A stretch of DNA of 52,115 nucleotides from Deltaproteobacteria bacterium (lineage in GTDB: Bacteria > Desulfobacterota > Syntrophia > Syntrophales > UBA2210). Shown here piece by piece: positions 1 through 52,115 of this stretch. A program made the position numbers and the translations under genes. Positions within the stretch are counted from its first letter, which is position 1, and the number at the start of each line of letters is the position of its first letter. The stretch covers positions 1 to 52,115 of the forward strand of contig JAFGBH010000035.1 in NCBI GenBank assembly GCA_016933215.1, in the 5' to 3' direction. The notes below the pieces were generated by a model. The model saw only the letters and a list, made by a program, of their open reading frames with translations. It had not been told where the DNA came from and made no database searches.

Positions 1-217
1 CCCCGCAATCCCGTATAAGCGGGATCTCCGCTTTTGCTCCGACAGTTGCGGGGAATCTCCGATTGTTTAGTAAGTTAGAATTTATTTTCTGTGTTTTCTG
101 GCAGATAATAAATTCGTTAACTCACTTATCCCGATTGTCGGAATTAAGGAAAATGTTTATTTTGTATTCGCTCGCTAACCCCGCCGCAGAGAGCGGGGAA
201 TGCGCTCGCTTTTCAAT
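1..217 (-). repeat. Family A palindromic repeat, copy 1 (extended and interrupted variant)
   Basis: This is a reverse-orientation copy of the repeat also seen at 5882, 17407, 22711 and 51971. It contains the shared blocks for the GC-rich hairpin (CCCCGC near 1-6 with TTGCGGGG near 47-54) and the CGCTCGC...CCCCGCCGC...GCGGGG block at 170-208. A nested perfect hairpin ATCCCG-N6-CGGGAT lies at 8-25, shared only with the 17407 copy. Between 68 and about 145 there is extra AT-rich sequence absent from the other copies. The copy probably begins before the window. The stretch up to 318 holds nothing else recognisable apart from the AAGGAC ribosome site before the first gene. Confidence 0.75.
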
Positions 218-318
218 TCCATGATTTTAAAAACTAGAGAAATTCCTATTGATAATCCTTCGAAGTTGTTCTATATTTACACATTGTAATTACTATCCCC
301 AAAAGGACAAAAGCCATT

Positions 319-2634
319 ATGAGTATCTTCAAGGCACATACCAAGCATAGCAACAACAGCCCGGCAAATACTCAGATAACTGAGCTCGAGGAAAAACTGA
401 ATATCAGAAGGGCTCTGCAGAACATTACGAACCGTATAAATGCGGCGCAGAACCTGAAAAACATACTGGTTGACCTGAGGGAAGACATTCTGGCCCTTTT
501 CGATGCAAAATCTGTGACGATATATGTAAAAGACCAATCGACCAATGAGATCTATTCGATGTTTCTTGCAGGATCAAAACTGTCGGAGATACGGTTACCC
601 ATTACGAATCAAAGCATCGCGGGGTATGCTGCCAACAACATGAAAGTAGTCAATATAACGGATGCCTATGACAGCGAGGAATTAAAAAAGATAGGCGCCG
701 AACTCTCCTTCGATTCAAGTTGGGACCTGAAATCAGGGATAAAGACCACCCAGGTAATGGCCGTTCCAATTCCCCATGAAGGAAAAGTCATGGGTGTGAT
801 TCAGATCCTTAATAAGGAAAACGGAGCGAATAAATTTAGTGAAGATGATGAGGCCTTTCTGAAGGAAATAGCCGACGTACTCGGTATAGCCTTCTTCAAC
901 CACGAAAGGATAAAAAAGAAAAAAAGGTCACGCTTCGATTATCTCATACGATACGGGCTGATCTCGGCGGAGGACCTTGAAGAAGCCTACGGTAAATCTC
1001 GGGATAACCGGGAAACCATTGAAGACTATCTCATGAAGACCTTCAAAATCCCGAAGGAGGATATCGGCAAGTCTCTTGCTGAATTTTATGGCTGCGAGTT
1101 TGTCCAGTTCAGTGACAAGGCACCCACACCCTTCGACCTTCTCAAGAATCTCAAGGAAGAATATCTTCGAAGAGAGATGTGGGTTCCTTTGGAAAGAAAA
1201 GACGGAAAGGTCAGAATAGTCATCGATGACCCGAATAATGTCCTTAAGAGGGACATGATAGAGAGTCTTCTGAAGACAAGGGCTGTCGTCTACGACGTCG
1301 CCCTCTACAGTGATATAAAGAAATATATCAATTTCTTTTATCAGACCGACGATGTTCAGGGTTCCATCTCCGACATAATAGGTCAGCTCGACGCCGAGGA
1401 TGATAACACCGAGGATGAGGGGGTCACCGAATCCGACAGCATTATTATGCAGCTGGTCAACAGAGTTATCAACGATGCCTATAACAGAAACGCCTCTGAT
1501 ATACATGTAGAGCCAAATCTTTCCAAAAAGAATGTGGAGGTCAGATACAGGATAGACGGGGATTTGATGAAGTATCAGACATTCCCCTTTAACTATAAGT
1601 CTGCCGTCGTTTCGAGAATCAAGATCATGTCAAATCTCGATATCACGGAACGAAGAATCCCCCAGGATGGAAAAATAAAATTTAGAAGGCCCCGCGGAGA
1701 CGAAATCGAGCTTCGGGTGGCAACCGTTCCCACACAGGGGGGGGTGGAGGATGTGGTCATGCGTATTCTGGCAAAGGGAGAGACGCTGCCCCTGGAAGAT
1801 ATGGGTCTTTCCACACCCAGCTATAACAACCTCACGGATATTATAAAAAAACCATATGGAATGATTCTCTGCGTGGGACCCACGGGTTCGGGTAAAACGA
1901 CCACCCTTCATGCCTGTCTCAAAAACATCAATAAACCGGAGACAAAAATATGGACGGCTGAAGATCCCGTAGAGATTACTCAGTACGGACTTCGGCAGGT
2001 TCAAGTCAACCCCAAAATAGGATTCGATTTTGCCTCCGCCATGAGGGCCTTTCTTAGGGCCGATCCCGATGTAATAATGGTGGGAGAAATGAGGGATTAT
2101 GAAACGGCAAAGACCGGCATCGAGGCATCACTGACGGGACATCTCGTTTTCAGTACGCTTCACACCAACAGCGCACCGGAAACAATTGTGAGGCTCCTCG
2201 AGATGGGTATCGACCCTCTGAATTTTGCCGACTCACTTCTCGGGATCCTTGCCCAGAGGCTCGTAAGAACACTCTGTAAGAACTGCAAGGAAGAATACCA
2301 TCCCACGAAAGAAGAATACGATGAGCTGGCCGCAAATTACGGGGAAGAGATGTTTGAGACGCTTAACTTTCCCTACGATGAAAATTTCAAGCTTTACAGG
2401 CCGGCCGGCTGCTCGAAATGCGAAAACACGGGATATAGAGGCAGAATGGGCCTTCATGAACTGCTCGTTTCATCGGATAGAATCAAAGGACTTATCACGA
2501 AAAAGGCTACCATCGAAGAAATACGAAAAGCTTCAATTGACGAGGGAATGAGGACGCTGCTTCAGGACGGTATCGAAAAAATCTTTCGGGGCTTTACGGA
2601 CTTCAACCAGGTAAGAAAGGTATGTATTAAATAA
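319..2634 (+). CDS. GAF domain-containing type II secretion / type IV pilus assembly ATPase (GspE/PulE/PilB family)
   Basis: Hexameric traffic ATPase of the GspE/PilB superfamily, which powers pilus polymerisation or pseudopilus assembly at the cytoplasmic face of the inner membrane. In order: a GAF-like sensory domain (about residues 40-195), an MshEN/T2SSE_N-like domain (about 205-330, beginning near RFDYLIRYGLIS), then the ATPase core with Walker A GPTGSGKT at about 520-527, an Asp-box GEMRD and a His-box STLHTNS. A CxxC pair near 653 and a second near 698 form the usual zinc module. At 771 residues it is longer than typical PilB (about 560-570) because of the GAF domain. ATG 319 is preceded by AAGGAC. 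No other pilus gene is nearby, so pilus versus secretion cannot be decided here. Confidence 0.88.
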   Translation: MSIFKAHTKHSNNSPANTQITELEEKLNIRRALQNITNRINAAQNLKNILVDLREDILALFDAKSVTIYVKDQSTNEIYSMFLAGSKLSEIRLPITNQSIAGYAANNMKVVNITDAYDSEELKKIGAELSFDSSWDLKSGIKTTQVMAVPIPHEGKVMGVIQILNKENGANKFSEDDEAFLKEIADVLGIAFFNHERIKKKKRSRFDYLIRYGLISAEDLEEAYGKSRDNRETIEDYLMKTFKIPKEDIGKSLAEFYGCEFVQFSDKAPTPFDLLKNLKEEYLRREMWVPLERKDGKVRIVIDDPNNVLKRDMIESLLKTRAVVYDVALYSDIKKYINFFYQTDDVQGSISDIIGQLDAEDDNTEDEGVTESDSIIMQLVNRVINDAYNRNASDIHVEPNLSKKNVEVRYRIDGDLMKYQTFPFNYKSAVVSRIKIMSNLDITERRIPQDGKIKFRRPRGDEIELRVATVPTQGGVEDVVMRILAKGETLPLEDMGLSTPSYNNLTDIIKKPYGMILCVGPTGSGKTTTLHACLKNINKPETKIWTAEDPVEITQYGLRQVQVNPKIGFDFASAMRAFLRADPDVIMVGEMRDYETAKTGIEASLTGHLVFSTLHTNSAPETIVRLLEMGIDPLNFADSLLGILAQRLVRTLCKNCKEEYHPTKEEYDELAANYGEEMFETLNFPYDENFKLYRPAGCSKCENTGYRGRMGLHELLVSSDRIKGLITKKATIEEIRKASIDEGMRTLLQDGIEKIFRGFTDFNQVRKVCIK

Positions 2635-2635
2635 T

Positions 2636-2760
2636 GAAGCTCCCCGCCCACAGGGTGGGGCTTCCCGGCAAGGAAGCCGAAGGCGAATAATATATTCCTT
2701 TTTAATTGCGCCCCCTTGACCCCGCCTGCAAGGCGGGGGTTGCGGGTGCGCCCCCGGTCA
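2636..2760 (+). repeat. Family B palindromic repeat, copy 1
   Basis: A GC-rich hairpin (GAAGCTCCCCGCCC with GGGTGGGGCTTC) at 2636-2665 and a second one (CCCCGCCT with AGGCGGGG) at 2719-2738 are joined by an AT-rich spacer; the copy ends GGGTGCGCCCCCGGTCA. A close match is at 38028-38135. It fills the whole gap between two convergent genes: it starts one base after the ATPase stop codon, and its terminal TCA is the mutS stop codon. The hairpins could serve as a bidirectional terminator. The two-hairpin design resembles palindrome-ended non-autonomous elements mobilised by Y1 (IS200/IS605-type) transposases, which is inference. Confidence 0.75.
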
Positions 2761-5382
2761 TTTCTTCCCCTTTATTCTCGTCTGCCACTCGCTGATCTTC
2801 TGCAGTGCATCAATCGGCGTTACGTTTAAAATATCGAGATTTCCTAACTCGCGCAGGACGTAATCCCTGTCCTCCATAAAGAGGTTCAGCTGCTCCTGTC
2901 CCCTTCTCATAGCGGACATTTCCCCTCTGGCAATTCTCGGCATTCCCACTTCATCCAGTTCACCTCTCTCCAGATTTTCCAGGATCTCCCGTGCGCGCAG
3001 GATGACCTCATCAGGTACGCCGGCCAGTCTCGCCACCTGAATGCCGTAACTCCTGTTTGTTCCGCCCTCGACAATTTTTCTCAGGAATATGATTTCCTCT
3101 CCCCATTCTTTTACTGCGATACTGTAATTTTTGACCCCTTCCTGGGTCCTGGAGAGGTCGGTCAATTCATGATAATGGGTTGCAAAGAGCGTCCGGGCAC
3201 CGAGTCTTTCAGAACTGCTTATATGCTCCGTGACGGCCCAGGCAATACTGAGTCCGTCGAAGGTGCTTGTTCCCCTGCCGACCTCGTCAAGGAGTATCAG
3301 ACTTTTCTGTGTGGCACTTTTCAGGATGGTGGCAACTTCCGTCATCTCAACCATAAAGGTGCTCTGCCCCCTGGCAAGGTTATCCGCCGCCCCCACCCTG
3401 GTAAAGAGCTTGTCGACCAGACCGATCGTTGCCTCCGAGGCAGGAACAAAGCTTCCCATCTGTGCCATAAGCACGACGATTGCCACCTGCCTGATATAAG
3501 TTGATTTACCCGCCATATTGGGACCGGTAATCACGAGAAAACGATTATTACGCGTGTCGAGGAGGGTATCATTCGGCACAAAACCATCGGCGAGATTCAT
3601 CCTCTCTACGACAGGGTGTCTTCCATCCCGTATCTCTATAAAATCTTCTTCATTTATCTTGGGACAGGAGTAGTTATATCGTTCTGCCACCTCCGCCAGG
3701 GCAGTGAGTGCATCCAGCTCGGCAAGGCGAAATGCCGTTTTCTGGATTCTCTCTATCTCGCATGCGATCTTTCCCCGTATATCGACAAAAAGGTCGTACT
3801 CCAGCTTTTTCCGTCTCTCCTCAGCATTCAGGACGGTCGATTCATAACGCTTCAATTCCTCGTTGATATATCTTTCGGCATTGACAAGTGTCTGCTTCCG
3901 CACATAATCATCGGGCGCCAGGCCCGCATTTGCCTTTGTTATCTCGATGTAATAGCCAAACACATTATTAAAACCGACTTTGAGCGTATTGATGCCTGTT
4001 CTCTTTCTCTCCTTTTCTTCCAGTTTGGCAATCCATTTCTTGCCGTCGGTTGCAAGGGAAACCAGGCTGTCCAACTCTTCGTTGTATCCCTTCTTAATCA
4101 CATACCCTTCGCCTATTGTCAGAGGGGGTTCATCAACGATTGATCGTTCTATAAGCTCTTTTATGTCGGGCATCCCGTCAATACCGCCGCAAATGCTCAG
4201 CATTTTTGAAGACTCCAACCCGTCGATAACATCTTTGATGGCAGGTATCATTGCAAGGGATGTCTTGAGAGAGACCAGATCTCGTCCATTTGCAATTCCC
4301 ATGGAGATTCTGCCTCCTAATCTCTCGAGATCATAGACATGAGAAAGTAGTTCGCGAAGGTTTTTTCTCAGGATATGCTGTTCTTTTATCTCTTTAACTG
4401 CGGCAAGTCTCTCCTTGATCATTTCGGGATCAAAGAGGGGATAATTGAGCCACCACCTCAGCCTTCTCGCGCCTGGTGCGGTAACGGTCTCATCAAGGAC
4501 ATGAAAAAGCGTCCCTGTCTTGTTCCCCCCCTGGATTGTCTGAAAGAGTTCGAGGCTTTTTTTCGCCGTATCGTCGAGCAGGAGATATCCTTTTATCTCA
4601 TGCCACTCGATACCGTTAATGTGACCGAATCCCTCCCGCTGTGTATCCTTTACATATTCGAGAACCGCTCCCGCCGCCTCCGTTGCAGCGGGGTGCTTTT
4701 CCAGATCTCTATCGTCTATCACTTTTGCATCAAAATACTCTTTGAGAAGATCGATTGCCCTGTCATATTCAAAGCTGGACGAGGAAAGATAATTCACGAC
4801 ACAATGATTCATCTCAGGAGACATTGCCTTTACAATAGAGCTTCCTCTCAGTTCCTCAGCGAGGAGAAGTTCTTTTATTTCAAGACCGGCAATCTCATTG
4901 AGGAATATCTCCCTGTTGTCGGTTTCAGTTACCCGGAATTCACCCGTCGATATATCAATGAATGCGAGGCCGAAGGTCTCGTCCCTCAGAGAGAAACTGG
5001 CGAGAAAGTTGTTTTTCTTTGCCGAGAGATTCTCCGAATCTGCCACCAGGCCAGGCGTGACAATGCGGACGACCTCCCTTTTCACAATCCCTTTGGCCTC
5101 TTTCGGATCTTCAACCTGCTCGCATATGGCCACCTTGTACCCGCTGTCGATCAGCTTGGAAATATAGGTCGAGGCCGCATGATGAGGAACACCACAGAGG
5201 GGGATGCTGTCCTTCTTCCCTTTATTTCTCGACGTAAGGGTGATTTCCAGGACCCTTGAAGCGGTAACAGCATCCTCAAAGAACATCTCGTAGAAGTCAC
5301 CCATCCGGAAGAAAATAATGCAATCCTTATACCGCTCCTTAACGTCCAGATACTGCCGCATCGCCGGGGTAATCTTCATCAT
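2758..5382 (-). CDS. mutS: DNA mismatch repair protein MutS
   Basis: Mismatch-recognition ATPase that binds mispairs and recruits MutL. The N-terminus keeps the mismatch-binding Phe-x-Glu ([11 protein letters not shown]) typical of MutS I. The C-terminal ABC-type ATPase has Walker [10 protein letters not shown] at about 618-626 and the signature and Walker B region [13 protein letters not shown]. About 874 residues, normal for the family. I place the start at the ATG at 5382, which overlaps the upstream gene's stop as ATGA; an in-frame GTG at 5388 is an alternative. Translationally coupled with the membrane protein upstream. The stop codon lies inside the end of a family B repeat. Confidence 0.97.
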
Positions 5383-5816
5383 TCCCACTTACTGTCGTCC
5401 TTTTCCTCAAGATCGATATACTGACCCTTGTCTCCCCTGCCCTCATGTCTTTTATAGGTCCTGAAGTGTATCTGATCCCCACCTTTGACGAATGAATTGA
5501 GAAGCCCGCTTATGATGCTGATTATCAGCGAACCAAAAATGGCAGCCCAGAAACCGATGACATCAAAACCCGATACGACACCCGACACCATTTTCAGAAG
5601 AAGCGCGTTTATAATAAACGTAAAGAGACCGAGGCTCAGTATATTTATGGGAAGAGTCAGAATAATGAGGACAGGTCGAAAGAAAACGTTCAGCAGCCCC
5701 AGAAGTGCCGCAGCGAAAAAAGCGGAGAAAAAATCCTCCACCCTTATCCCCTCCAGAAAGTAAGAGGCGAATATGATAGCTACCGTCAATATAAGCCAGC
5801 GTAGTAAAAATCTCAT
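5379..5816 (-). CDS. Phage holin family 4 / YvlD-like small membrane protein
   Basis: A 145-residue protein with about four hydrophobic segments (near 5-20, 27-45, 54-75 and 85-110) followed by a charged tail rich in Asp, Glu, Lys and Arg. The pattern of [18 protein letters not shown] followed by FIINALLL is characteristic of the PF04020 'phage holin 4_2' family, which is widespread in bacterial chromosomes and not a phage marker. Molecular function is unknown. It overlaps mutS by four bases (ATGA) and is probably cotranscribed with it. Confidence 0.82.
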
Positions 5817-5881
5817 TTTCCCCGTTCCTCTCGTTTGGTGTAAGCTTCAACCAATGAAATCCTTTTCATGTGATTGGAACC

Positions 5882-6000
5882 TTGAACTGAACAGCGAGCG
5901 CATTCCCCGTTGCTTGCAGCGGGGTTAGCGAGCGAATATAAAATAAAAATTTTTCCTTAACAGTCGGAGATTCCCCGCAACTTGTTGCGGGGTGCTTCAA
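5882..6000 (+). repeat. Family A palindromic repeat, copy 2
   Basis: A 119-bp complete copy starting TTGAACTGAACAGCG and ending GTGCTTCAA, so the ends are short inverted repeats (TTGAA/TTCAA). It contains a hairpin CCCCG-TTGC/GCA-CGGGG flanked by direct repeats AGCGAGCG, an AT-rich middle, and a second hairpin CCCCGCAAC/GTTGCGGGG. It sits in the gap between two minus-strand genes. It is nearly identical to the copy at 51971-52087. Confidence 0.88.
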
Positions 6001-6035
6001 ATTCCTACCCTGTACGATAAGAAAATTCAAGGGCA

Positions 6036-6941
6036 TTATTTGATGATGAGCCACCGGTACTCGCGGATATGATCGAGAAGTTCATAGATGATCTCCTGTT
6101 CATCCGTTGCCGAGGCCCGTGACAGAAAGATAAATCTCATCTTGTTTGTATCGGCCACTCCTACGAGGTCAATAAGCGAGCCCGTCGTAATATTCCTCCC
6201 CAAAGCCCTCGCCACCGTTACAAGATGAGAAAACCGTATCGTGAACTCAGAGTGCCCCTTCAGCCGAATCTCTCGTGGAAACCCGCCGGAAGCGAGCCCC
6301 TTTCCAAGATATTCCATAGTACCGGGAATGACAGGATCACTGGAATGTTCGGCAATGAATGCCTTCGTCCCAACTTTGCAGAGTGCCTCTACTACTTTAA
6401 GAGCACCGTAATTGAAATTAAAAGACCCCTCGGTGGGAATTTCCAATTCATAGCGTCCGACAAAGGCTTCGATCTCCCTGGGGAGGTTTTTTCCATCAGC
6501 AATCCTCCAGGTATCAAGATCACCCATCATTTCGTTAAAAATTATCACGTCCATTCCGGCAAAAAGGTGCACAATTTCAGCTATATCTCCATTGATGAAT
6601 GTCACCTTTGAACCCCACCTCTTTAACGTTTCCCTCTGTTTTTTGAGGAGAAACATGGAGAGGTCGGTCATGAAAACCTTGTCCACCGAGCTCGAATACT
6701 CTTCCAGAAGGCCCTTCATGAGGCTCCCATATCCTCCACCAACCTCACATATCCTGCATCCCCCTCTCAAGATATCCTCTTCCTGCAAACGTTTTCCAAC
6801 TATTGAACCATAGGAACGGGGATTTTTCAGCGCCGCCATATAGGGTGAATTGAGGGAGGAAAGAGACTCACATATGGTATACTCGGTCATGAGATCTATC
6901 GGCTGATATCGATAATAGTCCTGGGTCTTATTGACACTCAC
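6036..6941 (-). CDS. Class I SAM-dependent methyltransferase
   Basis: A 301-residue protein with the class I methyltransferase motif I CEVGGGYGSL (about residues 65-74), an acidic end of strand 2 (FMTDLSMF) and the motif II-like FINGDIAEIV. The central part resembles putative sugar O-methyltransferases and MidA-like enzymes, but the substrate cannot be read from the sequence. The start appears to be GTG at 6941; upstream GGGGCGG is a weak ribosome site. No obvious operon partner: the next gene upstream is divergent. Confidence 0.75.
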   Translation of the reverse strand: MSVNKTQDYYRYQPIDLMTEYTICESLSSLNSPYMAALKNPRSYGSIVGKRLQEEDILRGGCRICEVGGGYGSLMKGLLEEYSSSVDKVFMTDLSMFLLKKQRETLKRWGSKVTFINGDIAEIVHLFAGMDVIIFNEMMGDLDTWRIADGKNLPREIEAFVGRYELEIPTEGSFNFNYGALKVVEALCKVGTKAFIAEHSSDPVIPGTMEYLGKGLASGGFPREIRLKGHSEFTIRFSHLVTVARALGRNITTGSLIDLVGVADTNKMRFIFLSRASATDEQEIIYELLDHIREYRWLIIK

Positions 6942-7034
6942 AACCGCCCCACTATCTTCTTCTTATATTATTGCATATGTAGTATATGAGTGAACCTCGG
7001 TCAAGAACAAGAAATAAAGTAAACGGATCGCTTA

Positions 7035-7358
7035 ATGAAAAAAGGGCAAACTATCACGTGCAAACGATGCGGCAGATGCTGTCTCGCTCACCTTATCTCA
7101 TATACTACCGATGAGGACATTGAACGCTGGAGGAGAGAAGGAAGGACTGACATTCTCCATATCATAGACCGCGACATTCCCGTATGGGCGGGCGATCATC
7201 TTGTGTCGGCAGCTGATGGACGGCACCTTCGCGGCTGTCCCTTTCTTGACTGGAAAGAAAAATCGGCTCTATGTGCGATTTACGAGACAAGGCCCAGGGT
7301 ATGCAGGGAATTCATGCCGGGGTCATCTGAGCTCTGTCCTCAGTTCAAAAGAAAATAA
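7035..7358 (+). CDS. YkgJ-family cysteine cluster (zinc/iron-chelating) protein
   Basis: A 107-residue protein with the family hallmark CKRCGRCC at residues 9-16, a central CPF, and C-terminal Cys residues in CAIYETRPRVCREF and CPQF. This arrangement is that of the CxxCxxCC (YkgJ, PF03692) family, thought to hold a metal or Fe-S site; the function is not established. It stands alone, 135 bp upstream of rlmN on the same strand, divergent from the methyltransferase. Confidence 0.85.
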   Translation: MKKGQTITCKRCGRCCLAHLISYTTDEDIERWRREGRTDILHIIDRDIPVWAGDHLVSAADGRHLRGCPFLDWKEKSALCAIYETRPRVCREFMPGSSELCPQFKRK

Positions 7359-7492
7359 CTCCTCCATTGACATCGCCTTTATCAACGTTATATTGATGAG
7401 ACAGAGTAACCGAAACAGGCAGACTGACTGAAATTTACTACCCCCTTTATACCCCGGGCAGGGAATTGAGACAAATCCTCAGGGAATAACCG

Positions 7493-8545
7493 ATGGAATC
7501 AAAAGAATTGTGCGGCGTGAGACCCAATATCAAAGATATGACCCTTTCCGAGATAGAGTCCTTCATACTCCACCTCGGAAAGGAGCGATACCGGGCCCGT
7601 CAAATCATGAAGTGGCTTTATCAATCGGGTGTCACTTCATTTTACGAAATGACAAACCTCTCCAAGAACTTCAGGAAAGAGATAGATAAGCTCGCACGAA
7701 TAGGATCGCTCGTCATAGAGACGATACAGGAGTCCAAAGACGGAACAAAAAAGATCCTCTTTAAGCTGGAGGATGGTCATTTCATCGAAAGTGTCGTCCT
7801 TCATGAGAAAAATCATTTGACTCTTTGTATTTCCACTCAGGTCGGATGTCGAATGGGTTGCAGGTTTTGTCTGACGGGACGACAGGGGCTTGCGAGAAAT
7901 CTGAATGTCTCAGAAATAGTTGACCAGATTACGTGCCTCAGATTCGGTATTCCCGAAGGGAGAGATATAAAAAATATCGTGATGATGGGAATGGGAGAAC
8001 CTCTCCTCAATTACGAAAATGTTCTGAAGGCAATCGATATCATTACCTCGGACGTGGGACTGGGCTTTTCAAAGCGAAGGATTACGGTCTCAACCTGCGG
8101 TATCGTGCCGATGATATATCAGCTTGGGAAGGATATGTGCGTTAATCTTGCCGTCTCTCTCAATGCAACAGATAATGAAACGAGAGACCATCTGATGCCC
8201 GTCAACAGAAAATATCCTCTGGAGGAACTCATTGCTGCATGTAAGGAATATCCCATGCCGAGGCGGAGGATGATCACCTTTGAATATATTTTGATCGACT
8301 CGGTCAATGACAGGAAAGAAGATGCCGTGAGGCTTTCCCATCTCATGGACGGGATACATTGCAAGTTTAATCTTATACCCTTTAACGAATTTCCGGAATC
8401 GGACCTGAAAAAACCATCAAAAGAAAGAATATCTAAGTTTAGGGATATGCTGATAAAAAACAATTTTACCGCAACAGTACGTCCGAGCAAGGGAAGTGAT
8501 ATACTCGCCGCCTGCGGTCAGTTAAGCGGCAGGGCAAGGAACTAA
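7493..8545 (+). CDS. rlmN: Dual-specificity 23S rRNA m2A2503 / tRNA m2A37 methyltransferase RlmN
   Basis: Radical SAM enzyme that methylates C2 of A2503 in 23S rRNA and A37 of certain tRNAs. The radical-SAM cluster ligands are C119, C123 and C126 (CRMGCRFC). The GMGEPLLNY block and C-terminal region SDILAACGQL, which holds the conserved catalytic Cys, are present. 350 residues is normal. It converges with the response regulator gene, 21 bp away. Confidence 0.96.
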   Translation: MESKELCGVRPNIKDMTLSEIESFILHLGKERYRARQIMKWLYQSGVTSFYEMTNLSKNFRKEIDKLARIGSLVIETIQESKDGTKKILFKLEDGHFIESVVLHEKNHLTLCISTQVGCRMGCRFCLTGRQGLARNLNVSEIVDQITCLRFGIPEGRDIKNIVMMGMGEPLLNYENVLKAIDIITSDVGLGFSKRRITVSTCGIVPMIYQLGKDMCVNLAVSLNATDNETRDHLMPVNRKYPLEELIAACKEYPMPRRRMITFEYILIDSVNDRKEDAVRLSHLMDGIHCKFNLIPFNEFPESDLKKPSKERISKFRDMLIKNNFTATVRPSKGSDILAACGQLSGRARN

Positions 8546-8566
8546 CGGGTTAATCTAATTTCCTCC

Positions 8567-9919
8567 TCAGTCCATCACGCCATATTTTTTCAGTTTTTTA
8601 TGAAGGGTTCTCCTCGTGATTCCAAGACGTCGCGCCGCCTCACTTTTATTACCTGCCGCCGCCTCCAAGGTTTCTAAAACGGTATTCCTTTCCACATCTT
8701 CCAGGGGCATGTTTCCGTGATTGCTATACTCAATTGCGGGTTCGTTCCTGATTATCAGCGATAAATCTTCCTCATCCAGATATTCGGCTCTTGAGAGAAC
8801 GACGGCTCTCTCAATCGTATTCATTACTTCTCGTATGTTTCCTGGCCACGCATACTTGAGAAGACTGTCCATTGCCTGAGGGGTGAGGCCCTTGATATCT
8901 TTGCGATTCTTTTCGGCAAATTGCGTGAGGAAATGCTGTGCCAGGAGGGGAATATCCTCCCTCCTCTCCCGAAGGGACGGCATATTCAGGGAAACAACAT
9001 TCAGACGGTAAAAAAGGTCTTCCCGGAAATTTCCCTTCTCAACCTCTTCAATAAGGTTCCGGTTCGTCGCGGCGATTACCCTTACGTCTATCTTTATTAC
9101 CTCATCACCGCCCACACGTACTATTTCTCTTTCCTGCAATACGCGCAGTAATTTTACCTGCATAGCCAGTGACATCTCGCTGACCTCATCCAGAAAGATG
9201 CTTCCTCCATCGGCCTGGCGGAATTTCCCCTCCTTCCTCCTTTCGGCGCCCGTGAAAGAGCCCTTTTCATGACCGAAGAGTTCCGATTCGAGGAGCGTTT
9301 CGGTAATTGCGGCACAATTGATCTTAACAAAGGGCTCCTTCTTTCGCAGGCTGTTAAAATGTATAGCCCCGGCGATCAATTCTTTGCCTGTACCAGACTC
9401 TCCCGTCAGAAGAACCGTTGCATCGGAGGGGGCCACCTGTGCAACGGTTTCCATGAGTTTCTCCATGGCATCACTGCGGCCGATAATGTTCTGTCTGTCA
9501 AATCTGACACCCAGATTTTCTCTTAAGAGACGATTTTCCTCCCGTAGCTGCCGATGCTCCATGGCCCTTTCTATGATAATCTGCAGTTCGTCAAAATCGA
9601 GCGGTTTCGTAAGATAATCATAGGCTCCCTTTTTAAGGGCCTCGACGGCAGATTCAACGGAAGAAAAAGCGGTCATTATAATGACTGGAATGGCGGGATT
9701 TATGGTTTTTATTTCGTGAAGGGCCTCAATACCTGACATTCTCATCATTCGTACGTCCATCAATATCAGGTCGAAACTCCTTTCCCGAACTTTTTCTATG
9801 GCGGTGTCACCATCGTCCGCCTCGAAGATGACATATCCCCATCCGGAAAGGAGGGTCTTGAGCATCGTGCGATGGGCCCGATCATCATCAACAACTAATA
9901 CAGCACCTTTAGCGTTCAT
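8567..9919 (-). CDS. Sigma-54-dependent response regulator, NtrC/ZraR type
   Basis: Three modules are visible. A receiver domain with acidic pocket D11-D13 and phospho-acceptor D55. An AAA+ sigma-54 activation domain with Walker A GESGTGKE and the sigma-54-contact loop GSFTGA (Ser in place of the usual Ala at the second position, a common variant). A C-terminal Fis-type HTH (about 415-450; SEAARRLGITRRTLHKKL). It should activate RNA polymerase holding sigma-54 from distant enhancer sites. It follows the histidine kinase gene by 38 bp and is surely its partner. A near-consensus sigma-54 promoter lies just upstream of the kinase gene, on the other strand, and is a natural target. Confidence 0.95.
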   Translation of the reverse strand: MNAKGAVLVVDDDRAHRTMLKTLLSGWGYVIFEADDGDTAIEKVRERSFDLILMDVRMMRMSGIEALHEIKTINPAIPVIIMTAFSSVESAVEALKKGAYDYLTKPLDFDELQIIIERAMEHRQLREENRLLRENLGVRFDRQNIIGRSDAMEKLMETVAQVAPSDATVLLTGESGTGKELIAGAIHFNSLRKKEPFVKINCAAITETLLESELFGHEKGSFTGAERRKEGKFRQADGGSIFLDEVSEMSLAMQVKLLRVLQEREIVRVGGDEVIKIDVRVIAATNRNLIEEVEKGNFREDLFYRLNVVSLNMPSLRERREDIPLLAQHFLTQFAEKNRKDIKGLTPQAMDSLLKYAWPGNIREVMNTIERAVVLSRAEYLDEEDLSLIIRNEPAIEYSNHGNMPLEDVERNTVLETLEAAAGNKSEAARRLGITRRTLHKKLKKYGVMD

Positions 9920-9957
9920 TATTGCATAACCTCGTGCCGGCGGTTTCTTCCTTCCAT

Positions 9958-11700
9958 CTAAGCCGGCAGTACAATCGTAACAGTCGTTCCCTTTCCCTCT
10001 TTACTTTCCACTTTAATTTCTCCCTGGTGGGCCTCTACAATTCTGTGAACGATTGCAAGTCCGAGACCCGTTCCGGAGGGCTTGGTGGTATAGTAAGGAT
10101 CAAACACCTTCCCCAGATCCTTCCGGGCTATTCCCTTTCCAGTATCGGAGATAACGATTTTTATCTTCTTAACCCCATCCCGGGAAAGATCCGCAGTCAG
10201 TACCCCACCCTCATCCATCGCCTGTATGGCATTGAGATAGAGATTAAGGAATATCTGGTTCATCCTGTCTGGATCCAGAAGGACCGTGTCGATTTCGGGA
10301 GCGATAGTTGTTTTTATTTCTATATTTTTTTCCCGAGCCTGGGCCTCTACCATCTTGAGAGAACTTTGAATGAGATCTCTGATTGCAGTCTTCCGTAACT
10401 GCATGTCCATTGGGCGGGCAAACTCCAAGAGTTCTCCTATTACCCTGTTTAAGCGATCAACTTCCTGCACCATGATCTCAGCCGTCTCCTGATCTTCAGG
10501 GACATCATTATACCGCTGGCGAAAGTATGTAGCAAAGCCCTTAATCGAGCTCAGGGGATTTCGAATCTCATGAGCGATTCCCGCAGCCAGTCTTCCCAGA
10601 GATGCCAGTCGCTGAGAACGTTCAACTTCCCTTCTCAGTTTCCTGATCTCGGTGAGATCCCTGAAAAGCAAAACATCTCCAAGGGAATCCCCCTCATCTC
10701 CTCTCAATATGGTTGCTGTTACCTCTAAAGGAACAATCTTTCCGTCCGACCGGGCGCAATCAATGGCTCTTGATAGTATCTCATCCCCTGAATCCAGCTC
10801 ATCGACAATCGTTCTCAGTGATTCAGGTAATACAGATTCCGCCTCCTTCCCCACGGCCTCTTGTGTAGAGTATTTAAGGAGCGTCTCCGCCGCCTGATTG
10901 AAGGAGGTTATCTTCCCGTCAGTCCCTATGGCCAGGATACCCATAGGGAGATTTTCCACAAGGGTATCGGAAAACGCCTTTATTATGGAGAGCGATGCCC
11001 TGGCCGTTCGGTAGCCATGGGCAAGAAAAAGAGAAATTATTCCGGCAAATCCAATGAGAAGAAGAATGAGGGCCAAAATAATCGTGTTTCGTGCATCCGC
11101 TTTTCGTGCCGATTCGAGGGGACCCATATCAAGACCGACGAAAACGATAGGCCGGGACAGATCTTCCCCCTCCTGCGATGATATGCGCAACCTCAAAAGT
11201 TCATGTGGTGAGTCGGTGCGAACAAAGGCAGTCAATTGACCGGGAAGGGGCGATGTCTTGCCATAGACCTCGAAAACCTTCTCGGAATCCTCTCCCTCGA
11301 ACTGCCGCCAATCGGGTGTATTGGACCCGTAAATTTTCTCTGTATCCAACTGAACCCAGTAAACCTGACCCACCTTGGAAGGATCGCTATGCGCAAGTAT
11401 CTTGCCGTTTTGATCGGTGACGAGCAGATAGTCCACATCGGGCTGCTGCGCAGTCTCGGTCACCAATTTCTGTATCTGTGCCCCGTCCCATCGCATTCCG
11501 AGAAGTCCGGTCCTGGTTCCGGCTTCAAAAGAGCGTATGAGAGCTGTGCCTCTCTCCAGAAGAAGTCTTTCGGTGTATTCCTTTTGCTTATTGATACCTT
11601 CAACGGCTATATAAAAAAATATAGGAGCCAGAATAACGACGGCGCCTATGATTATCCAGGGCGGTATATTAATCCAGGATTTCTTATCTTCTTTCTTCAT
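9958..11700 (-). CDS. Membrane sensor histidine kinase with PAS domain (ZraS/AtoS type)
   Basis: An N-terminal transmembrane helix (about 12-33) and a second one (about 205-230) enclose a periplasmic sensor region of roughly 170 residues. Then come a PAS domain (LVENLPMGILAIGTDGKI onward), a HisKA domain with phospho-acceptor H377 in GIAHEIRNPLSS, and a HATPase with N, G1 (DTGKGI) and G2 (GTGLGLAI) boxes. Start chosen at ATG 11700, preceded by GGAG; an in-frame TTG lies at 11715. It feeds the NtrC-type regulator encoded next. The signal sensed is not evident: the sensor region shows no obvious His/Cys metal-binding cluster. Confidence 0.93.
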   Translation of the reverse strand: MKKEDKKSWINIPPWIIIGAVVILAPIFFYIAVEGINKQKEYTERLLLERGTALIRSFEAGTRTGLLGMRWDGAQIQKLVTETAQQPDVDYLLVTDQNGKILAHSDPSKVGQVYWVQLDTEKIYGSNTPDWRQFEGEDSEKVFEVYGKTSPLPGQLTAFVRTDSPHELLRLRISSQEGEDLSRPIVFVGLDMGPLESARKADARNTIILALILLLIGFAGIISLFLAHGYRTARASLSIIKAFSDTLVENLPMGILAIGTDGKITSFNQAAETLLKYSTQEAVGKEAESVLPESLRTIVDELDSGDEILSRAIDCARSDGKIVPLEVTATILRGDEGDSLGDVLLFRDLTEIRKLRREVERSQRLASLGRLAAGIAHEIRNPLSSIKGFATYFRQRYNDVPEDQETAEIMVQEVDRLNRVIGELLEFARPMDMQLRKTAIRDLIQSSLKMVEAQAREKNIEIKTTIAPEIDTVLLDPDRMNQIFLNLYLNAIQAMDEGGVLTADLSRDGVKKIKIVISDTGKGIARKDLGKVFDPYYTTKPSGTGLGLAIVHRIVEAHQGEIKVESKEGKGTTVTIVLPA

Positions 11701-11795
11701 CACTAATCTCCGCAACGAGCAACATTATTGCCGGATCACCAAAAGTTTCATAACTTCGATTTCTCAGAACGCCATGCTTCATACTGGAATCAAGC

Positions 11796-11859
11796 GTATC
11801 CCACAAGACTGGATACTTATTATTCAGCAACATACCATAGATGGATACTTAATATCCAT
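11796..11859. promoter_or_regulatory. Candidate activator (enhancer) sites upstream of the sigma-54 promoter
   Basis: Two inverted repeats built on the same half-site. GTATCC-N9-GGATAC lies at 11796-11816 and ATGGAT-N7-ATCCAT at 11841-11859; the decamer TGGATACTTA occurs in both (11810 and 11842). They lie about 100-160 bp upstream of the -24 element of the promoter at 11955, the normal distance for enhancer-binding proteins of the NtrC class. A perfect palindrome ATATCATGATAT at 11905-11916 and arms GTACAT/ATGTAC (11898 and 11929) lie closer in and could bind another factor such as IHF or a repressor. Confidence 0.45.
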
Positions 11860-11954
11860 AATTTTATTTTTAGAAACCTATATCATAGCAAAAATATGTA
11901 CATAATATCATGATATGTTCATTATATAATGTACTTACGGCATGGTTGGTTTTT

Positions 11955-11971
11955 CTGGCACAGCAATTGCT
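11955..11971 (+). promoter_or_regulatory. Sigma-54 promoter
   Basis: CTGGCAC-N5-TTGCT, with the invariant GG at 11957-11958 and GC at 11969-11970 separated by exactly ten bases. This matches the sigma-54 consensus at nearly every position. The predicted transcription start is about 11981-11983, which is where a perfect hairpin begins. It points away from the histidine kinase gene and towards the short RNA and the SH3-domain gene. Confidence 0.82.
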
Positions 11972-11981
11972 AGACTATTAA

Positions 11982-12050
11982 TAAAACAATCATGTTTTAT
12001 AAAAAGGATCAGCATTGGTTTTCCTCCTTTCCAAGAGCTGATCCTTTTTT
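11982..12050 (+). ncRNA. Putative sigma-54-dependent small RNA, about 69 nt, two hairpins
   Basis: The stretch between the sigma-54 promoter and a strong terminator has no ORF but folds fully. Hairpin 1 is ATAAAAC-N6-GTTTTAT at 11981-12000. Hairpin 2 is the terminator, 13 bp (AAAAAGGATCAGC with GCTGATCCTTTTT), continued above a small internal loop by TTGG/CCAA. The apical loop at 12019-12030 contains TCCTCC, which is complementary to Shine-Dalgarno sequences. That combination suggests a trans-acting regulator of translation. The alternative is a leader attenuator for the SH3 gene at 12190; the strength of the terminator and the compact size favour a separate RNA. No known family was recognised. 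Confidence 0.55.
12001..12050 (+). terminator. Strong rho-independent terminator
   Basis: A perfect 13-bp inverted repeat, AAAAAGGATCAGC at 12001-12013 and GCTGATCCTTTTT at 12037-12049, ending in a run of six T (12045-12050). Because the stem begins with A residues it could also stop transcription from the opposite strand. It lies only about 20 nt after the predicted sigma-54 start. Confidence 0.88.
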
Positions 12051-12189
12051 GTGGCGCTACCTTTCTCTTACTGACAGACCTCCATCATTCTGCTAAAAAT
12101 GCCGACAGACTCGTCCTCATTTTCAAATCATTGCGTTGGATGAGAAATTTACTATTGAAAACTTTCACGAGATAGTTTACACGGAAAGC

Positions 12190-12885
12190 ATGATCATGAA
12201 GAAAATACCTCTCTTTACCGGAACCGTCCTTATCATTTTAGGTCTCTGTCTCATTTCCGGCCAGAGTCGTGCCGATGACGACGCCTATGTTACGGACTCC
12301 TTTAAGGTCACGCTCCGCACGGGACCGAGTACGGAAAACAAGATAATCTCTATGGTTTCATCGGGTCAACACGTCGAAATTCTGAGATCCGAAAACGGCT
12401 GGAGTCTTGTTCGTCTCAAGGAGAAGAGCACTGATAACGAGGGATGGATACTGAGCAGGTACCTTATGAAGAGAAGGCCCTGGATGGCTGAGGCAAAATC
12501 CTTACAGGACGCAAACGCCGAAATGAAAGTAAGATTGCCTAAAATCTCCGACGAGCTTGATGACGCCCTTCGTCGGGAAAAAGTGCTTGTCACGAGGCTT
12601 GAAGAAAAAAGTTCTCAGTTTGATACCCTGAAAAACAAATATGAGTCTTTAAAAACCGGTGCCGCTTCCTATGTCGAACTCAAAGAAAAGGAGGCCGTAA
12701 CGCAAAAGGCGCTCGAAAAAACTCAGGAAGAACTCCAGAGACTCACAGAAGAAAACAGGATTTTAATATCTTCAAAGAGAAACCTTTGGTTCCTCTCAGG
12801 TGCACTTGTCCTCCTCTTCGGTCTCATCATAGGGCTGGCAATCGGTCGGAAACAGACCAGACACCGATCGTCTCTCTACTCTTGA
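12190..12885 (+). CDS. SH3-domain envelope protein with coiled coil and C-terminal membrane anchor (YgiM/TIGR04211-like)
   Basis: A 231-residue protein with a cleavable-type signal sequence (about 1-28), a bacterial SH3 domain (about 30-95; ...TLRTGPSTENKIIS... and GWILSRYL), a long charged coiled coil (about 105-195) and a C-terminal transmembrane helix (about 200-222) followed by a basic tail. This is the layout of the TIGR04211/YgiM family, thought to bind the cell wall; the exact role is unknown. ATG 12190 is chosen because the signal sequence starts there; an upstream in-frame codon at 12136 would add residues that do not look like a signal. It lies 140 bp after the terminator at 12050. 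Confidence 0.82.
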   Translation: MIMKKIPLFTGTVLIILGLCLISGQSRADDDAYVTDSFKVTLRTGPSTENKIISMVSSGQHVEILRSENGWSLVRLKEKSTDNEGWILSRYLMKRRPWMAEAKSLQDANAEMKVRLPKISDELDDALRREKVLVTRLEEKSSQFDTLKNKYESLKTGAASYVELKEKEAVTQKALEKTQEELQRLTEENRILISSKRNLWFLSGALVLLFGLIIGLAIGRKQTRHRSSLYS

Positions 12886-12928
12886 TTCTTTTATCGGCCT
12901 TCCCTTATCGCTCCATTATAATAATCAT

Positions 12929-14428
12929 CTAAGACGACGGCAGAGGGGGTCTTCTATCGAACCAGGGCTTTGCCTTTTCCAACTGCGCCGCCAGACGGAA
13001 GAGTGTTGCCTCATCACCAAATCTTCCCACAAACTGAACACCGCAGGGTAGTCCCTCTTTCGTCCAGTGAAGAGGAACAGACATTGCCGGCTGTCCCGTA
13101 AAGTTGGCAAGCTGTGTAAAGGGCGTCTTCGAAAGACTGTCTATCGCCATTTTATCTGTTAATCCGGAAAGCTGAACCAGCTTGCCCAGACCGAGGGTAT
13201 TCACAATTTTCATTGCCACCTGCTCCGCCGGTTTTGGCTGAAGCTCCCCGATTTTTACCGGCGGATAGGCAACCGTCGGTGTCAGGTAGAGATCATATTG
13301 TTCATGGAATTGCCCCATTTTGCGTGATGCTATGCCCCACTCTCTCATTGACTTAACAAAATATCCGGATGAAAAAGTTCTTCCCAAGAGTCCAAGTGTC
13401 CAGGTCAGAGACTCCACGTCCTCCCTTCTCGCCTTTCTCCCCAGTATGGATTCCAATTCCTCAATATCCGCGGCTATCTCTCCAAAGTACATGGCAAGAT
13501 AACTCTTCGCCAGGGCCATTCCATCAAGATCGGGGCGATCTTCGTCAACGGTATGTCCCAGATCCTCCAGAAGTTTTACGGTATTTTCAACAGCCCTCAC
13601 ACACTCCGGATGAACCTCGGTCTCTATCGGAGAACGAGTGGTAAAGGCAAGTCTGAGTAACCCCGGATCCTCTTCGATTTCTTCAATATAGGGCCGTTCC
13701 GACATGGGGATTATATAGGGTGCCCCAACATCGGCACCGCAGGTTGCATCAAGCATTGCAGCACTGTCCCGAACCGATCGGCTTAGTATGTGTTCCACCA
13801 CGGCACCCTGCCAGATTGCTCCGTGTTCCGGCCCTGTAGGATTGCGACCACGAGTCGGTTTGAGACCAAAAAGTCCGCAGTGTGAAGAAGGAATCCTGAT
13901 CGAGCCGCCGCCGTCACCCCCCGAAGCTATCGGGACCATACCGCTTGCCACCGCTGCCGCTGAACCTCCGCTCGAACCGCCCGGCGTATGATCGGTATTC
14001 CATGGATTTCTGGTAGGACCAAAGAGCTCCGGTTCGGTAACACCCAGGAGTCCGAATTCGGGACAGTTCGTTTTTCCTGCAATAACGAGACCCGCTTTTT
14101 TAAACCGCTTTACCAGTTCGCAATCCTCGCCGGGAACATAGTTTTTATAGGCCCTGCTTCCTCCTCTCAGGGGTACACCGGCATAGGCCGCAATCAAATC
14201 TTTCAGTAAAAAGGGAACTCCGCTAAAGGGTCCTTTGGGAAGGCCGCTCTCAATGGCCTTTCGTGCCAGTTCAAACATGGGCGTTACGACCGCATTCAAT
14301 CTGGGATTGATCCTTTCAATGCGGCTGATGGCCTCCTCGCAGATATCTGCCGGGGAAACCTCTTTTCTCCTGACAAGCTCAGCCAGACCAAGGCCGTCGT
14401 AGCTATCGTATTCTTTAAATGTGCTCAT
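12929..14428 (-). CDS. Amidase (amidase signature family)
   Basis: A 499-residue amidase signature enzyme that hydrolyses a carboxamide. The Ser-cisSer-Lys triad is visible: K76 in FLLKDL, the cis-Ser S152 in GGSSGGS and nucleophile S176 in [11 protein letters not shown]. Length is typical of stand-alone amidases (about 450-500). It is not next to gatC or gatB, and the C-terminal region resembles broad-specificity amidases, so GatA is unlikely. Substrate unknown. Its upstream gap to 14686 holds poly-C and poly-T tracts but no clear site. Confidence 0.9.
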
Positions 14429-14686
14429 GGTAATTCCCCCCCCCCTTACAGGACTTACATGAGTGCCTGTTTTTGATGTGATTCCCCGAATTGGAGAGCA
14501 GTTCTGAAGAGTTTATCAAATAATCTTAAATATTTTTTTCATTATATACTACAATCTCCCCTTTTCAAAAAAAATAATCTCCGGCGCCTTTTTTATTGAC
14601 TAAAGTCCAATTGATGTTAATTAGATGCTGAAAAATCTCTCAATCCAAGGGGGCGTGAAAACCCAGACACTTCAGGGAAAGGAACC

Positions 14687-16258
14687 ATGACGCATTCAAA
14701 GCTTGTTCATGCAATGTCACGTCCGGATTTTTATACACACAACCCGGACTCCGTTCAATTACTACAAACGCACATATCGTTCATCTTTATCGCGGGAGAT
14801 CTCGTCTATAAGGTAAAAAAGGCCGTCGATTTCGGATTTCTCGATTTTACCACGCTGGAAAAGCGAAAATTTTACTGTGACGAAGAGCTTCGCCTGAACA
14901 GGAGACTTGCCAGCGAGATCTATCTTGAAGTTGTCCCCATAGGGGAAGATGAATCGGGGAATCTCTTCCTCGACGCAGGGGATACCATAATCGATTATGC
15001 CGTAAAGATGAAGAGGCTTCCGGAAGAAAAAATGCTCAACAGGCTCATCTCTGAAGGAAAGGTTGATGATTCCGTTATGGACAGGATTGCCAAGAGAGTC
15101 TATGTATTTCATCGGGACGCCGCAACCGGTGGTGAAATTGATCGAATCGGCGGCATCGATACGATCCGTCACAATCACGACGAAAATTTCGAACAGACCA
15201 TGCAATATATAGGAACTTCAATTGCCCGGGATAGATACCGGTTCATTCAATCCTATGCCGAAAACTTCCTGAGGAAAAACAGAAGTCTCTTTGAAGAACG
15301 GGTGGCCGGTCACAGGATCAGGGATTGTCACGGAGACCTGCATCTACAGCACATATGTATCGGCGACGAGATCCTTGTCTTTGACTGCATAGAATTCAAC
15401 GAACGTTTCAGATATCTGGACGTTGCTGCCGAGGTTGCATTTCTTTCAATGGACCTCGACTTTAACGGATACCGCGGACACGCAAGCACCTTTGTAAATT
15501 CCTACTTACGATACTCTTCCGACAGCAAAATCAAAAAACTACTCAATTTTTACAAGTGTTATTTTGCCTACGTAAGAGGAAAGGTCACAAGCTTCAAGAT
15601 CGACGACGAAGCAATTGAAGAGAGAGAAAAAAAGGAAGCAATTGAGACGGCCTCACGGTATTTCGAACTTGCCTATAGCTATGCCTCGTCTCTGGAAAAA
15701 CCGACGATTATCCTGATGACGGGTCTGATGGGTACGGGAAAGAGTGTCCTGGCTGAAAGACTGGCTCCCCTCCTGGGAGCGGAGATACTGCGCACCGATG
15801 TTATCAGAAAAAACCTGCTCGATATCCCCTCGGCGGAGCATCACTTCGAAGAGTTCGGAGAGGGCATATACTCGAAGGAGATGACGGAGAAAACCTATGG
15901 TGAGGCGCTGAAAACAGCCGAAGCTATTATAGAAAAAGGAGGGGCTGTCATTGTAGACGCCTCCTTCAAGAAAAGGGCCGAAAGAAATAACTTCTCCTCC
16001 CTTGCAGATACAACCGGTGCCGATTTTTTCATTATAGAATGCACCTGTTCCGAAGAAACAATAAAGTCGCGCCTGAAGAGGAGACTATTAAACAAAGAAG
16101 AGGTCTCCGACGGAAGATGGGAGATATTTCAGGCCCAGAAGAAAGATTTCGACATGATTGGCGAGGCATCGCCAGGGGTTCATATAATCATTGATACATC
16201 GAAGGCGCCGGAGCGGTGTACATCTGAGGCAGTTTCCCGCATAAGAATAAGCGGCTAA
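14687..16258 (+). CDS. Fused aminoglycoside-phosphotransferase-like / P-loop kinase protein
   Basis: Two kinase-type modules in one 523-residue chain. Residues 1-335 form an APH-like fold with the Brenner motif HGDLH near residue 215 and the metal-binding DCIEFN. Residues about 340-520 form an AAA/zeta-toxin-like P-loop domain with Walker A GLMGTGKS near 346-353 and the later VDASFKKRAER. This fusion is a known conserved family in Proteobacteria, often annotated 'bifunctional aminoglycoside phosphotransferase/ATP-binding protein', without a proven substrate. Antibiotic resistance should not be inferred. ATG 14687 follows AAAGGAA. Confidence 0.85.
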   Translation: MTHSKLVHAMSRPDFYTHNPDSVQLLQTHISFIFIAGDLVYKVKKAVDFGFLDFTTLEKRKFYCDEELRLNRRLASEIYLEVVPIGEDESGNLFLDAGDTIIDYAVKMKRLPEEKMLNRLISEGKVDDSVMDRIAKRVYVFHRDAATGGEIDRIGGIDTIRHNHDENFEQTMQYIGTSIARDRYRFIQSYAENFLRKNRSLFEERVAGHRIRDCHGDLHLQHICIGDEILVFDCIEFNERFRYLDVAAEVAFLSMDLDFNGYRGHASTFVNSYLRYSSDSKIKKLLNFYKCYFAYVRGKVTSFKIDDEAIEEREKKEAIETASRYFELAYSYASSLEKPTIILMTGLMGTGKSVLAERLAPLLGAEILRTDVIRKNLLDIPSAEHHFEEFGEGIYSKEMTEKTYGEALKTAEAIIEKGGAVIVDASFKKRAERNNFSSLADTTGADFFIIECTCSEETIKSRLKRRLLNKEEVSDGRWEIFQAQKKDFDMIGEASPGVHIIIDTSKAPERCTSEAVSRIRISG

Positions 16259-16284
16259 TTAATGTAACGCGGAGGGTGGTAACT

Positions 16285-16956
16285 TTAATCGGTTTTTGAT
16301 TTTTTCTCGGCAAGTCGCCTCTTTGTTTCTTGGATGAAGTAACTCACCTTATAGTCCATTCCCAGATTAGCATACTCATTGGTCACCACTTCAAATCGTC
16401 TCAACGCGGCTTCGTAGTTTTTCCTATTAAAATAGAATTGACCTACATAAAACTCGTGTTCACCGATTCTTCGTCTCGTATCTCTCAATTTCCGCTCTGC
16501 CATGAAGGAGAACTTGCTGCTGGGAAATCTGCTGATGAGCTTTTCAAAGGCATCCCTTGCCCGACGAGTCTCAGTCTGATCCCTGTCTATGCTCAGCATC
16601 TGGTTGTAATGACAAAGACCAAGCTGATACATCACATAGGGAAGGTTTTCGTTTGTGGGATGAAAGTCTACAAAGTCATTATAGTATGATTCAGCCGAAA
16701 TATAATCACCGGTACTGAAATATGAATCAGCTATCCCCATCTCGGCTGATATGGTGTATTTACTGAGCGGATATTCCTCCCTCAGTTTCTGAAATGCCTC
16801 GATCGATTTTTTATATTTCCCCTTCAGATAATATTGCTGACCCTTCTGATAGAGGCTCTCCGGAGCAGATCGAACAGGAGCTTTCTCTCCAAATAACGCA
16901 CATGCCGTAATGGAAAGAATGATTATCGGTATGAGAATTGCCTTAATAGATCGCAC
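16285..16956 (-). CDS. bamD: Outer membrane protein assembly factor BamD
   Basis: TPR lipoprotein of the beta-barrel assembly machinery at the inner face of the outer membrane. A signal sequence ends in lipobox ITAC, with C19 the lipidated residue. The rest is a series of TPR helices (YLKGKYKKSIEAFQKL..., YFSTGDYISAESYY..., YFNRKNYEAALRRF). 223 residues is slightly short of E. coli BamD (245). It starts two bases after the trxA stop, so the two genes are cotranscribed. Confidence 0.92.
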   Translation of the reverse strand: MRSIKAILIPIIILSITACALFGEKAPVRSAPESLYQKGQQYYLKGKYKKSIEAFQKLREEYPLSKYTISAEMGIADSYFSTGDYISAESYYNDFVDFHPTNENLPYVMYQLGLCHYNQMLSIDRDQTETRRARDAFEKLISRFPSSKFSFMAERKLRDTRRRIGEHEFYVGQFYFNRKNYEAALRRFEVVTNEYANLGMDYKVSYFIQETKRRLAEKKSKTD

Positions 16957-16958
16957 AA

Positions 16959-17291
16959 TCAGAGCACTTTCTTTAAAAGGTCTTTGAGTCTATCCTTTGG
17001 CGTAAGACCAACGAGCGTTTCCTCAAGATCACCGTCTTTAAACAAAAGCAACGTCGGAATGGCCCTGATACCATAATTACCTGCGGTGTTGGGGCTGTCA
17101 TCCACATTCAGTTTTACCATTTTCGCCCTGTCTTTATATTCCTTGGCGAGTTCCTCTATAATCGAACCCATTGGCACACAGGGTCCGCACCAGGGTGCCC
17201 AGAAATCAACCAGTGTTGGTTTATCCGATTTGAGTACCTCTTCCTCAAAATTACTGTCATTCACATGAATCACAAACCCTTCATTTGTCAT
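16959..17291 (-). CDS. trxA: Thioredoxin
   Basis: A 110-residue classic thioredoxin with active site WCGPC (C35, C38), the buried Asp in VDFWAPW and the cis-Pro in RAIPTLLLF. No signal peptide, so it is cytoplasmic. Upstream gene of the trxA-bamD pair. A family A repeat lies between its start and the divergent phosphorylase gene. Confidence 0.95.
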   Translation of the reverse strand: MTNEGFVIHVNDSNFEEEVLKSDKPTLVDFWAPWCGPCVPMGSIIEELAKEYKDRAKMVKLNVDDSPNTAGNYGIRAIPTLLLFKDGDLEETLVGLTPKDRLKDLLKKVL

Positions 17292-17406
17292 GCTGCTTCT
17301 CTCCTTTACGCTTCTGATTGGGCATTAACTTATTCATTCTTACATATTATGTCAAACACTATTTAGCCGGTTTTTGACAGGAAAACCATAATCTGATAGA
17401 AGTCTA

Positions 17407-17556
17407 TTGAACTGAACAGCGAGCGCATTCCCCGTTGCTTGCAGCGGGGTTAGCGAGCGACTAAAAAATAAAATTTTCCTTAACAGTCGAAGATTCCCCG
17501 CAACTGTTGAAGCAAAAGTGGAGATCCCGCTTATACGGGATTGCGGGGAGCTTCAA
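17407..17556 (+). repeat. Family A palindromic repeat, copy 3 (extended variant)
   Basis: The first 100 bp match the copies at 5882 and 51971 almost exactly. In the second hairpin the short loop is replaced by about 35 bp that includes the nested hairpin ATCCCG-N6-CGGGAT at 17524-17541, shared with copy 1. The ends are TTGAACT and AGCTTCAA. The copy stops only five bases before the GGAGGAG ribosome site of the next gene, so the terminal hairpin could affect its translation. Confidence 0.87.
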
Positions 17557-17573
17557 TCCTTTGGAGGAGTGCT

Positions 17574-18284
17574 ATGAAGATATTGGGGCTGATCGCCGGG
17601 ACTTCCTTTCAGGAGGAACAATCCCTCGATTACTTGGTGGAAAAAAGGATAGAAAACGAATTCGGAACGGCTCAGGTCCTCTGTCAAAAAGGCCTCGTCT
17701 ATATTTCCAGGCACGGGAAAGGCTACCCCGGTCAGATTCCTCCCCACATGATAAATCACAAGGCAAACCTGAAGGCCATGAAAGACCTCGGTGTTGAGGA
17801 AATAATTAGTGTTAACTCAACGGGTTCACTTAAAATAGAGCTTGAGCCGGGCACGTTAATTGTGCCCGATGACTTCATTTCTCTCTCGGAAACCCCCACG
17901 ATATTCGATGACGAACAGAGACATATAATACCGACACTAAGCGGGAAGATACGGCAGAAACTCATAGCGGCATCAGAAAAACTGGGAATTTCACTTATAA
18001 CCAACGGCACATACTGTCAGACTCGGGGACCGAGACTGGAGACAAAGGCGGAAATTCGAATGATGTCACGCTATGCCGACATTGTAGGAATGACGATGGC
18101 AAGCGAGGCGGTGATCGCCTGCGAGATGGACCTCGAGTATGCTTCGATCTGCTCCGTTGACAATTTCGGTCACGGTCTCACAGATAATCCCTTGACAACG
18201 CAGGAGATAAAGGAAAACGCCAGGAAAAATTCGGGTATAATCCTGACGATCATCGATTACTGTCTAAAAAATGAACCCTCCTGA
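17574..18284 (+). CDS. Purine nucleoside phosphorylase / methylthioadenosine phosphorylase family protein
   Basis: PNP/MTAP-superfamily phosphorylase, which cleaves a purine nucleoside with phosphate to the base and (deoxy)ribose-1-phosphate. Visible features: the N-terminal IAGTSF, NSTGSL (phosphate-binding region), and the family signature around TRGPRLETKAEIRMM and DIVGMTMASEAVIACE. 236 residues, a little shorter than typical MTAP (about 255-285), lacking part of the C-terminal helix. Start ATG 17574 has an ideal GGAGGAG 5 bases upstream; the longer in-frame start at 17541 would be inside the repeat. MTA versus inosine/guanosine preference is not decided. Confidence 0.88.
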   Translation: MKILGLIAGTSFQEEQSLDYLVEKRIENEFGTAQVLCQKGLVYISRHGKGYPGQIPPHMINHKANLKAMKDLGVEEIISVNSTGSLKIELEPGTLIVPDDFISLSETPTIFDDEQRHIIPTLSGKIRQKLIAASEKLGISLITNGTYCQTRGPRLETKAEIRMMSRYADIVGMTMASEAVIACEMDLEYASICSVDNFGHGLTDNPLTTQEIKENARKNSGIILTIIDYCLKNEPS

Positions 18285-18558
18285 CCTCCGTTAAAACTTC
18301 ACAGAGCTCCCTCTGCTTCGTACGGTAATATCAAACAATTATCTCTACACCACGGCCTTTATACTATCAGTTTCTTCCTTGTACTACTCTTGTAATGATT
18401 TAGTAGGAATTTTCGGCAAAAATATGAGACGCTTTAGTCGAAGTTAGAAGAGGTAAAACCTGATTCTTTAGTTTTATGGTTGAAAGGCGGGATTTGAGAA
18501 ATGCTGAGGATATTATACAAAAATCACTGTACCATGCTTGATATCATCTCTATCATGG

Positions 18559-18662
18559 CGGTGTGGGGACTTTTCAGCAGTATATGGTGGCTTCTTCTCT
18601 CGTGATGAGCGGGAAGGCCACAGGGCCCAGACTCGAAAACGAAAGGTGTCCGACTCACACCG
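18559..18662. ncRNA. Candidate structured RNA in a 410-bp convergent gap
   Basis: The gap 18285-18696 contains no credible gene. Within it, 104 bases fold into nested stems: CGGTGTG (18559-18565) with CACACCG (18656-18662); GGAC/GTCC (18567 and 18648) extended by TTTC/GAAA (18572 and 18641); and GTGG/CCAC (18587 and 18618) extended by CTTC/GAAG (18591 and 18613). A second hairpin CCATG...CATGG precedes it at 18532-18558. The direction is uncertain because both strands can pair. It does not match a riboswitch class that I recognise. It may be a fortuitous fold. Confidence 0.3.
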
Positions 18663-18696
18663 ATCGAGATTCCGCATCAGAGAACCGTTCAGACTA

Positions 18697-19134
18697 TCAC
18701 TTAAATGCCCCGAGCTGACAGGAAGAGAGTTTGATTCCCAATGTTTCACAGGCCGAAGAAACGGCCATTTTGGGAATTCCAAACTTCTTCGCAATCTCCC
18801 AGGATGAAAGACAGGTGAGTTTTCCCTCAGAAAGAGATTCTCTTATCGCTTCTTCAAGCTCAGGCGATACGTTTTCGGCCGCTTCAACTATTCTTCTCTT
18901 TGGGCTATACCCGTAAAGCCCGAGCTGGCATCTTTCTATCCGTGCCTCAAGGAGATCTATAGCAACTCCCACCTCAGCGGGCGTGACGCCTAATTCTTCC
19001 GCGGTCTTGTGGGCGGCGGCACAGCTTACTTTTCCCTCCCTGATTTTTTTTCTGATTTCTACAGCAATACGCTCGTTGAGTTCGGTTTCTTTTGAATGTT
19101 TTGCGGCGTAATGCCCGGCATCTTCGTGTGTCAT
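18697..19134 (-). CDS. Small protein made of two HTH-like repeats with conserved Cys pairs; function unknown
   Basis: I do not recognise a named family. The 145-residue protein is an internal duplication: residues about 24-72 and 94-142 align at an offset of 70. Each repeat has GK(V/L)(S/T)C, a helix, LGV or FGI, a second helix, and ends (E/S)CQLG. The two cysteines of each repeat are exactly 31 apart (C38/C69 and C108/C139). The helix-turn-helix-like spacing (IAKKFGIPKMAVSSACETLG) suggests DNA binding, and the four Cys could hold a metal or sense redox. ATG 19134 follows AGGGAAA. It comes 20 bp after the ACT gene in the same direction, so it may belong to the paaK operon. Confidence 0.75.
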   Translation of the reverse strand: MTHEDAGHYAAKHSKETELNERIAVEIRKKIREGKVSCAAAHKTAEELGVTPAEVGVAIDLLEARIERCQLGLYGYSPKRRIVEAAENVSPELEEAIRESLSEGKLTCLSSWEIAKKFGIPKMAVSSACETLGIKLSSCQLGAFK

Positions 19135-19153
19135 AGTATTTCCCTATACTATC

Positions 19154-19609
19154 TTAATACTTCATGTAATGAAAGGGCTCTGCCGCCAAGAGCGCCTCGG
19201 TATCCAGCGTTTCAACACCGTTTTTTTTGAGAACCGCCTGCGTCTTTTCTATCTGATCCACATCGACGACAAAGACCGCTTTCTTCCAACTCTCCAGGAC
19301 AAAGCCGTAGGCATTCTCAACGTTAATATTTTCATCATAAAGAAGCTGTATCAGCTTGTCGAGCCCTCCCGGTCTATCTTCGATGATGACGGCAATTACC
19401 TCTTTCAGTTTTACCGTCAAGCCTTCCTTGGAAAGGACTTTCTGTGCCCGCTCTGGGTCATCGACGAGCATATTGATCACCCCGAAGGCATCGGAGCTGG
19501 AGATGGAAATTGCCCTTATGTTTATATTTTCCTTTCCCAGAATTCTCGTAACCTTCGCAAGCCTGCCCGGCTTGTTCTCGGCAAATATCGAAAGTTGATA
19601 GGCCTTCAT
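19154..19609 (-). CDS. Tandem ACT-domain protein
   Basis: About 151 residues consisting of two ACT domains (about 1-70 and 72-145; AENKPGRLAKVTRILGKENINI and EDRPGGLDKLIQLLYDENINV). ACT domains bind amino acids and act as allosteric sensors. ATG 19609 with GAGG 7 bases upstream is preferred over TTG 19615. It starts 3 bases beyond the paaK stop. Pairing with phenylacetate-CoA ligase is common in anaerobes and archaea, where it is linked to aromatic amino-acid breakdown; the ligand is probably an aromatic amino acid, by inference. Confidence 0.88.
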   Translation of the reverse strand: MKAYQLSIFAENKPGRLAKVTRILGKENINIRAISISSSDAFGVINMLVDDPERAQKVLSKEGLTVKLKEVIAVIIEDRPGGLDKLIQLLYDENINVENAYGFVLESWKKAVFVVDVDQIEKTQAVLKKNGVETLDTEALLAAEPFHYMKY

Positions 19610-19611
19610 AA

Positions 19612-20910
19612 TCAATCCTCTCTGTTGTCTATTACCCGCACCGCCTTCCCCTCACTCTTGGGAAGCGCGTTGGGTTCAACAAGTTCGACCCTTGGCGTTA
19701 TGAGAATGTCGCTTTTGAGCTCCTCCGTAATGGCTCGCCTGAGGGTTTCGAGTTGTTTCAGGTCTCCCGAGAAGAATTCCTTATGCACTTCCACCTTCAC
19801 GATCATGTGATCGTTATAGTCTTTCCGCTCAAGGATAATCTGGTAATTCGTTCCAACTCCCTCAATATCCATCAGTATTTTCTCGATCTGTATGGGGAAT
19901 ATATTGACACCTTTCAGCACCAGCATATCATCGGTCCTGCCCTTGATCCTTTCGATTCTCCTGTGTGTTCTTCCACACTCGCAGGGCCCCGGAATAATGC
20001 GAGTGAGATCCTTAGTCCGGTACCTCAGAATCGGCATGCCCTCCCTCAAAAGTGTGGTCAAGACAAGTTCTCCCTCTTCCCCATCGGGCACTGGTTCAAG
20101 TGTATCGGGATCGATAATTTCGACGATATAATTATCTTCCCAGATATGCATCCCGTTTTTGTATTGACATTCGAAGGAAACACCGGGACCGTTCATCTCG
20201 GATAGGCCGTAGGAATTGAAGGCATTTACACCATAGAAATCCTCAATCTTTTGCCTGGTTTTTTCGGAATGGGGTTCCGCACCAAGAAAGGCGATTCCAA
20301 GATTCGTATCCCTCCGGGGATCAATGCCGAGTTCCTCGAAAACAGTCGAGAGATGGAGCGCATAGCTCGGGATGATATGGATGACCGTCGTTTGAAAATC
20401 CTGCATGAGCTGGATCTGACGTTTGCTGTTCCCCGACCCCGCCGGAATTATCAGTGCACCCACCTTCTCGGCACCGTAATGGAAACCGAGGCCTCCGGTA
20501 AAGAGACCATAGGTCATCATATTCTGAAAGACATCACCTCTTCTCATTCCTGTCATATACATTGAACGGGCAACAATGTTGGTCCATTCATCAAGATCAT
20601 GCTGCGTATGAAAGATAATGGTCGCCCTCCCCGTTGTTCCCGACGATGAATGCATCCTGACCAGTTCATCCTTTGAAACGGCGAGAAATCCGTAGGGCCA
20701 GTTCTCTCTCAGATCTTCCTTGTTCGTAAAGGGTATTTTCTTTATATCGTCCAGCGATGATATTTTCTCGGGATCAACTCCTATTGTTTCAAATAGATTT
20801 TTATAATGATAAGAAGCCGATGCATTCTTTACGCTTTTCCTTAATCTCTCAAGTTGCAACGCCTCAAGGTTTTTACGAGATATCGTTTCAATTTCTTTTT
20901 CCCAGTACAT
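19612..20910 (-). CDS. paaK: Phenylacetate-CoA ligase
   Basis: AMP-forming acyl-CoA synthetase that activates phenylacetate (or another arylacetate) with ATP and CoA. The adenylate motif SSGTTGRAT, the YRTKDL motif, the conserved CECGRTHRRI block and GRTDDMLVLKGVNIFP near the C-terminus identify the PaaK family. About 432 residues. Start set at ATG 20910 because GGAGG precedes it by 9 bases; an ATG at 20934 is in frame. Operon with the ACT gene and probably the duplicated Cys protein. Works with indolepyruvate oxidoreductase (encoded at 46.6 kb) in aromatic amino-acid catabolism. Confidence 0.93.
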   Translation of the reverse strand: MYWEKEIETISRKNLEALQLERLRKSVKNASASYHYKNLFETIGVDPEKISSLDDIKKIPFTNKEDLRENWPYGFLAVSKDELVRMHSSSGTTGRATIIFHTQHDLDEWTNIVARSMYMTGMRRGDVFQNMMTYGLFTGGLGFHYGAEKVGALIIPAGSGNSKRQIQLMQDFQTTVIHIIPSYALHLSTVFEELGIDPRRDTNLGIAFLGAEPHSEKTRQKIEDFYGVNAFNSYGLSEMNGPGVSFECQYKNGMHIWEDNYIVEIIDPDTLEPVPDGEEGELVLTTLLREGMPILRYRTKDLTRIIPGPCECGRTHRRIERIKGRTDDMLVLKGVNIFPIQIEKILMDIEGVGTNYQIILERKDYNDHMIVKVEVHKEFFSGDLKQLETLRRAITEELKSDILITPRVELVEPNALPKSEGKAVRVIDNRED

Positions 20911-21013
20911 TATTACACATCCTCCGATCAGCACATTTCCTGTTTATGTATAACCGGCATCGTAATTTATCAAGACAAATCTATCTCATCCCTTATCATT
21001 CAAACAACAGGTT

Positions 21014-22621
21014 TTACCGTTTTCCGATATGCAATATGCCCTTTGCAATATTGGTCAGATGAGCGTTCATTCTTTCTATATTCATCAATATATCCGAATA
21101 AACGAGGCCCGAATCGCTGGTACAGACATCATCCGCTAATCGCTTTATGTGATCCAGCCTGTATTTCATTATCAGTTCGTTGATTTCACCTTCAACATTC
21201 AAGGCTACCTTTGCGGCATTTTCATCATTATTTTCCATAGCCCTTCCCGTATGCTTCATCATTACATCTGTCTTTTCAAAGAGCGTTTCGATATCCCTTT
21301 TGGCCGGAGAGGAAAATGCCAGATTATACTCAAATATCCTCTGTGAGACCTTGGTAATATCTTCACAGTAATCGCCCACTTTCTCGATGTCATTCACACT
21401 ATGAATAAGGGCTGGTATCAATCGCCTCTGTTTCTCAAGCATTTCCTGCTTCGTAAGATCGACCAGATACTCCGTGATATGTCTCTGCATTTCATCGACA
21501 GATTCCTCATCAAAGGAGACTTCATTCTTCAGCTTGTGATTGTATGAAACGGTGCACACCCTTGCCTTATCAAGCATCTCCCTGCAAATTCCGAGCATCA
21601 CTGAAAGTTCCTTTACTACAGCCTGAATCGCCACGTTAGGAGTGGCAAGCAAATTCCTGTCGAGGTGCATTGCCTCCTTCTTCTCATAATCCTCACCCGG
21701 AACCAGAAACATTAAGATTCTCACATAGACCGGCACAAGGGGAAGCATAATCGCCGTATTAATTATATTGAAAATCGTATGGGTGTTGGCTATCTGTCTC
21801 GCAATATCTCCCGAAAGCATGGGAATATAATGAATGTAGAGCGGAATGAAGGGGAGCATGATAAGGGTACCTGCAATATTGAAAAGGCCATGGCCGAGGG
21901 CAAGCCGCCTGCTTGAATACCTTCCCCCTATGCTGGCAATCATTGCCGTAATGCAGGTACCGATATTATCCCCCAGAACGAGGTAAATTGAAGAAGGAAG
22001 ATCAATGAGCCCCGCCGAGGCAAAGGCGATTACCATTCCTATAGTCGTGCTGCTGCTCTGCAGAATGGCCGTCACAAGGAGCCCCGCCAGTATCCCGAGA
22101 ATCGGCTGTTTTCCAAAAGTGATAAAGAGATCAATAATCGCCTCATTTCCCGCCAGGGGCTTCACGGCGGTGGTCATCACCGAGAGCCCGAGAAAGAGGA
22201 GGCCGAATCCCAGAATGGCATGTCCCCTGTTCTTATTCTTGTCTTTCTTCGCAAAAAAGTAGATAACGGCTCCGATAAAAACGAAGAGTAATGCAGATTT
22301 TGTAAGCTTAAAGGCAATCAACTGTGCTGTAATGGTAGTACCTATGTTAGCCCCGAAAATGACGGGGAGTGCCGCCGCCAACGAAATAATACCCGCATTT
22401 AAAAATCCAATAAGAAATACCGAGGTCGCACTCGAACTCTGAACAATGGAGGTAAAGGATACACCGACAAGCATCGACACGATTCTATTCTCCGACATCT
22501 TGTCGAGGAGTCTCTTCAAGAGACCGAGAGAGAGCTTTCTCAGGGAATCGCTCAGAAGGTGCATCCCGTAGATAAAGAGCCCCAATCCTCCGAAAAGCCC
22601 CAAGATAACATCAAAATCCAT
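21014..22621 (-). CDS. Na+/phosphate cotransporter with C-terminal PhoU-like domain
   Basis: A 535-residue NptA/YjbB-type protein. The membrane part (about 1-310) contains the two inverted Na/Pi-cotransporter repeats with the QSSSAT (near 62) and QSSSTT signatures. The C-terminal 200 residues are helical and PhoU-like. It lies beside the high-affinity pst system, divergent from it. These transporters can import or export phosphate. No convincing Pho box was found on its own side of the gap. Confidence 0.92.
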   Translation of the reverse strand: MDFDVILGLFGGLGLFIYGMHLLSDSLRKLSLGLLKRLLDKMSENRIVSMLVGVSFTSIVQSSSATSVFLIGFLNAGIISLAAALPVIFGANIGTTITAQLIAFKLTKSALLFVFIGAVIYFFAKKDKNKNRGHAILGFGLLFLGLSVMTTAVKPLAGNEAIIDLFITFGKQPILGILAGLLVTAILQSSSTTIGMVIAFASAGLIDLPSSIYLVLGDNIGTCITAMIASIGGRYSSRRLALGHGLFNIAGTLIMLPFIPLYIHYIPMLSGDIARQIANTHTIFNIINTAIMLPLVPVYVRILMFLVPGEDYEKKEAMHLDRNLLATPNVAIQAVVKELSVMLGICREMLDKARVCTVSYNHKLKNEVSFDEESVDEMQRHITEYLVDLTKQEMLEKQRRLIPALIHSVNDIEKVGDYCEDITKVSQRIFEYNLAFSSPAKRDIETLFEKTDVMMKHTGRAMENNDENAAKVALNVEGEINELIMKYRLDHIKRLADDVCTSDSGLVYSDILMNIERMNAHLTNIAKGILHIGKR

Positions 22622-22710
22622 GCATTCACCTGCCTAACTGCGCAAACATACTTTACAAACCATTCTGTTTGTTATATAGTAGCGATTATAAATAGTTCGC
22701 TGCGACCGAA

Positions 22711-22784
22711 AATGGAAAATGTTTGTTTTCTATTCACTCGCTAACCCCGCCGCAGGCAACGGGGAATCCCCTCGCTGTTCATCA
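22711..22784 (-). repeat. Family A palindromic repeat, copy 4 (truncated)
   Basis: Only one half of the element is present, in reverse orientation: GGAAAATG, AT-rich sequence, then TCACTCGCTAACCCCGCCGCAG, CAACGGGGAAT and CTCGCTGTTCA. The second hairpin half is missing. It lies between the Na/Pi symporter gene and the Pho box. Confidence 0.7.
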
Positions 22785-22860
22785 ATCCGAATAAGACCAT
22801 ATCACCTTCTTGCAGAATGTTTCTCTAATGTAGCTCTACATCATAGATAATTTAACACAA

Positions 22861-22903
22861 TTGTAATGAAGTTGTCATAGGTCTGTAACATGAAGGGTAT
22901 ATC
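22861..22903 (+). promoter_or_regulatory. Pho box and promoter of the pst-pho operon
   Basis: Three 7-base units spaced by exactly 11 bases: TTGTAAT (22861), TTGTCAT (22872) and CTGTAAC (22883), each followed by a 4-base spacer. This is the arrangement of PhoB-binding direct repeats (consensus CTGTCAT). The last unit replaces the -35, and TATATC at 22898-22903 fits as the -10. Transcription would begin about 22910, some 60 bases before pstS. The PhoB protein encoded at 29001 is the expected activator. Confidence 0.82.
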
Positions 22904-22969
22904 TTACACCCCAAAAGACAATACCGAGTTATACAAAATGAAACAATTATGCAAGGAGGATTATCAAAG

Positions 22970-23788
22970 ATGAGAAATTTAACAAGAATTTTATTTATCA
23001 GTTTTCTCTCTCTTTCCCTTATAGGCACAGGGGCCGCCTTCGGAGAGACAATCGTTATCAAGGGATCCACAACAGTACTCCCCGTTGCCCAGGCGACGGC
23101 GGAGGCATTCATTGCCGCTAATCCCGAAATTAACATTTCCATATCCGGCGGTGGTTCGGGAAACGGCATCAAGGCCCTGGTTGACAAATCAACGAATATC
23201 GCGACCGCATCACGATTCATCAAGGACAAGGAAGTCAACCTCGCTCATGAAAACGGCGTCTATGCCGTACCGCATCGTGTTGCCATTGATGCTATTATTC
23301 CCGTCGTCCATCCATCAAATCCTGTAAACGATCTTACAATCGAGCAGCTGAGCCTCATCTATCAGGGGAAAATCAAAAACTGGAATGAAGTGGGGGGAAA
23401 TGACATGAAGATCGTGGTCGTTTCGAGGGACACCAGTTCCGGAACCTATGAGGTCTGGGAAGAAAAGGTCCTTCATAAGGCCAAGGTAACCCCAAGGGCG
23501 CAATTGCAGGCCTCAAACGGAGCCATCGTTCAGGCAATATCAAAAAACAAATATGCCATCGGTTATATCGGTCTCGGATATCTCAACAAGGACGTGAAAG
23601 CTCTCAAGGTAAACGGGATCGAGGCTTCATCTCAAAATGCACTTTCCGGTGCTTACCCGGTCGCGCGGCCGCTCTTTATGTTTACCGATGGATGGCCCAC
23701 GGGCTCGACGGCGAAATTCATCGTCTTCGTTCTGAGTCGAGAAGGTCAGGAAATTGTCAAAAAAGAGGGGTTCGTCCCTCTTTACTAG
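22970..23788 (+). CDS. pstS: Phosphate ABC transporter substrate-binding protein PstS
   Basis: Periplasmic phosphate receptor of the PstSCAB importer. Signal peptide about 1-25, cut near GAAFG. Phosphate-binding segments KGSTTV, SGGGSGNGI and SRDTSSGTYEVWEE are present. 272 residues, the compact form found in many anaerobes. ATG 22970 is set by AAGGAGGA at 22953-22960; the in-frame ATG at 22949 would put the ribosome site inside the gene. First gene of the operon. Confidence 0.95.
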   Translation: MRNLTRILFISFLSLSLIGTGAAFGETIVIKGSTTVLPVAQATAEAFIAANPEINISISGGGSGNGIKALVDKSTNIATASRFIKDKEVNLAHENGVYAVPHRVAIDAIIPVVHPSNPVNDLTIEQLSLIYQGKIKNWNEVGGNDMKIVVVSRDTSSGTYEVWEEKVLHKAKVTPRAQLQASNGAIVQAISKNKYAIGYIGLGYLNKDVKALKVNGIEASSQNALSGAYPVARPLFMFTDGWPTGSTAKFIVFVLSREGQEIVKKEGFVPLY

Positions 23789-23871
23789 CGAAATCCGTCT
23801 ATGCTAAGAAAGGGGTGGTGACAAAGCGTCATCGTCATAAGAGTCTTTGGCATCACCCCCCCCCTCTTTTT
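23762..23871 (+). promoter_or_regulatory. Two hairpins between pstS and pstC (likely partial terminator / mRNA stabiliser)
   Basis: A perfect AAAGAGGG-N6-CCCTCTTT hairpin at 23762-23783 overlaps the last codons of pstS. In the gap, GGGGTGGTG (23812-23820) can pair with CATCACCCC (23851-23859), followed by extra C residues and a T run at 23867-23871, resembling a leaky rho-independent terminator. Such elements would make much more pstS mRNA than pstCAB mRNA, the usual stoichiometry of binding-protein-dependent importers. Confidence 0.55.
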
Positions 23872-23897
23872 CACTAGTCTTATTTTATGAAACGGTT

Positions 23898-24788
23898 ATG
23901 ATCACACGAACACTTAAAGAAAAAATCATCAAAAACATCTTCTTTGTCTTTGCACTGGCATCGATCTTCGTGCTCGGCCTCATTATTATTTTTCTTTTTA
24001 TTGAAGGTCTTCCGATCTTCAACGTCGTTTCGATACAGGATTTCATTTTCGGCCTTGAATGGTACCCTACCTATGACCCACCCTCTTTTGGAATACTGTC
24101 TTTAATCGTTGGATCACTGATTGTCACTTTTTTTGCAACAATCATCGCCGTACCGCTCGGTGTCCTGTCGGCCGTCTATATTGCCGAGGTTGCACCGCCA
24201 TTAATTAAGGAAATCTTTAAACCCGTTGTTGAACTTCTGGCAGGTCTGCCCTCGGTTGTTCTCGGTTTCTTCGGCATGGCCGTCATGGCACCCTGGCTCC
24301 AGGAAACCTTTGATCTTCCGACCGGATTGAATATAGTAAACGCCTCAATTGTCCTGGCGTTTATGGCTGTACCGACTATATCGAGCATCTCTGAAGATGC
24401 TCTCTACACCGTTCCTCAGGAATTCAAAGAAGCGTCATACGCCCTCGGAGCAACAAAGTTCGAAACTATTGTAAAAGTTACTATCCCTGCTGCATTATCG
24501 GGAATTTCCACCGCCGTGATCCTCGGAATGGCGCGCTCGATCGGCGAAACAATGGTGGTTCTTATGGTGGCGGGTGGAGCCGCAGCTATTCCCGAGAGCA
24601 TTTTTGATTCGGTTCGTCCCATGCCAGCAAGCATCGCCGCAGAGATGGGTGAAGCGCCATTCAGAAGTGATCACTATTACGCTCTCTTTGCCACCGGAAT
24701 AGTACTTTTTTTCCTCACACTCTCCTTCAACATTGTGGCGGATTACATATCACATCGATTTAAAGAGGAGGGTTCGGCAACGCTATGA
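23898..24788 (+). CDS. pstC: Phosphate ABC transporter permease PstC
   Basis: Inner-membrane permease with about six transmembrane helices and the ABC-permease EAA loop near EEFKEASYALGATKFETI. 296 residues. ATG 23898 gives the usual short cytoplasmic N-terminus (MITRTLKEKI) ahead of the first helix; the longer in-frame start at 23847 lies in the intergenic hairpin. It overlaps pstA by ATGA, so the two subunits are translationally coupled. Confidence 0.95.
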   Translation: MITRTLKEKIIKNIFFVFALASIFVLGLIIIFLFIEGLPIFNVVSIQDFIFGLEWYPTYDPPSFGILSLIVGSLIVTFFATIIAVPLGVLSAVYIAEVAPPLIKEIFKPVVELLAGLPSVVLGFFGMAVMAPWLQETFDLPTGLNIVNASIVLAFMAVPTISSISEDALYTVPQEFKEASYALGATKFETIVKVTIPAALSGISTAVILGMARSIGETMVVLMVAGGAAAIPESIFDSVRPMPASIAAEMGEAPFRSDHYYALFATGIVLFFLTLSFNIVADYISHRFKEEGSATL

Positions 24789-25639
24789 AAATACGATATA
24801 TGAAACAGAGTCTTTTTTTCATGGCAGTTCGCTCCTCCGCACTTGTTATCGCACTCGCCATTTTTGCATTTCTTATATACATATTTCTCAATGGCGTGGA
24901 AGCGATTAGCTGGGAATTCCTCACAGAACCACCGAGAGATTCTATGACCAAAGGGGGGATCATGCCAGCAATTCTGGGCACGATGTATCTCACTGTTGGT
25001 GCAATTGTCGTTGCCCTTCCACTCGGCGTTGTCTCTGCCGTCTATCTCAGCGAATATGCCAAGCAGGGGCCGGTGGTCAGGATTATCAGAATTGGTATTA
25101 ATTGTCTCGCCGGTGTTCCTTCGATTATCTTCGGTCTTTTTGGTCTCGCTCTCTTTGTCGTATTTCTTCATTTCGGCTCCTCCATCCTCTCGGGTGCGTT
25201 AACCCTCGGATTTCTTATACTACCGACAATTATCGGCGCTTCCGAAGAAGCGCTCAAAAGCGTACCCCAAACATTCAGAGAAGCCTCGTTAGGGCTTGGC
25301 GTGTCAAAGTGGCAGACGATTCTGCGTGTAGTAATACCCAATGCGCTGCCGGGGATACTCACCGGTTCTATTCTGGGAATTGGCAGGGCTGCCGGCGAAA
25401 CGGCACCGATCATGTTTACCGCTGCGGCATTTTTTACGGCAAAGCTGCCGACATCCATTTTTGATGAGGTTATGGCGCTTCCCTATCATGTCTACGTTCT
25501 GGCAACGGCGGGGACGCATATAGAGGAAACCAGACCTCTCCAGTACGGGACCATCGTTGTTCTCGTCGCACTGGTACTCGGTGTGGATTTGATTGCAATC
25601 ATCATACGAAGCTATATTCGAAAGAAGAAAAGGTGGTAG
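24785..25639 (+). CDS. pstA: Phosphate ABC transporter permease PstA
   Basis: Second permease subunit, 284 residues, about six transmembrane helices and an EAA loop ([18 protein letters not shown]). Overlaps pstC at the start by four bases and the pstB start region at the end. Confidence 0.95.
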
Positions 25640-26403
25640 TGGTGCAAAACGATATCATAATAGAGACAAACAATATCAATTTCTATTACGGCGATTTTAA
25701 GGCACTGACCGATGTCACCATGGAATTTCAAAAAAACAGAGTGACTGCGCTTATCGGTCCCTCAGGATGCGGAAAATCAACACTCCTCAGGCTTCTCAAT
25801 AGGATGAACGACCTCATCGATGGGACTCGCGTTGAAGGAGAGGTTATTTTTGAGGGAAAAAATATTTACGACCCCAAAATAGACCCCGTCGACATAAGGA
25901 GAAAAATCGGCATGGTCTTTCAGAAGCCGAATCCTTTTCCAAAATCGATATTCAACAACATAATCTATGGCCCGAAGCTTTCAGGAATAAGCAAGAAAGG
26001 AGATCTCGAAGCCCTGGCGGAACGGAGCCTCAGACAGGCCTTCCTCTGGGATGAAGTCAGTGATATTCTTGGGCAGTCGGCAATGATGCTTTCCGGGGGA
26101 CAGCAGCAGAGACTCTGCATAGCGAGAGCACTTGCCATGAAACCCGATGTCCTCCTGATGGATGAACCGACATCGGCACTCGACCCGATATCGACAGCAA
26201 AGATCGAGGAGCTTGTGGAAGAATTAAAAAAAGATTATACGATTATAATCGTGACGCACAATATGCAGCAGGCAGCACGCATATCGGACTTTACGGGGTT
26301 CTTTTATATCGGAAAGCTCATAGAATATAACCCGACCGAGAAACTATTCACCACCCCGGACATAAAACAGACGGAAGATTATATCACGGGAAGATTCGGA
26401 TAA
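25633..26403 (+). CDS. pstB: Phosphate ABC transporter ATP-binding protein PstB
   Basis: ATPase that drives phosphate import: Walker [10 protein letters not shown], signature [15 protein letters not shown], Walker [14 protein letters not shown] and switch His in [11 protein letters not shown]. About 256 residues. The start is a GTG within GTGGTAGTGGTG overlapping the pstA stop; 25633, 25639 and 25642 are all possible, and the exact one cannot be fixed from the sequence. Confidence 0.96.
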
Positions 26404-26415
26404 AAGGGAGAGAGC

Positions 26416-27120
26416 ATGGAGGAAAAAACACACACCAGTACTCATTACGAGCGAGAGCTCAAAGAGGTCAAGGAGCAGATACTCTACTTGGGAGCCCTTG
26501 TCGAGAAGACGATTCACGATGCGACAAAGTCTCTTCTGGAGAGAAACTCTGAGCTTGCAACCAGAGTGATAGAAGGAGACGGTCAGATTGACAGGCTCGA
26601 TGAGGAAATTGAGGAAAAATGCATACGCCTTCTGGCCTTGCGGCAGCCAGCCGCACGCGATTTACGGTTCATCACGACGGCAATCAAGATCAACGGTCAC
26701 CTCGAAAGAATCGGAGATATGGCGGGAAAAATCTCGGAAAAGGTTCTTCTGCTCAATAAGGAACCGCAGCTGAAACCCTATATCGATCTCCCCCGCATGG
26801 CGGAGATTACCCAGGAAATGATCAGAAAGGCCCTCGACGCGTTCATCAACGAAGATTGTGAACTGGCACACGAGGTGCGTCATGAGGATGAAAAGGTTGA
26901 TAATTTAAATGAACAGATATTCCGGGAACTTTTGACCTTTATGATGGAAGATCCGAAAACCGTCCACAGGTCACTCCTCATCATGCAGATATCCAAGAGC
27001 CTCGAGCGCATCTCCGACCACGCTGAAAGCATTGCTGACATGGTAGTTTATATGATCACCGGCAAAAACGTTCGGCACGAGGCTGAGGAATCCTGTGAAC
27101 CCAAGGATAATAATAAGTGA
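26416..27120 (+). CDS. phoU: Phosphate signalling regulator PhoU
   Basis: A 234-residue all-helical protein with two PhoU three-helix repeats, each with the E/D-rich metal-binding pattern (EGDGQIDRLDEEIE and HEDEKVDNLNEQIF). PhoU links the PstSCAB transporter to PhoR and turns the Pho regulon off when phosphate is plentiful. ATG 26416 follows AAAGGGAGA. Confidence 0.95.
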   Translation: MEEKTHTSTHYERELKEVKEQILYLGALVEKTIHDATKSLLERNSELATRVIEGDGQIDRLDEEIEEKCIRLLALRQPAARDLRFITTAIKINGHLERIGDMAGKISEKVLLLNKEPQLKPYIDLPRMAEITQEMIRKALDAFINEDCELAHEVRHEDEKVDNLNEQIFRELLTFMMEDPKTVHRSLLIMQISKSLERISDHAESIADMVVYMITGKNVRHEAEESCEPKDNNK

Positions 27121-27150
27121 TGTTTGTCTCACGACAAGGGGTATTGCCCT

Positions 27151-28902
27151 ATGAAAACCCATTTATTCTATAAAGTATTCGCCACATATCTGATCATTGT
27201 TGCCCTTGCCCTTGCATTGGTGGGTACCTTATCCTACCAGCAACTCAAGGCGAAAATGATGGAGAGAATCGAAACGGAGCTCATGAACTATACCGTAATG
27301 ATAGATCTCACCTCTTCCATACCGGAGATAGAAGAAAAAATAGGCAAACTCTCCGCAATCTCCAACGCCAGGGTGACGCTGATAGATGCCAACGGAAAAG
27401 TACTGGCCGATTCCGAAGCCCCCGTCGAGGAAATGGACAATCATCTCAACCGCACAGAGATACAGGAGGCACGAGTAAAGGGTAAGGGAATCGCAACTCG
27501 CTTCAGCCATACCCTCGGAATCGACACACTTTACGTGGCCCTTCCTGTTAAAGGTGAGTATGGAATCAGCAGTTATATCAGACTGGCCCGGCCCCTTCTT
27601 GAGGTCAAGACCTCCATTAACAAACTCATCCTTATAATACTTCAATCCTTTATTCTCATTGGAGTCATCTCCTTTCTTGTCGCCTTTGTCTTCACATCGA
27701 GACTTGTTTCACCCGTTCAGGAAATGGAAGTATATACGAGAAAACTCAGAGAGGACGATGTTACTCAAACACTTCTTGTCAGCGCGAACGATGAGAGGGG
27801 ACGCCTCGCACAGAATATCAACTATCTCGTTTCTGAGCTGAGAGAAAAGGTCCGGGTTTCGAATGAAGAAAAGGGAAAGCTCGAGGCCGCTTTTGCAAGC
27901 ATGAGCGATGGTGTTATGATTCTCGACAGCCAGAATAGAATCGAGATCTTAAATAATGCCTTCACTTCCATAGTTGGCACACTTTACGGAGATATAATCG
28001 GAAAAACTCCCCTTGAGGCCTTTCGAAACATTGAATTGCAAAATGCCATCGACCATTTCAGAAATACGAAGGATGTCGTTTCACAGGAGATCGTTCTCGG
28101 CATCGAGAATCCTGTTATTCTTGACGTCAGTGTTTCCCAGATACAAGGCCTTCCCAAAGAGGAAGAAAAGACAATGATCGTTTTTCGTGATGTGACGCAG
28201 CTCAAAAAATTAGAAAAAATGCGTGTTGACTTCGTTGCCAACGTAACTCATGAAATAAAAACACCTTTGTCCGCCATTTTAGGCTTTATCGAAACCCTGC
28301 GGGGAGGAGCCATCGATGATCGAGAAACGTCTATGAAATTCCTCAGGATTATTGATGAACATGCCCAGCGTTTGAACCGTTTAGTGGATGACCTCCTGAT
28401 AATATCGGATATCGAACTTGGCGAAAAGAAACTTTTTTTTGAAAGCGTAGCAATTGAGGAAGTCATAAAAAGCGCGCTACATATAATCGAACCAAAGGCT
28501 GACAAAAAGGGAATAACCATCGAGAAAAATATTCCCGCAGAAATGAATCCTGTAAATGGCGACAGAGACAGCCTGGAACAGGTTTTCTTAAATGTCCTTG
28601 ATAATGCGGTGAAGTTTACCCCGGAGGCAGGAACGATATTTGTCAGCGCCCTCAAAGAGACGGAGGATCACTGTGCCATCAGGATAACCGATACAGGCAC
28701 AGGAATCCCGAAGGATGAGATACCTCGTCTTGGTGAACGTTTCTACAGGGTTGATAAGACACGGTCCCGTGAACTGGGTGGGACGGGGCTCGGTCTCTCG
28801 ATCGTCAAGCACCTGATGAAAGCACACAAGGGCACTATCGGGATAGAGAGTCAACCCGACAGGGGAACAACTGTAACGCTTCGTTTTCCACTTTTCAAAT
28901 AA
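27151..28902 (+). CDS. phoR: Phosphate regulon sensor histidine kinase PhoR
   Basis: A 583-residue membrane kinase: transmembrane helix about 7-27, an extracytoplasmic region of about 130 residues, a second helix near 160-182, HAMP, PAS (GVMILDSQNRIEILN), HisKA with H367 in VTHEIKTPLS, then HATPase with DTGTGI and GTGLGLSIV. Unlike E. coli PhoR it has a sizeable external domain, as in Gram-positive and many deltaproteobacterial PhoR. ATG 27151 with AAGGGG 9 bases upstream is preferred over TTG 27124. Confidence 0.92.
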   Translation: MKTHLFYKVFATYLIIVALALALVGTLSYQQLKAKMMERIETELMNYTVMIDLTSSIPEIEEKIGKLSAISNARVTLIDANGKVLADSEAPVEEMDNHLNRTEIQEARVKGKGIATRFSHTLGIDTLYVALPVKGEYGISSYIRLARPLLEVKTSINKLILIILQSFILIGVISFLVAFVFTSRLVSPVQEMEVYTRKLREDDVTQTLLVSANDERGRLAQNINYLVSELREKVRVSNEEKGKLEAAFASMSDGVMILDSQNRIEILNNAFTSIVGTLYGDIIGKTPLEAFRNIELQNAIDHFRNTKDVVSQEIVLGIENPVILDVSVSQIQGLPKEEEKTMIVFRDVTQLKKLEKMRVDFVANVTHEIKTPLSAILGFIETLRGGAIDDRETSMKFLRIIDEHAQRLNRLVDDLLIISDIELGEKKLFFESVAIEEVIKSALHIIEPKADKKGITIEKNIPAEMNPVNGDRDSLEQVFLNVLDNAVKFTPEAGTIFVSALKETEDHCAIRITDTGTGIPKDEIPRLGERFYRVDKTRSRELGGTGLGLSIVKHLMKAHKGTIGIESQPDRGTTVTLRFPLFK

Positions 28903-29000
28903 GCAAAAACGTGCAAAAAGAAGTTATCTGAATTTTGAGGAAGAGATGCGTCAAATCCTCCTTCAAAAACAGATCAAGAGCAATCGATCGGACCCGTTAT

Positions 29001-29699
29001 ATGACTCGAAAAATTCTTATTGTCGACGATGAGAAGGATATTGTCGACCTTATATCGTACAACCTTGAAAAAGAAGGCTTCTCCACCATAAAGGCCTATG
29101 ATGGTGAGTGGGCACTAACGCTGGTGAAAGAAAAAAAGCCGGATCTCATGATCCTCGATCTTATGCTCCCCGGCATCCAGGGCATTGATGTCTGTAAATT
29201 GATTCGAGGCAGCCAAGAGATGAGCGATCTGCCGATTATCATGCTCACCGCAAAGGGAGACGAATCTGACAGGATCCTCGGCCTTGAGTTAGGTGCCGAT
29301 GATTATATTACAAAACCGTTCAGCGTAAGAGAGCTGATAGCGCGTGTTCGAACGATCCTGCGGCGCACAGAGGAACGCAAAGAAAGAGAAACAAAGGAAC
29401 CCTTCAGCTACAAGGGACTCACTATCGATCACACGTTTCACTCAGTCACCGCCAGGGGGGAAAAGATCGATCTCAGTCCAACCGAATTCAAACTCCTTAC
29501 CTTTCTTGCAACGCATCCCGGACGGGTCTATACACGGGACCAACTCCTCGATTATGTGTGGGGAGATGAGGCCTTCGTAGAACCGAGGACTGTGGATGTC
29601 CATATACGGCGTCTCAGATCACAGATTGAGGAGGACTCGGCGAATCCTCAATATATCTTTACCGTTCGTGGTTTCGGATATAAGTTTGCCGATATTTAA
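29001..29699 (+). CDS. phoB: Phosphate regulon response regulator PhoB (OmpR family)
   Basis: A 232-residue regulator: receiver domain with D9, D10 and phospho-acceptor D53, then an OmpR-type winged helix (DLSPTEFKLLTFLATHPGRVYTRDQLLDYVWG, RTVDVHIRRLR). ATG 29001 makes the receiver start normally; an upstream in-frame start at 28935 adds a basic stretch without homology. phoB after phoR is the reverse of the E. coli order but common elsewhere. The Pho box at 22861 is its likely binding site. Confidence 0.94.
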   Translation: MTRKILIVDDEKDIVDLISYNLEKEGFSTIKAYDGEWALTLVKEKKPDLMILDLMLPGIQGIDVCKLIRGSQEMSDLPIIMLTAKGDESDRILGLELGADDYITKPFSVRELIARVRTILRRTEERKERETKEPFSYKGLTIDHTFHSVTARGEKIDLSPTEFKLLTFLATHPGRVYTRDQLLDYVWGDEAFVEPRTVDVHIRRLRSQIEEDSANPQYIFTVRGFGYKFADI

Positions 29700-29728
29700 G
29701 AGATTGCAAGGCAGGCAACTATTAAACT

Positions 29729-30889
29729 ATGTCTTTGTTTAAAAGTAAAAGTTCTATTCTGATCACCTGCCCCAGGAAAATCCCCCCCTATCTGAAAAAT
29801 GAGATCCTCTCCCTCGGGTTTCCGCTTCGGTCGGAGTTCATCTCCGCCGTTGAAACGGAGGGAACCCTCGAAGACACCATGAAACTGAACCTGTTTTTAC
29901 GAACAGGTCACCGGGTTCTCTATCTTCTCAAGAAATTCAGGGCAGCGAATCCCGATGAGCTCTATAAAATGGTCACGAAAATCGGATGGGAAGAATATAT
30001 CAGAAAAGATGGCTACCTCTCAGTGTCATCGTCGGTCAACAACCCTTCCATTACGGACACGCGGTTCGCCAACAGAAAATGCAAGGACGCCATCGTCGAC
30101 AGATTCTATAAAAAGTATGGCCGACGTCCCGACTCAGGTCCCGGAAGGGATGATGCGGTCATTTATCTTTACTGGGAAAAGGACCGCTGCAGTATTTATC
30201 TCGATACCTCGGGCGCCCCCCTTCCCCGCCGCGGATACCGAAAGATCCCCTTTATGGCACCCATGCAGGAAACACTCGCAGCGGCAACAATCATCGCAAC
30301 GGGGTGGAACGGTGAGGGAAACTTTATAAATCCCATGTGCGGAAGCGGGACACTCGCTATTGAGGCTGCCCTTATCGCGCTTAACAAAGCACCGGGGCTT
30401 CTGAGAGATAATTTTGGATTCATGCATATAAAGGGTTTTAACAAGGACCTCTGGACTGATCTCAGAAACGGAGCAGAAAGAGAAGCTAGGGAGTCCATCA
30501 AAGGAAAAATTATCGCCACCGATAGAGATCCCCAAGCCATTGAAGCAGCGCGAAAGAATGCCCGCATGGCAGGTGTCGGAAAGCTGATAAATTTCGGTAT
30601 CACCGATTATTCCCAGACCTTCGTACCGGAAGGGGGCGGCATCGTCATGGTCAATCCTGAATACGGCGAAAGGATGGGCGAAATCGAGAAGCTCAAAGAA
30701 ACATACAGAGGAATAGGAGACTACTTCAAGAAAAGCTGCCAGGGATATCGGGGATATATATTTACGGGCAATCTCGCGCTTGCCAAATATGTCGGCCTGA
30801 GGACAAAGAGAAAAATTTCCTTCTATAACAGCACGATCGAATGCAGGCTCCTTGAATACGACCTCTATGAGGGAAGCAAAAAAGCATAA
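29729..30889 (+). CDS. THUMP-domain class I SAM-dependent RNA methyltransferase (RlmL-N/YpsC family)
   Basis: A 386-residue RNA methyltransferase: N-terminal ferredoxin-like/THUMP region (about 1-165) and C-terminal UPF0020 methyltransferase domain with motif MCGSGTLAIEAA (about 206-217) and an acidic loop ATDRDPQAIEAA. Homologues make m2G in 23S rRNA. The catalytic motif usually written NPPYG reads NPEYG here (about residue 309). It lies 29 bp after phoB, so it may be read through from the pho operon, although no functional link is expected. Confidence 0.87.
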   Translation: MSLFKSKSSILITCPRKIPPYLKNEILSLGFPLRSEFISAVETEGTLEDTMKLNLFLRTGHRVLYLLKKFRAANPDELYKMVTKIGWEEYIRKDGYLSVSSSVNNPSITDTRFANRKCKDAIVDRFYKKYGRRPDSGPGRDDAVIYLYWEKDRCSIYLDTSGAPLPRRGYRKIPFMAPMQETLAAATIIATGWNGEGNFINPMCGSGTLAIEAALIALNKAPGLLRDNFGFMHIKGFNKDLWTDLRNGAEREARESIKGKIIATDRDPQAIEAARKNARMAGVGKLINFGITDYSQTFVPEGGGIVMVNPEYGERMGEIEKLKETYRGIGDYFKKSCQGYRGYIFTGNLALAKYVGLRTKRKISFYNSTIECRLLEYDLYEGSKKA

Positions 30890-30952
30890 AAGACACTCCC
30901 TCTCATCTGCTTTCATTCTCAACGCATTCTTTCCTTTCTCGTATTTTAATTC

Positions 30953-30980
30953 TTGATAATCAGTTCAAAGCGGATATAAT
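30953..30980 (+). promoter_or_regulatory. Sigma-70-type promoter
   Basis: TTGATA at 30953-30958 and a perfect TATAAT at 30975-30980 with a 16-base spacer, 34 bp ahead of the CoA-transferase/GNAT gene. It probably drives that gene and the two that follow. Confidence 0.68.
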
Positions 30981-31013
30981 GACGGCGATTTTGTCATAAG
31001 AAAGGGCTTTTCA

Positions 31014-32912
31014 ATGTCTTATAAAATGTCCTCCGACTGGAAAAAATTGGTTGTTCCACCGGAGAAAATACTATCAAAGATCGAACCGGGTATGAGCATA
31101 TTCCTCGGAACCGGCGCTGCCGAACCCCGGACATTAGTCAAGCATCTCATGGCGTCTCAGCTCAGCAATTTAAGGGACCTTGAACTCATTCAACTCGTAA
31201 GTTTCGGAGATGCCATCCCTATTGACGAGCGATACCACCATAAATACCGCCTCAAGACCTTCTTTTCGGGATGGATAGCAAGCGAGGCGATTACGGCCGG
31301 AAGGATCGATCTGATTCCGAGCAGGACCTCTTCGATACCGTGGCTTTTTAAATCGGGTTCCATTGATGTCGATGTGGCCTTTATTCAGATTACACCACCC
31401 AATGAGCAGGGTTTTGCAAGTCTCGGCGTGGCCCTGGATGCGGCGAGGCACGCGATGGACCACGCCTCTCTCATCGTCGGCGAGATAAATGAAGAAATCC
31501 CCTGCACGCAGGGGGACACCTTTGTCCACGTATCCGATTTTGATTACTTCGTTGAGTCCACGGAACCACCGATATACTTTGACAGATGGCCTCATGACGA
31601 GGTGTTTGACAAGCTTGCGGCCACTGTAGCCTCAATCATCAAGGACGGGAGTTGCATCCACTATTCCATAGGACCCCTGTTCGAGGCACTCCCTCAATAT
31701 CTCAGCCACAAAAAGGACCTGGGAATTCACTCGACCATGATAACCGACGCACTCATGGACCTCGTAAAATCAGGTGCGGTCACAAACAGGAAAAAGCGTT
31801 CCTTCAGAGGTAAAACGGTGGCTGCCTATGCCATCGGCACACCCGAACTATTGAAGTGGATCGACAGAAATCCGATGGTCGAATTTCAGGGCATCGATGT
31901 CATTGCCGATCCCCAGAGTATCGGTCACAATGACAGTTTTGTGGCGATACTCCCCGCAAGAAAGGTAGATCTCACCGGAGGAATTGCACTTCATACGGGA
32001 AAAGGTAATGTAAATCCGGGTCCTGGTGAAGTTCAGGAGATGTTCGCCGGTGCCGCTCTCTCTCAGGGAGGACGCACTATTTTCGCCCTCCCGAGCCGTA
32101 ATCGCAGGGGCGAATCAAATATACTATTATCCATAGAAGACTTTCCGAATCAGTTCACCAACAGGGAATCTCTCGACTTTATTGCCACAGAATACGGCTC
32201 TGCCTCGCTCAGGGGTAAAACAGTTCGCGAGCGGGCCCTTGCATTAATTGATATCGCCCACCCCGACGACAGGAGCGATCTGGTTCGGACAGCGAAGGCA
32301 TTCAATATTCTTTACTCCGATCAGATCTATCTTGCAGAATCGGGCCACCTCTATCCGGATGATATTGCAACGACCCATACCTTTAAGAACAACATAACCG
32401 TACACTTCAGGGCAATCAAACCCTCCGACGAAGACGAGATGCGAAGGCTTTTTTACCGGTTCTCCGATCAGACTGTTTACTATCGATACTTCAGCCCTAT
32501 AAAAATGATGCCCCATATGAAAATGCAGGAATACGTGAATGTGGATTACAAGAAGATCATGTCAATTGTGGGAATCGTTGAAGAATCGGGAGCAGAACAT
32601 ATTATTGCCGAAGCCCGGTATGTGAGGGTAAAAGATAGCAACTTCGCCGATGTGGCGTTTATCGTGGAAGAGAAATACCAGGGGATCGGAATGGGAACCT
32701 TTCTTTTTAAAACGCTGACAAAGATCGCTCGGAAAAAGGGAATCGATGGGTTTACGGCCGATGTCATAACCGACAACAAGCCGATGCTTAATGTCTTCGA
32801 AAAGTCGGAATTCCCCGTACACGCCGTGGTAAATACCGGTGTTTACGAACTCACCATACCCTTTCAAGAAGATGCCGACGAACCAACTGATCCCCCGAAA
32901 GGAATCGTATAA
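31014..32912 (+). CDS. Acetyl-CoA hydrolase/transferase family protein fused to a GNAT acetyltransferase domain
   Basis: A 632-residue two-part protein. Residues about 8-435 are an acetyl-CoA hydrolase/CoA-transferase (4-hydroxybutyrate CoA-transferase-like) with the C-terminal domain block HTGKGNVNPGPGEVQE and the conserved ATEYGSASLRGKTVRERA...IAHPDDR. Residues about 455-620 are a GNAT N-acetyltransferase with the acetyl-CoA loop EEKYQGIGMGTFLFK. The fusion is a known but uncharacterised architecture in Desulfobacterota. It may pass acyl-CoA chemistry to protein acylation, by inference. It abuts the next gene with no gap. Confidence 0.87.
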   Translation: MSYKMSSDWKKLVVPPEKILSKIEPGMSIFLGTGAAEPRTLVKHLMASQLSNLRDLELIQLVSFGDAIPIDERYHHKYRLKTFFSGWIASEAITAGRIDLIPSRTSSIPWLFKSGSIDVDVAFIQITPPNEQGFASLGVALDAARHAMDHASLIVGEINEEIPCTQGDTFVHVSDFDYFVESTEPPIYFDRWPHDEVFDKLAATVASIIKDGSCIHYSIGPLFEALPQYLSHKKDLGIHSTMITDALMDLVKSGAVTNRKKRSFRGKTVAAYAIGTPELLKWIDRNPMVEFQGIDVIADPQSIGHNDSFVAILPARKVDLTGGIALHTGKGNVNPGPGEVQEMFAGAALSQGGRTIFALPSRNRRGESNILLSIEDFPNQFTNRESLDFIATEYGSASLRGKTVRERALALIDIAHPDDRSDLVRTAKAFNILYSDQIYLAESGHLYPDDIATTHTFKNNITVHFRAIKPSDEDEMRRLFYRFSDQTVYYRYFSPIKMMPHMKMQEYVNVDYKKIMSIVGIVEESGAEHIIAEARYVRVKDSNFADVAFIVEEKYQGIGMGTFLFKTLTKIARKKGIDGFTADVITDNKPMLNVFEKSEFPVHAVVNTGVYELTIPFQEDADEPTDPPKGIV

Positions 32913-33983
32913 ATGTACGCCGTGATTATGGCAGGAGGAAAGGGAACCAGGTTCTGGCCTCTGAGCAGAGAGAAGAAACCGAAGCATTTACTCTCTATAA
33001 CAGGCGAGAAAAGCATCATTAAATATACAGTGGAACGTATAATCCCTCTTGTACCTAAAGACAATATCATGATTGTGGCCGGCGAGAGTCATGCCGATGA
33101 GATAAAAAAAGAGCTCGGCAATCTGCCTGAAGAAAATATACTCATCGAACCCACGGGAAGAAACACCGCTCCCTGCATCGGTCTTGCGGCCCTCCATATC
33201 AGAAAGAAAAATCCTGATGCCGTGATGGTCGTTCTGCCCTCGGATCACCTGATAGGCGATGAAAATACTTTTATTTCTGTGCTTTCCGATGCCGCCGATA
33301 TTGCAAAGAGGGGCGACCATCTCGTCACAATCGGGATACAACCGACCAAGCCCGAGACGGGCTATGGATATATTGAAAGGGGAAATGCCTTCGATACGAC
33401 GGAGAATTCCACAATCTACGATGTTCGATCCTTTCGTGAAAAACCCGATTTTGCGACCGCCGAAACCTTCTTCAAAGACGGAGGCTTTTATTGGAACAGC
33501 GGCATGTTTATATGGAAAGTCTCGACATTGCTTGAATCGATAGAAAAATTTCTCCCCGATCTTTACAAAGATCTTCTCACAATAGAAAAGTCCCTCGGTA
33601 CTGACCGGGAGAGTGAGGTTGTCGCTCAAGTTTACGGCCATATCGATTCTATTTCTATCGACTATGGCATCATGGAAAGGGCGAAAAATGTGCTCATGAT
33701 TCCCGGAGATTTTGCCTGGAGCGATGTGGGAAGCTGGGATGTCCTCTGGGAAGTTCTCGAGAAGGATGAAAACGGAAACGTCGTGAAGGGAACTGTTCTT
33801 TCCATAGACACCGCTGATTCTCTTGTTTTCGGCTCTGACAAGCTCATTACCCTCGTAGGAGTAAAGGACCTGATCGTCGTTGAAACAGGAGATACGCTCC
33901 TTATCTGCGACAAGAATGCCTCTCAAGACGTTAAGAAGCTGGTTGAAAAGCTGGAAAAAGAAAATATGAAGGAATATCTGTAG
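32913..33983 (+). CDS. Mannose-1-phosphate guanylyltransferase
   Basis: Nucleotidyltransferase that makes GDP-mannose from mannose-1-phosphate and GTP. The N-terminal signature MAGGKGTRFWPLSREKKPKHLL (with a gap-free GxGTRxWPxSR pattern), LPSDHLI and the FxEKPD motif mark it. 356 residues: the short form without the C-terminal isomerase domain of bifunctional ManC. ATG 32913 follows directly on the previous stop codon, so translation is coupled. Confidence 0.93.
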   Translation: MYAVIMAGGKGTRFWPLSREKKPKHLLSITGEKSIIKYTVERIIPLVPKDNIMIVAGESHADEIKKELGNLPEENILIEPTGRNTAPCIGLAALHIRKKNPDAVMVVLPSDHLIGDENTFISVLSDAADIAKRGDHLVTIGIQPTKPETGYGYIERGNAFDTTENSTIYDVRSFREKPDFATAETFFKDGGFYWNSGMFIWKVSTLLESIEKFLPDLYKDLLTIEKSLGTDRESEVVAQVYGHIDSISIDYGIMERAKNVLMIPGDFAWSDVGSWDVLWEVLEKDENGNVVKGTVLSIDTADSLVFGSDKLITLVGVKDLIVVETGDTLLICDKNASQDVKKLVEKLEKENMKEYL

Positions 33984-34000
33984 CACTGATCCGGAGCTCT

Positions 34001-34255
34001 ATGAATACAGCAACCATAATAGGATTATCGGCCGCATTTCTGTCCTCTATCTCAATGATACCCCAGGTAATAAAGGTGTACAGGACAAAGAAGACGAAAG
34101 ACCTCTCGCTGGGGGCATTCTCTGTCCTGGCAGTAGGGCTCTTCCTCTGGTTTGTCTATGGAATAATGATACAAGCGATTCCCGTCATCATAGGAAATGT
34201 CATCGGTTTTTCTCTTGTCTGCTATATAATTGTCATAAAGATAAGAAACGGCTGA
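34001..34255 (+). CDS. SemiSWEET-type PQ-loop transporter
   Basis: An 84-residue protein with three transmembrane helices and the PQ-loop signature SMIPQVIKVYRTKKTKDLS at about 18-36. SemiSWEETs work as dimers and carry sugars down a gradient. It is 17 bp after the guanylyltransferase gene and probably in the same transcript. Confidence 0.9.
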   Translation: MNTATIIGLSAAFLSSISMIPQVIKVYRTKKTKDLSLGAFSVLAVGLFLWFVYGIMIQAIPVIIGNVIGFSLVCYIIVIKIRNG

Positions 34256-34346
34256 TCGTTGAGGCGTTTCCACTTTTCTTTCGCCTGCAAATCGTTGGGC
34301 TCGTATAAATGTGATTATCCAAGATTATAAATGAAAATGTTTGTAG

Positions 34347-34406
34347 ATTTAACGAGAAGGCTCGCCGGCGCCGCTTGTCGGAGTCCAATGCAGCGCCTTG
34401 TTAGCA
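34347..34406 (-). other. attC-like recombination site (59-base element)
   Basis: On the minus strand this 60-bp stretch begins GCTAACAAGGCGCTGCA and ends GCGAGCCTTCTCGTTAAAT. The distal core is GTTAAAT, a perfect match to GTTRRRY (ATTTAAC at 34347-34353 on the plus strand), and the proximal core is the imperfect GCTAAC. AAGGC and GCCTT inside it can pair, and GGCGC boxes add to the fold. It lies five bases beyond the stop codon of the GNAT gene, where an attC belongs. Confidence 0.6.
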
Positions 34407-35028
34407 ATGACTACCATAGATTGGGATCATTAAGAGAATCGACACAATTTAATGTACCACCCTCTGGAAAATCAGCAGAATTTATTTTCAAGGCATGCCA
34501 GCCTTCAGGAAACTTTAGAGTATATGGAGGTATAAAGTTTTTGGCCAAGTCTAGTTCGAAACCAAATCTGGAATAATATTTGTGATCACCATAAACAAAA
34601 ACAATAAACGCACCTCTATTGGCAATGGCATCTAATCCATACTTGATCAACGAGGAACCTATTTTGTTGTTCTGAAATTTCGGAGATACAGCCAACGGAG
34701 CTAAAATATAACCAAAATGTTCGTAAGTATTTTCCAAAAAAACTGGGCTTAAGGCAGTGTGGCCTACTATTTCGTCGTTCTCTATGGCAACAAGAGAAAT
34801 TATTTCAACAGGATGATTCTCATTTAGCAGATTGATTGCAAAATCAGATATAATGTGGGCTTCTGAATTGTCAAAAGCTTGGAGATACACCTCTTTAATG
34901 TTTTCTGCATCATCTATGGTTGTTTCTCTTATTTGCATTATTTATGAGTATCAAAACTTCAGTCAAAAACAAAGAATCAACGATTACCAAGAGAAATCTG
35001 GCATCATTTTCACTGCCTCCGGTCTAAC
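34353..35028 (-). mobile_element. Probable single integron-type gene cassette carrying a GNAT gene
   Basis: One end is the attC-like site at 34347-34406. The other is GTCTAAC at 35022-35028, which on the minus strand reads GTTAGAC, a perfect GTTRRRY cassette junction. The unit of about 676 bp holds one AT-rich gene in the orientation expected. No integrase and no further cassettes are seen nearby, so it would be a lone cassette inserted at a secondary site or left over from a larger array. Confidence 0.5.
34411..34938 (-). CDS. GNAT family N-acetyltransferase (YhbS-like)
   Basis: A 175-residue GNAT protein with acetyl-CoA-binding motif A at LAVSPKFQNNKIGSSLIKYGL (about residues 82-102; pattern Q/NxxKIGSxL) and strand 5 RGAFIVFVYGDHKYYSRFGFE. 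It resembles the YhbS/small-molecule acetyltransferase group; the substrate is unknown. The codon use is clearly richer in A and T than that of the neighbours, which fits recent acquisition with the cassette. Confidence 0.87.
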   Translation of the reverse strand: MQIRETTIDDAENIKEVYLQAFDNSEAHIISDFAINLLNENHPVEIISLVAIENDEIVGHTALSPVFLENTYEHFGYILAPLAVSPKFQNNKIGSSLIKYGLDAIANRGAFIVFVYGDHKYYSRFGFELDLAKNFIPPYTLKFPEGWHALKINSADFPEGGTLNCVDSLNDPNLW

Positions 35029-35060
35029 GCTTAGGAGGAAGGAGTCCTTTCTTTACTGGT

Positions 35061-35089
35061 AAAAGGGGACTAATTTTGACTTTATCCCC
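35061..35089 (-). terminator. Rho-independent terminator of the hemerythrin gene
   Basis: On the minus strand GGGGA (35089-35085) and TCCCC (35069-35065) form a stem around a 15-base AT-rich loop followed by TTTT. The stem overlaps the hemerythrin stop codon. Similar GGGGA...TCCCC sequences occur near Y1-transposase-related repeats in other bacteria, so a mobile origin is possible. Confidence 0.5.
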
Positions 35090-35618
35090 TGTCCTTTAAA
35101 AAATCGAAAACCATTGTGTATTTTTCATGAATCATTTTTCTGTCAAATTCCCAGAATTCGTCGAGCATCTTATCCTGTTCCTCTTTTGTAAAATATTCCA
35201 TACAGGGATAAAAGAAATGTTTATCCTCCTTTTCGATATGCCTCGGATAGAACTCCGCCAGTTCCCTCAGATAGGCTATGATTTCCTCTGAGCTGTCCTC
35301 TCCCTTGAGATATCGTTCCTTTGCGTCCACCAGTTTACCCACGGTCTTCCTCGCATACTTATGCTCCTCAATCAGTTCGTTCATAATCCTGGCATGTTCC
35401 GGAGCAAGCTTCTTTTTCTCCAGATCACGAAAGAGAATGTCCTCCTCCTTGCCGTGGTGTGTACGATCGGCATAAACCTTGATAAAGTCTACCGCCGTGT
35501 CGATGAATACGCTATCGACACCTTTACCCTCACTGATCTTTTTGATCTCGCCATCAAAGAGTCGTAATATCTTTTCGATCAATCGATGTTCCCACATCAT
35601 AGGGCCAATCGGTTTCAT
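35082..35618 (-). CDS. Hemerythrin HHE domain-containing protein
   Basis: A 178-residue four-helix protein. Di-iron type ligands are spread as expected: an early MMWEHRLIEKIL, then DRTHHGKEEDILF, EEHKYARKTVG and YPRHIEKEDKHFFYP. This is the PF01814 group, which senses or handles O2, NO or iron in anaerobes. ATG 35618 is selected because AAAGGAGA lies 6-7 bases upstream; an ATG at 35636 would put that site inside the gene. Confidence 0.9.
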   Translation of the reverse strand: MKPIGPMMWEHRLIEKILRLFDGEIKKISEGKGVDSVFIDTAVDFIKVYADRTHHGKEEDILFRDLEKKKLAPEHARIMNELIEEHKYARKTVGKLVDAKERYLKGEDSSEEIIAYLRELAEFYPRHIEKEDKHFFYPCMEYFTKEEQDKMLDEFWEFDRKMIHEKYTMVFDFLKDRG

Positions 35619-35673
35619 GGCAGTATCTCCTTTCATTTCTAATTTTTAACTACTTCGCGATTTACAGAGTTCA

Positions 35674-37062
35674 TCATGCAAACCACTTAAAGAATCCCTT
35701 CATCCACTTTAATCGATTACCGTAGGGGGGATACTTGATTCGAACGTCAATTGGAACTGTCTGCTGGTAGACACCCTTGAGATTCGAGAATGTCTCGAAA
35801 CCGGCTTTCCCGTGATATTTACCCATTCCGCTATAGCCGACACCGCCGAAAGGAAGTTCCCGCGGTGTTATCTGAACGATGACATTATTGATGGCGACGC
35901 CGCCTGAAGAGGTAACCCGAAGTATCTTTCTCTGCTTTTCTCGGCTCCTCGAAAAAAAATAGAGGGCCAGAGGTTTTTCCCGTTTTTGAAGATCTGAAAC
36001 GACATCCTGAAGTTTTTCATATCCCAAAACAGGAAGTATCGGACCGAATATCTCCTCTTTCATGACGCTCGACTCTCGTGAAACAGCATCGAGTATCGTC
36101 GGCGCGATATAGCGTTCTTCACGATTAGATAGCCCCCCTGTTACAATACGCCCATCTTCAAGATAGCGACTCAGACGATCGAAATGGCCTTCGTTGATGA
36201 TTCGTCCGTAATCGGGACTCTTTGATGGATCCTTCCCGTAAAAACTCTCGATTTCAGACTTCATCTCAGCGACCAACTCCTCTTTGACCGAATCATGGGC
36301 GAGCACGTGGTCGGGGGCAATACAGGTCTGACCGGCGTTGATAAATTTGCCCCAGATGATCTGTCTCGCCGCTCGCCTGACATCGGCATCCCAATCCACA
36401 ATCGCAGGAGATTTTCCGCCCAATTCCAGGGTGAGAGGAATTAGATTTTTTACCGCCGCCTCCATTACGATCTGCCCGATACGATTTCCGCCGGTAAAGA
36501 AAATATAGTCAAATTTCTCCCTCAAGAGTGCCTGTGTTTCTTCGGGACCCCCCTCGACTACCGTAACGTGGGACGGATCGAAACAGCGTGATATGATCTT
36601 TGCCAGAACCTTCGAGGTTTGGGGCGCAAGCTCCGAGGGTTTGAGAATTGCGCAGTTACCGGCCGCAACAGCCGGTATCAGCGGCGCGATCATGAGATGA
36701 AAGGGATAGTTCCAGGGCCCGATGATGAGAGCAACTCCGTAGGGCTCCGGATAAATGAAACTTTTCGCCAGATGGTGGGCGGGAGGTGTCGCGACACGCT
36801 TCGGTTTTGCCCACTTTCTGGTCTTTCCAATGGTATGATCCAGTTCCTGAATCACAAAGGAAATCTCTGTTGCGAATGCCTCGAAGCGGGATTTTCCGAG
36901 ATCGGATTTCAATGCATGGAACACACGCTCCCTTTCCAGCAATATGCTGTATTTCAAAGCCCGAAGCTTCTGAATACGCCATGAAATATCCTTGGTAATG
37001 CCGCTATCAAAGAACTCTTTCTGCCATTGAAGCAATTCCTCGATCGGTGCATATTCGTTCAT
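35674..37062 (-). CDS. Aldehyde dehydrogenase family protein (class 3-like)
   Basis: NAD(P)-dependent oxidation of an aldehyde to the acid. GPWNYPFHL and ILKPSELAP bind the cofactor, LELGGKSP holds the general-base Glu, and C247 in AGQTCIAPDH is the nucleophile. At 462 residues with a hydrophobic C-terminal tail (FFKWFA) it resembles class 3/fatty aldehyde dehydrogenases, which attach to membranes. Substrate not known. Confidence 0.92.
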   Translation of the reverse strand: MNEYAPIEELLQWQKEFFDSGITKDISWRIQKLRALKYSILLERERVFHALKSDLGKSRFEAFATEISFVIQELDHTIGKTRKWAKPKRVATPPAHHLAKSFIYPEPYGVALIIGPWNYPFHLMIAPLIPAVAAGNCAILKPSELAPQTSKVLAKIISRCFDPSHVTVVEGGPEETQALLREKFDYIFFTGGNRIGQIVMEAAVKNLIPLTLELGGKSPAIVDWDADVRRAARQIIWGKFINAGQTCIAPDHVLAHDSVKEELVAEMKSEIESFYGKDPSKSPDYGRIINEGHFDRLSRYLEDGRIVTGGLSNREERYIAPTILDAVSRESSVMKEEIFGPILPVLGYEKLQDVVSDLQKREKPLALYFFSRSREKQRKILRVTSSGGVAINNVIVQITPRELPFGGVGYSGMGKYHGKAGFETFSNLKGVYQQTVPIDVRIKYPPYGNRLKWMKGFFKWFA

Positions 37063-37708
37063 GTTTTCCCTCCTGATGAGCTATTACAATCGAAATTTGC
37101 TCCTTCCAGAAAAAAATTATCAGTTTCCGGGATCAGACTTCAATTCTTACAGGGGAGAGATACCGAGAGACAACGGCAGAAAACATAAATAGATAACCGC
37201 ATCTCTTCTGTTACATTGTTGATATGTGATGGAGAAGTTACGGCCAAAGAACTGAGATATTTAATATGAAAGAATTTTATTTGAATGTCAATGTTTCAAT
37301 ATGGCTCCGTATAAAATATCTGGACTTTAAAACCATTGACAAATATTCTTCGAATCGATAGCATTAAGCTAAAAGGAACGCAGGTTGTGTAATTCATTTT
37401 GCATAAGCTGAAAAACTGGCTCTTTATACATGTCCGCAACAGTGATTTACCATATTCCCGACGACCAGCAGATATCTTGAAATGCCTCATCCCAATACAG
37501 TTCTATCTCTCCGTTTAGAAGGCTCTCCACGAAAATAACATAATAACTATCGATTGGTTTATTTTTATATTGTACTCAGCGGGTTTAGGAATGTTTGTAT
37601 GCTTTATAGAAAATAGCATTGATCAAAAGACATTCATGCCCCTTAAGATTACACACTGTGGACTGGTTCTACAGTCACTGTAAAATGGGGTAAGAAGGAG
37701 ATTGTAAA
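37063..37708 (+). other. 646-bp gap upstream of the molbindin gene: weak promoter and a small hairpin
   Basis: No gene is supported here. TTGACA at 37336-37341 and TAGCAT at 37359-37364 with a 17-base spacer form a plausible sigma-70 promoter, leaving a leader of about 340 bases before the molbindin gene. Near its end a hairpin GTG-ACTG-N6-CAGT-CAC (one bulged G) lies at 37658-37678, followed by AAGGAGA at 37695-37701. The sequence does not show the pattern of the Moco riboswitch as I know it. Confidence 0.35.
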
Positions 37709-37918
37709 ATGAAAATAAGTGCAAGAAATGTTATCAAAGGAACAATCAAGGCAATTGAGATAGGTCCCGTTAATGCTGAAGTAATCATAGAAGTTGCACC
37801 AAGCCTGGAAATGACATCGATCATAACGAAGAATTCATGCGAGAAGCTCGGACTTGCAAAGGGGAAAGAGGTATACGCAGTCGTTAAGGCTTCGAATGTG
37901 ATGATCGGTACTGAATAG
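37709..37918 (+). CDS. mop: Molbindin (Mop), single TOBE-domain molybdate/tungstate-binding protein
   Basis: A 69-residue protein that is one TOBE/Mop domain: SARNVIKGTIKAIEIGPVNAEVII at the start, ITKNSCEKLGL, and the terminal KASNVMIG motif. Mop proteins form hexamers that bind several molybdate or tungstate ions in the cytoplasm, as store or sensor. It opens the Mo/W region. ATG 37709 follows AAGGAGA. Confidence 0.93.
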   Translation: MKISARNVIKGTIKAIEIGPVNAEVIIEVAPSLEMTSIITKNSCEKLGLAKGKEVYAVVKASNVMIGTE

Positions 37919-38027
37919 CAAGAACTTCACAGCAAAAAATGATATCGAGCCTCCGGTTGAAACTCAGAGGTATGCCTATATGTTTGCCATTTACCGCAGT
38001 TAAATATCTTATCGATAAAGATCAAGT

Positions 38028-38135
38028 GAAGCTCCCCGCCCACAGGGCGGGGCTTCCTGGTAAGGAATATGTTTGTTTTATATTGCGCCCCTTACCCCGC
38101 CTACAAGGCGGGGCTTGCGGGTGCGCTTCCGGTCA
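38028..38135 (+). repeat. Family B palindromic repeat, copy 2
   Basis: A 108-bp copy with a perfect hairpin GAAGCTCCCCGCCC-ACA-GGGCGGGGCTTC, an AT-rich spacer, a second hairpin CCCCGCCT-ACA-AGGCGGGG and the end TTCCGGTCA. It is very similar to the copy at 2636. It stops eight bases before the surviving piece of a MOT1-type transporter gene, so its insertion may have broken that gene. Confidence 0.85.
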
Positions 38136-38143
38136 ATTAAGAA

Positions 38144-38338
38144 TTGGGCGGTTCTATGGGCGATTTTGGTACGCTCTTTCCGCTTGCGATTGGCTATATT
38201 GCTTTCTGTGGTTTTATTCCGGCAGTATTTTTTGTAATGATGGGTCTGGCAAATATTGCGAACGGCCTATTGAAGGGGCTTTCTATGCCTTTTGTTCAGC
38301 TTTGGAATACTATTTCTCCTGTATCTTTCAAATCGTAG
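38144..38338 (+). pseudogene. Remnant of a MOT1-type molybdate/sulfate transporter
   Basis: Sixty-four codons read GGSMGDFGTLFPLAIGYIA...GLANIANGLLKGLSMPF. This is the recognisable first repeat of the MOT1/SulP-like transporter family (pattern GslGDlGTllPLaig...GlaniatGl...lPmPvQ). It lacks a proper start (a stop codon sits two codons upstream, next to the family B repeat) and breaks off after about 50 matching residues, whereas full proteins have 350 or more. Its end overlaps the 3' end of the opposite-strand regulator gene. A molybdate transporter remnant fits this locus. Confidence 0.68.
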
Positions 38339-39174
38339 CCCGGTAAATTGCGTGAAAGCCTGTTTATCTTTGTCGAATCGATATATGAAACAAACCCCGT
38401 CATTACACTCGTAAGCCAGAGTTCCTTCGGAACAACAAGATCGAATCTCTCTTCCTTCAATGGAACAAAATCGAGATTCAGCGGATGTGTGACATATTCG
38501 ATACCCAGACCCACGTCGGCTTCATTGAAAAATACCTTAAGTGCTACTTCAAGATGTGTGTCAACCTCATCGGAAAATCCCACGATTTCTCCCTGATCCA
38601 GACCGCGCTCTCTCAGGAGATATTCGAGAAGGACCCTCGTGCCGGACCCTTCATTCCTGTTTACAAACTTTGCCTTCTTCTCTATTACCCCTTCCAGTCC
38701 TTTGATTCCAAGGGGATTGCCCTTTCTGACGATGAGCCCCTGCCTTCGGTTCCATAAATTGATAACGACATATTTCTGCGGTGAAAGCATCCTTTTTAGA
38801 ATGGGAAGGTTGTATTCCCCCGTTTCCATATCAAGAAGATGCGTACAGCACGCCTGCCCCTTCTTTCGCGCGAGCGCTTGGATTCCCTTGAGACTGCCAA
38901 CGGATGAGTAAAAGGCCTGCGATTCGGGGAAATTTTCCTGAGAATAAAAGGAAAGAAGCCTAGCGAGGAGAATGTCGTCGCTTCCCACGATCATCAAGTC
39001 CTTTTCCCTCTGCACGTGTTCATCAATCCACCGCATGACGTGGTTTCTCGGAAATAACCACTTACCCGCTATCCTGACATGGGGGACTCCCCCTTCCCTC
39101 ACCAACTGATAGACCTTCTTCTCGTTCAGTCTTAGAAGTTCGGCAAGTTCCTTCGTGGTAAGCAAATCATTCAT
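38296..39174 (-). CDS. One-component regulator: HTH (excisionase/MerR-like) plus periplasmic-binding-protein-like domain
   Basis: About 292 residues. The N-terminus is an excisionase-type HTH (LLTTKELAELLRLNEKKVYQLVREGGVPHVRIAGKWLFPR, broken here for length: TTKELAELL then VRIAGKWLFPR). The remainder is the PF12727 PBP-like domain, related to oxyanion-binding proteins such as ModA, with NRNEGSGTRVLLEYLL and FFNEADVGLGIEY. No signal peptide, so the binding domain is cytoplasmic and can sense intracellular ligand. Being divergent from modA and beside mop and wtp, it is the best candidate for the local Mo/W regulator. ATG 39174 or 39192; neither has a strong ribosome site. Confidence 0.85.
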   Translation of the reverse strand: MNDLLTTKELAELLRLNEKKVYQLVREGGVPHVRIAGKWLFPRNHVMRWIDEHVQREKDLMIVGSDDILLARLLSFYSQENFPESQAFYSSVGSLKGIQALARKKGQACCTHLLDMETGEYNLPILKRMLSPQKYVVINLWNRRQGLIVRKGNPLGIKGLEGVIEKKAKFVNRNEGSGTRVLLEYLLRERGLDQGEIVGFSDEVDTHLEVALKVFFNEADVGLGIEYVTHPLNLDFVPLKEERFDLVVPKELWLTSVMTGFVSYIDSTKINRLSRNLPGYDLKDTGEIVFQS

Positions 39175-39279
39175 GGTCAGGTTAAATAACATAGTGAAAC
39201 ATCGGAGTCAACATTGTAAAGCTTTGATTTTTTTCCTCTGCTTTATCGGTCATCCGTCAGGAATCAGCATATATTTGAA

Positions 39280-39413
39280 AATGGTTAGTGAGAATAAGTA
39301 CGTAAATGAAAAATAGGAAATCAGAATTTGAAACGTTAAGCGGATATACTATAACCTTATATTACCATTACTAACCATTAATATTTATTTATGACACATA
39401 TTGACATATTGTC
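39280..39413. promoter_or_regulatory. Candidate operators between the regulator and modA
   Basis: AATGGTTAGT at 39280-39289 and its exact reverse complement ACTAACCATT at 39370-39379 lie 80 bases apart. ACCATTA is repeated with 10-base spacing at 39364 and 39374. A further imperfect dyad GACACATAT...ATATTGTC at 39393-39413 overlaps TTGACA at 39401. CATATTGACAT occurs both here and before wtpA (42355). The sites suit a regulator acting on both divergent genes. Confidence 0.5.
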
Positions 39414-39460
39414 TTAGATATGCAAAGGGAGTGTCAAAATTAACCCAGCAAAGGAGTAAA

Positions 39461-40228
39461 ATGATGAAACGTCTTCTCACAATCCTATTTTCTGTCCTGC
39501 TTATTGCATGCGCATCGGTATGCTTTGCCGGTGATCTCATGATATTCAGTGGAGCCGGCCTCATTAAGCCGATGGAAGAAATGAGGGCCAATTTTGAAAA
39601 GAAGCAGAATATAACAGTTGACGTACACTATGGAAGCTCGGGTGAAATATTCGCTGGAGTCGCCGCCGGTCAGCCTTGTGATGTGTTAATTCCTGGAGAT
39701 GAGAAATACACGGAAGATGCCCTCAAAAACGGGTGGGTTATTGAGGATACTATTACAAAGCTTGTACGCCATATCCCGGTCATTGCCGTCCCGAAGGGAA
39801 ATCCAGCAAATGTAATGGGATTCAAAGATCTAATACGCCCTGGTGTCCGCGTTGCCATTGGCGACCCCAAGGCTCCCGCCATCGGCCGTGTGGCAAAGAA
39901 GATGCTGCAAAAAGCGGGCATCTGGGATCAGGCGACGCAAAATATTGCTGTCTATGCACCGACGGTTAACCAACTCCTTATTTATGTCGCCCTGAAACAG
40001 GTTGATGCGGCAATCATCTGGGGCGACCTGGTCACGTGGGCCGAAGGTAAGGGGAAACTGGAAGTGGTTCCAATTGAGAATCAGTATAATATCATCAAGA
40101 CCATTCCCACAGCCGTCTGTACAAATTCTGTAAATAAAGAACTCGCCTATAAGTTCAATGAATACATCGCCTCCGATGAAGGACTGTGCATCTGGAAGAA
40201 ATGGGGCTATGAACCTTGCAAAAAATAA
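39461..40228 (+). CDS. modA: Molybdate ABC transporter substrate-binding protein (ModA family)
   Basis: Periplasmic oxyanion-binding protein of about 255 residues: signal peptide about 1-24 (cut after CFAG), then the ModA-type IFSGAGLIKPMEE and the ligand loops HYGSSGEIF and PCDVLIPGDEKY, and later APTVNQLLIYV. ATG 39461 follows AAGGAG at 39451-39456. The first gene of a three-gene importer; the permease gene overlaps its end. Confidence 0.85.
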   Translation: MMKRLLTILFSVLLIACASVCFAGDLMIFSGAGLIKPMEEMRANFEKKQNITVDVHYGSSGEIFAGVAAGQPCDVLIPGDEKYTEDALKNGWVIEDTITKLVRHIPVIAVPKGNPANVMGFKDLIRPGVRVAIGDPKAPAIGRVAKKMLQKAGIWDQATQNIAVYAPTVNQLLIYVALKQVDAAIIWGDLVTWAEGKGKLEVVPIENQYNIIKTIPTAVCTNSVNKELAYKFNEYIASDEGLCIWKKWGYEPCKK

Positions 40229-40998
40229 ATGTGTTTAGATTCAGCCTGACAGCGGTTACATTTTTTATCACGTTACTGCTCGTTCTTGCCATCGGGTCCC
40301 TTTTTGTCGTCCCAAGCCTGGAAGACATCCGGCAGAATATCTGGTCACCGGAAATGAGGTTTTCGCTCAAGTTGTCCCTGATAACGGGCCTTACATCGAC
40401 GGTTCTCGTAATGATTTTCGCACTGCCCATCGGGTATGCACTCTCCCGTTTTAAATTCTGGGGCAAAGGATTTGTCAAAACTATTATCGACATGCCCATC
40501 GCTTTCCCCGAACTGGTGCTCGGTCTCTGCCTCCTCCTTCTGTTCGGAAATACTGCGGTAGGTAAATTGTTAAATTCGGCTGGACTCAATTTCGTCTTTA
40601 CGAAAAAAGGTATTGTCGCAGCGCAGTTCTTTACTGCGCTGCCTTATGCAATCCGTATCATGAAGTCTACTTTTGACTACGTCAATCCGAGAATCGAGTT
40701 TGTGTCCCGATCCCTCGGCTATTCTATGTTCGAAACGTTCATAAACATTTCCCTGCCCTTAGCAAAAAATGGCACCCTTGCCTCTACCGTCATTTCGTTC
40801 GCTCGATGTATCGGTACGTTCGGTACGGTCCTTATCCTCGCCGGCGGTTCCTATATGAGAACGGAGGTACTTCCCATAACGCTGTACCTCAATATCTCCT
40901 ATGGAAACATGGGCATGGCCCTGACCAGCGGTATAGTGCTCATGGTTGTTTCTTTCATTGCAATCTTCATATTCGAGAAAGCGGAGGTCAGCATATGA
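40216..40998 (+). CDS. modB: Molybdate/tungstate ABC transporter permease
   Basis: About 260 residues with five to six transmembrane helices and an EAA-type loop (RIEFVSRSLGYSMFETFINI). The DMPIAFPELVLGL segment is typical of ModB/WtpB. The start is TTG 40216 overlapping the modA end, or GTG 40231. It overlaps the ATPase gene by ATGA. Confidence 0.88.
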   Translation: MQKINVFRFSLTAVTFFITLLLVLAIGSLFVVPSLEDIRQNIWSPEMRFSLKLSLITGLTSTVLVMIFALPIGYALSRFKFWGKGFVKTIIDMPIAFPELVLGLCLLLLFGNTAVGKLLNSAGLNFVFTKKGIVAAQFFTALPYAIRIMKSTFDYVNPRIEFVSRSLGYSMFETFINISLPLAKNGTLASTVISFARCIGTFGTVLILAGGSYMRTEVLPITLYLNISYGNMGMALTSGIVLMVVSFIAIFIFEKAEVSI

Positions 40999-42053
40999 GT
41001 TTTTTCAGGGTCGATAACCTCCACATTAATCTCATCGAATTTCAACTCAGGGAAGTATCGTTTTGCCTCGATCAGGGCGATTACATGATGATCATCGGTC
41101 CCACCGGCGCCGGGAAGACTATTCTTCTCGAAAGCATCGTCGGCTTCTGGAAACCGGAAAAAGGAAGGATCTGGCTGGAAGGATCCGAAATCACGCAGGA
41201 ACTTCCGGAATACCGGAATATTGGCATCGTCTACCAGAACTATGCCCTCATCCCCCACTTCACGGTGTTCGAGAATATTGCCTATGGCCTTAAGAAAAAA
41301 ACGAAAAACGGCATCGGAGAAACAGTAAAGGACATTGCCGCATCGCTTAAAATCGAGCATCTCCTGCATCGCAAACCCGAAACCCTGTCGGGCGGTGAAC
41401 AGCAACGAGTCGCCCTGGCACGTTCACTTGTCGTCGAACCAAAGTTACTGTTGATGGATGAACCCTTCTCTGCTCTTGATCCCCGGCTGCGGCGAGAAAC
41501 ACGACATCTTCTTCTCGACGTACTTGCGCGTCGGAAAACCACGGTAATTCACATTTCTCATGACCTCAACGACGCATGGGCACTCGCAAACAAACTTGCA
41601 ATATTCAGGGATGGGCTTCTGCTTCAGTTCGGAACGATAGAAGATGTTTTCCGTCGTCCGCAGTCGCGCTTTATTGCCGATTTCGTCGGAGCATCTATAC
41701 TTGACGGAACGGTTGTGGCAAATGGCAGTGGTCCATGCTTGATCGACGTCGGCGATTTTCATCTCACTTCGATTGATTGCACCGACCCCGGCAAAAAAGT
41801 TCAGGTAGCGCTTCGTCCCGAAGATATTATCGTGTCTAAAGAACGCCCATCAGGCATCTCTGCACAAAATATTATTGCAACAAGACTCGAACGTGTTGTC
41901 CCCGAAGGAAGAGCATCATTCCTTCACCTTGCCGTCAACGAAACCGAGCTTAGCGTTCTCGTCACGAACAACGCCGTGGCACAACTCGGCGTCTCACCCG
42001 GCGATAGCATTTACGCAATGATCAAGAGCGCGAACGTCCGTATTGTCCAGTAG
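40995..42053 (+). CDS. modC: Molybdate/tungstate ABC transporter ATP-binding protein
   Basis: A 352-residue ATPase: Walker A GPTGAGKT, signature LSGGEQQRVALARSL, Walker B LLLMDEPFSALDP, and a C-terminal TOBE region ending AMIKSANVRIVQ that resembles molbindin and may bind the oxyanion for feedback inhibition. ATG 40995 overlaps the permease stop and has GGAGG at 40983-40987; the longer frame upstream runs within the permease gene. Confidence 0.9.
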   Translation: MSFFRVDNLHINLIEFQLREVSFCLDQGDYMMIIGPTGAGKTILLESIVGFWKPEKGRIWLEGSEITQELPEYRNIGIVYQNYALIPHFTVFENIAYGLKKKTKNGIGETVKDIAASLKIEHLLHRKPETLSGGEQQRVALARSLVVEPKLLLMDEPFSALDPRLRRETRHLLLDVLARRKTTVIHISHDLNDAWALANKLAIFRDGLLLQFGTIEDVFRRPQSRFIADFVGASILDGTVVANGSGPCLIDVGDFHLTSIDCTDPGKKVQVALRPEDIIVSKERPSGISAQNIIATRLERVVPEGRASFLHLAVNETELSVLVTNNAVAQLGVSPGDSIYAMIKSANVRIVQ

Positions 42054-42176
42054 CTCATTCGTTTGTTGCAGCAGCACATGGGGCATTCTGTACGAAATCA
42101 TTGTTTCTACCCGAATTGCAATATTCCCATCTAAACGACAAGCAATCGGATTGTGAGTATAAATTTCATAAAAATA

Positions 42177-42278
42177 GAATACCCCGCCCACGGAGCGGGT
42201 GCATCTTAAAAAGGAAATTGCGTCCCCCTTAACCCCACTTCGCATTCATCCCCACCATTAATAGCGGGGCATTCTGCG
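42177..42278 (+). repeat. Degenerate family B-like repeat, copy 3
   Basis: ATACCCCGCCCACGGAGCGGG, then TTGCGTCCCCCTTAACCCC and TAGCGGGGCATT follow the family B layout at lower identity. Both hairpins are partly decayed. It lies in the gap between modC and wtpA. Confidence 0.5.
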
Positions 42279-42321
42279 GTAGTTTCATAAATTGAGGGCA
42301 ACATTTTTTGGATGAATAATA

Positions 42322-42364
42322 ACAATATATATCTATAAATTACTTATTGTATTTCATATTGACA
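42322..42364 (+). promoter_or_regulatory. Candidate operator and promoter of the wtp operon
   Basis: ACAATA (42322-42327) and TATTGT (42345-42350) form an inverted repeat over an AT-rich centre, and TTGACA lies at 42359-42364 within CATATTGACAT, the same undecamer that precedes modA. A clear -10 was not found. The gap 42054-42435 holds otherwise only the degenerate family B repeat. Confidence 0.4.
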
Positions 42365-42435
42365 TCAAATAACAAATGTAATAAAACCCTTTCACGTTTT
42401 AAAGAATATTGAAATGGAAAGGGGGATGAATCCCG

Positions 42436-43422
42436 ATGAAAAAAAACAATGTTATCAAGTCGATAGTTTTCTTTTTCCTCTGTACAGTAATTATTTTTCC
42501 GGCATTTCAGGCATCAGCCGAGCCTGCAGGCAAGCTGATCATGTTCCATGCCGGCAGTCTCTCGGTGCCCTTTGCGGCAATGGAAAAGGCCTTTGAGGCG
42601 AAGTATCCGAAGGTCGATCTTTTGCGTGAGGCCAGCGGCAGTCAGAATGCGGCACGTAAAGTCTCTGATTTGAAAAAGCCCTGCGATATTATGGCCTCGG
42701 CTGACTACAAAGTGATCGACAAACTGCTGATTCCTGAGTTTGCCGATTGGAACGTACGTTTTGCAACGAACCAGCTCGTCCTCTGCTACACCGACAAAAG
42801 TGCCTACGCAAAAGAGGTCAATGCGGGCAATTGGTACGAAATCCTTCAGAAAAAAGGTGTCGTTTGGGGACATTCTGATCCAAACCTGGACCCCTGCGGG
42901 TATCGATCTCTTATGGTTCTCCAACTAGCCGAAACGCATTATAAGATACCGGGACTCTATGATAAACTCATTGCGAATCGACCCGAGGAAAACATCAGGC
43001 CGAAGTCGGTGGAACTTGTATCGCTCCTTCAGACAGGAAACATGGATTATGCATGGGAGTATCTTTCTGTTGCCGTCCAACATGGATTGAAGTATATTGT
43101 TCTTCCCGATGAAATTAACCTCGGCAACTACAAATTCGATGATACCTATGCCGAATCTGTCGTCAAAGTCACGGGCAAAGAACCGGGAACGTTTATGGAC
43201 ATCAAGGGGCAGTCATGTACCTATGGTGTTACATTAATCAAAGATGCTCCCAATCGGGAAGCTGCCATTGCCTTTTTGGCGTACATGCTCGACCCGGACG
43301 GCGGCCTCAAGGTTCTGAAAGACATGGGGCAGCCGCCGTTTGTACCGTGTAGAGTGCCGACGGATGAAATGAAAAAAACACTCCCCTCAGAGATAAAAAA
43401 TCTGGTGGAAGTCAGAAATTAA
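42436..43422 (+). CDS. wtpA: Tungstate/molybdate ABC transporter substrate-binding protein WtpA
   Basis: A 328-residue binding protein with a signal peptide of about 28 residues (cut near QASAEP). [45 protein letters not shown] and the [12 protein letters not shown] loop are characteristic of WtpA/ModA2, whose site coordinates tungstate or molybdate octahedrally. ATG 42436 follows AAAGGGGG. WtpA proteins bind tungstate very tightly, so this and the ModA-type importer upstream probably divide the two metals. Confidence 0.92.
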
Positions 43423-43435
43423 CGGACGCTGCTTT

Positions 43436-44221
43436 ATGGCAAAGAAGGAACTGTTTTTCTGGATCACCATCTCATGCGGAATTATCATCCTTGCTTTTAT
43501 CCTTCTCCCCCTGATCGAGATGATGACGGCTCCTTCTTTTTCGATGCTCAAAGAAACAATACAGGACAAAGATGTTGTGCGGTCGATCTGGCTGAGTATT
43601 TATACAGCCGGATTGGCCGCGCTTATTGCATTTATCTTTGGAACACCCCTCGCCTATATACTGGCAAGAACTACCTTCAGGGGAAAACACCTCATAGAAA
43701 GTATCATCGATCTGCCCATTGTCATTCCCCACCCCGTTGTGGGTATTGCGATCCTCAGTGTAGCGGGAAAAAATCACTGGCTGGGCCAATTTTTCAGCGA
43801 AATCGGAATCAGGATAATGGGGAGTGTAACGGGAATCGTCGTCGTGCTTACCTTTGTAGGTCTTCCCTTTTACGTGAATGCGGTAAAGAACGGTTTCGAA
43901 AGCATTTCCCCCCGGCTCGAAAATGTATCGCGCAGTCTGGGCGCATCAATGTTCAGCACCTTTTCCAGAATTACCTTCCCCCTTGCATGGCGGAGTATGT
44001 TGATTGGCATCATTATGTGCAGTGCACGAGCCATAAGCGAATTCGGAGCGGTCGTGGTCGTCGCCTATCACCCGATGATCGCACCGGTACTGCTTTATGA
44101 ACGTTTTGAGAGTTACGGGTTGAAGTATTCACAGCCGGTTGCGGTCTGGCTGGTTTCCGTCTGCCTTGCCCTGTTCCTGATTTTAAGAATCCTCACCTTA
44201 AGGAATACAAAAGACGAATGA
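43436..44221 (+). CDS. wtpB: Tungstate/molybdate ABC transporter permease WtpB
   Basis: A 261-residue permease with about six transmembrane helices. IDLPIVIPHPVVGIAIL and the EAA loop SPRLENVSRSLGASMFSTF are typical of WtpB. It overlaps wtpC by four bases (ATGA). Confidence 0.92.
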   Translation: MAKKELFFWITISCGIIILAFILLPLIEMMTAPSFSMLKETIQDKDVVRSIWLSIYTAGLAALIAFIFGTPLAYILARTTFRGKHLIESIIDLPIVIPHPVVGIAILSVAGKNHWLGQFFSEIGIRIMGSVTGIVVVLTFVGLPFYVNAVKNGFESISPRLENVSRSLGASMFSTFSRITFPLAWRSMLIGIIMCSARAISEFGAVVVVAYHPMIAPVLLYERFESYGLKYSQPVAVWLVSVCLALFLILRILTLRNTKDE

Positions 44222-45255
44222 TTCATATTGAAAACGTCAATATTAATCTCGGCGAGTTTAAGCTTCGCGATATCAACCTCAGTATTGAGAAGAACGAGTT
44301 TTTCATACTGATGGGGCCCACGGGTGCGGGGAAAACGGTGCTCCTTGAAGCAATGGCCGGGCTCATCCGGGTTCACAGCGGGCGTATGACGATAGGCGGA
44401 AAGAACGTCACGAAAGTGCCGCCGGAGAAACGAGGGATAAGTATCGTCTATCAGGATTATGCACTCTTCCCCCATCTGACGGTACTTGAAAATATCACTT
44501 ACGGACTCCATTTTCACAAGCTGCCGAAGAAGGAGTCAAAACAACGTCAGAACCGATTGGTGGAAGAGCTGAATATATCTCATCTGTTACAACGTCTTCC
44601 CACCAACCTGAGCGGTGGTGAAAATCAGCGTGTAGCCTTGGCACGGGCACTGATGGTCAACCCGAAAGTGCTGCTTCTCGATGAGCCCCTCTCCGCTCTG
44701 GATCCGGGATTCAGAGAGGATATCAGAATCGGTCTCAAAAGACTCCACAAGAGCACAGATGTCACCTTCCTTATGGTAACCCACGATTTTGCCGAAGCCC
44801 TTTCGCTTGCAGACAGGGCCGCAATCATGAATGAAGGGAAAATCGAACAGATGGGATACATGAAGGATATATTTCAGCGGCCCGACTCAACCTTTGTTGC
44901 CGATTTTGTCGGTATGAAAAATCTCTTTATGGCTCAATTCCGGGAAACCAAGGCAATTGTAAACGGTCTTACAATAGAGCTCGGCACAACACCCGAAAAC
45001 AGCCACGGATATCTTGCGATACGGCCGGAAGATATCGTTCTCAGCAGAGAGAAATTGACCTCAAGCATGAGAAACGCTTTCAGTGGAAGGGTCACTGCCA
45101 TAGTGGATCATGGACTCTATTATGAGGTTGATATTATTGTCGAAAAGGTCCTCTTCAAATCGCTTATTACGAAAAGCTCACTCTTCGAGATGGAAATCAC
45201 AGAAGGTTCGGAGATATGCCTTTCTTTCAAATCAACGGCGATTCACAATTTTTAA
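44218..45255 (+). CDS. wtpC: Tungstate/molybdate ABC transporter ATP-binding protein WtpC
   Basis: A 345-residue ATPase with Walker A GPTGAGKT, signature LSGGENQRVALARAL, Walker B LLLDEPLSALDP and switch region LMVTHDFAEA, followed by a TOBE-like C-terminal domain (RPEDIVLS). Last gene of the wtp operon; 210 bp without a clear terminator separate it from the next gene. Confidence 0.92.
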   Translation: MIHIENVNINLGEFKLRDINLSIEKNEFFILMGPTGAGKTVLLEAMAGLIRVHSGRMTIGGKNVTKVPPEKRGISIVYQDYALFPHLTVLENITYGLHFHKLPKKESKQRQNRLVEELNISHLLQRLPTNLSGGENQRVALARALMVNPKVLLLDEPLSALDPGFREDIRIGLKRLHKSTDVTFLMVTHDFAEALSLADRAAIMNEGKIEQMGYMKDIFQRPDSTFVADFVGMKNLFMAQFRETKAIVNGLTIELGTTPENSHGYLAIRPEDIVLSREKLTSSMRNAFSGRVTAIVDHGLYYEVDIIVEKVLFKSLITKSSLFEMEITEGSEICLSFKSTAIHNF

Positions 45256-45465
45256 CAAACCGTACAACCCTTTTCTTTTCCTAAATATTGTCTGCCCTTT
45301 TTGTATAAGAGTATTGCAAGGAATAAGGGAGTTATGTTAGTAAGAGTTGCCGTTATTATGGGACCATTTGGTTCCTTTACCATTGATATCATTGCAGGTA
45401 TGGCAGCATGAAAAAGAGGTAAGATAATCTGGTGCCTGAGGCACAATGGATTAGGAGGATTATAA

Positions 45466-46578
45466 ATGAAAATTTTCGGACCCAACGAACTCTTAGAGGC
45501 AGTTATTAACAAAAATCTCTGTATCGGATGCGGAGCATGCATTCACCTTTGCCCCTATTTCAGATCGTACAAGGGAAAGACTGCCATGTTGTTTCCCTGT
45601 ACCCTTGAAGAAGGGAGGTGTTTCGCTTACTGTCCGAAGATCGAGGTGGACCTTGATGAACTGTCACAGCAATATTTCGGCAGATCTTACGAAGGGGGGC
45701 CTCTGGGAAATTATCTTTCAATACATACAGCGCAGGCAGGGCCGAAAGTGAAAAAGGCATCGTTTCAGGCAGGAGGAACAGTGTCGGCCCTTATGAGTTT
45801 TGCCCTTGCCAAAGGTTATATAGACGCGGCGGTGCTCACCGACAAGGAAGGAATACTCCCCGTTCCGCGAGTTATTACCGATGCAGATGAAGTTCTCACG
45901 TGTTCTTCCTCGAAGTATTCGGCTTCACCGACACTCTCGGCGCTCAATCAGGCTATGACTGACGAGTATACAAAGATCGGCGTCGTGGCAACACCCTGCC
46001 AGGTTCTGTCGGTGGCACAGATGAGAATGAACCCTCTCGAAAAAGAGGATTTTGTCGATTCCGTCGCCCTCGTCGTGGGACTCTTCTGTACATGGGCCAT
46101 TGATTTCAGGACCTTCGCACCCTTCATTTCCGAACGGGTCGATATTACTACAATCACCAAGGTCGATATTCCGCCTCCCCCCTCCGAGATAATGGAGGTG
46201 TATATGGGGGAGGAAAAAATCGAGATACCCCTGAATGAGATTCGTGAGCTGGTCCCCGAGACATGCAGTTACTGTATCGACATGACATCCGAATTCTCAG
46301 ACATTTCAGTGGGCGTGCTTGAGGGCCGCCCTGACATGAACACCTTAATCATCAGGACCGATCGGGGTCAGAAAATCGTAAACGAAGCGGTACAGGAGGG
46401 GTATCTCGTCATCGAAGATATTCCGGAAGAAAACCTCGAACACCTCATGTGGGCCGCGGGAAACAAAAAGAAACGGGCCTTTGCCAAGGCAAAAGAGGAA
46501 GGTATGATCAACGCGGAAGAAGATAAGAAGTCCTATTTGAGACTGCAACCAAAGACGGTCAAGGAAATCACCGGATAA
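45466..46578 (+). CDS. Coenzyme F420 hydrogenase/dehydrogenase beta-subunit (FrhB) family iron-sulfur protein
   Basis: A 370-residue protein with an N-terminal [4Fe-4S] motif C19-C22-C25-C29 (CIGCGACIHLC) and further Cys at 45, 52 and 56, then an FrhB/FdhB-type flavin domain (about 80-330) with TPCQVLS and CSYCIDMTSEFSDISVG. FrhB-type modules pass electrons between ferredoxin-like clusters, FAD and F420 or another partner. It leads an operon with iorA and iorB, so it is probably the electron exit of the 2-oxoacid oxidoreductase. F420 itself need not be present. AGGAGG precedes ATG 45466. Confidence 0.87.
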   Translation: MKIFGPNELLEAVINKNLCIGCGACIHLCPYFRSYKGKTAMLFPCTLEEGRCFAYCPKIEVDLDELSQQYFGRSYEGGPLGNYLSIHTAQAGPKVKKASFQAGGTVSALMSFALAKGYIDAAVLTDKEGILPVPRVITDADEVLTCSSSKYSASPTLSALNQAMTDEYTKIGVVATPCQVLSVAQMRMNPLEKEDFVDSVALVVGLFCTWAIDFRTFAPFISERVDITTITKVDIPPPPSEIMEVYMGEEKIEIPLNEIRELVPETCSYCIDMTSEFSDISVGVLEGRPDMNTLIIRTDRGQKIVNEAVQEGYLVIEDIPEENLEHLMWAAGNKKKRAFAKAKEEGMINAEEDKKSYLRLQPKTVKEITG

Positions 46579-46593
46579 GAGAGGGAGAACAAT

Positions 46594-48531
46594 ATGTCCG
46601 CACTTTTAGACAAAAAAGAAGGTGCCGAGCACCTGCTTATGGGAAACGAGGCGATTGCACGCGGGGCATTGGAGGCAGGTGTAAAAGTGGCCGCCGGATA
46701 TCCTGGCACCCCTTCTTCGGAAATAATCGAGAGTCTCGCCGGTGTCGCAAAGGATGCCAATATATATGTGGAATGGTCAGTCAATGAAAAGCTGGCCATG
46801 GAGGTAGCTGCGGCGGCATCCTTCGCGGAGCTCCGATCACTCTGCGTCATGAAGCAGAACGGTGTCAATGTGGCCTCCGACTTTCTGCTCCACCTGGCTG
46901 GTTCGGGGACACGAGGGGGAATGGTCCTCGTCCCCTGCGACGACCCGGGAGCACTTTCGAGCATAAATGAGGGAGAATCCCGCTTCTTTGCGAGGACTGT
47001 CGAGATTCCTCTTCTGGAACCCGGCGATTTTCAGGAAGCAAAGGACATGACCAAGTGGGCCTTCGAACTCTCAGAGGAATTGAAACAGCTGATCATGCTG
47101 AGGAGTGTCACCCGCCTTTCTCATGCGAGCGGTAACGTAAGGTTCGGCACACTCCCCACCGGAGAAGCGAAGGCCCGGTTCAGATGTGACGGATTTATCC
47201 TTGATCCCGACGAGGGTATTGTCATCAGCGCGCCCGTAGACTATAAGCACGGCCAGCAGCATGAAAAACTCAAAAGGGCAAAGGAAATCTTCGAGGATTC
47301 CCCCTTCAATACATACGAGGGTCCTGAAAAACCGGAACTTCTCATCATAACGAGCAGCGCATGCACTCTCTACAGCAGGGAAGCAATCAGTATTCTCGGC
47401 CTGAAAGAGAGAGTCGGTCTTCTCAAACTGGGAACGACATGGCCGCTTCCTCCCAAGCTCCTCACGCGGTATCTCTCACTCGCTGAAAAGATATTGATTG
47501 TCGAGGAGGTACTCCCCTTTCTCGAAGAGAATGTGAAAGTGATCGCTGCTGAAACAGCGTCGGAAATCGGTATCAAAAAATTTTACGGCAAAAATGACGG
47601 CACAATTCCCATGGTAGGAGAATTGAATCCCGATTACGTGATAAACGCAATCACAAAAATACTGGAGATTGAATATCTGCCGAGGCCCGAGGAATATGCA
47701 GCCAAGACACAGGGCCTGGCATTTTTCGGTGCACCCCAGAGAGAGCTTATCTTCTGTCCCGGATGTCCCCACAGGGCATCATTCTGGAGCATTCATAACG
47801 CCCTTGAACTGGATGGGCGAAAGGGATTCGTCTGCGGTGACATCGGCTGTTATACAATGGCACTTCTCCCCACCGGTTTTACCACCCTGAAAACCGTCCA
47901 TGCCATGGGTTCAGGAAGCGGACTTGCCAGCGGATTTGGCAAACTCGGACAATTCGGGCTTGATCAGCCGGTCCTGGCCGTTTGCGGCGATTCCACCTTT
48001 TTCCACACGGCAATACCGGCACTCATCAACGCCAGACATCATAAATCGGATTTTACTCTTGTCGTTCTCGATAACAGCGGCACGGCCATGACGGGATTTC
48101 AGCCCCATCCAGGCCTGGAGGTCAACGCCATGGGGGACAACGTTCCCGATCTCGACATTGCGGAAATATGCCGGTCAATGGGGGCGCGGGTTGAGATACG
48201 AGATCCCTTTGAACTGGAAGAAACGAGGGCAACGCTGAACAATCTGATGGAGGATAACGAAGGTCTCAAGGTTCTCATATTGAGACAGATCTGTGGCCTT
48301 AGCCCGGAGAAAAAGGCAGGAAAGAAATATGAAATGGCCATCAACGAAGAAATCTGTCTCGGAGAAAACTGCGGATGCAACAGGGTATGCACACGCATAT
48401 TCCGCTGTCCCGGTCTTGTCTGGGACAAGGAGAAACAGGTTACAAGGCTGGATGAAGTGATATGCACCGGATGCGGGGTCTGCGCAGATATATGCCCTGC
48501 GGGAGCCATTACCAGAAAGGAGGCAGTGTAG
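46594..48531 (+). CDS. iorA: Indolepyruvate ferredoxin oxidoreductase, alpha subunit
   Basis: A 645-residue TPP enzyme that oxidatively decarboxylates aryl pyruvates (from Trp, Phe, Tyr) to aryl-acetyl-CoA, reducing ferredoxin. The N-terminal pyrimidine-binding domain (GNEAIARGALEAGVKVAAGYPG), the TPP domain (FCPGCPHRASFW, CGDIGCYTM, VCGDSTFFHT), and the C-terminal ferredoxin-like domain with CTGCGVCADICPAG plus CGCNRVC are all present. The length equals the usual alpha subunit. Confidence 0.95.
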   Translation: MSALLDKKEGAEHLLMGNEAIARGALEAGVKVAAGYPGTPSSEIIESLAGVAKDANIYVEWSVNEKLAMEVAAAASFAELRSLCVMKQNGVNVASDFLLHLAGSGTRGGMVLVPCDDPGALSSINEGESRFFARTVEIPLLEPGDFQEAKDMTKWAFELSEELKQLIMLRSVTRLSHASGNVRFGTLPTGEAKARFRCDGFILDPDEGIVISAPVDYKHGQQHEKLKRAKEIFEDSPFNTYEGPEKPELLIITSSACTLYSREAISILGLKERVGLLKLGTTWPLPPKLLTRYLSLAEKILIVEEVLPFLEENVKVIAAETASEIGIKKFYGKNDGTIPMVGELNPDYVINAITKILEIEYLPRPEEYAAKTQGLAFFGAPQRELIFCPGCPHRASFWSIHNALELDGRKGFVCGDIGCYTMALLPTGFTTLKTVHAMGSGSGLASGFGKLGQFGLDQPVLAVCGDSTFFHTAIPALINARHHKSDFTLVVLDNSGTAMTGFQPHPGLEVNAMGDNVPDLDIAEICRSMGARVEIRDPFELEETRATLNNLMEDNEGLKVLILRQICGLSPEKKAGKKYEMAINEEICLGENCGCNRVCTRIFRCPGLVWDKEKQVTRLDEVICTGCGVCADICPAGAITRKEAV

Positions 48532-48534
48532 ACC

Positions 48535-49155
48535 ATGGCAGGCACACAATTACCAAACGATCCTTATAATATCATCATTACCGGTGTCGGCGGTCAGGGA
48601 AATGTCATGGCATCCCGGGTACTGGCAAACATGCTTGTCAAGAAAGGGTTCTATGTCACGATCGGAGAAACCTTTGGTGCGTCCCAGCGCGGAGGCTCGG
48701 TCATGAGCCATCTTCGGGTATCAAAGAAGGATACCTGGAGTCCGCAAATCCCCAAGGGCAAGGCGCATGTAATTGTTGCCCTCGAACCTACCGAGGCAAT
48801 CAGGGTGCTGGCGGATTACGGAAATCCCGACGTGAAGGTCGTGAGCAACACCCGGCCGATTCATCCTGCCGGTGTGATTGCCGGGGATCTTAATTATCCA
48901 GCCATTGAGGAGACAAAAAAGACTGCCCGGGGAATTTCATCGCACGCCTGGTTTATCGATGCTACAGACGAAGCACTCAGGCTCGGAAATCCGATCCTGG
49001 GAAATATCATCATGCTCGGCGCCCTTTCAGGTCTTGACGACCTGCCGCTTGATAAGGAGGATTTCAGGGAGGTAATTGCGGAGAGCTTACCTCAGAACAA
49101 GGTCGACATAAACATGGAGGCCTTTGACCTGGGGAGAGGACTTTTGAAAGAATAA
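48535..49155 (+). CDS. iorB: Indolepyruvate ferredoxin oxidoreductase, beta subunit
   Basis: A 206-residue gamma-domain subunit: ITGVGGQGNVMASRVLA at the start, then GETFGASQRGGSVMSHLRVS, both hallmarks of IorB. Starts three bases after the iorA stop. With IorA it forms the enzyme whose aryl-acetyl-CoA product links to the paaK/ACT operon at 19-21 kb. Confidence 0.95.
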   Translation: MAGTQLPNDPYNIIITGVGGQGNVMASRVLANMLVKKGFYVTIGETFGASQRGGSVMSHLRVSKKDTWSPQIPKGKAHVIVALEPTEAIRVLADYGNPDVKVVSNTRPIHPAGVIAGDLNYPAIEETKKTARGISSHAWFIDATDEALRLGNPILGNIIMLGALSGLDDLPLDKEDFREVIAESLPQNKVDINMEAFDLGRGLLKE

Positions 49156-49160
49156 ACAAC

Positions 49161-49190
49161 AAAAAAAGGTGGGTTCAAACCCTCCGTTTT
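49161..49190 (+). terminator. Possible terminator after iorB
   Basis: GG-T-GGGT (49168-49174) and ACCC-T-CC (49179-49185) form a short hairpin with a TCAA loop and one T-T mismatch, preceded by seven A and followed by TTTT. It lies between convergent genes and could work in both directions, though it is weak. Confidence 0.42.
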
Positions 49191-49237
49191 CAATAACCCT
49201 CTAATGCCGGCATTGACAAATTCCTTTTGATACTGTC

Positions 49238-50482
49238 TCATTCCGGCATTTTTACATATTGCATGGTCCCATCCTGAATCACGGCAACCTTTGCCTCCCC
49301 GGGGTAATCCTTTTCCAGCAGGGAGAGCACCTCATTCCAGGTCTTCACAACCGTGGCATCATTATAATGACAGACAAGATCAAGCATTGTCCGATCAGGC
49401 TTGGGATTGAAGACAATCAGTTTCTTCATGAGCAGGGAAACAAATCCCGGATCCCGCGGACTATAGTGACGGCCTCCATAGCCTGTCCCCCAGGCCCGCA
49501 TGACATAATGAGGCACCTGCCCCTCGGGAGCATCGGCTATAAGAACGGCTGTCCCTTCTGCACCGGGCTTCAAAACGGTGAGGGAAAGCAAAAGTGCAAT
49601 CGCTGATTCATTTGCCTTTCCATAGGAATTACATACCGCCACATCATAGCCGGTAGCATGGGGAATACCATAGTGCTCCTTCCCCTCCTCGGCCCCCGCC
49701 GCGTGCGTGGCCCTGAATGACCCTGCATAGAGACTGGTTATCTCTCCACGGCGGTTCAAGAGACAATCCACCTTGAAATCAAGACCGACTATATCACCGG
49801 CGGCATCACACTCGGCCCGCATAATATTATTATCAAATTTCCCCAGTCCTGTTCGGACTGGATCTCTGAACAGCTGGTTATGAAACTGGTTTACCGTCTC
49901 GATTCCCGCCACACCGGGAAGAATCAGCTTTGCGCCTCCTCCAAACCCCACATGGACGTGGGCCGTAATACAACCGATACCTATTTTCAGGTCGCAGTTC
50001 ATAAATTCCCGGTTGAGCCAGAGTTCCACCCCTGTCGGCGTTCTTCCCGCCCACACCGTATTCTGAAAGGCATCATGGTTGTATACTGCGTAATTTTCGA
50101 CGATTTCATCGCCCAGTTTCTTCCTGGCATTTATCATGTCATAGGGACCATGACTCCCCAGTGCCCAGATAAACCGTATCTGATCCCTTTTCATCCCCGC
50201 TTTGTGGAGAGATTCAAGTACATGAGGAGCGATATCTTTTACGGGCGTCGGCCGCGTCATATCGTCAAATACAATAACGGCCTGATTCTTACCCTTCGCG
50301 ATCTCCTCAAGCGTCGGACCCTCAATCGGATTATTGATCCTTTCCTTTATCTTATTGGAGGAAAGCCCCTGCTTTTTAAAACCCGGAGAGGTAAGATTAT
50401 CCACCTCCCACCTGTCGGGGAAACTCAATTCTTTTTCTTCGTTTTCATACCAGAGCCGCGATGGTACAGAAACTCTTTTCAT
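49238..50482 (-). CDS. LarA-family nickel-pincer-dependent racemase/epimerase
   Basis: About 414 residues. All hallmark residues of lactate racemase LarA are present: DDMTRPTP (D73, D74, R77), H111 in GSHGPY, H175 in ITAHVHVGFGGGAK, K185 (which tethers the nickel-pincer cofactor) and H201. The enzyme should interconvert epimers of a 2-hydroxy acid. LarA homologues have diverse substrates; its partners here are UxaA-type hydro-lyase subunits, so a sugar acid or similar is more likely than lactate. larB, larC and larE are not in the window. ATG 50482 follows AAAGGGGG; an upstream ATG at 50530 is in frame. Confidence 0.85.
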   Translation of the reverse strand: MKRVSVPSRLWYENEEKELSFPDRWEVDNLTSPGFKKQGLSSNKIKERINNPIEGPTLEEIAKGKNQAVIVFDDMTRPTPVKDIAPHVLESLHKAGMKRDQIRFIWALGSHGPYDMINARKKLGDEIVENYAVYNHDAFQNTVWAGRTPTGVELWLNREFMNCDLKIGIGCITAHVHVGFGGGAKLILPGVAGIETVNQFHNQLFRDPVRTGLGKFDNNIMRAECDAAGDIVGLDFKVDCLLNRRGEITSLYAGSFRATHAAGAEEGKEHYGIPHATGYDVAVCNSYGKANESAIALLLSLTVLKPGAEGTAVLIADAPEGQVPHYVMRAWGTGYGGRHYSPRDPGFVSLLMKKLIVFNPKPDRTMLDLVCHYNDATVVKTWNEVLSLLEKDYPGEAKVAVIQDGTMQYVKMPE

Positions 50483-50499
50483 CTTATACCCCCTTTTTC

Positions 50500-51666
50500 T
50501 TAAAAGGCCGGATTCGTCGAATAGAGGCAAACGATACCACCCTGATCATTAACCTCCGCCTTCGTCTGCCACCCTCTTGCAACCTCTTTCGTAAGATCGA
50601 TTATCTCGGAAGCAACATCCTCCAGGTTTTTCCCTTCGAGGACGACGCCCGCATTGATATCCATATCGTCTTCCATTCGATGGTAGAGCCTGCTCGTGCT
50701 TGCCACTTTGATTACCGGGACTATGGGAAATCCGGCAGGGCTTCCCCTCCCGGTGGTAAAGAATATAAGCTGCGCTCCCGCCGCTCCGAGACCTGCCAGG
50801 GATTCCATATCATAGCCCGGTCCGTCCATGATAATGAGACCCTTTTTTGAGGGCATAGCTCCGTAATCGATTACTTCGTTAATTGGGCTGCATCCTCCCT
50901 TAATGATGCAGCCAAGCGACTTTTCGCGAATGGAACTCATGCCGCCATCCATATTTCCGGGGGCAATGACGAGAGATGCGAGAGGCCCGAGGATATCATC
51001 GACACGTTTTTCCGCCTCCGCAATGACACGATGAACCTCGGCCGCAACTTCAGGAGATGCGGCCCTTCTCTCAAGTATGTGCGATGTCCCTATCATCTCC
51101 GTCGTTTCCGTGAGGATTACCGTACCACCCTCGTCAACGATCCGGTCGGCCGCAAGGCCAACTCCGGGATTTGCGGTAACTCCGGAAAAGGCATCGGATC
51201 CGCCGCATTCGATACCCACACAGAGCCGATCAAATCCGAAGGGTTTTCTCACGATCGCCTTCGCATCATCGATCATTTCTCTGACTATTTCTACGCCCCG
51301 CGCTGCCGTTTTTTGTGAACCTCCTTCGTCCTGGATCGAGAGAAACTGCACCGGTTTTCCCGTCTCCGAGATAACAAGGGCAAGCCCTTCTGCATTTATC
51401 GTCTCACATCCGAGACCCACGACAAGAACGGCTGCGACATTGGGGTTCCTCCCCAAACCGGCAAGTGTTTTTGTATGCATCGCTATTTCGGCGGCTCTGC
51501 CGCACCCGTGGCCATGATAGAGCGGAATCGCGTCGGGAACCGCACGGACGATCATATCCACAACGCCGTTGGCGCATGCCACGGTGGGAATGACCGTTAC
51601 ATAATTCCGTATCCCCACCGATCCGTCAGGCCTTTCGTATCCTTCGAATGTCTCCATTTTTTTCAT
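50500..51666 (-). CDS. UxaA-family hydro-lyase, large (C-terminal) subunit
   Basis: A 388-residue protein of the altronate/galactarate dehydratase C-terminal type (UxaA family): the start ETFEGYERPDGSVGIRNYVTVIPTVACANGV, the Cys-containing HGHGCGRA and VGLGCETINAE, GIECGGSDAFSG, and CIIKGGCSPINEVIDYG near residue 260. These cysteines and acids hold Fe2+ in the relatives. It overlaps the small subunit by ATGA and precedes the LarA gene. Confidence 0.88.
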   Translation of the reverse strand: MKKMETFEGYERPDGSVGIRNYVTVIPTVACANGVVDMIVRAVPDAIPLYHGHGCGRAAEIAMHTKTLAGLGRNPNVAAVLVVGLGCETINAEGLALVISETGKPVQFLSIQDEGGSQKTAARGVEIVREMIDDAKAIVRKPFGFDRLCVGIECGGSDAFSGVTANPGVGLAADRIVDEGGTVILTETTEMIGTSHILERRAASPEVAAEVHRVIAEAEKRVDDILGPLASLVIAPGNMDGGMSSIREKSLGCIIKGGCSPINEVIDYGAMPSKKGLIIMDGPGYDMESLAGLGAAGAQLIFFTTGRGSPAGFPIVPVIKVASTSRLYHRMEDDMDINAGVVLEGKNLEDVASEIIDLTKEVARGWQTKAEVNDQGGIVCLYSTNPAF

Positions 51667-51938
51667 TTCCCAATCTTCGCCTCGATGTCCAGATTGTGGG
51701 TATGAATCCAGTCGCCTTTTATTACTTTTTCCTTTACCTCTCCGATTACCTCACCATACTTGTAGACGTATCCCCCGGCTTTAATATCCACCACTGCAAC
51801 CTTATGGCTGTAGGGAATATCGGAACGGGCGGCAATAACCTCACCGTCAGGGAGGTGTATCGCTTCCCCCTCCTTCACATCCTCAAGCATGACGGCAACA
51901 TTATCCTCTTCGTTGATGATAACGACATTCGGTTTCAT
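51663..51938 (-). CDS. UxaA-family hydro-lyase, small (SAF-domain) subunit
   Basis: A 91-residue SAF domain (IINEEDNVAVMLEDVKEGE, IPYSHKVAVVDIKAGGYVYKYGEVIG) that corresponds to the N-terminal part of altronate dehydratase. Split small and large subunits are common in this family. First gene of the operon with the large subunit and the LarA-type gene; AAGGAGG lies upstream of ATG 51938. Confidence 0.88.
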   Translation of the reverse strand: MKPNVVIINEEDNVAVMLEDVKEGEAIHLPDGEVIAARSDIPYSHKVAVVDIKAGGYVYKYGEVIGEVKEKVIKGDWIHTHNLDIEAKIGK

Positions 51939-51970
51939 CCGCCCTCCTTATGTTCTTAATAAGAGCAAAT

Positions 51971-52087
51971 TTGAACTGAACAGCGAGCGCATTCCCCGTT
52001 GCTTGCAGCGGGGTTAGCGAGCGAATACAAAATAAAATTTTCCTTAACAGTCGGAGATTCCTCGCAACTTGTTGCGGGGAGCTTCAA
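51971..52087 (+). repeat. Family A palindromic repeat, copy 5
   Basis: A full 117-bp copy, TTGAACTG...GAGCTTCAA, with one base change in the second hairpin arm (CCTCGC for CCCCGC). It lies just upstream of the uxaA/larA-type operon. Nothing further is recognisable to the end of the window. Confidence 0.88.
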
Positions 52088-52115
52088 TCAAATTTGACAT
52101 AATCAAAGATTACCC

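Follow-up and report, generated by a model that had tools for sequence, protein, structure and literature searches.

A probable small RNA gene behind a sigma-54 promoter

The question raised by this locus is whether the DNA next to a ZraSR-like sensor kinase gene codes for a small RNA (sRNA) that is switched on by the neighbouring two-component system (TCS) and, if so, on what such an RNA would act. The window, by which we mean the whole stretch of 52,115 nucleotides that was analysed, has on its plus strand a match to the sigma-54 promoter pattern TGGCAC-N5-TTGCT at 11956-11971 (TGGCACAGCAATTGCT). Exact matches to TGGCACN5TTGCW number nine in the 2.69-Mb genome against two for the reversed control, and the element is present at all six copies of the RNA described below, which upholds the sigma-54 promoter of the original prediction. 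With the start taken from the -12 position and the end from the terminator, the predicted RNA is about 69 nt long (11982-12050, +) and would be transcribed divergently from the kinase gene. It is predicted to fold into a 7-bp 5' hairpin (11982-11999, +) followed by a terminator hairpin and U-tract (12001-12050, +) made up of a 13-bp stem, an inner UUGG/CCAA stem, the loop UUUUCCUCCUUU and T6. The energy of this fold is -24.9 kcal/mol (z -6.4), and none of 200 shuffled sequences folded as well. The exposed loop (12019-12030, +) is an anti-Shine-Dalgarno (aSD) sequence resembling the 3' tail of 16S rRNA, with UCCUCC at 12022-12027. Its CCUCCUUUC part matches the 3' tail that 16S rRNA usually has in bacteria. 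No Rfam 15 covariance model, those of GlmY and GlmZ included, matched anywhere in the window at gathering thresholds. The gene 3' of the RNA (12190-12885, +) codes for a TIGR04211 SH3-domain membrane-anchored protein.

Copies of the RNA and their common structure

Six copies of the hairpin were found in three genera. Three are in the window genome (G000), namely, in the window and on contigs C85 and C13, one is in G003, and two are in G005 on contigs C5 and C8. The stem and terminator are complete in five of the six, the copy at G000:C13:6943 being degenerate. A DNA search of 40 relatives matched the terminator hairpin in two genera, twice in G005 and once in G003, and a match in G028 covered part of the hairpin only, without the loop. 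With a covariance model that covered only the hairpin and deliberately excluded the promoter, 155 genomes of the order gave five matches above 50 bits, all of them in G000 (window and C85), G003, and G005. Each of these five has, starting 44-55 bp upstream, a sigma-54 element with a score of 11/12 or more; an element scoring at least 9 was upstream of none of the 23 weaker matches, the background being 0.02 per 100 bp. The weak matches in the order (below 40 bits) have neither promoter nor loop and were set aside as ordinary terminators. A promoter-plus-loop scan of 84,980 species, which may omit the window's own genome or near ones, gave 28 matches. The hairpin was present only in L070, which is G003, recorded as a 'Deltaproteobacteria bacterium' MAG from Lake Pavin, and the other matches were discarded as chance. 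Two contigs of Deltaproteobacteria MAG-89 (L064, L077) carry an identical promoter-like plus GGTTTCTCTCCTT stretch; the hairpin is missing, and the stretch is more like an unrelated repeat than a copy of the RNA. Since genuine matches are confined to G000, G003, and G005, the family is narrow.

Comparison of the five full copies showed two-sided compensatory changes in 6 of the 15 stem pairs, and 97.3% of the stem cells are paired as against 31-56% in controls in which the partner was slid. The loop core CUCCUUU is invariant in these five copies. The whole of UUUUCCUCCUUU is identical in four, and C85 has UUUAACUCCUUU, its loop reading GGUUUAACUCCUUUUUCC, which is a weaker match to Shine-Dalgarno (SD) sequences. 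A loop core that stays fixed on changing stems points to selection on the aSD loop that had been noted in the window. The search for the hairpin in other genomes, which had been put forward as a check, thus recovered promoter, terminator stem, and loop in G000, G003, and G005, and the predicted 13-bp terminator with six T is borne out by the fold and by its conservation in other copies. The RNA had been described as two stem-loops, and here only the terminator hairpin stood, because the 7-bp hairpin of the window was not found in any other copy. The stretch from start to loop in the other copies is variable (27-53 nt), with CCAAUACA near the start common to three copies. The two-hairpin design was therefore dropped, and the conserved object, as judged from the aligned copies, is a leader followed by one terminator hairpin.

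The surroundings of the copies differ. On C5 of G005 the RNA is at the equivalent place, divergent from the same kinase gene. The copies on C85 and on C8 of G005 run into convergent gene ends and therefore stand alone and are not leaders, which together with the conserved hairpin agrees with the claim of a free-standing small RNA gene. The C13 copy (G000:C13:6901-7000, L083) has the promoter, the enhancers described below, and the aSD loop, its outer stem is weak, it has no U-tract, and its sigma-54 element (TGGTACAATACTTGCA) is nearer to the hairpin than in the full copies; it may have decayed. A gene for a C39-type peptidase lies about 250 nt downstream of it in the same direction. Two of the sRNA copies are flanked by a dispersed intergenic repeat (GGGGTTAGCGAGCG ... 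GCGGGGAGCTTCAAT), which is found many times in the genome and also at the ends of contigs. In the window it is at 37-219, 5882-6000, 17406-17557, 22714-22786, 38024-38121, and 51968-52088. The idea that the C85 and C13 copies were carried by a mobile cassette was rejected since the flank that they share is this separate repeat.

The two-component system and its paired enhancers

The two genes beside the RNA code for an NtrC-type sigma-54 activator (8567-9919, -) with Response_reg, Sigma54_activat, and HTH_8 domains, for which ZraR is the best model, and for a sensor histidine kinase (9958-11700, -) with an sCache_3_2 sensor domain, for which ZraS is the best model. The domains are those expected of the activator and kinase originally placed next door; one correction is that the RNA is read in the opposite direction to the kinase gene, away from it. 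The scores, 595.2 of 760 bits for the ZraR equivalog model and 461.5 of 479 bits for ZraS, are both below cut-off, and by these scores the pair would be relatives of ZraSR and are not called equivalogs. Orthologs of the regulator in eight relatives are 69-75% identical. A weaker sigma-54-like element (CGGCAATAATGTTGCT, 11718-11733, -) faces the kinase gene and would be a divergent promoter sharing the enhancers of the RNA; a kinase-directed element of this kind is present at most of the TCS loci. Transcription from it (11700-11733, -) would begin some 5-7 nt upstream of the kinase ATG, and likewise at C5 of G005, so that the mRNA would be nearly leaderless unless the true start is later.

Each of the six RNA copies is preceded by a pair of 17-bp palindromes (TGGATA-N5-TATCCA) whose spacing is exactly 32 bp. 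In the window they are TGGATACTTATTATTCA (11810-11826, +) at about -171 and TGGATACTTAATATCCA (11842-11858, +) at about -139, and these positions hold within 5 bp in every copy. When 19 genomes of the family were scanned for the pair, with up to three mismatches allowed, there were matches at all six RNA copies and one match each in G001, G002, G007, G010, G013, and G015, every one of the latter at the locus of the orthologous TCS. The reversed pattern gave one match in total in the 19 genomes, and two further isolated matches with three mismatches in g5 genomes look like chance. Nine genomes of the family, these six together with G000, G003, and G005, encode a regulator that shares at least 69% identity with that of the window; the other ten genomes of the family, where the best regulator match is about 50%, gave no convincing enhancer pair. 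Within the family, chance matches aside, the enhancer pair thus appears to be confined to the RNA genes and to the flank of the same kinase/regulator pair. This co-occurrence suggests that the regulator binds the palindromes. It lends weight to the proposed control by the adjoining NtrC-type activator, and we regard activation of the RNA by the neighbouring system as likely.

The output at the regulator locus is not the same in all relatives. In G007, G010, G013, and G015 this kinase gene is separated from a divergent gene for a DegP/HtrA-type protease (TIGR02037, above cut-off) by the same enhancer pair and a sigma-54 promoter, and G001 has the same arrangement. Neither RNA nor protease was found at the G002 locus. 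Among relatives that keep the kinase and regulator, conservation of the RNA therefore holds in part: G005 has it, whereas g2 and g3 retain the regulator and enhancers and not the RNA, the promoter in g2 driving a predicted DegP-type protease. The degP gene of the window genome itself (C24) had no such enhancer pair in the scan. A MarR-type regulator gene lies behind degP in the operon under the same enhancer in two relatives, G010:C57 (L104) and G007:C72 (L108). Because the output in relatives is a periplasmic protease, a role of the kinase/regulator pair in envelope stress would be the natural reading.

Proposed action, candidate targets and alternatives

We propose that the kinase would sense an envelope or periplasmic signal, probably a stress, and phosphorylate the product of the adjacent gene, the NtrC-type activator, which in turn would bind the two palindromes and fire the sigma-54 promoters of the RNA copies, three loci in the window genome, and probably that of its own operon. 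The RNA would then have a 5' leader that varies and a single hairpin serving both as transcription terminator and as display platform for UUUUCCUCCUUU, and its loop would pair with extended SD sequences of the AAAGGAGGAAA type and, independently of Hfq, block the start of translation on a set of mRNAs. Hfq (PF17209) had no match in G000, G002, G003, G005, G010, and G015, and the control search was positive in five known genomes. The evidence from sequence, which comprises the promoter and its enhancers, the terminator with its covarying stem, the fixed core of the loop, the multiple copies, and the absence of Hfq, makes it very likely that this is a real, regulated small-RNA gene family. We consider it reasonably probable that the family as a whole is an Hfq-independent, trans-acting one, activated by a ZraSR-like system and blocking ribosome-binding sites by its terminator loop. 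For the SD-blocking action taken by itself the balance tips modestly in favour.

The targets predicted for such pairing form a short list, and the shutdown of many mRNAs that was first envisaged would be speculative. Each genome has about 4-7 exact AAAGGAGGAAA-ATG sites, barely above what is expected from purine-rich ribosome-binding sites. Orthologous TrpB-like PLP enzymes in G003 and G005 (L155, L157) have ribosome-binding sites, GAAAGGAGGAAA, that rank with the best partners predicted for the loop and give predicted duplexes of -25.3 and -23.6. Other candidates with an exact SD are an OmpA-type protein in G003 and the exported proteins DctP and SBBP in the window genome. This short and mixed list is suggestive, a lead and not proof, and since only three genomes carry the RNA, conservation cannot rank the targets. 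The small number of strongly matching mRNA sites would also suit an RNA that is real and regulator-driven but whose loop acts on a protein or another RNA, either as a decoy of the 16S tail for an initiation or maturation factor or as a sponge for a GGAGG-bearing RNA, and so would a loop core that is more strongly conserved than the stems and reads like the 16S 3' tail. We think this unlikely, because no candidate partner was identified and aSD loops of known sRNAs such as NfeR1 act via SD pairing (PMC10746234).

The remaining explanations would take the loop, the strand or the RNA itself out of the account. That the loop is a by-product of a terminator and the output is the downstream gene, read through a leaky terminator as from a leader or attenuator, would be favoured by a gene in the same direction about 140-250 nt downstream of the window, G005:C5, G003, and C13 copies and by the lack of a U-tract in C13. 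However, the C85 and G005:C8 copies meet convergent gene ends, the downstream genes are unrelated among copies, and a fixed aSD loop on changing stems would be left unexplained, so that we hold this quite improbable. It is more doubtful still that the minus strand is the functional one, as a hairpin displaying GGAGGA (a CsrA-type sponge) or as a small ORF with the SD AAAGGAGG and an ATG. The reverse strand does fold equally well, and in the window it reads GGAAAGGAGGAAAACCAATG, but every full copy has its sigma-54 promoter and U-tract on the plus strand, T-tracts of the minus strand are lacking in G003 and G005:C5 (CCCTGTTCG, CCCCTGGTT), and the other copies have lost the ATG. The mini-ORF with its SD is not conserved, and comparison largely refutes a functional minus strand. 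That a chance promoter-like sequence precedes an ordinary terminator, or that a dispersed repeat carries both, has hardly any probability left: the C85 and C13 copies do share their upstream flank, but this flank is the separate repeat, found in many places without the RNA, and the co-occurrence of promoter, enhancer, and hairpin at six places in three genera refutes this reading. We retain the sRNA that blocks ribosome-binding sites as the preferred reading.

Under a conserved sigma-54 enhancer, a stress TCS may have swapped its output from the DegP-type protease gene of the relatives to a multi-copy RNA with a terminator loop that mimics the 16S rRNA tail, so that its enhancer-defined regulon would be entirely non-coding and would act as an Hfq-free, SD-directed brake on the synthesis of exported proteins. 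We put this forward only tentatively. It would be a clean natural experiment in regulatory evolution: some genera would have put a protease, and others a small RNA, under one regulator and its paired enhancer. The RNA would also represent a minimal sRNA design for bacteria in which Hfq is not detectable, with termination of transcription and the anti-SD seed combined in a single hairpin. The enhancer consensus makes the targets of the regulator readable from sequence and hence opens the circuit to tests in a heterologous host.

Comparison with known systems

Non-coding outputs of envelope stress responses that also control DegP-type proteases are RybB, MicA, and CpxQ. These are under sigma-E or Cpx control and depend on Hfq, whereas the RNA described here has a sigma-54 promoter and does not fit the Hfq-dependent class, Hfq having had no match in the six genomes searched. 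It also differs from the ZraSR arrangement, in which zraP is the divergent gene, as this place is taken by the sRNA in the window and G005 and by a DegP-type protease in g2. With sRNAs activated by an adjacent TCS through sigma-54 and enhancers it shares two features, the promoter at all six copies and the 32-bp palindrome pairs, with predicted binding, at the copies and the orthologous TCS loci.

In Myxococcus xanthus, also of the former Deltaproteobacteria, the Pxr sRNA has a predicted sigma-54 promoter and enhancer region beside the genes for the NtrC-type PxrR and the kinase PxrK (PMC5684412), and is likewise a sigma-54 sRNA with its own regulator and kinase. However, Pxr has three conserved stem-loops and lies downstream of pxrR, features that are absent here, where one conserved anti-SD hairpin is divergent from the kinase gene and occurs in several unlinked copies. 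GlmY is a sigma-54-dependent sRNA beside QseE/QseF that is tied to envelope homeostasis (PMC8745638, PMC6075780) and acts through RapZ/GlmZ, whereas the window RNA has no Rfam match and no structural similarity to it. Dv_sRNA2 of Desulfovibrio vulgaris, from a related group, is a DAP-chip target of the adjacent response regulator DVU0679 (PMC3333781); it lies downstream of the regulator gene and is likened to the window RNA by description and not by sequence. The alpha-r14 sRNAs and NfeR1 of alphaproteobacteria have a conserved anti-SD motif in unpaired loops on varying stems and repress translation initiation regions (PMC10746234), but they carry CCUCCUCCC in each of three hairpins and are controlled by LsrB/NtrC, whereas the window RNA has a single hairpin, with UUUUCCUCCUUU in its terminator loop, under sigma-54 control. 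Judged against Pxr, alpha-r14, and the Rfam families, the RNA is thus a new family that joins the traits of sigma-54/TCS sRNAs with those of anti-SD-loop sRNAs, and its apparent distinguishing traits are the use of the terminator loop as the seed and the swap of output from protease to RNA.
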